Shown here piece after piece: positions 1-37,227 of a DNA stretch of 37,227 bases. How positions within the stretch are numbered: the first letter of the stretch is position 1; the number at the start of each line of letters is the position of its first letter. The position numbers were made by a program, and so were the translations under genes. The notes under the pieces are model-generated. The model saw only the letters and a program-made list of their open reading frames with translations. It had not been told where the DNA came from and searched no databases. The DNA comes from Candidatus Paraprevotella stercoravium (GTDB lineage Bacteria; Bacteroidota; Bacteroidia; Bacteroidales; Bacteroidaceae): NCBI GenBank assembly GCA_944320795.1, contig CALUIU010000033.1:1-37227 (forward strand). Reading direction: 5' to 3'.

Positions 1-36
1 TATGAGTAACGGATGTGAACCGCTGCACCATCGTAA

Positions 37-529
37 CAAAGAAATAGCTTACGGATATTTACAAGCTATAGCCAAACTCAGGCCGGTGGTCCCGGTCTGC
101 GCTGGAACGTCGGCAAGCTCCGTCTGATGGCAGGAGCCGAAATGCAGTGGTCCACCTTGCAGGGCGAAGAAACTTATCCCTATGCCGAGCAGCTGAAGCA
201 TACTTATTTCTCAGTGTTGCCCTCATTCACCGCCCGCTATATGGCCGACCGCAGCAACTCCTTCCAGTTGCGCTATCGCAGCAGTTCCACAGCTCCGTCG
301 CTTCAGGACCTGCAGCATGTGATCAACAACACAAACCCGCTGTTCCTCTCAACCGGTAATCCGGATTTGGACCAGCAAATCAATCATACATTGAATCTGC
401 GCTATCTGCATACCACCTTGTCCGGACAGACCTTCATCGCCATGATAGGTGCTACCTTCCGTACAGACTATGTGGCCGACAGCACTTTTGTGGCCACGGA
501 AGACCAGATACTGCCGGGCGGCATACAGT
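37..529 (+). pseudogene. Fragment of an outer-membrane beta-barrel (TonB-dependent receptor family) protein
   Basis: An open stretch of about 165 codons follows a stop at 34-36. It reads as the C-terminal barrel part of a Bacteroidetes outer-membrane receptor: alternating aromatic and polar strands, and the segment around residues NTNPLFLSTGNPDLDQQ, which is characteristic of the large 'outer membrane beta-barrel' family related to TonB-dependent receptors. The plug domain, signal peptide and end of the barrel are absent. The barrel sense is lost near 529, just after LPGGIQ, where such proteins normally run on for more strands; the frame then closes at 588 with unrelated residues. The first 57 bases also do not read as barrel in any frame, so the fragment may be broken on both sides. 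It is a remnant with no likely function. Confidence 0.7.
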
Positions 530-712
530 CAGGAAAAGAGCGTACGCAGTCTTTACACGGATTTTTACAGCAAGACCATCAGGCGTGAGGAGCGCAAGAC
601 CAAGATGGAGGAGTTGAACAAATCTATCGAGGCGCTGCTCACGGACGAGCAGAAAAAAGCCTTTACCGAGTGGAACAGCAAGAAAGCGCAGCGCACAGGT
701 AAGAGAAACTAA
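530..712 (+). pseudogene. C-terminal tail of a Spy/CpxP-like charged helical protein, joined to the barrel fragment
   Basis: In the frame +1 relative to the barrel fragment, bases 530-712 encode about 60 residues rich in Lys, Glu and Arg, ending ALLTDEQKKAFTEWNSKKAQ plus a short basic tail. 'L(T/S)xEQKxxFxEW' is the usual closing helix of small periplasmic Spy/CpxP-like or LTXXQ-type proteins in Bacteroidetes. No start codon or signal peptide belongs to it; its N-terminal part is missing and the upstream sequence is barrel in another frame. It therefore looks like the 3' end of a second gene brought in by a deletion or by an assembly join. The family call rests on this short helix alone. Confidence 0.5.
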
Positions 713-754
713 TAGCCAAATATGTTTGAGAAAATCTAGGTGTTTCAAAAAGAG

Positions 755-778
755 GGCGGTCGTAATGACCGCCTTTTT
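755..778 (+). terminator. Rho-independent terminator after the 5' gene remnants
   Basis: A perfect 7-bp stem (GGCGGTC / GACCGCC) with a 5-base loop is followed by five T residues. It lies about 40 bases after the stop at 712. The rest of the 713-1110 gap is AT-rich and holds only the rnf promoter near its end; I see no gene or RNA in it. Confidence 0.85.
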
Positions 779-1053
779 GCATGCATTCTTTTGATCTGAA
801 AAGTTCGTCAGATAGTTTTTATATGTCGTTTCCTGTAAGGATAGGAATAAAATTTGTAACTCTTTGATATTGAAGAAAGAATAAACCCGATGAACAGATC
901 GTTTTTGTAATTTATTTCAATATACCCTCTCTTGTTCTCGGTTTTAATTTGTTGAATAACAATAGTATATGAAACATAAGGCTTGTTTTGGTGAGACTCT
1001 GGTGGCTAAGGTTAAAAAAGTTCAATCGCCTGTCGTTTTAAGAAATCATTTTT

Positions 1054-1082
1054 TTTGTATTTCTGAATAAATGCTATTTTTG
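1054..1082 (+). promoter_or_regulatory. Promoter of the rseC-rnf operon
   Basis: TTTG at 1054-1057 and TATTTTTG at 1075-1082 fit the Bacteroidetes -33 (TTTG) and -7 (TAnnTTTG) elements, with a 17-base spacer. Transcription would start near 1089, leaving about 20 bases of leader before the ATG at 1111. Confidence 0.65.
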
Positions 1083-1110
1083 CATCAATTTGCAAACTTG
1101 ATATGACAAA

Positions 1111-1530
1111 ATGAGCACAATAATAACACACAAGGGTAGAGTAAAACAGATTGACAATACCCGAATACAGGTACAGATCATGCAGGCTTCTGCCTGTTCA
1201 GCCTGTGAAGCCAAGAGTCTCTGTCATTCTGCGGAAAGCAAGGAGAAAATGATTGAGGTGCATACCGCCGATGCCGCCGATTTTGAGGTGGGGCAGGAAG
1301 TGATGCTGGTGGGCACCCTCTCGCAAGGACTCAAGGCTGTGGTTTATGCCTATGTTATGCCCTTAATTCTGATGCTGGTGGTTTTATTCCTGTCCCTGCT
1401 TCGGGGGATGGACGAGGCGCTGTCGGCCCTGTTGTCTATTGGCGTGCTGATACCTTATTACCTTGTTATATATCTTTTGCGTCATCATCTGACCCGAAAA
1501 TTTTCATTTACCCTTAAACATATAAACTAA
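1111..1530 (+). CDS. rseC: SoxR-reducing system / RseC family membrane protein
   Basis: A 139-residue inner-membrane protein of the RseC/MucC family. An N-terminal cytoplasmic domain carries three cysteines (C29, C32, C38) in the family's spaced Cys arrangement, and two membrane helices follow at about residues 72-94 and 97-119. In proteobacteria RseC acts with Rnf-type proteins in reducing the SoxR iron-sulfur cluster and modulates sigma-E signalling. Bacteroidales lack that sigma-E circuit, so here the role is more likely a maturation or redox accessory of the Rnf complex (inference). It is the first gene of the operon and ends only 4 bases before rnfB. The start follows the promoter closely and no better upstream start exists. 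Confidence 0.85.
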   Translation: MSTIITHKGRVKQIDNTRIQVQIMQASACSACEAKSLCHSAESKEKMIEVHTADAADFEVGQEVMLVGTLSQGLKAVVYAYVMPLILMLVVLFLSLLRGMDEALSALLSIGVLIPYYLVIYLLRHHLTRKFSFTLKHIN

Positions 1531-1534
1531 TAAA

Positions 1535-2467
1535 ATGATGCATTTAATTTGGATTGCAGTATTGATTCTGGGAGCAGTGGGACTGATTTCCGCACTGGTG
1601 CTCTTCGTGGCCTCCCGGAAATTTGCTGTGGAAGAAGATCCCCGAATTGGTGAGGTGAGCGAGGTGCTGCCTCAGGCCAACTGTGGTGGATGTGGTTATC
1701 CGGGCTGCTCGGGCTTTGCCGGTGCTTGTGTCAAGGCGGCAAATGCCGGAAGTCTGGATGGTATGCTTTGTCCCGTAGGCGGACAGCCGGTGATGGAGCG
1801 CGTAGCTTCTATTTTGGGCATGTCGGTGACAGCCGTCGCACCTAAGGTAGCTGTGGTACGTTGCAACGGATCATGTGCCAACCGCCCGCGTGTGGTGAGC
1901 TACGACGGTGTGAAGAGCTGTCGTGCGGCCCTGATGACCGGAACCGGTGAAACCGCCTGTGCGTTCGGATGTCTGGGTTGCGGCGACTGTGTGGCTTCCT
2001 GCCAGTTTGGTGCCATTTCCATTAATCCCGAAACCGGACTGCCGGTAGTGGACGAAGAGAAGTGTACGGCCTGTGGCGCTTGTGCCAAGACGTGTCCTCG
2101 TAAGATCATCGAGCTCCGTCCGAAGGGACCGAAAGGACGCCGCATGGTGGTTACCTGCGTGAATCGTGACAAAGGCGCTGTGGCCAACAAGGTATGCCAG
2201 GCTTCTTGTATCGGTTGCGGCAAGTGTGTGAAAACTTGTCCGTTCGAGGCCATCACGCTGATGAACAATCTGGCTTACATCGACCCGGAGAAGTGCCGTC
2301 TCTGCCGCAAGTGCGAGGAAGCCTGTCCGAAGGGAGCCATCCACGCCATCAATTTCCCGCCGCGCAAACCGAAGGCTGAACCTGCGGTAGCGGCACCTGT
2401 GAGTGAAAAACCGGAACAACCGGCGGCAGAAAAGACCGCAGCCAGTTCTAATGTTGAATCAAATTAA
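1535..2467 (+). CDS. rnfB: Ion-translocating oxidoreductase complex subunit B (Fe-S electron entry subunit)
   Basis: The electron-carrying iron-sulfur subunit of Rnf, which passes electrons from reduced ferredoxin into the membrane complex. An N-terminal membrane anchor (about residues 4-26) precedes the Rnf-type Fe-S domain (C50, C53, C58 and C79). Four [4Fe-4S] ferredoxin motifs follow: C146/149/152/156, C177/180/183/187, C225/228/231/235 and C254/257/260/264. The C-terminal 40 residues are a low-complexity Pro/Ala/Glu tail. At 310 residues with four ferredoxin motifs it is the long form found in Bacteroidetes and clostridia, unlike the shorter enterobacterial RnfB (RsxB). It sits 4 bases after rseC and 12 bases before rnfC. 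Confidence 0.95.
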   Translation: MMHLIWIAVLILGAVGLISALVLFVASRKFAVEEDPRIGEVSEVLPQANCGGCGYPGCSGFAGACVKAANAGSLDGMLCPVGGQPVMERVASILGMSVTAVAPKVAVVRCNGSCANRPRVVSYDGVKSCRAALMTGTGETACAFGCLGCGDCVASCQFGAISINPETGLPVVDEEKCTACGACAKTCPRKIIELRPKGPKGRRMVVTCVNRDKGAVANKVCQASCIGCGKCVKTCPFEAITLMNNLAYIDPEKCRLCRKCEEACPKGAIHAINFPPRKPKAEPAVAAPVSEKPEQPAAEKTAASSNVESN

Positions 2468-2479
2468 TGGGGATAGACT

Positions 2480-3826
2480 GTGAAAACATTTAAGATAGGC
2501 GGGGTGCATCCCGCTGAAAACAAACTGACGGCCGAGGTGCCGTCACGGCCTGCTGCCATCCCGGCACAGGCGGTGTTCTCAATGTATCAGCACATCGGTT
2601 CACCGGCCAAACCGGTGGTGAAGAAAGGCGATGTGGTGAAAGTGGGAACTTTGCTGGCTGAGGCCGACGGATTCGTTTCCGCTCCGATTTACTCATCCGT
2701 ATCGGGAACCGTATCCAAAGTAGACGCTATTGTAGATGCCAGCGGTTATCGCCGTCCGGCCATCATCGTAGATGTGCAGGGCGATGAGTGGGAAGAGGAG
2801 ATCGACCGCTCGGCAGATCTGGTCACTTTGGCCGACCGTCCGGAACTGACTTCTGAGGACATCGTGGCTCAGGTAAAGAAAGCAGGTATCGTCGGTATGG
2901 GTGGTGCCACCTTCCCAACACATGTAAAACTGACTCCTCCTCCGGGTTCCAAAGCCGACTGTGTCGTTATCAATGGTGTGGAGTGTGAGCCTTATCTCAC
3001 TGCCGACCACCGACTGATGCTCGAAAAGACCGACGAGGTGCTTGTCGGCATTTCGCTCATCATGAAAGCCGTGAAGGTGGAGAAAGCCTATGTGGGTATT
3101 GAGAATAACAAGCCCGATGCCATCGCACGCATGCAGGAGAAGGCATCCCGCTATCCGGGCATTGAGATCGTGCCGCTGAAAGTGAAGTATCCGCAGGGCG
3201 GTGAGAAGCAGCTGATTCAGGCCATTACCGGCCGCGAGGTTCCGCCTCCTCCGGGACTGCCTATTCAGGTGGGCGTTGTCGTACAGAATGTCGGTACCGC
3301 TTTTGCCATCTATGAGGCCGTGATGAAAAACAAACCGCTTGTGGAACGCATGATCACCGTAACCGGTAAGCCGTTGGCGCGTCCTGCTAACTTGTGGACC
3401 CGTATCGGCACACCGATGAAGGCGTTGATTGACGAATGTGGCGGTATGCCCGAAGATTGCGGCAAGGTGATCGGTGGCGGTCCGATGATGGGTAAGGCCC
3501 TGATGAATCTGGATGTACCGGTGTGCAAGGGTTCTTCCGGTCTGTTGCTGATGAACGACAAGGAATCCCGCCGTGCGGCCATACAGCCCTGTATCCGCTG
3601 CGCCAAGTGTGTGGGGGCCTGCCCGATGGGATTGGAGCCTTATTTGCTGGCCACTGCTTCGGCATTCAAGAAGTGGGATGTGGTCGAGGCAAACGACATC
3701 GTTTCCTGCATCGAATGCGGTTCCTGCCAGTTTACCTGCCCGTCCAACCGTCCGATGCTCGACAATATCAGAATAGGAAAATCAACTGTGATGGCGCTGA
3801 TCAGAGCGCGTAATGCTAAAAAATAG
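2480..3826 (+). CDS. rnfC: Ion-translocating oxidoreductase complex subunit C
   Basis: A 448-residue peripheral subunit proposed to carry NADH/FMN binding and pass electrons between the pyridine nucleotide pool and RnfB. The order is an N-terminal barrel-sandwich region, the Gly-rich GMGGATFPTHVK segment (about 139-150) of the Complex I 51-kDa-like nucleotide and FMN fold, a SLBB-type region, and two [4Fe-4S] motifs near the C-terminus (C371/374/377/381 and C410/413/416/420). I chose the GTG at 2480 because translation from it gives the expected N-terminus (KTFKIGGVHP) and no in-frame ATG fits. The stop at 3824-3826 lies 4 bases before the rnfD ATG. Confidence 0.95.
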   Translation: MKTFKIGGVHPAENKLTAEVPSRPAAIPAQAVFSMYQHIGSPAKPVVKKGDVVKVGTLLAEADGFVSAPIYSSVSGTVSKVDAIVDASGYRRPAIIVDVQGDEWEEEIDRSADLVTLADRPELTSEDIVAQVKKAGIVGMGGATFPTHVKLTPPPGSKADCVVINGVECEPYLTADHRLMLEKTDEVLVGISLIMKAVKVEKAYVGIENNKPDAIARMQEKASRYPGIEIVPLKVKYPQGGEKQLIQAITGREVPPPPGLPIQVGVVVQNVGTAFAIYEAVMKNKPLVERMITVTGKPLARPANLWTRIGTPMKALIDECGGMPEDCGKVIGGGPMMGKALMNLDVPVCKGSSGLLLMNDKESRRAAIQPCIRCAKCVGACPMGLEPYLLATASAFKKWDVVEANDIVSCIECGSCQFTCPSNRPMLDNIRIGKSTVMALIRARNAKK

Positions 3827-3830
3827 AACA

Positions 3831-4817
3831 ATGGCAAAGAAGTTAATAGTATCGCTGTCACCGCATGTACATGGAGGCGACAGTGTTCAGCGAAATATGT
3901 ATGGCGTATGCGTGGCTTTGATTCCCACCTTGCTCGCCTCATTAATCTTTTTCGGACTGGGAGCCGCAATCGTGTTGGCCACTTCCGTCCTCTCCTGTGT
4001 ATTCTTCGAGTGGGCCATTTCCCGCTTCCTGTTGCACAAGGAGCAGCTCACCATTACCGACGGCTCAGCCGTACTGACCGGTCTGTTGTTGGGCTTCAAC
4101 CTGCCGTCTAATCTGCCGGTTTGGATCATCATTATCGGTGCGCTGGTCGCTATCGGTGTGGGTAAGATGACCTTCGGTGGCTTGGGATGCAACCCGTTCA
4201 ACCCGGCGTTGGTGGGACGGGTATTCCTGCTGGTTTCTTTTCCGGTGCAGATGACCACCTGGCCTTTGCCTGGACAGCTTACCTCTTATCTGGATGCACA
4301 GACCGGAGCCACTCCGCTGGCGGTGATGAAAGAAGCCGTGAAGACCGGTGACACCTCCGTGTTGGAAAAACTCCCGAATGCCTTTGATATGCTGCTGGGA
4401 CAGATGGGAGGTTCTTTGGGCGAAGTCAGCGCTCTGGCCATTCTGATCGGTCTGGTGTATATGCTCATGCGCAAGATCATCACCTGGCACATCCCGGTTT
4501 CTATCCTGCTCACCGTATTGGTGTTCAGCGGCTTGCTGCACTTGTATAACCCGGCTTATGCCGATCCGGTGAACACGTTGCTTTCCGGTGGCCTGTTGTT
4601 GGGCGCCTGCTTCATGGCTACCGACTATGTCACCTCACCGATGACTCCGCGCGGACAGATCATTTACGGTATCGGTATTGGTGCCATCACCGTGATCATC
4701 CGTACCTTCGGAGCCTATCCGGAAGGTATGTCGTTTGCGATTCTGATTATGAACGCATTCACTCCGCTCATCAATACCTATAACAAACCAAAAAGATACG
4801 GGAGGGTTGCCAAATGA
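3831..4817 (+). CDS. rnfD: Ion-translocating oxidoreductase complex subunit D
   Basis: A polytopic membrane subunit (328 residues, about eight or nine helices) homologous to NqrB; with RnfG it carries covalent FMN in the ion-pumping core. The FMN-attachment motif TGAT is present, with T161 the expected flavinylated residue. The motif MATDYVTSPMTPRG near residue 270 is also typical of RnfD/NqrB. An in-frame ATG at 3813 would add six residues and overlap rnfC; I prefer 3831 because it starts MAKKLIVSLSPH, as in the family, and sits 4 bases after the rnfC stop. The gene ends in an ATGA overlap with rnfG, which indicates translational coupling. Confidence 0.94.
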   Translation: MAKKLIVSLSPHVHGGDSVQRNMYGVCVALIPTLLASLIFFGLGAAIVLATSVLSCVFFEWAISRFLLHKEQLTITDGSAVLTGLLLGFNLPSNLPVWIIIIGALVAIGVGKMTFGGLGCNPFNPALVGRVFLLVSFPVQMTTWPLPGQLTSYLDAQTGATPLAVMKEAVKTGDTSVLEKLPNAFDMLLGQMGGSLGEVSALAILIGLVYMLMRKIITWHIPVSILLTVLVFSGLLHLYNPAYADPVNTLLSGGLLLGACFMATDYVTSPMTPRGQIIYGIGIGAITVIIRTFGAYPEGMSFAILIMNAFTPLINTYNKPKRYGRVAK

Positions 4818-5410
4818 AAAAACTGAAATCTAATCTGGTAAATATGACGGTGGTGCTGACCGTTATCTCAGTGATTGCCGGCGGTGTGCTGGCCTATGTG
4901 AATCAGGTGACCCAGGGACCGATTGCCGCCATCAACGAGCAGAAGTTGCAGGACGGTATCAAACAGGTGATACTGGGTACAACAGACGGTGAACTCAATG
5001 TGGAGCAACCCGATACGCTCGACGGTGGTTATGTGCTTTACAAGACGGATAAGGGAACTGCCGTCATGGCCATTGAAAACGGTTTCGCAGGACCGATTTC
5101 TGTGCTGGTGGGCTTCGACGAACAGGGTGCTATCAAGGGATACACCATTCTGGCTACATCAGAAACTCCGGGTCTGGGTGTCAAAGCAGATACCTGGTTC
5201 CAGAAAGACGGTAAGGGAAGCATCATCGGCCGTAATCCGGGCGAGAAGGAACTGGTCGTTTCCAAGGATGGAGGTGATGTAGACGCCATTACGGCTTCAA
5301 CCATTACCAGCCGTGCTTTCCTGAAAGCGGTGAACAATGCTTATCAAGTATATAAGAACAACGGACAGTGGACCGATACCAACAGCGGTGCTTCGCAGAA
5401 GGCACATTAA
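4814..5410 (+). CDS. rnfG: Ion-translocating oxidoreductase complex subunit G (FMN-binding)
   Basis: A 198-residue subunit with one N-terminal membrane helix (about 9-29) and an extracytoplasmic FMN-binding domain. The family flavinylation motif, usually S(T)-G-A-T before TS, appears here as ITASTITS with T163 as the expected FMN-linked threonine; Ala and Ser replace the usual Gly-Ala, a substitution to note rather than a defect. The upstream ETPGLG turn (about residue 117-122), conserved in NqrC/RnfG, is present. Its ATG overlaps the rnfD stop, and a 48-base gap leads to rnfE. Confidence 0.93.
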   Translation: MKKLKSNLVNMTVVLTVISVIAGGVLAYVNQVTQGPIAAINEQKLQDGIKQVILGTTDGELNVEQPDTLDGGYVLYKTDKGTAVMAIENGFAGPISVLVGFDEQGAIKGYTILATSETPGLGVKADTWFQKDGKGSIIGRNPGEKELVVSKDGGDVDAITASTITSRAFLKAVNNAYQVYKNNGQWTDTNSGASQKAH

Positions 5411-5458
5411 GACATGTGGAAGGTTTATTGTTGAAACATACGGAAAAGGAGAATAAAT

Positions 5459-6043
5459 ATGAATAGCTTTAAAGTTTTGATGAATGGCATCATCAAAGAG
5501 AATCCTACCTTTGTGTTGCTGCTCGGTATGTGTCCGACACTCGGAACTACCTCATCGGCTCTGAACGGTATGTCTATGGGACTGGCCACCACTTTTGTGC
5601 TGATCTGCTCCAATGTAGTCATCTCGCTCATCAAAAATCTGATTCCGGATACTGTGCGTATTCCGGCTTTCATTGTGGTGATCGCTTCGTTTGTGACTGC
5701 CTTGCAGATGATCATGCAGGCTTTTGCTCCGGATATCTATGCGTCGCTCGGTCTGTTCATTCCGCTGATTGTGGTGAACTGTATTATTTTGGGCCGTGCA
5801 GAGGCCTTTGCCAGTAAGAATGGTGTGATCCCGTCTTTCTTCGACGGTTTGGGCATGGGTCTTGGTTTTACACTGGCACTGACAATTCTGGGTGCGATCC
5901 GCGAGCTGTTGGGTACCGGAAAACTGTTCGGAATGACTTTGTGGGCCGAGGATTACGGAATGCTGATGTTCGTGCTGGCGCCGGGCGCATTCCTGGTTTT
6001 GGGTTATCTCATAGCCATTGTCAATAAGATAAGAAAGGTATAA
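5459..6043 (+). CDS. rnfE: Ion-translocating oxidoreductase complex subunit E
   Basis: A 194-residue membrane protein with six helices, homologous to NqrD. It pairs with RnfA in an inverted-topology dimer in which conserved cysteines hold an intramembrane Fe-S centre. Both cysteine sites are visible: GMCPTLGTT near residue 23 and VVNCIILGRAEAF near residue 101. It is preceded by a purine-rich stretch (ggaaaaggag) that serves as ribosome-binding site, clearer than most in this window. Confidence 0.93.
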   Translation: MNSFKVLMNGIIKENPTFVLLLGMCPTLGTTSSALNGMSMGLATTFVLICSNVVISLIKNLIPDTVRIPAFIVVIASFVTALQMIMQAFAPDIYASLGLFIPLIVVNCIILGRAEAFASKNGVIPSFFDGLGMGLGFTLALTILGAIRELLGTGKLFGMTLWAEDYGMLMFVLAPGAFLVLGYLIAIVNKIRKV

Positions 6044-6062
6044 CCTCATCAAAAAAGTCATT

Positions 6063-6677
6063 ATGGAATTATTCTATCAATACATTATCGTTTTTATCAC
6101 AGCGATATTTGTCAATAACGTCGTTCTTTCCCAGATTCTGGGAATCTGCCCTTTCCTCGGTGTATCGAAAAAAGTGGACACTGCTCTGGGTATGTCGGCA
6201 GCGGTTGCCTTTGTGCTTGTACTGGCCACACTGGTAACCTTTGTGTTGCAGAAATATGTGCTTGATCCCAATGATCTGGGATATTTGCAGACCATCGCCT
6301 TCATCTTGGTGATTGCCGCTTTGGTGCAGATGGTTGAAATCATCCTGAAGAAAGTCTCTCCGGCCCTGTATCAGGCTTTGGGTGTGTTCCTCCCGCTGAT
6401 TACAACAAACTGTGCCGTATTAGGTGTGGCGATTCTAGTTATCCAGAAAGATTTTGATCTGCTGATGGGCGTGTGGTATGCCCTGAGTACAGCGCTTGGT
6501 TTTGGACTGGCATTGACTATTTTTGCCGGAATCCGAGAACAGCTGAGCATGATGCCGATACCGAAGGGAATGCAGGGAATGAGTATCGCACTGGTTACAG
6601 CCGGTCTGCTGGCTATGGCCTTTATGGGCTTCAGCGGAGTGGATAACGGACTCAAACTCCTGTTTCAGGTAGGCTGA
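6063..6677 (+). CDS. rnfA: Ion-translocating oxidoreductase complex subunit A
   Basis: A 204-residue, six-helix membrane subunit homologous to NqrE, and partner of RnfE. The two Fe-S cysteine motifs are GICPFLGVSKK near residue 29 and TTNCAVLGVAIL near residue 117. At 204 residues it is slightly longer than the usual 190-193. It is the last gene of the operon, 19 bases after rnfE, and is followed by a strong terminator. All six Rnf subunits are therefore present and intact, in the order B-C-D-G-E-A. Confidence 0.94.
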   Translation: MELFYQYIIVFITAIFVNNVVLSQILGICPFLGVSKKVDTALGMSAAVAFVLVLATLVTFVLQKYVLDPNDLGYLQTIAFILVIAALVQMVEIILKKVSPALYQALGVFLPLITTNCAVLGVAILVIQKDFDLLMGVWYALSTALGFGLALTIFAGIREQLSMMPIPKGMQGMSIALVTAGLLAMAFMGFSGVDNGLKLLFQVG

Positions 6678-6699
6678 TCCGAAAGATTAAGAATAAAAA

Positions 6700-6729
6700 G
6701 GCCCGAAGAACGCTCTTCGGGCCTTTTTT
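6700..6729 (+). terminator. Terminator of the rnf operon
   Basis: A perfect 10-bp stem (GGCCCGAAGA / TCTTCGGGCC) with an ACGC loop is followed by six T residues, 22 bases after the rnfA stop. Confidence 0.95.
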
Positions 6730-6747
6730 CTAAAAAAATCTTTTCAT

Positions 6748-6783
6748 TTTGAATGGCGGTATCATAAATATTGTCTATATTTG
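6748..6783 (+). promoter_or_regulatory. Promoter of galE
   Basis: TATATTTG at 6776-6783 matches the Bacteroidetes -7 element. TTTG at 6748-6751 is a possible -33, although the 24-base spacer is a little long. Start of transcription would be near 6790, giving a leader of about 28 bases before the ATG at 6818. Confidence 0.55.
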
Positions 6784-6817
6784 CTGTATCAAACATTAAC
6801 AACAACATTTAACTGAT

Positions 6818-7852
6818 ATGAAAGAAACTATTTTGGTAACTGGTGGAACAGGTTTCATCGGATCACACACGACAGTAGAACTTCAGGCTGCCGGATATGA
6901 CGTAGTAATTGTAGATAATCTGTCAAATTCTCGTGAAGATGTATTGGATGGTATCGAGAAGATCTCCGGTATTCGTCCTGCTTTTGAGAAGATTGACTTG
7001 TGCGATTTCGAAGCTACTGAGAATGTGTTCAAGAAATATCCAAAAATCAGTGGTATTATTCACTTTGCAGCAAGCAAGGCTGTAGGCGAAAGTGTTGAGA
7101 AGCCTTTGAAATACTACCGCAACAACATCCTTTCATTGGTTAACTTGTTGGAGTTGATGCCTAAGTATAACGTTAAGGGTATTATCTTCTCTTCTTCATG
7201 TACCGTTTACGGTCAGCCAGACGTGTTGCCTGCAACTGAGGAAACTCCGATCAAGAAGGCTGAGAGCCCATACGGAAATACAAAACAGATCAACGAAGAG
7301 ATCATTTACGATACAGTAAAGAGTGGCGCTCCTATCAAGGCTATCCTGTTGCGTTACTTCAACCCAATCGGTTCACACCCATCTGCAATCATCGGTGAGA
7401 TGCCAAATGGTGTTCCTCAGAACCTGATTCCTTACCTGACTCAGGCTGCTATGGGTATCCGTAAGGAGTTGAGCGTATTCGGTGACGATTATGATACTCC
7501 AGACGGATCATGTATCCGTGACTATATCTATGTAGTAGACTTGGCTAAGGCTCACGTATGCGCTATGACTCGTATCATGGAAGATAAGACTACTGAGCCA
7601 GTTGAGGTTTATAACGTAGGTACCGGTAAGGGAACCAGCGTATTGGAATTGATCCATGCCTTTGAGAAGGCTACTGGTGTGAAACTGCCTTATAAGATCG
7701 TAGGCCGTCGTCCGGGTGATATCGTTAAGGTATGGGGTAATGTTGATAAGGCTAACAAAGTGTTGGGTTGGAAGGCAGAAACTCCGTTGGAAGACGTATT
7801 GGCAACTGCATGGAAATGGCAGTGCGCTCTGCGTGAAAGAGGTATCATGTAA
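6818..7852 (+). CDS. galE: UDP-glucose 4-epimerase
   Basis: A 344-residue short-chain dehydrogenase-type epimerase that interconverts UDP-glucose and UDP-galactose for galactose use and for polysaccharide precursors. The NAD-binding motif GGTGFIGSH lies at residues 8-16, the catalytic Ser region at SSSCTVYG, and the catalytic YxxxK as YGNTK near residue 152. Length is normal. Its base composition differs from its neighbours: it is poorer in G+C, uses CCA for many prolines and prefers T-ending Ala and Gly codons. This could be the bias of a highly expressed gene rather than transfer, since galE after rnf is a familiar order in Bacteroides. It is monocistronic, with its own promoter and a terminator-like hairpin about 180 bases downstream. 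Confidence 0.95.
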   Translation: MKETILVTGGTGFIGSHTTVELQAAGYDVVIVDNLSNSREDVLDGIEKISGIRPAFEKIDLCDFEATENVFKKYPKISGIIHFAASKAVGESVEKPLKYYRNNILSLVNLLELMPKYNVKGIIFSSSCTVYGQPDVLPATEETPIKKAESPYGNTKQINEEIIYDTVKSGAPIKAILLRYFNPIGSHPSAIIGEMPNGVPQNLIPYLTQAAMGIRKELSVFGDDYDTPDGSCIRDYIYVVDLAKAHVCAMTRIMEDKTTEPVEVYNVGTGKGTSVLELIHAFEKATGVKLPYKIVGRRPGDIVKVWGNVDKANKVLGWKAETPLEDVLATAWKWQCALRERGIM

Positions 7853-8030
7853 TTAAAAGACAATTAGTAATTAAGATATTCATTACGTTGAACACTTTAT
7901 GTGTTCCTATGCAGAAGGTGTGATATACTCTGAAGTATGTGAATATGACAGGGTATTACTTATGACTTATTCATAGACAGATCTTCTGTATTAGTGTTTT
8001 GTCGTGTTTTATTTTGTGTTTGTGTTGTTG

Positions 8031-8065
8031 CTATCCCTCGACGTGAGTCGGGGGATAGTCTTTTT
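8031..8065 (+). terminator. Terminator-like hairpin between galE and the mechanosensitive channel gene
   Basis: A 12-bp stem with one G-T pair (CTATCCCTCGAC / GTCGGGGGATAG), a GTGA loop and a T-rich tail TCTTTTT. It lies about 180 bases after galE and only 25 bases before the next start codon. It may simply end galE transcription, or sit in the leader of the next gene. Confidence 0.75.
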
Positions 8066-8090
8066 GTAGGACTGACTGATCATAAAAATT

Positions 8091-9371
8091 ATGGATTTGA
8101 TAGAAATTTTTTATAATGACATATTGGCGGCTCTTGGATTGGATAAAATGGATGCGTTGGGGCGTCTGGCCTTTTATCGGCTGATGATCTTGTTGTTGAG
8201 TGCTTTGCTTATGTGGTTTGCTTTCTGGTTCTTCAAGCGTATCCTGAAGCCTGTTGTGAGTCGTATTGTCGAGCGTACCCAAGTATCGTGGGATGATCAT
8301 CTGTTTAATGAGAAGGTGTTGAATACCACTTGTCATCTCATTCCTCCTGTTGTATTGTTTCTGATGGTGCCGGTAATCTTTTATCGCTTTCCGGACATGC
8401 GGATGCCGGAACACGACGAAGCGTTCCGGGCTTTCTGTTATGCCTTGACCAAGATCTATATGGTAGCCGTAGTTATTCGTTGGTGCTTTGTGGTGCTTTC
8501 CAGTATCCGGTTGATTACTGACGAGATGCTCGACCACCGCAACAGCTATGTTTTAGGCGTGATTCAGCTGTTTAAGATCATTATTGGTTTTGTGGGTTTC
8601 ATCATTATAGTGAGCATTCTGATGAACCGTTCGCCGGTGGCTCTGTTTGCCGGATTGGGTGCCGCGGCCACAATTCTGATGTTGGTGTTCAAGGATTCCA
8701 TATTGGGACTGGTGGCCGGTGTGCAGCTTTCGTCTAACGATATGTTACGTAAGGGTGACTGGATCACCGTGCCGCAGAGTGGGGCAGACGGTTATGTGGA
8801 GGAGATTTCCCTGTCTACGGTCAAGGTACGCAATTTCGACAATACCATCACCACGATACCGCCGTATTCTCTGATCAGCCAGTCGTTTCAGAACTGGCGT
8901 GGTATGCAGACCAGCGGAGGCCGCAGGGTGCGCCGCTCGCTGCTGATTGACATGACCACCATTCACCGTTGCAGTGAGCAGGAATGCCGTGAGATTGCTT
9001 CTACCGGATTGATCGACGTGGCCGCCTGTCCTGAAAACGAGCGTGTGAACCTGATCCTTTTCTGTCGGGCTATGGAATGCTTCTTGCGGAGTGAAGACGA
9101 GCTGGTGAATACGGACATGAAACTCATGGTACGCCAGATGCCGGTCACGGCACAGGGATTGCCCGTGGAGTTCTATTTCTTTCTGAGAGATAAGGAGTGG
9201 GTTACCTATGAGCACAATATGAGCACTCTGATAGCCCGTATCATGACCCTGGTACCCCGTTTCGGACTGAAACTCTATCAGGCTCCTTCGGGACGTGATT
9301 TGCTTGCCTTGCATACAGCTGCCGACGGAGCAGAAAGTCAGTATGTTTCCGACGTACCAAGCGGGCGATAA
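8091..9371 (+). CDS. ybdG: MscS-family mechanosensitive ion channel, YbdG type
   Basis: A 426-residue inner-membrane channel that opens under membrane tension during hypo-osmotic shock. Several N-terminal helices lead to the pore helix and MscS core, with a Gly/Ala-rich pore segment (GLGAAATILMLVFKDSILG) and downstream beta domain (GDWITVP, VKVRNFDNTITTIP). These stretches resemble E. coli YbdG (MscM) closely from memory, as do the overall length and the C-terminal extension after GGRRVRRS. The start ATG at 8091 gives a plausible N-terminus. It stands alone between a hairpin and a terminator shared with the convergent minus-strand operon. Confidence 0.88.
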   Translation: MDLIEIFYNDILAALGLDKMDALGRLAFYRLMILLLSALLMWFAFWFFKRILKPVVSRIVERTQVSWDDHLFNEKVLNTTCHLIPPVVLFLMVPVIFYRFPDMRMPEHDEAFRAFCYALTKIYMVAVVIRWCFVVLSSIRLITDEMLDHRNSYVLGVIQLFKIIIGFVGFIIIVSILMNRSPVALFAGLGAAATILMLVFKDSILGLVAGVQLSSNDMLRKGDWITVPQSGADGYVEEISLSTVKVRNFDNTITTIPPYSLISQSFQNWRGMQTSGGRRVRRSLLIDMTTIHRCSEQECREIASTGLIDVAACPENERVNLILFCRAMECFLRSEDELVNTDMKLMVRQMPVTAQGLPVEFYFFLRDKEWVTYEHNMSTLIARIMTLVPRFGLKLYQAPSGRDLLALHTAADGAESQYVSDVPSGR

Positions 9372-9373
9372 AA

Positions 9374-9416
9374 ACAAGAATGAGGCATGTCCATGGCGGG
9401 CATGCCTCATTCTTGT
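9374..9416. terminator. Bidirectional terminator between the channel gene and the minus-strand operon
   Basis: A perfect 16-bp inverted repeat (ACAAGAATGAGGCATG and its complement) with an 11-base loop lies between convergent genes. Read on the minus strand it is followed by TTTTT, so it is the stronger terminator for the operon ending at 9461; it can also end the channel transcript. Confidence 0.85.
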
Positions 9417-9460
9417 ATAGAAAAACTGGGAAACTGTGTTCCGTTGGTCTATAATGACAA

Positions 9461-10102
9461 TCAGAAGTAAGGATTGTTCTCCCGTTCGAAGCCTACGCTG
9501 GTCGGTTCGCCGTGACCGGAATAAACCTTCACGTCGGCCGGAAGTGTCATGATCTTGTTTCTCAGACTGCTTACCAGCTGCTCGTAATTGCCTCCGGGGA
9601 AGTCCGTACGTCCGATGCTCATGCAGAAGAGCGAATCGCCCGAGAAGAGCACCTTCTCTTCGGCACAATAGAAGCAGATGCCTCCCGGAGTGTGTCCCGG
9701 AGTGTGAATCACCTGCAAGGTGTGGCTTCCGAAGGTAATTTCATTCCCCTCGTTCAGCAAGCGGCCCAGGGCTGGCATGGGGTGACGGTTGGCGGTGCCC
9801 AAAAACATCTGGCATTGTCCGTCCATATTGTTATAGAGTGCGGCATCGGCCGGATGGCATTCCGGCAGCACCTCGTAACGGTTGGCAATGAAGCCGCAAC
9901 CGAAGATGTGGTCAAAGTGCGTGTGCGTGTAAATCTGATGCACGGGGCGCAGCTGTTCCTCTTCGATGTAGGAAGCGATGGCCTGTTCGTTGGCCGCATC
10001 ATAAGCGCCACAATCGATGATGACTGCTTCGCGCGTTTCGTCGCTCACAATGTAGCAGTTCTCCGCCACCATATTGGTGACGATGCGTTTTACTTTCAGC
10101 AT
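9461..10102 (-). CDS. Metallo-beta-lactamase-fold hydrolase (glyoxalase II-like)
   Basis: A 213-residue zinc hydrolase of the GloB/YcbL type. The metal-binding motif THTHFDH (H60, H62, D64, H65) is followed by HTPGHTPG, GDSLF and the C-terminal YSGHGEPTS and NPYF signatures common to glyoxalase II-like proteins. The substrate cannot be told from sequence; the short length lacks the extra C-terminal glutathione-binding domain of true GloB. An ATG four codons upstream (10114) is possible, but I chose 10102 because MLKVKRI matches the usual N-terminus. It is the last gene of a five-gene minus-strand run. Confidence 0.85.
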   Translation of the reverse strand: MLKVKRIVTNMVAENCYIVSDETREAVIIDCGAYDAANEQAIASYIEEEQLRPVHQIYTHTHFDHIFGCGFIANRYEVLPECHPADAALYNNMDGQCQMFLGTANRHPMPALGRLLNEGNEITFGSHTLQVIHTPGHTPGGICFYCAEEKVLFSGDSLFCMSIGRTDFPGGNYEQLVSSLRNKIMTLPADVKVYSGHGEPTSVGFERENNPYF

Positions 10103-10117
10103 GTCGTTCAGCAAGTT

Positions 10118-10738
10118 TTAGAGTGAAACATAAACCACCTTCTTGGTTTCGAAAAACTCCTCGTGGAACACGTCGCTGAGCGATGAGATGGTCACGTGGT
10201 TCTTCATCGGCATGGTTTCCTTATCCAACTCGCCACCTTTCAGGCAGATCAGTCCGTTGGGCAGAGCGTTCTTCTGTTCCTTCTTGATGTTCTTGCGGAT
10301 GATCTTGATGAGATCCATCAACGGCATCACGGCACGGCTCACCACGAAGTCAAACTGCCGTTTCTCCTCTTCGGCGCGGCAGTGGCGGGTGGTGACATTT
10401 TCCAGTCCGAGCGCTTCGGCCACGGCGGTGCATACCTTGATCTTCTTGCCGATGCTGTCCACTAAATGGAACTTGCATTCCGGAAACATGATGGCCAACG
10501 GGATACCTGGGAAACCGCCTCCCGTGCCCAGGTCCATAATCTCGGTGCCCGGTTTGAAGCGGATGTAGTCTGCAATACCCAGAGAGTGCAGCACATGATG
10601 TTCGTACAGATTGTCAATGTCCTTACGGGAAATGACGTTAATCTTGGAGTTCCAGTCGTGATACAGCTCGTCGAGCATGCGGAACTGTTCGATCTGACGC
10701 TCGGTCAGGTTGGGGAAGTATTTTAAAATCTGCTCCAT
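10118..10738 (-). CDS. rsmG: 16S rRNA (guanine-527-N7)-methyltransferase
   Basis: A 206-residue class I SAM-dependent methyltransferase that modifies G527 of 16S rRNA, where loss gives low-level streptomycin resistance in other bacteria. The SAM-binding motif DLGTGGGFPGIPLA is present, followed by the acidic LVDS strand end and the VSRAV segment typical of RsmG/GidB. Length is normal. Its start overlaps the end of the lipoprotein gene by 16 bases and its stop sits just before the next gene, so it is translationally embedded in this operon. Confidence 0.95.
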   Translation of the reverse strand: MEQILKYFPNLTERQIEQFRMLDELYHDWNSKINVISRKDIDNLYEHHVLHSLGIADYIRFKPGTEIMDLGTGGGFPGIPLAIMFPECKFHLVDSIGKKIKVCTAVAEALGLENVTTRHCRAEEEKRQFDFVVSRAVMPLMDLIKIIRKNIKKEQKNALPNGLICLKGGELDKETMPMKNHVTISSLSDVFHEEFFETKKVVYVSL

Positions 10739-11544
10739 AAGTCTTTGGTTTTGTCCGTTAGAATGTTTTTAAGTTTTTTGTAGGTAAGGTAGATTTCCAC
10801 CGGTCCGGCTTCGTAGGAGGCCAGTTCGTCGCGCTGGTAATAAAAGCGGATGCCTTTTTCCTGAAGCAGGAAGTTGTCGGTGGCATATATGTTGGTCAGC
10901 CGTAGGAATCCCTTTTCGCGGAGTTCTTCGAGCGACTCCACGTTCTGTTCCTTTTCCAAGGCCTGCAACAGCAGCGCTTCCAATTCTATGTGACTGCCTT
11001 TCTTGAAGATGCTGTCAGCGGTGAGTAAGGCCCCGCTTCGTGCGTCGAAGTTCAGAAAGAGCTTCTCTTCATAAGGCGCAGCGCCTCCTTCGTGAAAGCT
11101 GTGTGTCACCTCATATTGCACCAACTCCTTGGTGTCTGGAATGTGGCGTGCCGCAATGGTCCGGTTGTATTCATACCAGGCTTTGGTCACCTGCGTCTTT
11201 TTCTCCTGGTTATAAAGCTCCTGCAAATCCTCGCGGTAGCGCTTCAGATAGGCTGTAGCAAACGAGTCGGCGGCGGCCTGCGGAGTCTGTGTCACCGTGC
11301 GCTCGTACATACGCTGCATCACGGTGCCGTTTACCGACCGGCCGATGGAATCCTGTGCCGTCAGATAATCCATTTCGATGCGGATGCGTCCCGAAGGCGC
11401 GTCCGAGTCCTTGTTCAGGCGTTCGCTCCGTTCGGTTTGCAGCGTCTGAAACTCATGCTTCGGCGGGGGAGTTGTCTCCTTGCAGGCCGAAGCCATCAGA
11501 ATGCTGCCAAAAGCCAGCATTCCGATCAGCATGTTCTGTTTCAT
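10723..11544 (-). CDS. DUF3298-domain lipoprotein
   Basis: A 273-residue exported lipoprotein. A signal peptide ends in the lipobox MASA-C with the lipidated cysteine at about residue 21. The C-terminal half matches the DUF3298 (RsiV-like) pattern: NFDARSGALLTADSIFKKGS, which leads into a helix-rich end. DUF3298 occurs in RsiV, the lysozyme-binding anti-sigma factor of Bacillus, but this protein has no anti-sigma part, so only the exported fold is shared. Its function is unknown. It lies 4 bases after the antiporter gene and overlaps rsmG. Confidence 0.75.
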   Translation of the reverse strand: MKQNMLIGMLAFGSILMASACKETTPPPKHEFQTLQTERSERLNKDSDAPSGRIRIEMDYLTAQDSIGRSVNGTVMQRMYERTVTQTPQAAADSFATAYLKRYREDLQELYNQEKKTQVTKAWYEYNRTIAARHIPDTKELVQYEVTHSFHEGGAAPYEEKLFLNFDARSGALLTADSIFKKGSHIELEALLLQALEKEQNVESLEELREKGFLRLTNIYATDNFLLQEKGIRFYYQRDELASYEAGPVEIYLTYKKLKNILTDKTKDLWSRF

Positions 11545-11548
11545 GATG

Positions 11549-12832
11549 TTATGAATATTTTTTCGGATACCGGAAGAGGATGCTCAGCAAGGCGCAGCCT
11601 CCCATCAGCATCGGATAGTACAGATACGGGATAATGTTTATCGGATTGATACCCGCCAGTCCGGCCGCCATCAGCATCTGTGCTCCGTAGGGAATCAATC
11701 CCTGGGCAAAGCAGGAGAAGGTGTCCAGAATGCTGGCGCTCTTTCTTTTGTCCACTCCGTAGCGCTCGGCGATGTCGTTGGCCAGAGGACCCACGGTGAT
11801 GATGGCCACTGTATTGTTTGCCGTACACAAATCCGTGAGGCTCACCAGAGCAGCTATACTCAGCTCGGCACCTCGTTTGGAATTCACTTTGCGGGTCAGC
11901 ATGCGGATGGCATAGTCAATACCTCCGTTGTAGCGGATCAGTTCCATCAGTCCGCCGGCCAGCATAGTGATGATGATCAGTTCGCCCATACCCAGGATTC
12001 CGCTTCCCATGGCGTCGAACCAGGAATACAAGTCATAGTTTCCGTTGGCAAAACCTACGATACCCGCCAGCACGATGCCCGAGGTGAGCACCAGCATCAC
12101 ATTCATTCCCATCACGGCTGTAACGAGTACCACCAAATAAGGGATTACCTTGAAGAAATTCACTTCCGGAATGTGTTGCGGCGAATTGATTTGTGCGCCC
12201 ATGATGAAGTACAGAATCAGGGCAATGATGGCTGCCGGTACCACAATCTGGGAGTTCACCTTGAATTTGTCCTTCATGTCGCATCCCTGCGTGCGGGTGG
12301 CCAGAATGGTTGTGTCCGAGATAAACGACAGATTGTCGCCGAAATAGGCACCGCCCACAACGATGGCCACAATCATGGGTAGCTCGGCTCCTGTTTTGGC
12401 GGCAATACCTGCTGCGATTGGCGTAAGCGCGACAATGGTACCCACCGAAGTTCCTACCGACAGCGAGATGAAGCAAGAGGCGATGAAGATACCCGCCAAC
12501 AGAAGATTGTCGGGCAAGAGATGCAGGGCCAGGTTCACGGTGGCGTCGATGGCACCCATGTTTTTTGCCGAGGTGGCAAAGGCTCCGGCCAGAATGAAAA
12601 TCCAGATCATGAGCATCATGTTCGGATGTCCCGCTCCTTTGGAGAATATTTTCACACGTTCTTCCAGTTTCTCGCCAGTGGTGATGGCCACACCGTAGAT
12701 ACAGGCAATCAGAAAGGCCACTACGATGGGGACTTTATAGAAATCGTTGGCGATGATGCTGGTTACCAGATAAGTAAGCAGCAATACGATGATCGGACTC
12801 AGCGCCCATATACCTTTTTTGTGATGATGCAT
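11549..12832 (-). CDS. NhaC-family Na+/H+ antiporter
   Basis: A 427-residue membrane protein of about ten to twelve helices that fits the Na+/H+ antiporter family NhaC (PF03553). Visible family features include SVGTSVGTIVALTP in the middle and LTDLCTANNTVAIITVGP in the second half, the latter typical of this family's ion-binding region. Substrate could be Na+/H+ exchange or an organic-acid exchange, as in the malate-Na+/lactate members. It starts 15 bases after a LacI-type regulator gene and precedes the lipoprotein gene by 4 bases, so the regulator probably shares its transcript. Confidence 0.85.
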   Translation of the reverse strand: MHHHKKGIWALSPIIVLLLTYLVTSIIANDFYKVPIVVAFLIACIYGVAITTGEKLEERVKIFSKGAGHPNMMLMIWIFILAGAFATSAKNMGAIDATVNLALHLLPDNLLLAGIFIASCFISLSVGTSVGTIVALTPIAAGIAAKTGAELPMIVAIVVGGAYFGDNLSFISDTTILATRTQGCDMKDKFKVNSQIVVPAAIIALILYFIMGAQINSPQHIPEVNFFKVIPYLVVLVTAVMGMNVMLVLTSGIVLAGIVGFANGNYDLYSWFDAMGSGILGMGELIIITMLAGGLMELIRYNGGIDYAIRMLTRKVNSKRGAELSIAALVSLTDLCTANNTVAIITVGPLANDIAERYGVDKRKSASILDTFSCFAQGLIPYGAQMLMAAGLAGINPINIIPYLYYPMLMGGCALLSILFRYPKKYS

Positions 12833-12847
12833 AAGTAGAATATTCTG

Positions 12848-13918
12848 TTAATAAGTAGTTTTGGCATTCTTCAGATAATAGTCACAGTTTTCGGCGGTCA
12901 GCAGCTCGATAGGCATGAAGTTCGTGCGCTTGATTTCTTTTTTCAGTACGATGTGGTGGAACAGAGCATCCACACAGCCATAACCTTGCTGCCAGGGATG
13001 TTGTGCGATCAGGAATCGGATGATACCCTGTTTCAGATATTTCACATTCGGATCAAGCATGTCATATCCCATCATGTGCCAGTCCGTGATGCCCTTTTCC
13101 TGAATAAACCGTGCTACAACGTGCGTGTGTGAACAGAATGTACATACGAAATGGACATCCGGATGTTTTTCCCGGAAATCCGTCAGCACCTCGTGAGCTT
13201 TCGGATCTTTGGGACTGATGCTCAATTCATGAATCACACTGCCCGGATAGTTTTTGTGAATGAATTCCCGGAATCCTACTTCCCGGTTGTATTGCTGCAA
13301 GGAAGGCAAGTCAAAATGGACGATCAGAAACTCCTTTTCGGGAGCTGCCTCAAGCATGCTCATTCGTGCGGCAAAGCGTCCGCTCATCAGCGAATCCTGA
13401 CCGTAGAAGGTCAGCGCATCCAAATCATGGATGTTGGAGTCCAGAAAAGTGAATGGAATGTTCTTCTCCTTCAGGTGCTGACAAAAATTATAGGTGATGG
13501 CCGAAAGTTGCGGGGCCAGAATGACACCGTCGGGCTGTCTGTCCAGCATCTGTTTCAGTCCTTTGTTGTAGGAATCGGGAGAGAAGATGTCGTAATACAG
13601 TTCCTCAAGAGAAAGATTAAAGTCTCGGTAATTCTGAATGGCATCTTGCAGCCCCTGAGAAACTTCTCCCCAATACGGTTCCAATTCCGGAGAAGGAATA
13701 AAGGCCACAAACCGATAGTTTTTGTTTGAAGCCAAAGCACTGGCATAACGATTCGGCTCGTAATCCAGTTCCTTTAAAGCCTGTTCCACTCGTTTGCGTA
13801 CTTCCTCCGAAACATTGGGCCGTCCGTGTAGTACACGGTCTACCGAACCGATAGAAGTTCCAGCCTTTTCGGCAATGTCTTTGATCCTTATTTTGCTTGT
13901 GGATTTGTTTTTGTTCAT
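12848..13918 (-). CDS. LacI-family transcriptional regulator
   Basis: A 356-residue repressor or activator with an N-terminal LacI helix-turn-helix (RIKDIAEKAGTSIGSVDRVL, residues 11-30), the hinge helix (about 52-65), and a periplasmic-binding-protein-like effector domain (68-356). The recognition helix has GSVDRVLHG where sugar regulators usually have TVSRVLNG; the SIGSVDRVLHGR variant belongs to a Bacteroidetes LacI subgroup. The effector is not evident. It is the first gene of the minus-strand run. A near-consensus -7 element on the minus strand (TATTTTCG, 13961-13968) lies about 43 bases upstream. Confidence 0.9.
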   Translation of the reverse strand: MNKNKSTSKIRIKDIAEKAGTSIGSVDRVLHGRPNVSEEVRKRVEQALKELDYEPNRYASALASNKNYRFVAFIPSPELEPYWGEVSQGLQDAIQNYRDFNLSLEELYYDIFSPDSYNKGLKQMLDRQPDGVILAPQLSAITYNFCQHLKEKNIPFTFLDSNIHDLDALTFYGQDSLMSGRFAARMSMLEAAPEKEFLIVHFDLPSLQQYNREVGFREFIHKNYPGSVIHELSISPKDPKAHEVLTDFREKHPDVHFVCTFCSHTHVVARFIQEKGITDWHMMGYDMLDPNVKYLKQGIIRFLIAQHPWQQGYGCVDALFHHIVLKKEIKRTNFMPIELLTAENCDYYLKNAKTTY

Positions 13919-14083
13919 TCTGAAAAAACACCAAAAAAGTTATCTTGAAAAAATCTTTTGCGAAAATACAACTTTTTTATCATAAAAAGCCCTTTTCTTT
14001 TATATAATTTGCACTTTACCTGGATTATGCATATTTCCAAAATTCTGTCACTTATGTCTTTCTTGCACTATATTCTGCTTTTC

Positions 14084-14118
14084 TTTGTGGGATTATTGAT
14101 AAAAAAACTGTAATTTTG
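14084..14118 (+). promoter_or_regulatory. Promoter of the double sensor kinase operon
   Basis: TTTG at 14084-14087 and a perfect -7 element TAATTTTG at 14111-14118, with a 23-base spacer. The -7 element ends only 7 bases before the ATG at 14126, so the transcript would start at or next to the start codon. Confidence 0.55.
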
Positions 14119-14125
14119 TCTGCGT

Positions 14126-17100
14126 ATGAAGTATAGCCTGTACATATATAGGTCACGATGGGCAAAGGCGTTGGTCTTTGTCCTCTTTTTCTGCACCTTT
14201 TTAATAGGGGTGTCTTGTCAGCACGGATCTGCTGAAGCTGATCGCATGCAGGTAGATACGCTGAATGCACAGGCTTATTTATGGCGGTATAAGAATCTGG
14301 ATTCTTCATTATATTATGCCCAAAAAGCAGAACAACTCGCGTTTTCCTCGGGTTATGGGCTTACCGAGGCACAGTTGAACAAGGCTTTTGTCTATTATTT
14401 CCGAATGGATTTTACACGGGTAGAAGAGCTGGTACAGCAGATTTATTCTCATGGCAATAACCAGATAGAATTATTGGGTGCTGATGTGCTGATGATGCGT
14501 GTCTGCCAACGAACTTCGAGAAATCTGATGTTCTATACTTACCGTAACCGAGCTTTGGAGCGAATAGCCCGTATTCGTGAGGAATTTGATGATTTGGATA
14601 AGGAAGAACAATCGGAGGCAACCCATACCATTGCTTCTTATCATCTGACGGCTGCATATTACTATTATAATATGGAATTATTGACTCAGGCCTCCGAAGA
14701 ATTGGCCAAAGTTCATGAAGAAGATCTTGAGGATGATGTTCCATTGCATTTGCGCTACATGTATCTGGTGGGATATACCGGTTCCAATTTGGGAGTGGAG
14801 AGCCGGGAGATACTGTTGCGTAAGTTTGATATACTGTTCAAGGCCTTTGCTACTTCCCGTTATTATGGTTATACATATCTGGAGGCTTATGCCAGTTGGT
14901 CTATATCCTTGATTTTCATCAATTCATATTATCGCCGGATTCTGCGTGAAGAACGTCCCGGATGGTATGATTATCTTTATACCCAGTTCATGGGATGGTA
15001 TGACCCGACTGACAGTGATGATAACAAACTGGCTGTGCTGTTTGCAGAGAAAGCACTTAAGTCGTTTCAGACATATGGCTATCAATATATGGTCGTTACT
15101 TTGTATCAGACTTTGGGTTTTTTTGCTATTGTCAATAAAGACTATGTTCAGGCTGAACATTATTTGCATAGGGCAATGGATGAGATTAACCATTACCATC
15201 AAAGCTATTTTGATCAGCTTCATATTTCTCCATTGCAGATGTATGTGCCCGGCAGTACCAGTCCGGAGGATCAGCGTTGGTTGCTGGATGAGGACAAATA
15301 TACTATGCCTGAATGGATTGCCAAGGAACGGGAACATCTCAGTGTGCTTTATACCGTTTTAGGTAATAGCGAGGCTGTGGCTTATAACCGGAATACGTAT
15401 TTGGACATTCTGGAAGTGATACGTCAGGACCGGGAGTTGGAGAGTAAGTATAAGGAACTGAAAGAACAGACCCAATCGCTAAATACGGTTCTGATGTTTG
15501 TTCTGCTTTTTGTACCTATTTTTTTGGTCGCTTTTTTTGTGTATTTCCGTTTGTGGAGTTTGCGGGCACGCCAGCAGACAGAGGCCTTGCGTCATACATT
15601 GGAATTTTGTGATACACTTTCTGATCCGTCTGTCGTTTGTCAGAAGACTATTACAGGAAACGGATGGAACAAGATTGAAAACCGTATTGTGCAGCAGGTC
15701 TTTCAGGCACTTTCGCTTTGGGCGAAAAATACTGTAGAGAAACTGAATAGTCTGGACGAAGAATATCAGATGATCTGTGATGAGCGATATCTTTCTGAGC
15801 GCCGGATTGTGCAGAATAAACGAAAGAATATCGGTAAACGTGCCAAGGTGAACCTTGTTTATTCGGTATTTCCGTTAATTGACCGCTTGCTTCGTGAAAT
15901 CCAAAAATTCCGTAAGGAAGATTATGAAGGTGCCCAACGTCTGGATTATGCATTGGAGTTGACAGATCGTATAAATCTTTATAATGAGTTTCTGTCTCGG
16001 TGGATTATTCTGAATCGGGGAGAATTAAGTCTGCATATTGAAACTTTTGCTCTTCAGGATTTGTTGCAGGTGCTGCAAAAAAAACATTATTCTTTCGAAC
16101 GAAAAGGGTTGGAATTGTTTGTGCCGCAAACTGATTTATGGGTAAAGGCAGACAAGGCGCTGACGCTTTTCATGATAAATACATTGATGGATAATGCACG
16201 GAAATTCACGGAACATGGCGGAAAAGTTTCTGTGGAAGTTTGTGACGGAGAACAGTATGTCGAGATTGCCGTGTGTGATACAGGAGAAGGTATGTCTGAG
16301 GAAGATGTAAAGATGATTCTGGAAAATAAGGTTTATGACAGCAGTCGTATTGGACACAAACAGAATGACAGCCGGAAAGGACAGGGATTCGGTTTGATGA
16401 ACTGTAAGGGCATTATTGAGAAATACCGTAAAACGAATCCAATTTTTCAAGTGTGCCGTTTTCTGATTGAGAGTGAGTTGGGAAAAGGTAGTCGTTTTTG
16501 TTTCCGTTTGCCTAAAGGGATAAAACGGGATTTGATGTTATTGCTGTTTTGTCTTTCATTTGGGTTGGCAGGTGCTCATGATTCATCAGTAGCCCGTGAG
16601 CGCCAGGGGGCACGTGGTCCGCAAACATTGTCCGTGCGTATAGATCCCAATATCCAGAAAGCTACAGCGTGGACCGATTCGCTTTATTTTGCCAACAACG
16701 ATCGCGCATATGAAAAAGCAATGGCCTATTCCGATTCGGCTTTCGCTTGCATTAATCGTTTTTACGCACGCCTTTATCCCAAGAGCACCGAACATCTGTT
16801 TTCCTATAAGCCTGAGTTTATTTCTATTCCGCTTGAGGTAAAATGGTGTCAGCAGCACATACCAATGGACTATACTCTGCTCTTGGAGTTGCGAAATGAA
16901 ACGGCCATAGCTGCCATGAATCTGCATGACTGGGGGCGTTATTACTATAACAACCGTGTGTATACTCAGCTCTATAAGGTATTGGGGCAGGATGCTTCGT
17001 TGGCAGAATATTGTGTGGCGTTGGAGGTTTCTCAAAACAATATTAAGACCAGTATTGTGCTATTGGTTTTTGCTTCGCTGGTAGCCATGGTGGGGTTCTA

Positions 17101-18334
17101 TATCCTGTATTTCCGTAAACGCATAGCTTTTCAGTTGAATTTGCAGCAGATTACGGAGGTCAACAATACTCTGTATGCCCGTTTCCAGGATATTTCTCAA
17201 GAGAAGATTCCCGAAAAACTGCAGGAAATGCTGGATCTGCTCTGGCATGGTTTCAATGAAATTCATCAGGTGCATGGCGTGCGTTTGCTCTTGTTGCGTG
17301 AAGACCAGTCAGAACTGGTGCGTCTCACGAGTGGAGAGATTCCGGAACTGTTTCTGGTAGATGAACTGATGGAACGGGTGGTGCATACATTGGAGCCTGT
17401 AGAGCAAGTATCCGGTTTTAATGTTTATCCGCTTTATGTGTGTTCCTCTGAGGGTGTAACCAAACCGATTGGGGCTGTGTTGCTCAATGTGGACCGCACA
17501 AGTGTACAGGAAGCCGACATGTTGCTCGACAATTTCATTATCCGTTGTTTTTCCATTATTCTCTATCAGAAAATTCTTCTGGTGAGTCGTGAATATGAGA
17601 ATATAGATTTGGCCCGTGATGAATGCGACCGTGTGCGTTATGAGGAGGATGCGCTTTATGTGCAGAATCAGATATTGGACAATTGTCTTTCTTCCATCAA
17701 GCACGAATCCATGTATTATCCGAGTCGTATCAGGCAGCTGCTGTTGAAATTGCAGGAAACAGCAGATCCTGCCGAACGCCGAATGATGACTGCCAACCTG
17801 GAGGAACTTATTGTATTTTATCGTTCCATTTACTCCATGTTGTTCCAACAGGCCGAACGCCAGCTGAATGCCATAAACTTCCGGCGTCGTGACTTTCTGG
17901 CAACTGATTTGCTGGCAGAGGCTTTGCAGCTGTTTGCCAAGATGGCTCGGAAACGTAGAGTTGAGGCTTGTGTTGAGGTTCAGTCGGAGTCTTGTATTAT
18001 TCGGGGCGATGAGGAAATGCTGCTATATCTGTTGGAAAATCTGTTTTGTGCGGCGCTTGACCGTAACGAACATTTGTCGGGTACCGTTTTTTCATTGTCT
18101 CTGCATGACGAAGGGGATTTTGCCCGTTTCATTTTTGATGATCCTCGCCCGATATACAGTTCGGCTGAGCTTGAGGAACTCTTTATGCCTGAAGGAGGAG
18201 GCATACCATATTTGATCTGTAAACAGATTATTCGGGAACACGATACTTATATGAATTTCTGCGGATGTCGTATTAATGCAGAGAAAACCCATGCTGGGGC
18301 CCGTATTTGGTTTACTATACCCAAAAAGAATTAA
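14126..18334 (+). CDS. Double membrane-anchored sensor histidine kinase (two kinase units in one chain)
   Basis: A 1402-residue protein made of two tandem sensor kinases. Half 1 has a signal peptide or anchor (1-31), a periplasmic helical TPR-like region (about 40-430), a membrane helix (454-476), a helical dimerisation region (about 540-625) and a HATPase domain (675-797) with N-box INTLMDNARKF (684-694), G1 motif DTGEGM (718-723) and G2 motif GQGFGL (752-757). A second signal-like hydrophobic stretch (803-817) starts half 2: a periplasmic region (818-975), a helix (976-996), a coiled coil and GAF-like region, a helical segment with IKHES (H1193) and a HATPase-like end (1290-1402) lacking the G1 and G2 motifs. 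No clear phosphoacceptor His is seen in half 1. It resembles Bacteroidales proteins annotated with DUF5112/DUF5113 (from memory, unverified). It is co-transcribed with a response regulator 6 bases downstream. Confidence 0.85.
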   Translation: MKYSLYIYRSRWAKALVFVLFFCTFLIGVSCQHGSAEADRMQVDTLNAQAYLWRYKNLDSSLYYAQKAEQLAFSSGYGLTEAQLNKAFVYYFRMDFTRVEELVQQIYSHGNNQIELLGADVLMMRVCQRTSRNLMFYTYRNRALERIARIREEFDDLDKEEQSEATHTIASYHLTAAYYYYNMELLTQASEELAKVHEEDLEDDVPLHLRYMYLVGYTGSNLGVESREILLRKFDILFKAFATSRYYGYTYLEAYASWSISLIFINSYYRRILREERPGWYDYLYTQFMGWYDPTDSDDNKLAVLFAEKALKSFQTYGYQYMVVTLYQTLGFFAIVNKDYVQAEHYLHRAMDEINHYHQSYFDQLHISPLQMYVPGSTSPEDQRWLLDEDKYTMPEWIAKEREHLSVLYTVLGNSEAVAYNRNTYLDILEVIRQDRELESKYKELKEQTQSLNTVLMFVLLFVPIFLVAFFVYFRLWSLRARQQTEALRHTLEFCDTLSDPSVVCQKTITGNGWNKIENRIVQQVFQALSLWAKNTVEKLNSLDEEYQMICDERYLSERRIVQNKRKNIGKRAKVNLVYSVFPLIDRLLREIQKFRKEDYEGAQRLDYALELTDRINLYNEFLSRWIILNRGELSLHIETFALQDLLQVLQKKHYSFERKGLELFVPQTDLWVKADKALTLFMINTLMDNARKFTEHGGKVSVEVCDGEQYVEIAVCDTGEGMSEEDVKMILENKVYDSSRIGHKQNDSRKGQGFGLMNCKGIIEKYRKTNPIFQVCRFLIESELGKGSRFCFRLPKGIKRDLMLLLFCLSFGLAGAHDSSVARERQGARGPQTLSVRIDPNIQKATAWTDSLYFANNDRAYEKAMAYSDSAFACINRFYARLYPKSTEHLFSYKPEFISIPLEVKWCQQHIPMDYTLLLELRNETAIAAMNLHDWGRYYYNNRVYTQLYKVLGQDASLAEYCVALEVSQNNIKTSIVLLVFASLVAMVGFYILYFRKRIAFQLNLQQITEVNNTLYARFQDISQEKIPEKLQEMLDLLWHGFNEIHQVHGVRLLLLREDQSELVRLTSGEIPELFLVDELMERVVHTLEPVEQVSGFNVYPLYVCSSEGVTKPIGAVLLNVDRTSVQEADMLLDNFIIRCFSIILYQKILLVSREYENIDLARDECDRVRYEEDALYVQNQILDNCLSSIKHESMYYPSRIRQLLLKLQETADPAERRMMTANLEELIVFYRSIYSMLFQQAERQLNAINFRRRDFLATDLLAEALQLFAKMARKRRVEACVEVQSESCIIRGDEEMLLYLLENLFCAALDRNEHLSGTVFSLSLHDEGDFARFIFDDPRPIYSSAELEELFMPEGGGIPYLICKQIIREHDTYMNFCGCRINAEKTHAGARIWFTIPKKN

Positions 18335-18340
18335 TGAAGC

Positions 18341-19063
18341 ATGAAACCTTTTAAAGTAATTATTGTTGAGGATGTAAAATTAGAGCTGAAGGGAACGGAG
18401 GAGATTTTCCGTACAGAAATTCCCGAGGCGGAAGTGGTGGGTACGGCTATGAATGAGGCCGATTTCTGGGAACTTATAGATAAACAGGTACCTGACCTGT
18501 TGTTGCTGGACCTGGGACTGGGAGGGTCTACAACGATTGGTGTGGATATTTGCCGCCAGGTACGCCGGAAATATCCGGATTTGCATATTCTGATCTTTAC
18601 AGGTGAGGTATTGAACGAACGCCTTTGGATTGATGCCTTGGCTGCCGGTACCGACGGTATCATTCTCAAGAGCGGTGAACTGCTTACGAAGAATGATGTG
18701 CGTCAGGTGATGGACGGACGCCGTTATGTTTTTAACCAACCCATTTTGGAAAAGATCGTGGAGCGTTTCCGTCAGGCGGTGCTGAATGACAACAAGCGCC
18801 AGGACGCGGTGATTGATTATGACATAGACGAGTATGACGAGCGTTTTTTGCGTCATCTGGCATTGGGGTATACCAAGGAAGCCATTACCAATCTGAAGGG
18901 TATGCCTTTTGGAGTAAAGAGTCTGGAGAAGAGGCAGAACGATCTGATCAGCCGTTTGTTCCCTTCAGGCGACCGAATGGGGGTAAATGCTACTCGTCTG
19001 GTTGTTCGTGCCTTGGAATTAGGTATTCTTAATTTGGATAAGCTTGAAGCCGATGATGAATAA
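18341..19063 (+). CDS. Response regulator with LuxR/NarL-like output domain
   Basis: A 240-residue response regulator, the likely partner of the upstream kinase. The receiver domain (about 4-125) has the acidic pair E10/D11, phosphoacceptor D57 in LLLLDLGLGG, the conserved Thr in LIFTGE and the Lys in IILKSG. The C-terminal part (about 165-232) is a helical domain where a NarL/LuxR-type HTH would be expected, but the usual LTxRExEVL signature is replaced by DERFLRHLALGYTKEAITNL, so the recognition helix is divergent. It starts 6 bases after the kinase stop, and its last codons overlap the start of the next gene. Confidence 0.85.
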   Translation: MKPFKVIIVEDVKLELKGTEEIFRTEIPEAEVVGTAMNEADFWELIDKQVPDLLLLDLGLGGSTTIGVDICRQVRRKYPDLHILIFTGEVLNERLWIDALAAGTDGIILKSGELLTKNDVRQVMDGRRYVFNQPILEKIVERFRQAVLNDNKRQDAVIDYDIDEYDERFLRHLALGYTKEAITNLKGMPFGVKSLEKRQNDLISRLFPSGDRMGVNATRLVVRALELGILNLDKLEADDE

Positions 19064-19670
19064 AGTTGCCAATATTATATTTTTGGTTGAAGTGTTGGTG
19101 CATATTCTGCTGGTTATTTCTTCTTTAGTCTTTTCAACAGCAGGATATCCCATCAATAATATTCTTTCACCGGAAGGATTGCGTTGGTCTTTTCTGAATG
19201 CTGCATCCAATGTGTTGCATGAGCCCCTGATTTACCTCATCGGTTTCTTCCTGAGTTGGGGAACATTCAAGCGTTCGGGACTGGATAGGGCATTACTTCG
19301 TCTTTCTTTAGGGATGAAAGGAGTTCCTCTTTCTTTTCGACAGCGCCGGGCTTTGTGGTTCACTTTTTTGCTAACCCTCTTATTTGTCATAATGATGTTG
19401 GTATTGGTTCTGTTTCCTCAAGGAATTCTGGTGAGTGTTACCGGGCGTGTTTTTCCTTCACCTTTTAGTGTAGGATTAGTGCCGGCTTGTATGTTGGCAT
19501 TAGTTTTGATTTCGATTACCTATGGTATAATCGGCAATACCTTGCGTACCTTTCATGAAGTGGTGCAGTCTGTATATTGTGGGCTGGGCGAGTATGCCGG
19601 ATGGATTCTGGTCTATCTGATGGGAGCGCAGTCTTATTCTTGTCTGATGTATATATTTCCTAATCTTTAG
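19053..19670 (+). CDS. Miniature AbgT-like membrane protein lacking the transport core
   Basis: A 205-residue protein with five predicted membrane helices. From memory of E. coli AbgT, residues from about 35 to 70 (NNILSPEGLRW, then a helix ending KRSGLDRALLRL) align with the AbgT N-terminal part (NLLSVEGLHW...). Residues from about 95 on (FPSPFSVGLVP, SITYGIIGNTLRT, AGWILVYLMGAQ) align with its later part (MPSPFIKGIVP, LAYGIATRTIR, AGFIVMVFPLAQ). The intervening AbgT region, which contains the first helical hairpin and core, and the final third are absent. The two aligning blocks are joined without a stop or frameshift. It starts inside the last codons of the response regulator and ends 7 bases before pcrA. 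AbgT proteins export p-aminobenzoyl-glutamate or antifolates; this form probably cannot transport (inference). Confidence 0.65.
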   Translation: MMNKVANIIFLVEVLVHILLVISSLVFSTAGYPINNILSPEGLRWSFLNAASNVLHEPLIYLIGFFLSWGTFKRSGLDRALLRLSLGMKGVPLSFRQRRALWFTFLLTLLFVIMMLVLVLFPQGILVSVTGRVFPSPFSVGLVPACMLALVLISITYGIIGNTLRTFHEVVQSVYCGLGEYAGWILVYLMGAQSYSCLMYIFPNL

Positions 19671-19677
19671 AATCAAG

Positions 19678-22005
19678 ATGAGTGATTTTTTGAATGACCT
19701 GAACAACAGCCAGCGAGAGGCTGTAACCTATATTGACGGTCCGAGCCTGGTGATTGCCGGAGCCGGATCGGGCAAGACGCGTGTGCTGACCTGCAAGATA
19801 GCCTATCTGTTGCAGCAGGGCTGGCATCCCAGTTCCATTCTGGCGCTGACCTTTACCAACAAGGCCGCCCGTGAGATGCGCGAGCGTATTGCCACTCTGG
19901 TAGAACCCGAACTGGCTGCCCGTCTGTGGATGGGCACCTTCCATTCTGTGTTCTACCGCATTCTGCGAACCGAGGCCGAGGCTATAGGTTTCAAGCCTTC
20001 GTTTACCATTTACGACACCAGCGACAGCAAATCCCTTATCAAGAATATTCTGAAGGACAAGGCGCTGGATGAGAAACAATACAAACCCTCGTCGGTGCTG
20101 GCCGTGATTTCGCGTGCCAAGAACCGTTTGGTGCGCCCTGAAGACTATGCCCGTTCTACTCAATGTCTGCGGGCCGATGCGACGATGAATATGCCCCGGG
20201 TGGCGGAGGTTTATCAGGAATACTGCGACCGCTGTCGCCAGTCGAACGTGATGGATTTTGACGACCTGCTGTTGTACACCTATCTTCTGTTCCGCGATCA
20301 TCCCGACATTTGCGAGCGTTACCGCAACCGCTTTGCTTATTTGCTTGTTGACGAGTACCAGGATACGAACTACGCCCAGCATGCTATCATCTGGCAATTG
20401 GCCGGAGGGCATCAGCACATCTGTGTGGTGGGCGATGATGCGCAGAGCATCTATAGCTTCCGTGGGGCGGAGATTGAGAATATTCTGGGTTTTACGAAGC
20501 AATACGATCAGGCACGCATCTTCAAACTGGAGCAGAACTACCGTTCCACCCAGGTAATTGTCAATGCCGCCAACAGTCTGATCAAACACAACCGCCGCCA
20601 GATAGCCAAGGATGTATACAGCATGAATGAACACGGCGAACCCGTACAGGTAATCAGTGCATACAGCGATTTGGAAGAGGGTGAGCTGGTGGCTTCTCGC
20701 ATCAGCCAGCTGGTGCGCAGCCGTGAGATGAACTATTCCGACTTTGCCATTCTCTATCGTACCAATGCGCAGAGCCGTATCTTTGAGGAGGCCTTCCGCA
20801 AAAAGGGAATGCCATACCGCATTTACGGCGGTCTGTCGTTCTATCAGCGCAAGGAAATCAAGGATATCATCGCCTATTTCCGGGTGCTGGTCAATCCCGA
20901 TGATGAGGAAGCCATGAAGCGCATCATCAACTATCCGGCGCGCGGTATCGGGCAGACCACTCTGGAGAAAGTGCGTCGTGCTGCCCGTGAGGCCGAAGTG
21001 AGTCTGTGGGAGGTGCTTTGCAACCTGTCCGATTATCTGCCTTCGTTGACTAAGGGTACCGCCGGCAAGCTGCTGGCTTTTCGGGGCTTTATAGAAAGCT
21101 ATCAGGAACGGGTGAGTAAGGAAAACGCTTATGTGTTGGCCGAAAGCATGATTAAGGAGAGTGGCATTGCCCGTGAACTGACACGTTCTATGGATCCCGA
21201 AGATCTGGCCCGCCGCGAGAATGTGGAAGAGTTGCTCAACGGTATGCAGGCTTTTGTGGAGCAACGCTTGGAAGAAGGCTCGTCAAACTATCTGTTGGCC
21301 GACTTCTTACAGGAGGTTTCTTTGATGAGTGACACGGAGGAGGACGATGAAGAAGGTGATGACAAGATTACGTTGATGACCGTTCATGCTGCTAAGGGAC
21401 TGGAATTTCGTGTGGTGTTTGTCGTGGGACTGGAAGAGAATCTTTTCCCCTCTGCCTTGTCTTTGGAGAGTCCACGAGAGATGGAAGAAGAACGCCGCCT
21501 GTTCTATGTGGCTCTGACGCGTGCCGAGGAACTTTGTTTTCTTTCTTATGCCGGCAACCGCTACCGTTATGGCAAGATGGAGTTCTCCAACCCTAGCCGT
21601 TTTCTGTATGAGATCGACCCCGCCTGTGTGAAGGGATTGAGTGGGGGAGGCGCCCGCTATCGTCGCGAAACAGACGACACCGATTCCCGTCCGCTGGCTT
21701 CCGTCAGCCGGATGGTGCCTAAGGCCAGTCCGCTGCGTCCGGTTACCCACATGCGTCCTGTTACTTCTGCTGTGTCCGCACCATCGGCTTCATCTGCTGT
21801 TTTACCGGCTTCGGCATCTGCTGCTCTGTCGGGTGATACCGGAGGCTTGCGTGTGGGACAGACCATCGAGCACGAGCGTTTCGGCAGGGGAACGATACAG
21901 GCCATCGAAGGCAGTGGCGAGAATCTCAAGGCTACGGTGGTGTTCAATACGATGGGTACGAAACAGCTGCTTCTGAAATTCGCCCGATTTAAAGTGGTGG
22001 ATTAA
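19678..22005 (+). CDS. pcrA: UvrD/PcrA-type ATP-dependent 3'-5' DNA helicase
   Basis: A 775-residue superfamily 1A helicase that unwinds DNA in repair and removes stalled complexes. Motif I is AGAGSGKTRV near residue 28, motif II LLVDEYQDTNYAQ near residue 222, motif III GDDAQSIYSFRGA near 255, and motif VI VALTRAEEL near 610. A low-complexity Ala/Ser linker (about 685-718) joins to the C-terminal Tudor-like domain (from GLRVGQTIEHERFG), as in PcrA, which contacts RNA polymerase. The order after a two-component set and a membrane gene is unusual; only 7 bases separate it from the mini-AbgT gene, so it may be co-transcribed with them. Confidence 0.95.
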   Translation: MSDFLNDLNNSQREAVTYIDGPSLVIAGAGSGKTRVLTCKIAYLLQQGWHPSSILALTFTNKAAREMRERIATLVEPELAARLWMGTFHSVFYRILRTEAEAIGFKPSFTIYDTSDSKSLIKNILKDKALDEKQYKPSSVLAVISRAKNRLVRPEDYARSTQCLRADATMNMPRVAEVYQEYCDRCRQSNVMDFDDLLLYTYLLFRDHPDICERYRNRFAYLLVDEYQDTNYAQHAIIWQLAGGHQHICVVGDDAQSIYSFRGAEIENILGFTKQYDQARIFKLEQNYRSTQVIVNAANSLIKHNRRQIAKDVYSMNEHGEPVQVISAYSDLEEGELVASRISQLVRSREMNYSDFAILYRTNAQSRIFEEAFRKKGMPYRIYGGLSFYQRKEIKDIIAYFRVLVNPDDEEAMKRIINYPARGIGQTTLEKVRRAAREAEVSLWEVLCNLSDYLPSLTKGTAGKLLAFRGFIESYQERVSKENAYVLAESMIKESGIARELTRSMDPEDLARRENVEELLNGMQAFVEQRLEEGSSNYLLADFLQEVSLMSDTEEDDEEGDDKITLMTVHAAKGLEFRVVFVVGLEENLFPSALSLESPREMEEERRLFYVALTRAEELCFLSYAGNRYRYGKMEFSNPSRFLYEIDPACVKGLSGGGARYRRETDDTDSRPLASVSRMVPKASPLRPVTHMRPVTSAVSAPSASSAVLPASASAALSGDTGGLRVGQTIEHERFGRGTIQAIEGSGENLKATVVFNTMGTKQLLLKFARFKVVD

Positions 22006-22221
22006 AAGCCAATGTCAGTCAAGATGTTATTGGGGCATTTTGTAAACAAAAACAAGGATACTGCTTTCTTCTTGTCTGCTTTTTCTCTTTTTGGCAAACT
22101 CATCCATCTTTTTATAGGATGAATTTAGAAAAGCTTTTGCATAAATATGCGGTATAATTTGCGTGTTTTTCCGTATATATGCAGTCGATATGCAGAAAAA
22201 GGCCTGTCGGCTGTTCCTATT

Positions 22222-22281
22222 CACCGTGGTGCTTCTTCCGAATTGACCCGCCAATTCGGAAGAAGCACCACGGTGTTTTTT
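22222..22281 (+). terminator. Strong 24-bp inverted repeat with T tail (terminator-like)
   Basis: Arms at 22222-22245 and 22252-22275 are perfectly complementary over 24 bp around a 6-base loop (ACCCGC), followed by TTTTTTATTTTTTG. It is 217 bases after pcrA. It is longer and more perfect than any other terminator in this window, so it may also be a transcript stabiliser or the end of a small RNA. The gap 22006-22655 otherwise holds no gene I can support; a small 7-bp hairpin (GGGCAA...TTGCCC) lies near 22445-22463, without a T tail. Confidence 0.8.
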
Positions 22282-22655
22282 ATTTTTTGTCGGGAGGATA
22301 CTTCAAAGTTTTCCTTTTTCCATTACTTTTTAACAATTTGATCCCAGATGGATTGTCGGGAAATACCAAAGAAAATCCATTTACTCATTGAGTGATAGTG
22401 TATTATGCTTTAAGTACTTCTTTGAGATTTTCATTTTTCAGTCGGGCAACTCCTTTGCCCGTAAAAAATGGGTTTCTCGCCGAATGAAAATATCATTCTG
22501 ACAAAAAGACAATTTTTTATTTTCCTGTCGAAGAAAAAATGTTATCTCTGAGGCAGAGTTTTATTTTCTTAAAAATACTCATGAGTCATAGAATTTTATT
22601 TCTGTTCTTATTATTTTCGTAGAGCAAAATTTTGAAATCAATAAAAGTGTTGCCT

Positions 22656-22877
22656 ATGAGAACAAAAATTCTTATTGCCATGGGAGTGGTGATTTTGGTC
22701 ACCTTCCTGCTCTTTGGAGTGTTTGCCTTGCCGGTCGGAATCCCGGTGAGTGCCGTGATTGGAATTATAGGTGCCTTGAAGTCTCACGACCGTACGTTAC
22801 TGCTTGGTTCCGTGGGCTTGCTGGCCATCGGTATTGTCTGTATCATCTACACACTGGTGCTGGTGTATTCCATGTAA
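22656..22877 (+). CDS. Small two-helix membrane protein of unknown function
   Basis: A 73-residue protein with two hydrophobic helices (about 3-22 and 46-70) around a short turn with Lys-Ser-His-Asp-Arg. I do not recognise the family. A TTG 24 bases upstream could extend it by eight residues, but the ATG at 22656 is preferred: it starts MRTKILIAMG, with two basic residues just ahead of a helix. It lies 34 bases before the hemolysin III gene and may be co-transcribed with it. Confidence 0.6.
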   Translation: MRTKILIAMGVVILVTFLLFGVFALPVGIPVSAVIGIIGALKSHDRTLLLGSVGLLAIGIVCIIYTLVLVYSM

Positions 22878-22911
22878 TCAAGCAACGACACATATCTAAA
22901 ATCTAACGGTT

Positions 22912-23565
22912 ATGTCCATTCGATATACAAAAGGAGAAGAGCGCACCAACACCTGGTCGCATGCCGGAGGGGCTGTACTGGGCATTCTGATAGGGGTGCT
23001 GATGCTTCAGGTATGCTGGCAGGCGAGCAGTCGCTGGGCGGTGTTCGGGGTCAGTCTGTATCTGTTCGGTATGCTTTCGTCTTATCTGTGTTCTGCCATC
23101 TATCACGGACTGCCGGCACGGAGTGTGTGGAAGGAACGGTTGCGACGCTTTGATCATGCCGCTATTTACTGGCACATTGCCGGCAGCTATTCGCCTCTGG
23201 TGCTCACCGTGTTGCGTGAGGAAGCCGGTTGGGGATGGGGATTGTTTGCCTTTGTGTGGACCTGCGCGGCGGTGGGTACGGTGCTCACTTTCCGTAATCT
23301 CAAGGAACACAGCAATCTGGAAACCCTATGTTATATCGGTATGGGGCTGAGTATTGTGGCCGCTTTCCGTCCGTTGATGGAAAGCGTGCGTCCCGAAGTG
23401 CTCTGGTGGATTGCGGGCGAAGGACTTTGTTTCATCACCGGAGCGTTGTTTTACAGCATGAACCGGCGGCGCTACATGCACTCCGTGTTCCATTTCTTTG
23501 TGCTCGGAGGTTCGTTCTGTCACATCTGGGCCGTCTGGATTGCTTTGGAAGATTATTTGTCCTGA
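22912..23565 (+). CDS. Hemolysin III / PAQR family membrane protein
   Basis: A 217-residue, seven-helix membrane protein of the hemolysin III (YqfA/PAQR) family, whose metal-binding site coordinates zinc in related adiponectin receptors. The conserved polar residues are present: SAIYHGLP near residue 61-68, RFDHAAIYWHIAGSYSP near 78-94, and the C-terminal HSVFHFFVLGGSFCHIWAV with its two histidines. Length is normal. The physiological role in bacteria is not established. It sits between the small membrane-protein gene and a good terminator. Confidence 0.88.
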   Translation: MSIRYTKGEERTNTWSHAGGAVLGILIGVLMLQVCWQASSRWAVFGVSLYLFGMLSSYLCSAIYHGLPARSVWKERLRRFDHAAIYWHIAGSYSPLVLTVLREEAGWGWGLFAFVWTCAAVGTVLTFRNLKEHSNLETLCYIGMGLSIVAAFRPLMESVRPEVLWWIAGEGLCFITGALFYSMNRRRYMHSVFHFFVLGGSFCHIWAVWIALEDYLS

Positions 23566-23582
23566 TTCTAATAAATCGGCAG

Positions 23583-23607
23583 ATCCCGCACACCGCGGGA
23601 TTTTTTT
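23583..23607 (+). terminator. Terminator after the hemolysin III gene
   Basis: A 7-bp stem (ATCCCGC / GCGGGAT) with an ACACC loop is followed by six T residues, 17 bases after the stop codon. Confidence 0.85.
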
Positions 23608-23643
23608 ATGTCCTGCTTTCTTTTATCTTCGTCCGTTTTTTGC

Positions 23644-23651
23644 TAATTTTG
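23644..23651 (+). promoter_or_regulatory. -7 element upstream of the sulfatase pseudogene
   Basis: TAATTTTG is a perfect TAnnTTTG element 60 bases before the ATG at 23711. No TTTG at the right distance is visible upstream, so the promoter may be weak. Confidence 0.4.
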
Positions 23652-23710
23652 TTGATACGATAAGAATAGAATACAACCTTTTTACTTTACCCTTATTTAC
23701 ATTATATTTT

Positions 23711-25065
23711 ATGAACAAACTGCTTCTGACCACCAGCTGTCCGCATCCGGACAGCTGGTGGCACGAAATGCACAAGCTCCCAATATCGTATTGATTTTGT
23801 GTGATGATATGGGATTTTCTGATTTGGGCTGCTATGGCAGCGAAATCCATACTCCGAATATTGACCGTTTGGCTGACGATGGAATCCGGTTCAGTCAGTT
23901 CAAGAATACCGGCCGCAGCTGTCCCAGCCGTGCGGCTTTGCTTACCGGAAGATACCAGCATCAGGTGGGCATGGGATGGATGGCCGAGGTGGACGAACAT
24001 CGTCCGGGTTATCGTGGTCAGATTGATGCCGAATATCCCACGATTGCCGAGATTATGCGTGCCGGTGGCTACTCCACTTACATGAGCGGCAAATGGCATG
24101 TGACGACTATCGGCGGCTATGACCGTCCTAACGGAAGCTATCCGGTGCAGCGTGGCTTTGACCGCTATTACGGTTGCCTGCATGGTGGCGGCAGTTATTA
24201 TAAGCCCGAACCTTTATACAACGATCTGACTCCGATTACTGAGGTGCCGGATGACTATTACTACACCCGGGCCATTACCGATTCGGCCGTGTGCTTTATG
24301 CAGCGCCATGACCCGAAGAAACCCATGTTTCTGTATGTGGCCCACTATGCGCCCCACTTGCCGTTGCAGGCTCCGGCCGAGGCCGTAGCCAAATGCCGTG
24401 AGCGCTATCGTGTGGGCTACGATGTGTTGCGCCGTCAGCGTTTTGAGAAACAGAAGCAGTTGGGTCTGGTGCCCGACACGATGACTCTGCCCCTGTTCGA
24501 CCGTGAGTTCGGAGGAAAGCGTCCGGCATGGACCGATCTGAGCGAACAGCAGCAGAAGCAGTGGATTGAAGGTATGGCTACTTATGCCGCCATGATTGAG
24601 ATTATGGACGAAGGTATCGGAAAACTGGTGCAGGCCATCCGCGAGAAAGGAATGCTGGAGAACACCGTGTTCCTGTTTTTGAGTGATAACGGAGCCACCG
24701 AGGAAGGTGGATTTATCGGTCAGCTGATGTCCGATCTGTCGAACACCCCTTATCGTAGCTATAAGAAATGGTGTTTTCAGGGCGGTACGAGTACACCGTT
24801 TATCCTGACTTATGGCGATCCGAAAAAGAATACACACCAGGGAGAAGTCTGTGACCAGCCGGCGCATATCATAGATGTAATGCCTACCTGTATGGCTTTG
24901 GACGGTGTGCGTTACCCCAAAAAGATGGCTCATTCCGATTTGCCGGGCGAGAACCTGTTGCCGGTGATTCAGGGCGAAAAGACTCACGAGCGTACACTTT
25001 TCTTTGAGCATCAGGGATCGTGTGCTGTGATTCACGGTACCTGGAAATTGGTGCGTGCTAACTGA
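23711..25065 (+). pseudogene. Sulfatase with broken leader and missing C-terminus
   Basis: The body (open from 23758) is a family S1 sulfatase: NIVLILCDDMGFSDLGCYG metal-site start, the formylglycine motif S-C-P-S-R (RSCPSRAALLTGR, so Ser-type, as is usual in Bacteroides), GKWH, and LFLSDNGA. At the front, ATG at 23711 starts a leader-like MNKLLLTTS but is in a different frame from the body, and a perfect 14-bp inverted repeat at 23730-23761 sits exactly where the signal-peptide core should be. The frame closes at 25065 right after WKLVRAN, where S1 sulfatases normally continue for several tens of residues; RhuM sequence begins there. About 435 residues remain, against the usual 500 or more. 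A GTG at 23758 could start a cytoplasmic version, unlikely to be active or exported. Sulfatases act on host or dietary sulfated glycans. Confidence 0.8.
23730..23761. repeat. Perfect 14-bp inverted repeat in the sulfatase leader
   Basis: Arms CCACCAGCTGTCCG (23730-23743) and its exact complement (23748-23761) flank a 4-base CATC loop. There is no T tail, so it is not a terminator. It interrupts the coding frame of the sulfatase leader. Confidence 0.9.
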
Positions 25066-25448
25066 AGAATATTTTTCAGGAAGGAGAACTACAGAAAGAA
25101 GTGGTTGTTTCCAAAATGGAAATAACCACTCGGCATGGTGCTATGGAGGGCAAAACACAAATATCTTCTGTCGATTTCTATCACCTTGATGCAATTATTG
25201 CCGTAGGCTATCGGGTTAATATTGAAAATCAGATTGAACGGCATAATACTTTCACGATGGAACAATTTGCTGCAAGTGTCAATAAGTTTCTTACATTTAA
25301 TGACTATCAGATTCTTCCGGATAAAGGTCGTATCTCTGCATTACAGGCAAAAGCTAAGGCTGAAAGTGAATACGATATTTTCAACAAAACTCAGCGGATA
25401 GATTCTGATTTCGACAAACAGGTTCGAGAGATGTTGGGTGAGAAATAA
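25062..25448 (+). pseudogene. Collapsed RhuM-family gene (N- and mid-truncated)
   Basis: After the TAA at 25059-25061 the frame reads LKNIFQEGELQKEVVVSKME, then ITTRHGAMEGKTQ and FYHLDAIIAVGYRVN, as in RhuM-family proteins (virulence-associated, from Salmonella pathogenicity island RhuM; often found on mobile or accessory DNA). After GYRVN the family normally has a segment like SxxATxFRxWAT; here it jumps to a C-terminal part (TMEQFAASVNKFLTFNDYQ) and closes with SDFDKQVREMLG. The N-terminal DNA-associated part and a middle block of perhaps 50 to 100 residues are missing. No start codon fits; the 5' end merges directly with the truncated sulfatase. Confidence 0.7.
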
Positions 25449-25501
25449 TAAGATGAAGTTATGGAAATGAAAAAAATATAAATTCTGATTTATCGGTATA
25501 T

Positions 25502-25537
25502 AAAGAAAATGAGGGGAAACATCCCCTCATTTTCTTT
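25502..25537. terminator. Bidirectional terminator between the RhuM remnant and the Zn-ATPase gene
   Basis: A perfect 16-bp stem (AAAGAAAATGAGGGGA and its complement) with an AACA loop lies between convergent genes. The A- and T-rich outer stem gives T-rich ends on both strands. Confidence 0.8.
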
Positions 25538-25629
25538 GGCACTATAAAATATTGGAAAATAGCAACGTAAACAGCCATTTTAACGGAGTGGAATGTGCCA
25601 CTCAATATGGTGATGATAGAAGTCTGGAT

Positions 25630-27567
25630 TTATTGATCAAAGCGCATGCGCAACAGGCGGATGGAATTTAGTACGGCCAGCAGGGCTACACCAACATCGG
25701 CAAAGACGGCTTCCCACATATTGGCCACGCCGAAAGCACCCAACAGAAGCACGGCCAGCTTGACACCTAATGCCAGAATGATGTTCTGCCATACGATGCG
25801 ACGTGTGGCCTGACTGATGCGCAGGGCGGTGACAATACGTTCGGGATGGTCGGTCTGCAGAATCACGTCAGCCGTTTCAATGGCGGCTTCCGAACCGTTC
25901 TTACCCATGGCAATGCCGATGGAACTGAGAGCCAGCGAAGGGGTATCGTTGATACCATCGCCCACATAAGCCATTTCATCCTGCGTTTCCGCTTTAATCT
26001 GTTCGATATGTTTCACCTTGTCTTCGGGCAGCAGGTCGCCGTAGATGTGGTCTATTCCGATTTCTTTTCCCACCTTCTCAGCCAGCTGTTGCTTGTCTCC
26101 ACTCAGCATGACAGTCTGTCCGATGCCGGATCGCTTGAGTTGTTGTATGGTGCGTGCGGCATCCTCCTTGATGCGGTCGGCAATGAGGAAATAGCCGGCA
26201 TAGGTGCCGTCAATCAGAAGATAGATCACGGTTTCTATGCGCCGGGCCGCTTCTTCCGGCACCGACAGATGGTGTGCGGTCAGCAGGTGGGCATTTCCCA
26301 TTTCCAGAGTATGGCCGTCCACAATACCGGTCAGTCCTTTTCCGGCCACTTCGCGCACCTGTTCGGTGGGCAGAAGCGGAAGCTGTTGTTCTTTTCCATA
26401 TTCCGTAATGGCATGTGCCACGGGGTGCGAGGACAGTTGTTCCAACGAGCAAGCCAGACTCAAAGCGTTGTCCGGTGCACCGGGTTCCAGATGGGCTTCC
26501 AGAACGGTGAAGTCACCGTAGGTCAGGGTTCCGGTCTTGTCGAAGACAATAGCCTTCAGATGCGGAAAACGGTCCATGAAGCTGGCTCCCTTGAACAGGA
26601 TACCTTGGCGGGAAGCAGCGCCGATTCCGCTGAAATAAGCCAACGGAATGGAGATGACGAGCGCACAAGGACAAGAGATAACCAGGAAAATCAGGGCACG
26701 GTAAACCCAGTCTGTGATTTGGGCATCGGCCAAAAACAGGGGAGGCAGTACGGCTATAAGCAGAGCCAGTACGAAGACCGTGGGGGTATAGACACGGGCC
26801 AGACGGCGGATCATCAGTTCGGTGGCTGACTTTCGTGATCGGGCCTCACGCACCAGTTCCAGGATTCGGGCACGGGCGCTGTCCTCGTAACGATGGGTCA
26901 CCTGCATCTCGATGACATGTTCCTCGTTGATCATTCCGGCCAGAAGTGCATCGCCACGGTGCTTGCTTTGGGGCACACTCTCGCCTGTAAGGGCCGCTGT
27001 GTTGAAACGTCCCTTGTCTGACAATAGGATGCCGTCGAGCGGAATCTGATTGCCTGCATGCAGACGGATGGTTTCGTTTACCTGAATCTGTTCCGGCAGG
27101 TCGTGTGTCCACGCACCGTTTCGAAACACCTCCACTTGCTGCTCCTTCATATCGAGCAGAGAGTCGATGTGACTTTGTGCCTGACGCACGGCGCGTTCCT
27201 GAAATTCTTCTCCGATGGTGTAGAACAACATCACGGCTACGGCCTCGGCAAATTCGCCGATACAGAAAGCGCCTATGGTAGCCAATGCCATCAGTACAAA
27301 TTCATTGAACCAGTCGCCGTGGCGCATTCCGTTCCAGGCATGTTTCCATACCGGCCAACCTACAGGCAGATAGGCCAGCGCATACAGGATGCGTGCCGGT
27401 AATACCTGCGCAAACAGATGCTCAGTGATGAGGCCGCCGCCAAACAGCAGGGCGGTGATCAGAACCGGTAGCCAGGCTTGCAGGCCATGGCCTTCATGGT
27501 GGTCGTGATGACTGTGGCAGGAGCATCCGCCGCTGCAACAGCATTCTTCATGATCATGTGGTTTCAT
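25630..27567 (-). CDS. zntA: P1B-type ATPase exporting Zn2+/Cd2+/Pb2+
   Basis: A 645-residue metal-efflux ATPase. In place of an N-terminal HMA domain it has a Cys/His-rich tail (HDHEECCCSGGCSCHSHHDHH within residues 3-24). Catalytic motifs are intact: TGES, the transmembrane CPC in ISCPCALVIS, DKTGTLT phosphorylation site, the SSHPVAHA nucleotide-binding motif and GDGIND. The membrane Lys in LGVKLAVLLLG and Asp in ADVGVALLAVLNS near the C-terminus mark the zinc group (P1B-2). An in-frame ATG at 27633 would add 22 residues overlapping the divergent promoter, so 27567 is chosen. It is divergent from an HMA-AraC regulator and next to a copper ATPase. Confidence 0.92.
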   Translation of the reverse strand: MKPHDHEECCCSGGCSCHSHHDHHEGHGLQAWLPVLITALLFGGGLITEHLFAQVLPARILYALAYLPVGWPVWKHAWNGMRHGDWFNEFVLMALATIGAFCIGEFAEAVAVMLFYTIGEEFQERAVRQAQSHIDSLLDMKEQQVEVFRNGAWTHDLPEQIQVNETIRLHAGNQIPLDGILLSDKGRFNTAALTGESVPQSKHRGDALLAGMINEEHVIEMQVTHRYEDSARARILELVREARSRKSATELMIRRLARVYTPTVFVLALLIAVLPPLFLADAQITDWVYRALIFLVISCPCALVISIPLAYFSGIGAASRQGILFKGASFMDRFPHLKAIVFDKTGTLTYGDFTVLEAHLEPGAPDNALSLACSLEQLSSHPVAHAITEYGKEQQLPLLPTEQVREVAGKGLTGIVDGHTLEMGNAHLLTAHHLSVPEEAARRIETVIYLLIDGTYAGYFLIADRIKEDAARTIQQLKRSGIGQTVMLSGDKQQLAEKVGKEIGIDHIYGDLLPEDKVKHIEQIKAETQDEMAYVGDGINDTPSLALSSIGIAMGKNGSEAAIETADVILQTDHPERIVTALRISQATRRIVWQNIILALGVKLAVLLLGAFGVANMWEAVFADVGVALLAVLNSIRLLRMRFDQ

Positions 27568-27597
27568 ATTCTTTGTTGTTTTATGGATTTCTGAAAG

Positions 27598-27646
27598 CAA
27601 AGATAGGAGCTTTCCGATGCAATTTGGTTGCAAATGCGTATCTTTG
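27598..27646. promoter_or_regulatory. Divergent promoter region of zntA and the HMA-AraC regulator, with a palindromic operator candidate
   Basis: The same -7 sequence, TATCTTTG, appears on both strands: on minus at 27598-27605, toward zntA, and on plus at 27639-27646, toward the regulator. Between them lies the palindrome ATTTG-GTTG-CAAAT (27622-27635). Neither promoter has a TTTG at normal -33 spacing outside the palindrome (12 and 25 bases). The palindrome may be the binding site of the adjacent regulator (inference). Confidence 0.45.
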
Positions 27647-27679
27647 TATTGCCGAAATGGCTTGAAGGAGTATTTGTTT

Positions 27680-28252
27680 ATGGAAAAAGAGTTTGTTCTT
27701 TATATTAAGAATATGGTGTGCAACCGTTGCATCTGGGTAGTGCAGGAACTGCTTCGTGAGTTGCAGGTGCCTTATCTGCGGGTGGAGTTGGGGCAGGTGG
27801 TGTTGTCTGCTCCCTTGTCCGAGTCCGTGCGGCAGGAGCTGGCGCAGCGTCTGGAGCTGCATGGATTTCTGTTGTTGGCCGATCGTAAAGAGCAACTAGT
27901 GGCGCTGATCCGCTCTGCCGTTATCCGGATGGTGCGAAACGAGGATATACAGGAAGACCAGAATCTTTCTGCCGTCCTTACGGAAACTTGCCACATGGAT
28001 TACAGCGCCTTGAGCAAACTTTTTTCCGAGCAGACTTCTGTGACCGTGGAGCAATATTATATTCTTCAGAAGGTAGAGCGGGTCAAGGAACTGTTGTCTT
28101 ATGGTGAACTCACGTTGGCCGAAATAGCCGACCGCGTACATTATTCCAGTCAGGCGCATCTCTGTGCCCAGTTCAAGAAGGTTACCGGAATGACACCCAC
28201 CCAATACCGCAAGCAAAAGAACCATCCCCGCAGTCCGTTGGACGAAGTTTGA
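27680..28252 (+). CDS. Transcriptional regulator with N-terminal HMA-like metal domain and AraC DNA-binding domain
   Basis: A 190-residue protein with an HMA-like N-terminus (residues about 5-70) carrying the CNRC metal-binding motif (C14, C17), followed by an AraC/XylS DNA-binding domain (about 80-182) with two helix-turn-helix motifs, the second ending FKKVTGMTPTQYRKQ as in AraC proteins. The start at 27680 gives MEKEFVLYIK; an upstream in-frame ATG at 27617 would overlap the promoter. Its position between a Zn/Cd ATPase and a Cu ATPase suggests it senses metal ions directly through its HMA domain and controls one or both exporters (inference). The combination of an HMA domain with AraC is known in Bacteroidetes, but its metal is not established to my knowledge. 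Confidence 0.85.
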   Translation: MEKEFVLYIKNMVCNRCIWVVQELLRELQVPYLRVELGQVVLSAPLSESVRQELAQRLELHGFLLLADRKEQLVALIRSAVIRMVRNEDIQEDQNLSAVLTETCHMDYSALSKLFSEQTSVTVEQYYILQKVERVKELLSYGELTLAEIADRVHYSSQAHLCAQFKKVTGMTPTQYRKQKNHPRSPLDEV

Positions 28253-28300
28253 TATAAAAAATATCCCGAATTATGTAATAACCTTCCTTCGTGATGCTTG

Positions 28301-28308
28301 TATTTTTG
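28301..28308 (+). promoter_or_regulatory. -7 element upstream of copA
   Basis: TATTTTTG matches TAnnTTTG, 18 bases before the ATG at 28327. No TTTG is seen at -33, which fits a promoter that depends on an activator such as the upstream HMA-AraC protein. Confidence 0.5.
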
Positions 28309-28326
28309 CAATAAAAAAGAACGAAT

Positions 28327-30783
28327 ATGCAAGATACAACAAAAGAAACTCGAATTTTTCCGGTTGTGGGAATGAGTTGTGCGGCCTGTGCCGTACGGGT
28401 AGAGAAGGAATTGTCCAAGGTGCCGGGTGTCAGTCAGGCCGGTGTGAACTTTGCGGCTTCGAATGTGCGGGTGGTTTTCGACAACAGCAGTTGTTCGCCC
28501 GAACAGTTGCGTCAGGCTCTGCAATCGGCCGGATATGATTTGATTCTGGAAACGGAGCAGTCGGAGAATGACGCTGTGGAGCAGATGCATCTGAAACGGA
28601 TGTACCGCCTGAAGCGGCATGCCATCAGCGCTTTGGTGCTTTCAGTGCCGGTTGTTGTACTGAGTATGTTTTTCATGGACTGGGCTTATAGTGCGGCGAT
28701 TTCCTGTATTTTGTCAACGGTAGTCCTGTTTTTCTTCGGACGTGTGTTCTACGTCAATGCCTGGAAACAGTTGCGCCATGGTGCGGTGAATATGGACACC
28801 TTGGTGGCCAACAGTACCGGAGTGGCCTATCTGTTCAGTCTGTTCAATTTGTTTTTCCCTGAATTCTGGTTGAGTCGTGGTCTGGAGCCGCATGTCTATT
28901 TTGAGGCTTGCAGCGTGATTGTGGCTTTTATCTTGTTGGGCCGCTTTATGGAAGAGCGTGCCAAAGGCAATACTTCGGCCGCCATCCGCAAGTTGATGGG
29001 ATTGCAGCCCCGCATCGTGTCGGTGTGCCGTGCGGACGGTAGTGTGGAACAGTTACCGTTGGCACAGGTGGAGCCGGGCATGCAACTGTTGGTCAAACCC
29101 GGTGAGAAGATTGCCGTGGACGGTGCCTTGGTTTCGGGAGACTCGTTTGTCAACGAAAGCATGTTGACAGGCGAATCGCTTCCGGTGCGCAAGCGTCCGG
29201 GGGCAAAGGTATTTGCCGGTACGGTCAACCTGAAAGGTTCGTTTGTATTCGAGGCGGCCAAGGTGGGAGCCGATACGCTTCTGGCACAGATTATCCGTCA
29301 GGTGCAGGAAGCGCAGGGTAGCAAGGCGCCCGTTCAGCGACTGGTGGACCGCATCGCATCGGTCTTTGTGCCTGTGGTCATGGGTATTTCTCTTGTCACC
29401 CTCTTGGCGTGGGGATTGCTGAAACCCGAAGACGGTTGGGTATTCGGTATTCTGTCTATGGTAACCGTGCTGATCATTGCCTGTCCTTGTGCGCTGGGAT
29501 TGGCTACCCCTACAGCGATTATGGTGGGAATCGGTAAGGGAGCCGAATTGGGAATTCTGGTAAAAGATGCGCAGAGTCTGGAAACTGCCCGTAAAATTGA
29601 TACCGTAGTGCTCGACAAGACCGGTACCATTACCGAGGGCCGTCCGGTGCTGACCGACTGCATCTGGAAGGAAGGAGCTTCGTCTTCTCGTCGTGTATTT
29701 TATAGTCTGGAGCATTGTTCCGAGCATCCGTTGGCCGAGGCTGTGGTCCGGTCTTTCCGTAATGTATCCACACTTCCGGTAACGGACTTTGTCAGCCACA
29801 CCGGTTGCGGTATCAGCGGACGGGTAGACGGCAAAACCTATTTTGCAGGAAGTGTGAAATGGTTGCGCGAGCAGGGTATCGTTTTGGATGAAGAACAGGA
29901 AAGCGCCTGCCGTCGTTTGGCGGATGAAGCCAAGACCGTGATCGCTTTTGCCGATGAGACAGCTGTGCTAGCTGTGTGTGGCATTCGTGATGCGGTGAAA
30001 ACAACCTCTGTTGAGGTCATAAAGATGTTGCAGGAACGTGGTATCCGTCTGGTGATGCTGACGGGCGATCATGAGGCCACGGCACGTTCCATAGCCCGCG
30101 AAGTGGGAATTACCGAAATGAAAGCTTCTCTTTTGCCACAACAGAAAAACGAATATGTCCGTCAGCTTCAGGCCGAGGGAGCTTGTGTGGCCATGGTAGG
30201 CGATGGAATCAACGACAGTGCGGCTCTGGCCAGTGCTGATTTGGGAATTGCCATGGGGCAGGGAAGTGATATCGCTATGGATGTGGCCAAGATGACGATT
30301 ATCTCTTCCGATTTGCGCAAGATTGTCGATGCGATCGAGCTCTCACAGGCCACGGTTCGCACCATCCGTCAGAATCTTTTCTGGGCCTTTATCTATAATA
30401 TAATCGGAATTCCGGTGGCTGCCGGTGCTCTTTATCCGCTGTGGGGCTTTCTGTTGAACCCCATGCTTGCCGGAGCGGCTATGGCGATGAGCAGTGTCAG
30501 TGTGGTGACCAACAGTCTGCGTCTGCATGTTTCTTCATTAAGTTCTGCAAATACAGCAACCGACAGCCAGTTGGTGCGCAAACGCTATCAGGTGGAAGGC
30601 ATGATGTGCGACCATTGCCGTCAGCATGTGGAGCAGGCCTTGAATGAACTGGACGGTGTATTGGCAACGGTTACTTTGGAACCGCCTGTTGCCACTATAG
30701 ACTTTGCCCAAGCACCGCTTTCTGTGGAGCGATTGCAGGAAGCACTGGCAAAGGCCGGGAGATATTTGATTAAGGAAATATAA
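28327..30783 (+). CDS. copA: P1B-type Cu+ ATPase with HMA domains at both ends
   Basis: An 818-residue copper exporter. An N-terminal HMA domain carries MSCAAC (C18, C21). The membrane core holds TGES, the transmembrane CPC in [20 protein letters not shown], the SEHPLAEA nucleotide motif and GDGIND. The last membrane helices have the copper-group motifs: YN in IYNIIGIP and [11 protein letters not shown] second HMA domain (about 749-818) with MMCDHC is fused to the C-terminus and resembles a CopZ-like chaperone. Copper ATPases of many phyla lack this C-terminal copy. The start follows a -7 element, and the gene ends 13 bases before a strong terminator. Confidence 0.92.
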
Positions 30784-30796
30784 CATTTAAGTGGGT

Positions 30797-30842
30797 AACG
30801 CCGCAGATTTGCTATATCTGCATAGCAAATCTGCGGCGTTTT
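30797..30842 (+). terminator. Terminator of copA
   Basis: A perfect 19-bp stem (arms 30797-30815 and 30822-30840) with a 6-base loop; the stem ends in TT and TTGTG follows. The T tract is short but the stem is exceptionally stable. Confidence 0.85.
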
Positions 30843-30904
30843 GTGATGTGTAAAACAATATTATTCTAATAAATATGTAATAATTACAAAAGCGGTATGA
30901 GTTG

Positions 30905-30936
30905 TTTGTTTGGTATGCATAATTAACCTATCTTTG
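30905..30936 (+). promoter_or_regulatory. Promoter of the short peptide and TonB-dependent receptor genes
   Basis: TATCTTTG at 30929-30936 is a perfect -7 element; TTTG occurs at 30905-30908 (20-base spacer) and again at 30909-30912 (16-base spacer). The predicted transcript has a leader of about 30 bases. Confidence 0.75.
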
Positions 30937-30971
30937 CAGTAACTAAACTAAATGACATCTAACTATTAATT

Positions 30972-31160
30972 ATGAAAAAAATGTATGTAGCCCCTTCTAT
31001 GAAGGTGGTAAACCTGAATATGCAGGTGTTGCTTTGTGGGTCGCCAACGGATTCCCCTATGAATGGTATGAATGACCTTCCTGGAGAACCGGGTGTTTCT
31101 GGTGCCGAGACCTCCTCTAATATGTGGGTTTCCAACACGTCTTCAATTTGGGATAGATAA
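30972..31160 (+). CDS. Short 'MKK-Y-AP' family peptide, Bacteroidales type
   Basis: A 62-residue protein starting MKKMYVAPSMKVV. It has a conserved-looking N-terminus, a central hydrophobic piece ending in Cys (LLCGSP, C22), and a loose Gly/Pro/Ser/Asn tail ending WDR. Many Bacteroidales genomes encode such short proteins starting MKK-x-Y-x-(A/S)P, of unknown function. It has its own good promoter and lies 28 bases before the TonB-dependent receptor gene, so the two are probably co-transcribed. The tail resembles a precursor peptide in composition, but no modification enzyme is nearby. Confidence 0.75.
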   Translation: MKKMYVAPSMKVVNLNMQVLLCGSPTDSPMNGMNDLPGEPGVSGAETSSNMWVSNTSSIWDR

Positions 31161-31188
31161 CTATTAAGGAAAAGGAAAGATTGTTTTC

Positions 31189-33447
31189 ATGACTCGATTT
31201 TTATTAGGATTCGGATTGTTTTCAGTGGCGTTGTGCGCGCAAGCACATCTTGCAGACAGTGTAGAAGTATATCGTTCTTCAGATTTGGACGAAGTGCTGG
31301 TTTCTGTAAACCGCGATACACAAAAGAAATTAAATACGACACAACAGACTTTTACCTTCTCGAAAAGTAAGATAGATTTTGCGAACAAACAGAATATGGC
31401 TGATCTGCTGATGGAGAGCGGTCAGGTGGCTGTGCAGAAAAGCCAGCAGGGAGGAGGAAGTCCGATCCTTCGCGGCTTTGAGGCATCACGTATTCTGTTG
31501 GTTGTTGACGGTATCCGCATGAATAATCTGATTTATCGGAACGGACATTTACAGAATTCCATTACTGTAGATCAGTTTGCCCAAAATCGGGTAGAGGTGC
31601 TGAATGGACCGGCTTCGTTGAATTACGGAACCGACGGACTGGGCGGTGCTATTGTGTTCAACACACAAAATCCTGTATTGGCAGCTCCGGGGCAGCGCCG
31701 TTTCATGACAGGAAACGCGGCTGTGCGTTATGGAAGTGCCAACAGTGAAGGATCTACGCACGTGGATTTCAATTATGGAACCGAAAAGTTTGCTTCGCTC
31801 ACTTCATTCACTTACAGTCATTTTGGGGACCTCAGTACCGGTAAGAACCGCAATCCCTTTCTGCCCGATGACGATGCCTATATCCGTTGCAACTATTACG
31901 TGAAGCCGTGGGGGGGAAAGACTGATGAGGCTATAGCCAATGAAGCCCCCGAAAAACAATACCGTTCCGGTTATGACCAGTATGACATTTTGCAGAAGTT
32001 CCTGTATCAGCCGAACCGGGAGGAACAGCATATCCTGAACTTCCAACTATCGAATACAACAGACTTTAACCGTTACGACCGTTTGAGTGAGATGAATACC
32101 GGTGAGGACGGTACCGTGACTCCAAGGTTTGCGGAATGGTATTACGGTCCGCAGTTCCGTTTGCTCTCAGCCTATCATTTCCACGGATGGAACAAGCTGG
32201 GTGCCGATAAGGTAAATCTGACTTTGGCCTATCAGAATGTGAAGGAAAGCCGACACGATCGTAAATTCCAGAAAGAGGATCTCTATCACAACTGGGAGCA
32301 GGTGCATATGGCTACGTTGAATACCGACTGGATCAAGTATTGGGATCAGCACACGTTGCATTTGGGCGTTGACGGAATGTTCAGTTTCCTGAAATCAACG
32401 GCCGAAACTGAGAATGTGGTTACCGGAGAACGTTCGGAAAACGGAACCCGCTATCCCGACGGCAAGAACCGGATGCATACGGTGGAGGCTTTTGCCACAC
32501 ACGAATGGCAGATCACTCCCAAGGTGCGCATGAACGACGGTGTGCGTTTGGGATATGCCACAACCTACTCCAGTGTGCTGGATGAGGAGGTATTCCCGTT
32601 TTTTGCCGGCAAGGACCAGCGCAAGCAGAACATGACTTATAGTCTGGCCTGGGGACTGAATTATCTGCCGGCCAAGACGTGGAAAATGGCCTGGTCGGCC
32701 AGCACGGCCTATCGTGTGCCCAATATCGACACCGCTTCAAAAGTCTTTGAATCAAAGACCAGTACAGTGACCATTCCGAACGAGAATCTGAAACCTGAAA
32801 AGACGGTAACTGTGGATATGAACATCACAAAGCATATCGGCGACCGTCTGGTGTGGGAGAATGTGGTGTATGGAACCTATTACTTCGATGCCATCACTAC
32901 TGCCCGTGGTCTTTTCAAAGGAGAAGGTCAGATGGAATATCAGGGAACCCTGTGCGATGTCTACACGCAGGTCAATGCCAAGGCTGCCGTATTGTGGGGC
33001 TTCAGCAGTAGTCTGACGGCCAAACCTTCGCGCAATCTGGAGTTCAATGCCACCTATAATTATACTTACGGACGCGTGGTTAAGGGAGAGAAGCACCAGC
33101 CGCTGGATCACATCCCACCAATGTTTGGAAGAGTGGGAGTGGCTTATCTTACTTCAAACGGTAAGGGACGTTTTGAAGCCTATTCTCTTTACAACAGCCG
33201 TAAGCGTGCGTCGGATTATAACGCCGATGGCGAGGATAATATCAAGTATGCCACGGTGAAGGGAGCCGATGGTGAGGGAATGCCTGCCTGGTTTACCCTG
33301 AACCTGAAGGGCAGTTACAATGTCACTTCCCAGGTGACGCTTCAGGCCGGTGTGGAGAATCTGCTTGATACGGAATATCGCGTGTTTGCTTCAGGTATCA
33401 GTGCGCCGGGCCGGAATATTTTTGTGGCAGCCCGTGTAGGATTCTGA
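31189..33447 (+). CDS. TonB-dependent outer-membrane receptor
   Basis: A 752-residue receptor for active uptake across the outer membrane. It has a signal peptide (about 1-19), a TonB-box-like start (DLDEVLVSV, 32-40), the plug domain with GGGSPILRGFEASRILLVVDG (near 90-110), RVEVLNGPASLNYGTDGLGGAI, and a barrel ending in an aromatic strand closing on Phe (VAARVGF). It lacks the N-terminal carboxypeptidase-like domain of SusC proteins and has no SusD partner, so it is not a glycan importer. It is closer to siderophore, heme or vitamin receptors, and the ligand is not clear. The gene follows copA and the short peptide, which hints at metal handling (inference only). Confidence 0.88.
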   Translation: MTRFLLGFGLFSVALCAQAHLADSVEVYRSSDLDEVLVSVNRDTQKKLNTTQQTFTFSKSKIDFANKQNMADLLMESGQVAVQKSQQGGGSPILRGFEASRILLVVDGIRMNNLIYRNGHLQNSITVDQFAQNRVEVLNGPASLNYGTDGLGGAIVFNTQNPVLAAPGQRRFMTGNAAVRYGSANSEGSTHVDFNYGTEKFASLTSFTYSHFGDLSTGKNRNPFLPDDDAYIRCNYYVKPWGGKTDEAIANEAPEKQYRSGYDQYDILQKFLYQPNREEQHILNFQLSNTTDFNRYDRLSEMNTGEDGTVTPRFAEWYYGPQFRLLSAYHFHGWNKLGADKVNLTLAYQNVKESRHDRKFQKEDLYHNWEQVHMATLNTDWIKYWDQHTLHLGVDGMFSFLKSTAETENVVTGERSENGTRYPDGKNRMHTVEAFATHEWQITPKVRMNDGVRLGYATTYSSVLDEEVFPFFAGKDQRKQNMTYSLAWGLNYLPAKTWKMAWSASTAYRVPNIDTASKVFESKTSTVTIPNENLKPEKTVTVDMNITKHIGDRLVWENVVYGTYYFDAITTARGLFKGEGQMEYQGTLCDVYTQVNAKAAVLWGFSSSLTAKPSRNLEFNATYNYTYGRVVKGEKHQPLDHIPPMFGRVGVAYLTSNGKGRFEAYSLYNSRKRASDYNADGEDNIKYATVKGADGEGMPAWFTLNLKGSYNVTSQVTLQAGVENLLDTEYRVFASGISAPGRNIFVAARVGF

Positions 33448-33477
33448 AAAAATGAACCAATGTACTGAAAAATGCGC

Positions 33478-33485
33478 TATATTTG
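33478..33485 (+). promoter_or_regulatory. -7 element upstream of the two glycosyltransferases
   Basis: TATATTTG is a perfect -7 element 36 bases before the ATG at 33522, with no good -33. No terminator separates the receptor gene from this point, so readthrough is also possible. Confidence 0.45.
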
Positions 33486-33521
33486 TATCCGGATTCCAAA
33501 AGGAAATAAAAACAGATATAG

Positions 33522-34466
33522 ATGTTAGAACTCAGTATTGTCATACCCGTATATAATGTTGCACCTTATTTGCCTGCCTGCCTGGAGAGTGTCTTCGGGC
33601 AGACAGGCTTTTCTTTTGAGGTGATTCTTGTGGATGATGCCTCAACTGATAACAGTGGCTCGATCTGTGGCGAGTATGCCCGTCGTTACCCTCAGGTGCG
33701 CTACATTCGTCATGCCCGTAATGGCGGATTGAGCAGTGCCCGGAACACAGGGCTCGTAGCAGCCCGGGGCAAATATATCACCTTTGTGGACTCGGATGAT
33801 TTTCTGGCATCCGATACACTGACGGCAAACATGGAACTTTTGCGAACTCATGCAGATGTAGATATTTTGGAATATCCGGTACAAGTATATCATGGGGCAG
33901 AAAACAGCTATTGCTACAAACCTTCTGAGCAGATTGCTACAGAAACTTACCGACAATGGATTGAAAGAGGAGGTTACCGGTACAGTTATGCCTGGAACAA
34001 GATCTATCGGCGCACTCTGTGGCAGGGGTTGACTTTTCCTGAAGGACTTTACTTTGAAGATCTTTATGTGGTGCCGTTGGTGATGCAACGTGCTGGAAAG
34101 ATTCTGGCTGTACCGACAGGACTCTATTTCTACCGCAGTCGTAGCGGTTCCATTACGACTCAGGTTTCGTTGCCCAAGCGTCTGGATCTGTTTCATGCCG
34201 CCTTGGAACTTTATCAGCGTTTGCTTGCTGAGCCAGGCTGGTTACCTGAAACTCTAGACCGTCTTTTCCTTTACACGATGGACCGTCAGATAGAGGTGTT
34301 ACAATCAGGAGGCGTCACAGAATTACCGTCACGTCGTTCGGTGATACGCATGTTCTGGTCTTCTGGTGTGCCTCTTCCGGCCCGTTTCAAAGCGTTGTTG
34401 GGGGGGATTTTAGGGCAAAAAGCCTGTTCTGTATATTGTTTTATCTGTAAAATGCTGCATGTATGA
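33522..34466 (+). CDS. Family 2 glycosyltransferase
   Basis: A 314-residue GT-A fold glycosyltransferase of family GT2. It opens with SIVIPVYNVAPYLPACLESV, then VDDASTDNS and the DxD motif region in ITFVDSDDFL (about residue 85-94) that binds the nucleotide-sugar and metal. A later EDLYVVPLV segment near residue 185 holds the catalytic acidic residues typical of the family. It probably adds a sugar to a surface polysaccharide or lipopolysaccharide. It overlaps the next glycosyltransferase by four bases (ATGA). Confidence 0.9.
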   Translation: MLELSIVIPVYNVAPYLPACLESVFGQTGFSFEVILVDDASTDNSGSICGEYARRYPQVRYIRHARNGGLSSARNTGLVAARGKYITFVDSDDFLASDTLTANMELLRTHADVDILEYPVQVYHGAENSYCYKPSEQIATETYRQWIERGGYRYSYAWNKIYRRTLWQGLTFPEGLYFEDLYVVPLVMQRAGKILAVPTGLYFYRSRSGSITTQVSLPKRLDLFHAALELYQRLLAEPGWLPETLDRLFLYTMDRQIEVLQSGGVTELPSRRSVIRMFWSSGVPLPARFKALLGGILGQKACSVYCFICKMLHV

Positions 34467-35434
34467 AGCCGTCCGTCAGTTTTGTTCTTCCTTATTATCG
34501 GGTGGACGGGCTTTTACTGAAGCGTTGTCTGGAGAGTCTGCTGGCTCTTCCTGAGATGATAGACTATGAGATTATTATCGTAGACGACGGTACTCCCGGA
34601 ACTTCGGTTCCTGATTGGTTGGCGAAGTGGAAAATGAATTCACGGGTACGCTATTTTTATCAGGAAAACAAGGGGCCCGGGGGAGCGCGCAATGCGGGTT
34701 TGTCGTTGGCTGAGAAAGAGTATGTTCAGTTTGTAGACCCTGATGATTATCTGCTTCCGGAGCGTTATTTGACAGTGTGGTCACTGTTGCAGGAAAAGAA
34801 TCCCGATTTGTTGTCTTTTGATTTTCGGATAGTGTACGACAAAGGTCGCTTTTCTGGCTCCGAAGGCGATACAACTGTGTGGTTTGAAGGAAACGGTACG
34901 GCCTTTATGCTTCAGCACAATTTGCGTGCCAGTGTGTGGGGGTATATTTTCCGCCGTTCCATTGGTAGAAATGTTTCCTTTCCGGAGTATGCCTATCACG
35001 AAGACGAGGCCTTTACCCCTTTGCTGTATTTGCGTGCGCAGGTCGTGGTGGCTACGGATATCGTTTTATATGCTTATTATCAACGCCGTGGCTCCATCAT
35101 GAATAATACAAAGCTTGAGGAACTGCATAAACGCTTTACCGATATGTTGCGAATCCAGTCATTACTGACATCTTTTTCTGTTTCGTTTCCTGTGGAGCAA
35201 CGGCGGGCAATGCATCGGCGTATAGATCAGAATTATATGTCTATGCTTTATAAACTGCTTACCGACAGTCCGTACTGGAAGTTTCTGCAACATTATTTCA
35301 AGGGAATGAAAAAGCAGGGAGGTTTTCCTCTTCCGCTGCATTTCCACACCTTAAAATATTTTCTTTTTGCCAGTATTACCATGTGTCCGGGTGTTATACA
35401 TTTGTTATATTTCCTGTTAAGACGGAGGCGATAG
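34463..35434 (+). CDS. Family 2 glycosyltransferase
   Basis: A 323-residue GT2 enzyme. It has SFVLPYYRVDGLLLKRCLES, then IVDDGTPGTS, GPGGARNAG and the metal motif in FVDPDDYL, plus a later YHEDEAFTPLL segment. The two transferases share architecture but are clearly different sequences, so they likely add different linkages. They form a two-gene unit with translational coupling and a shared terminator. No other polysaccharide genes are adjacent, so the acceptor is unknown. Confidence 0.9.
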   Translation: MKPSVSFVLPYYRVDGLLLKRCLESLLALPEMIDYEIIIVDDGTPGTSVPDWLAKWKMNSRVRYFYQENKGPGGARNAGLSLAEKEYVQFVDPDDYLLPERYLTVWSLLQEKNPDLLSFDFRIVYDKGRFSGSEGDTTVWFEGNGTAFMLQHNLRASVWGYIFRRSIGRNVSFPEYAYHEDEAFTPLLYLRAQVVVATDIVLYAYYQRRGSIMNNTKLEELHKRFTDMLRIQSLLTSFSVSFPVEQRRAMHRRIDQNYMSMLYKLLTDSPYWKFLQHYFKGMKKQGGFPLPLHFHTLKYFLFASITMCPGVIHLLYFLLRRRR

Positions 35435-35452
35435 TTCACCATAGTATAATTT

Positions 35453-35510
35453 CGTCCCGATCAGTTTGAAAGAATCAAGACGTTTCTTCAAATTGATCGG
35501 GACGCTTTTT
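35453..35510 (+). terminator. Terminator of the glycosyltransferase pair
   Basis: A long stem of about 20 bp (CGTCCCGATCA... / ...TGATCGGGACG) with a G-T pair and small irregularities, followed by CTTTTT. Confidence 0.85.
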
Positions 35511-35558
35511 GCAATGCCGGCAGAATATGCTTCAAAAGAATTGTGTCGGGAATGATTT

Positions 35559-36071
35559 TTATTCCAAATAAGGCTTCACTTTCTCCGCCCAGTTAGCAAT
35601 GCGGTCGTCTGTCAGTTCCGGTTGATTGATGTCGTCCAGTGCCAGCCCGACGAAGTTTCCGTCAGCGTCCAGTGCCACGGAATCTGTATGCAGATAACCT
35701 TCTGTGTTTACTCCGTTGCCTGCTATGATGCATCCTTTGTCCACGACTGCCTGATACAGCAGACCAATGGCATCGCAGAAAGTATCGCCATACGACTCCG
35801 AGTCTCCACATCCGAAGAGTGCCACTATCTTACCATTGAGGTCGGCATTCTGAATCACCTTCACTCCGTCGTACCAGTCGTCCTGAAGTTCGCCGCATCC
35901 CCAGGTGGACGATCCTAAAATCAGAGCTTCGTTTTCGGAAATCATTTCCGGAGTGAGTTCCGAAACATTTACTACCGCATTTTTGTCCACTCCCAAAGCC
36001 GTGGCAATTCTTCTTGCCAAGTCTTCACAGGTTCCGGTTGAGGAACCATAAACTACAATTGTCTTTTTCAT
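35559..36071 (-). CDS. fldA: Flavodoxin (long-chain)
   Basis: A 170-residue FMN protein that transfers single electrons at low potential and can replace ferredoxin. The phosphate-binding loop GSSTGTCEDLA is at residues 9-19, FMN contacts in SSTWGCGELQDDW near residue 55 and GCGDSESYGDTFCDA near residue 90. The long-chain loop is present in the second half, with GYLHTDSVALDADG. In several bacteria flavodoxin is induced by iron shortage, but I see no clear Fur site in the 36072-36241 gap. It is monocistronic. Confidence 0.95.
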   Translation of the reverse strand: MKKTIVVYGSSTGTCEDLARRIATALGVDKNAVVNVSELTPEMISENEALILGSSTWGCGELQDDWYDGVKVIQNADLNGKIVALFGCGDSESYGDTFCDAIGLLYQAVVDKGCIIAGNGVNTEGYLHTDSVALDADGNFVGLALDDINQPELTDDRIANWAEKVKPYLE

Positions 36072-36241
36072 AAATCCAAATATTAATCATCAAAATTGAT
36101 GTTGGCAAAGTAAAGGCTTTTTTTTGCGATATGAAATACCCATGTTCCATGATTTTAAGGTTGTCATTATGCTTGTTTTTGGGTATGCTTTTTGTTTTTG
36201 TGGCAGATTGCTATTGGTTATTTTTTTGTTGCATTATAGAA

Positions 36242-36285
36242 AAATCCCCAAATTCAGAAACGACATTTCCTGAATTTGGGGATTT
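36242..36285 (-). terminator. Terminator of cysQ (minus strand)
   Basis: A perfect 16-bp stem (AAATCCCCAAATTCAG and its complement; arms 36242-36257 and 36270-36285). On the minus strand it is followed by T residues (GATTTTTC), 26 bases after the cysQ stop. Confidence 0.8.
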
Positions 36286-36310
36286 ATTTTAAGACCTGAC
36301 AGTTCGTTTT

Positions 36311-37123
36311 TTACTGTACAATGAACCAAGGGTTCAGCAAGTCCTCTTTGTTGTATTGTAACGGCGACTGCAAATCCGTGTGCCATATCTGTTTTCCAGC
36401 GGCACGGGCAATGGCATGTCCGGCAGCCGTGTCCCATTCCATAGTCGGTGCAAAGCGTGGATATACATCTGCTGCGCCTTCGGCAACCAGACAGATTTTG
36501 ATGGAACTTCCGCTGGAGCGTGTCTCCACTTTCTCGTGAAGGGTTTCCATCTTTTCGATATACTCCTGTGTCTCCGGAGTGAGATGCGAGCGCGAGGCCA
36601 CGATGACGAAAGCCTTTTTTTCTGGCTGTTCCATCGGTAGTTTGCAGGCATCATGCAGCAAGGATTCCATGCTTTCGGGACAGCTTCCCGGAGCGATGTT
36701 TTGCAACTTAAAGGCACCCAGCTGCTCCTCGGCCAAATACAATTCCTCTTTTACCGGAACATAGATTACACCCAGTACGGGAACTCCCCCTTTTACCAGA
36801 GCAATGTTTACGGTGAACTCTCCGTTCTTCTTGATAAATTCTTTTGTGCCGTCCAGCGGATCTACAATCCATAGTGTGTTCCATTCCTTCCGCACGGCAT
36901 AGTCCATATGCTTTCCTTCCTCGCTCAGTATCGGGTAGGGCGTTTGGGTCAGAAAAGACAGGATACGTTCATGTGCCTTCTTGTCGGCAATGGTCAGCGG
37001 TGAATTGTCCGCTTTCTTCTCAATACCAAAATCTGAATTAGGATCCAGATACACGTCCAGAATATCCTTGCCGGCAGCAAGAGCCGCGCATACTGCGCCA
37101 TAAAGCAACTCCATTGAATTCAT
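36311..37123 (-). CDS. cysQ: 3'(2'),5'-bisphosphate nucleotidase
   Basis: A 270-residue inositol monophosphatase-fold enzyme that removes the 3' phosphate from PAP or PAPS, relieving its toxicity during sulfate assimilation. The metal motif WIVDPLDGTKEFIKK and the acidic SEEGK are intact, as is the C-terminal WDTAAGHAI. The start at ATG 37123 (MNSMELLYG) is chosen because an upstream frame to 37201 carries residues unlike CysQ and would overlap another minus-strand gene. In that overlap, another frame reads a short tail ending RTYSS before a stop at about 37177, which is probably the end of the upstream gene, cut off by the window edge. Confidence 0.9.
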   Translation of the reverse strand: MNSMELLYGAVCAALAAGKDILDVYLDPNSDFGIEKKADNSPLTIADKKAHERILSFLTQTPYPILSEEGKHMDYAVRKEWNTLWIVDPLDGTKEFIKKNGEFTVNIALVKGGVPVLGVIYVPVKEELYLAEEQLGAFKLQNIAPGSCPESMESLLHDACKLPMEQPEKKAFVIVASRSHLTPETQEYIEKMETLHEKVETRSSGSSIKICLVAEGAADVYPRFAPTMEWDTAAGHAIARAAGKQIWHTDLQSPLQYNKEDLLNPWFIVQ

Positions 37124-37227
37124 ATTACGATAGTTTTTGTTATGTAGGTCGGCGGCATTGCTGCCGCTTTCCCCATTAAGAACTGTACGTGCGATTTTCA
37201 CCGCATACAGCTCCGATAATTCTAAAT

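Follow-up and report, generated by a model that had tools for sequence, protein, structure and literature searches.

Here we report that a single open reading frame (14126-18334, forward strand, 1402 aa) in the stretch of DNA analysed, a window of 37,227 nucleotides, carries two tandem sensor-kinase halves in one frame, and we read it as an obligately paired histidine kinase. According to this reading the halves arose by duplication and complementary loss, and the catalytic domain of half 1 (CA1) would phosphorylate H1193 of half 2, from which the phosphate would pass to the adjacent response regulator; we put its probability at roughly three in four. The argument is one from sequence, namely the homology of the two halves, the invariance of the CA1 motifs and of H1193, the decay of both counterpart sites and the linkage to the regulator, and CA1 would have to reach H1193 for phosphotransfer, perhaps with pairing of the two DHp regions. 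The gene is a clear example from nature of complementary degeneration, a duplicated kinase in which each copy lacks what the other has kept, and the pair is widespread in one gut-bacterial family. It makes testable the ideas that histidine kinases can act as obligate two-input heterodimers and that signal peptidase takes part in their assembly, and it hints at a role for DUF5112, DUF5113 and DUF5932, Pfam families without an assigned function.

Conservation was counted over 135 aligned homologue rows from the window's family, 134 of them distinct (the proteins of loci L047 and L157 are identical). These came from 140 loci, 135 of which have the kinase as one open reading frame, three being cut at the 5' side by a contig edge. 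Of the other five, two stop at a contig edge and three, from genus g211, have no kinase in the examined stretch upstream of the regulator; in one of these three (G425) the kinase lies on a separate contig and is still two-halved. Split homologues were not seen among the 140 loci. Of the family's 399 genomes, 313 have DUF5113.

All features described below are on the forward strand. Half 1 begins with a signal peptide (14126..14218; hydrophobic peak at residues 15-31) ending in a lipobox cysteine, Cys31 (14216-14218), which is present in 123/135 rows. The sensor that follows, DUF5112 (14252..15070, residues 43-315), is all-helical and TPR-like: the AF2 model of residues 1-500 (pLDDT 92.3, pTM 0.84) found TPR proteins as its best Foldseek matches, and the topology suggests that it is periplasmic. 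A first copy of DUF5113 (15074..15544), recognised by its PF17140 match, contains the membrane helix TM1 (residues 456-472), found in all 135 rows. It is followed by a DHp-like helical hairpin (15671..16009), defined by AF2 helices and alignment columns, and by CA1 (16172..16516), which Pfam assigns to HATPase_c (residues 683-797).

The junction between the halves (16514..16585, KGIKRDLMLLLFCLSFGLAGAHDS) has a short hydrophobic core and resembles an internal signal peptide, with lipobox or A-x-A patterns in many homologues. Half 2 continues with a second DUF5113 copy (16652..17116, Pfam residues 843-997) homologous to the first and containing TM3 (residues 977-993), so that the signal-like stretch and membrane helix that the earlier note had assigned to this half are both there. 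The DUF5112 and DUF5113 scores (202.4 and 210 bits; curated Pfam cut-offs 29.4 and 27.1) place the protein in both families. A cytoplasmic alpha/beta linker domain (17270..17491), delimited by AF2 secondary structure, is matched by profile in 104/135 rows and is absent or diverged in the rest; its secondary structure appears GAF/PAS-like. DHp2 (17510..17866) bears the candidate phospho-acceptor H1193 (17702-17704) in the motif DNCLSSIKHESMYYP, and a degenerate catalytic domain, CA2 (17888..18325), closes the chain, being recognised by hhalign to CA1, alignment columns and lengths. AF2 modelled residues 500-1402 with a mean pLDDT of 87.9 and a pTM of 0.66. The model has DHp-like and catalytic folds: 516-597/603-628 and 1129-1211/1215-1247 pair into helical hairpins, and 639-797 and 1255-1400 each form an alpha/beta domain. 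The best Foldseek matches include HK853, ZraS and DivL.

The earlier note had claimed, from the letters of one protein, that half 1 has ATP-binding motifs and no H-box and that half 2 has a candidate histidine and no G1 or G2, and the alignment of homologues, a check that the note itself proposed, strongly supports these complementary defects. In CA1, N690 (16193-16195) of the N-box and D718, G720, G722, G754 and G756 of G1 (16277-16291) and G2 (16379-16396) are each present in 135/135 rows, and N685 in 133/135. A conserved phospho-histidine was not found in half 1 among the 135 aligned homologues, where the H-box counterpart (15857-15874) is instead marked by V578 (125/135) and P583 (133/135). 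K1192, H1193, E1194 and P1199 of half 2 are each invariant (135/135), and only this half has a candidate phospho-histidine in a DHp hairpin with an acidic residue next to it. In CA2, the N-box asparagine at position 1309 occurs in 0/135 rows (E in 45, A in 36, a gap in 12 and the rest mixed), as does the G1 glycine pair at 1341 and 1343, while the aspartate at 1339 remains in 80/135. The string D-x-G-x-G is found anywhere in CA2 in six of the 135 rows, five times near the C-terminus and once after the N-box region, and G-x-G-x-G-[LMI] occurs in 125/135 CA1 against 2/135 CA2 sequences. A functional ATP site in half 2 is thus not supported by its motifs; the ATP-binding domain with N, G1 and G2 expected of a sensor histidine kinase is in half 1 only, and neither half of the window protein unites histidine and ATP site in one DHp-CA module. 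Deletion of the ATP lid was rejected as a general trait of CA2: the lid stretch is short in the window (17 residues, 1350-1366) and in 41/135 rows in all, but 76/135 rows have 26-29 residues there.

Constraint is mirrored between the halves. CA1 has a mean identity of 0.566, the highest of the seven domains compared, against 0.319 for CA2, whereas the half-2 H-box (0.710) exceeds its half-1 counterpart (0.455). Alignment by hhalign also relates the two halves by homology (E 2e-19 to 6e-19), the DUF5113 copies matching at E 5.4e-19 and CA1 and CA2 at E 6.3e-19. Because DUF5113, the DHp-CA core and the catalytic domains all match across the halves, a fusion of two unrelated kinases was rejected, and the earlier description of a fusion of two membrane-anchored kinases stands as regards two halves in one frame but is better put as a single kinase type duplicated in tandem. 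The likely path is tandem duplication, fusion and complementary loss. In a tree, CA2 joined the outgroup (93/84), and CA1 fell on a separate, starred branch; this points to one origin, only suggestively because the branches are long. Mean-field DCA (135 rows, Neff 111) was uninformative, as its top pairs link all domains and DHp1-DHp2 pairs are not enriched.

In the proposed mechanism, half 1, with its lipoprotein-like TPR sensor, membrane helix, histidine-less DHp and intact CA, would use ATP, and half 2, with its DUF5113 sensor, membrane helix, H1193-bearing DHp and dead CA, would accept the phosphate and dock the adjacent receiver-DUF5932 regulator. Phosphate from CA1-bound ATP would be transferred to H1193 and then to an aspartate of the regulator, the two halves having come from one kinase type by tandem duplication before each lost its complementary part. 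It is unlikely that half 1 is instead a pseudokinase of the DivL kind, confined to sensing or regulation, with H1193 fed by another kinase or working in a phosphatase: DivL does have N, G1, F and G2 boxes, no histidine and weak binding of an ATP analogue (PMC4211667), yet CA1 is the most constrained domain and its six motif residues are kept in every row. Still less credible are two independent kinases, half 1 acting through another histidine or residue and half 2 through atypical ATP binding. Histidine does occur at 579 in 9/135 homologues (seven from the window's genus, two with aspartate next) and at 560 in 75/135, and the aspartate at 1339 often persists; however, neither half-1 histidine is conserved, the window itself having Y579 and R560, and CA2 lacks the N-box asparagine and G1 glycine pair throughout. 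Counting against the paired-kinase reading are the DCA result, the poor ATP binding of DivL, a kinase without the histidine but with intact boxes (PMC4211667), and His579 in those nine rows.

The junction adds a new element, for it looks like an internal signal peptide and the product may therefore be cut into a matched pair. Cleavage by signal peptidase I or II into two membrane kinases at 1:1, forming a heterodimer, is a possibility that we hold tentatively; it would add to the split-function mechanism without excluding it and would leave two mature chains. Uncharged stretches have a median length of 15 residues at the junction and 17 at the true N-terminus, against 20 at TM1 and 22 at TM3. 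A lipobox class is present in 44/135 junctions (5.7 expected from shuffles; 40/135 and 46/135 by two other patterns) and in 20/23 from genera g2 and g3. Among 89 non-lipobox junctions, xxA before a listed residue occurs in 55 against 26.7 (sd 4.2) in shuffles, and A before Q, N or D in 40 against 19.0 (sd 3.7), the latter being found in 3/135 at TM1 and 1/135 at TM3. These cleavage-site patterns are our own definitions rather than those of a published predictor, and the control set is small with mixed results. On the other side, the kinase is one frame in all 135 rows, a looser A-x-A pattern is not enriched (61 against 64.8), and xxA also occurs at TM1 (13/135) and TM3 (21/135). Three of eight anchors of ordinary kinases from the same genome fit the loose classes, two of them the lipobox class, though with the cysteine inside the hydrophobic core and not at its end. 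In 111/135 rows the junction is hydrophobic enough to pass a simple TM hydropathy cut-off, and the window's own candidate site (GLAGA|HD) is of moderate quality. Since the junction resembles a cleavable internal signal peptide, the earlier idea of a division of labour inside a single protein may not hold for the mature product. A cleaved 1:1 pair in which an ATP-using part without histidine and a histidine carrier without ATP site form an obligate heterodimer, joining two inputs from the periplasm in a single phosphate flow, is put forward with slightly greater reserve. That an internal start codon additionally yields half 2 by itself, next to the full-length protein, seems quite improbable: 74/135 rows have an ATG no more than 9 codons from where the junction starts (23% at random positions), the window's being at 16535-16537, but methionine is common in signal-peptide cores and the position is not conserved. 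Signal-peptidase cleavage of a fused bacterial protein has a precedent in cytochrome b/c1 of Bradyrhizobium.

The closest precedent for a split kinase, by analogy only, is the two-protein pair CheA3/CheA4 of Rhodobacter sphaeroides. Those are separate chemotaxis proteins of a cytoplasmic cluster, whereas the window kinase is one open reading frame with two membrane-anchored DHp-CA halves, separate periplasmic domains and relics on both sides; a Pfam scan up to E 1 found no CheA or Hpt domain in it, and its motifs alone predict that an ATP part phosphorylates a histidine on the other part. DivL of Caulobacter has a DHp without histidine and a catalytic domain with recognisable boxes (PMC4211667), as does half 1. 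DivL lacks kinase activity and serves as a regulator, binding DivK~P; in the window kinase, by contrast, the missing histidine sits on a linked sister half. A divided membrane kinase encoded by one gene was not among the literature matches listed (titles and openings of abstracts; 15 of 474 matches for one of the searches). The Pfam entries for DUF5112, DUF5113 and DUF5932 name no function, and no paper in the literature collection searched contained these names.

By profile, the window kinase and its regulator belong with the DUF5112/DUF5113 kinases and DUF5932 regulators. The putative cognate regulator (18341..19063; receiver and DUF5932 by Pfam) is the next gene downstream, and in every one of the 62 loci making up the first set a regulator directly follows the kinase on the same strand. 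DUF5932 searches outside the window's family gave weak matches only. In a distant relative from another family (f101; L144 and L145), the kinase is an undivided 718-aa frame, and the DUF5932 match of the regulator beside it is above the cut-off. This single-half TPR kinase resembles the window kinase in its N-terminal lipobox, weakly DUF5112-like start, membrane helix, DHp-CA and adjoining DUF5932-type regulator, but differs in having both the H-box (FRHDMSPYI) and the ATP motifs (NNALRYT, DTGCGI, GFGL) in one undivided protein. Three further kinases, from genus g211, have kept KHE, the N-box and G1.

The open reading frame at 14126-18334 encodes two sensor-kinase halves in a single chain of 1402 residues (half 1, residues 1-797; half 2, 798-1402). 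From N- to C-terminus, half 1 comprises a lipobox signal peptide, whose Cys31 is kept in 123 of 135 aligned homologues from the window's family, followed by DUF5112, a DUF5113 copy, a membrane helix (TM1), a DHp-like hairpin (DHp1) and an intact HATPase_c domain (CA1). There follow a junction segment, a second DUF5113 copy, a membrane helix (TM3), a linker domain, a DHp hairpin (DHp2) carrying H1193 and a degenerate catalytic domain (CA2). A receiver-DUF5932 regulator starts 6 bases downstream of the kinase frame, and no second full-length kinase copy was found in the same genome. The half-2 linker-domain profile had no match in 31 of all 135 homologues, and nine shorter homologues of 978-1079 residues (L106, L113, L114, L194, L195, L197, L200, L205 and L207) keep both halves.

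The earlier note had read the chain as two kinases with complementary defects, one lacking a phosphoacceptor histidine and the other an ATP site, and the alignment confirmed this. N690, D718, G720, G722, G754 and G756 of half 1 are each present in 135/135 homologues (N685 in 133), as are K1192, H1193, E1194 and P1199 of half 2, while the partner positions in the opposite half are degenerate. In half 2, the N-box Asn at 1309 and both G1 glycines together occur in none of the 135, and a G2-like string was seen in 2/135, compared with 125/135 for half 1; an Asp at 1339 remains in 80. The CA2 lid stretch has 17 residues in the window and is short in 41/135 homologues in all, but is 26-29 residues long in 76/135, so its loss is not general. 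The H-box counterpart of half 1 reads K-V-N-L-V-Y-S-V-F-P, and hhalign paired Y579 with H1193, leaving a gap of one residue. Position 579 is variable (N 32, T 30, Y 23, A 10, H 9, G 7, others); seven of the nine His579 homologues come from the window's own genus and two of the nine read V-H-D. A second phospho-site is possible in these few, the histidine being neither conserved nor present in the window. At position 560, where the window has Arg, 75/135 homologues have His.

Mean pairwise identity, compared over 127 homologues, mirrors this division: 0.566 for CA1 versus 0.319 for CA2, 0.384 for DHp1 versus 0.483 for DHp2, and 0.455 for the H-box-1 window versus 0.710 for H-box 2. Judged from these alignments, constraint in each half tracks the function it is predicted to retain and is relaxed where that function appears lost, a pattern that goes beyond the presence or absence of motifs in a single sequence. 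Coupling analysis of the kinase alignment was uninformative.

An AF2 model of residues 500-1402 (127 rows; mean pLDDT 87.9, pTM 0.66) contains both hairpins and both alpha/beta domains, and its top Foldseek hits were histidine kinases including HK853 and DivL. Residues 1-500 (78 rows; pLDDT 92.3, pTM 0.84) were modelled as an all-helical TPR-like array, with Foldseek hits to LGN and peptide-binding Rap proteins (TMt about 0.5-0.6); from this model, the half-1 TPR sensor (14252-15544) may bind a peptide or a protein.

Compared as profiles with hhalign, one half matches the other (DUF5113, E 5.4e-19; CA, 6.3e-19; whole cytoplasmic core, 2.4e-19). Two genomes of another family, coded f101, carry a single kinase (frame of 718 residues) that has a lipobox of its own, a start weakly resembling DUF5112 and a TM. 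This kinase keeps both an H-box (FRHDMSPYI) and intact ATP motifs and adjoins a regulator with a C-terminal match to DUF5932 above cut-off. Both half profiles score it above all other kinases in the loci compared from the window's genome, the window's own protein excluded (half 1, 80 bits vs at most 54; CA2, 81 vs at most 32); another f101 kinase, L152, scores near it with half 1 (78 bits) but well below it with CA2 (45). By eye, the relative's CLSIFRHD aligns ungapped with CLS(T/S)IKHE of half 2, whereas the majority form in half 1, CLSIV(N/T)G, is shorter by a single residue. A tree places CA2 with the relative (93/84) and CA1 on its own, but the branches are long, which reduces the weight of this grouping. 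At E 1e-20, 3 of 60 sampled f101 genomes match (one weakly), so the undivided ancestor is one that we infer rather than one densely sampled. Separately, locus L146 (genome G120) holds adjacent frames of 695 and 656 residues (8120-10207 and 10225-12195), both matching the half-1 DUF5113 profile and the first also that of DUF5112, with kinase profiles unmatched at E 0.001; by its profile matches, the pair is a sensor-only relative from another family.

The junction mostly begins with K/R and has a short hydrophobic core and a signal-peptide-like end (e.g. KGVRKTLMLVLVAFLPVLAGC, KGIRRLVCILVLFALPGMAFAQD). Its median uncharged stretch is 15 residues, compared with 20 in TM1 and 22 in TM3; the range is 17-26 in the N-terminal anchors of eight ordinary kinases from the same genome, picked by eye. 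With cleavage patterns of our own devising rather than a published predictor, a lipobox class was found in 44/135 junctions against 5.7 in shuffles; in genera g2 and g3, 20 of 23 junctions have a lipobox. Among the 89 non-lipobox junctions, xxA followed by a listed residue occurred in 55 (26.7 shuffled; sd 4.2, maximum 37, 300 shuffles) and A followed by Q, N or D in 40 (19.0 shuffled; sd 3.7, maximum 30). Four observations count against a cleaved signal peptide: a looser A-x-A pattern showed no enrichment at the junction (61 vs 64.8); the xxA pattern was also present in 13/135 TM1 and 21/135 TM3 segments; three of the eight ordinary anchors fit the loose cleavage classes, two of them as lipobox class; and by a plain hydropathy threshold the junction would pass as a TM in 111/135. 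We read the junction as a putative internal signal peptide that may be cleaved in many members, and less surely so at the window's own site, between GLAGA and HD. The kinase may mature into two chains, a possibility absent from the earlier note.

The earlier note's interpretation is largely supported at the sequence level: CA1 would most likely phosphorylate H1193, which would in turn most likely feed the adjacent regulator, with transfer inside one chain, from one chain to another or from one cleaved product to the other. The nearest known logic is that of CheA3 and CheA4, where phosphorylation of CheA3 by CheA4 is described as a kinase divided over two proteins (PMC9198570). A caution comes from DivL, which shows that an H-less kinase possessing the boxes may bind ATP weakly (PMC4211667); were half 1 alike in this respect, the operon would be left without any ATP-using kinase part at all.

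Of 399 genomes from the window's family, which we take to be Bacteroidaceae in GTDB, 313 have DUF5113. In a sample of the order, 10/295 genomes match at E 0.001 and five exceed the cut-off, four from the window's family and one from elsewhere that passes only when its neighbours are included in the frame. A single kinase frame was found in 135 of 140 loci examined, from 25 coded genera; no kinase lay near the regulator in three, and in two a contig end truncated the locus. In all 62 loci of the first set, the gene that follows the kinase, on its strand, is the regulator, whose predicted start is never more than 372 bases off; the remaining 78 were fetched through the regulator and so give no independent linkage count. 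Genome G376 has two copies of the two-half kinase (L102 and L103), each adjoining its own regulator, and at L251 (G425, genus g211) kinase and regulator lie on different contigs. The regulator (18341-19063) is much more conserved than the kinase, homologues having 63-95% identity to that of the window, and by eye its DUF5932 C-terminus resembles a NarL/LuxR-type helix-turn-helix. A short frame between the regulator and UvrD (19044-19667) aligns with part of an AbgT transporter profile.
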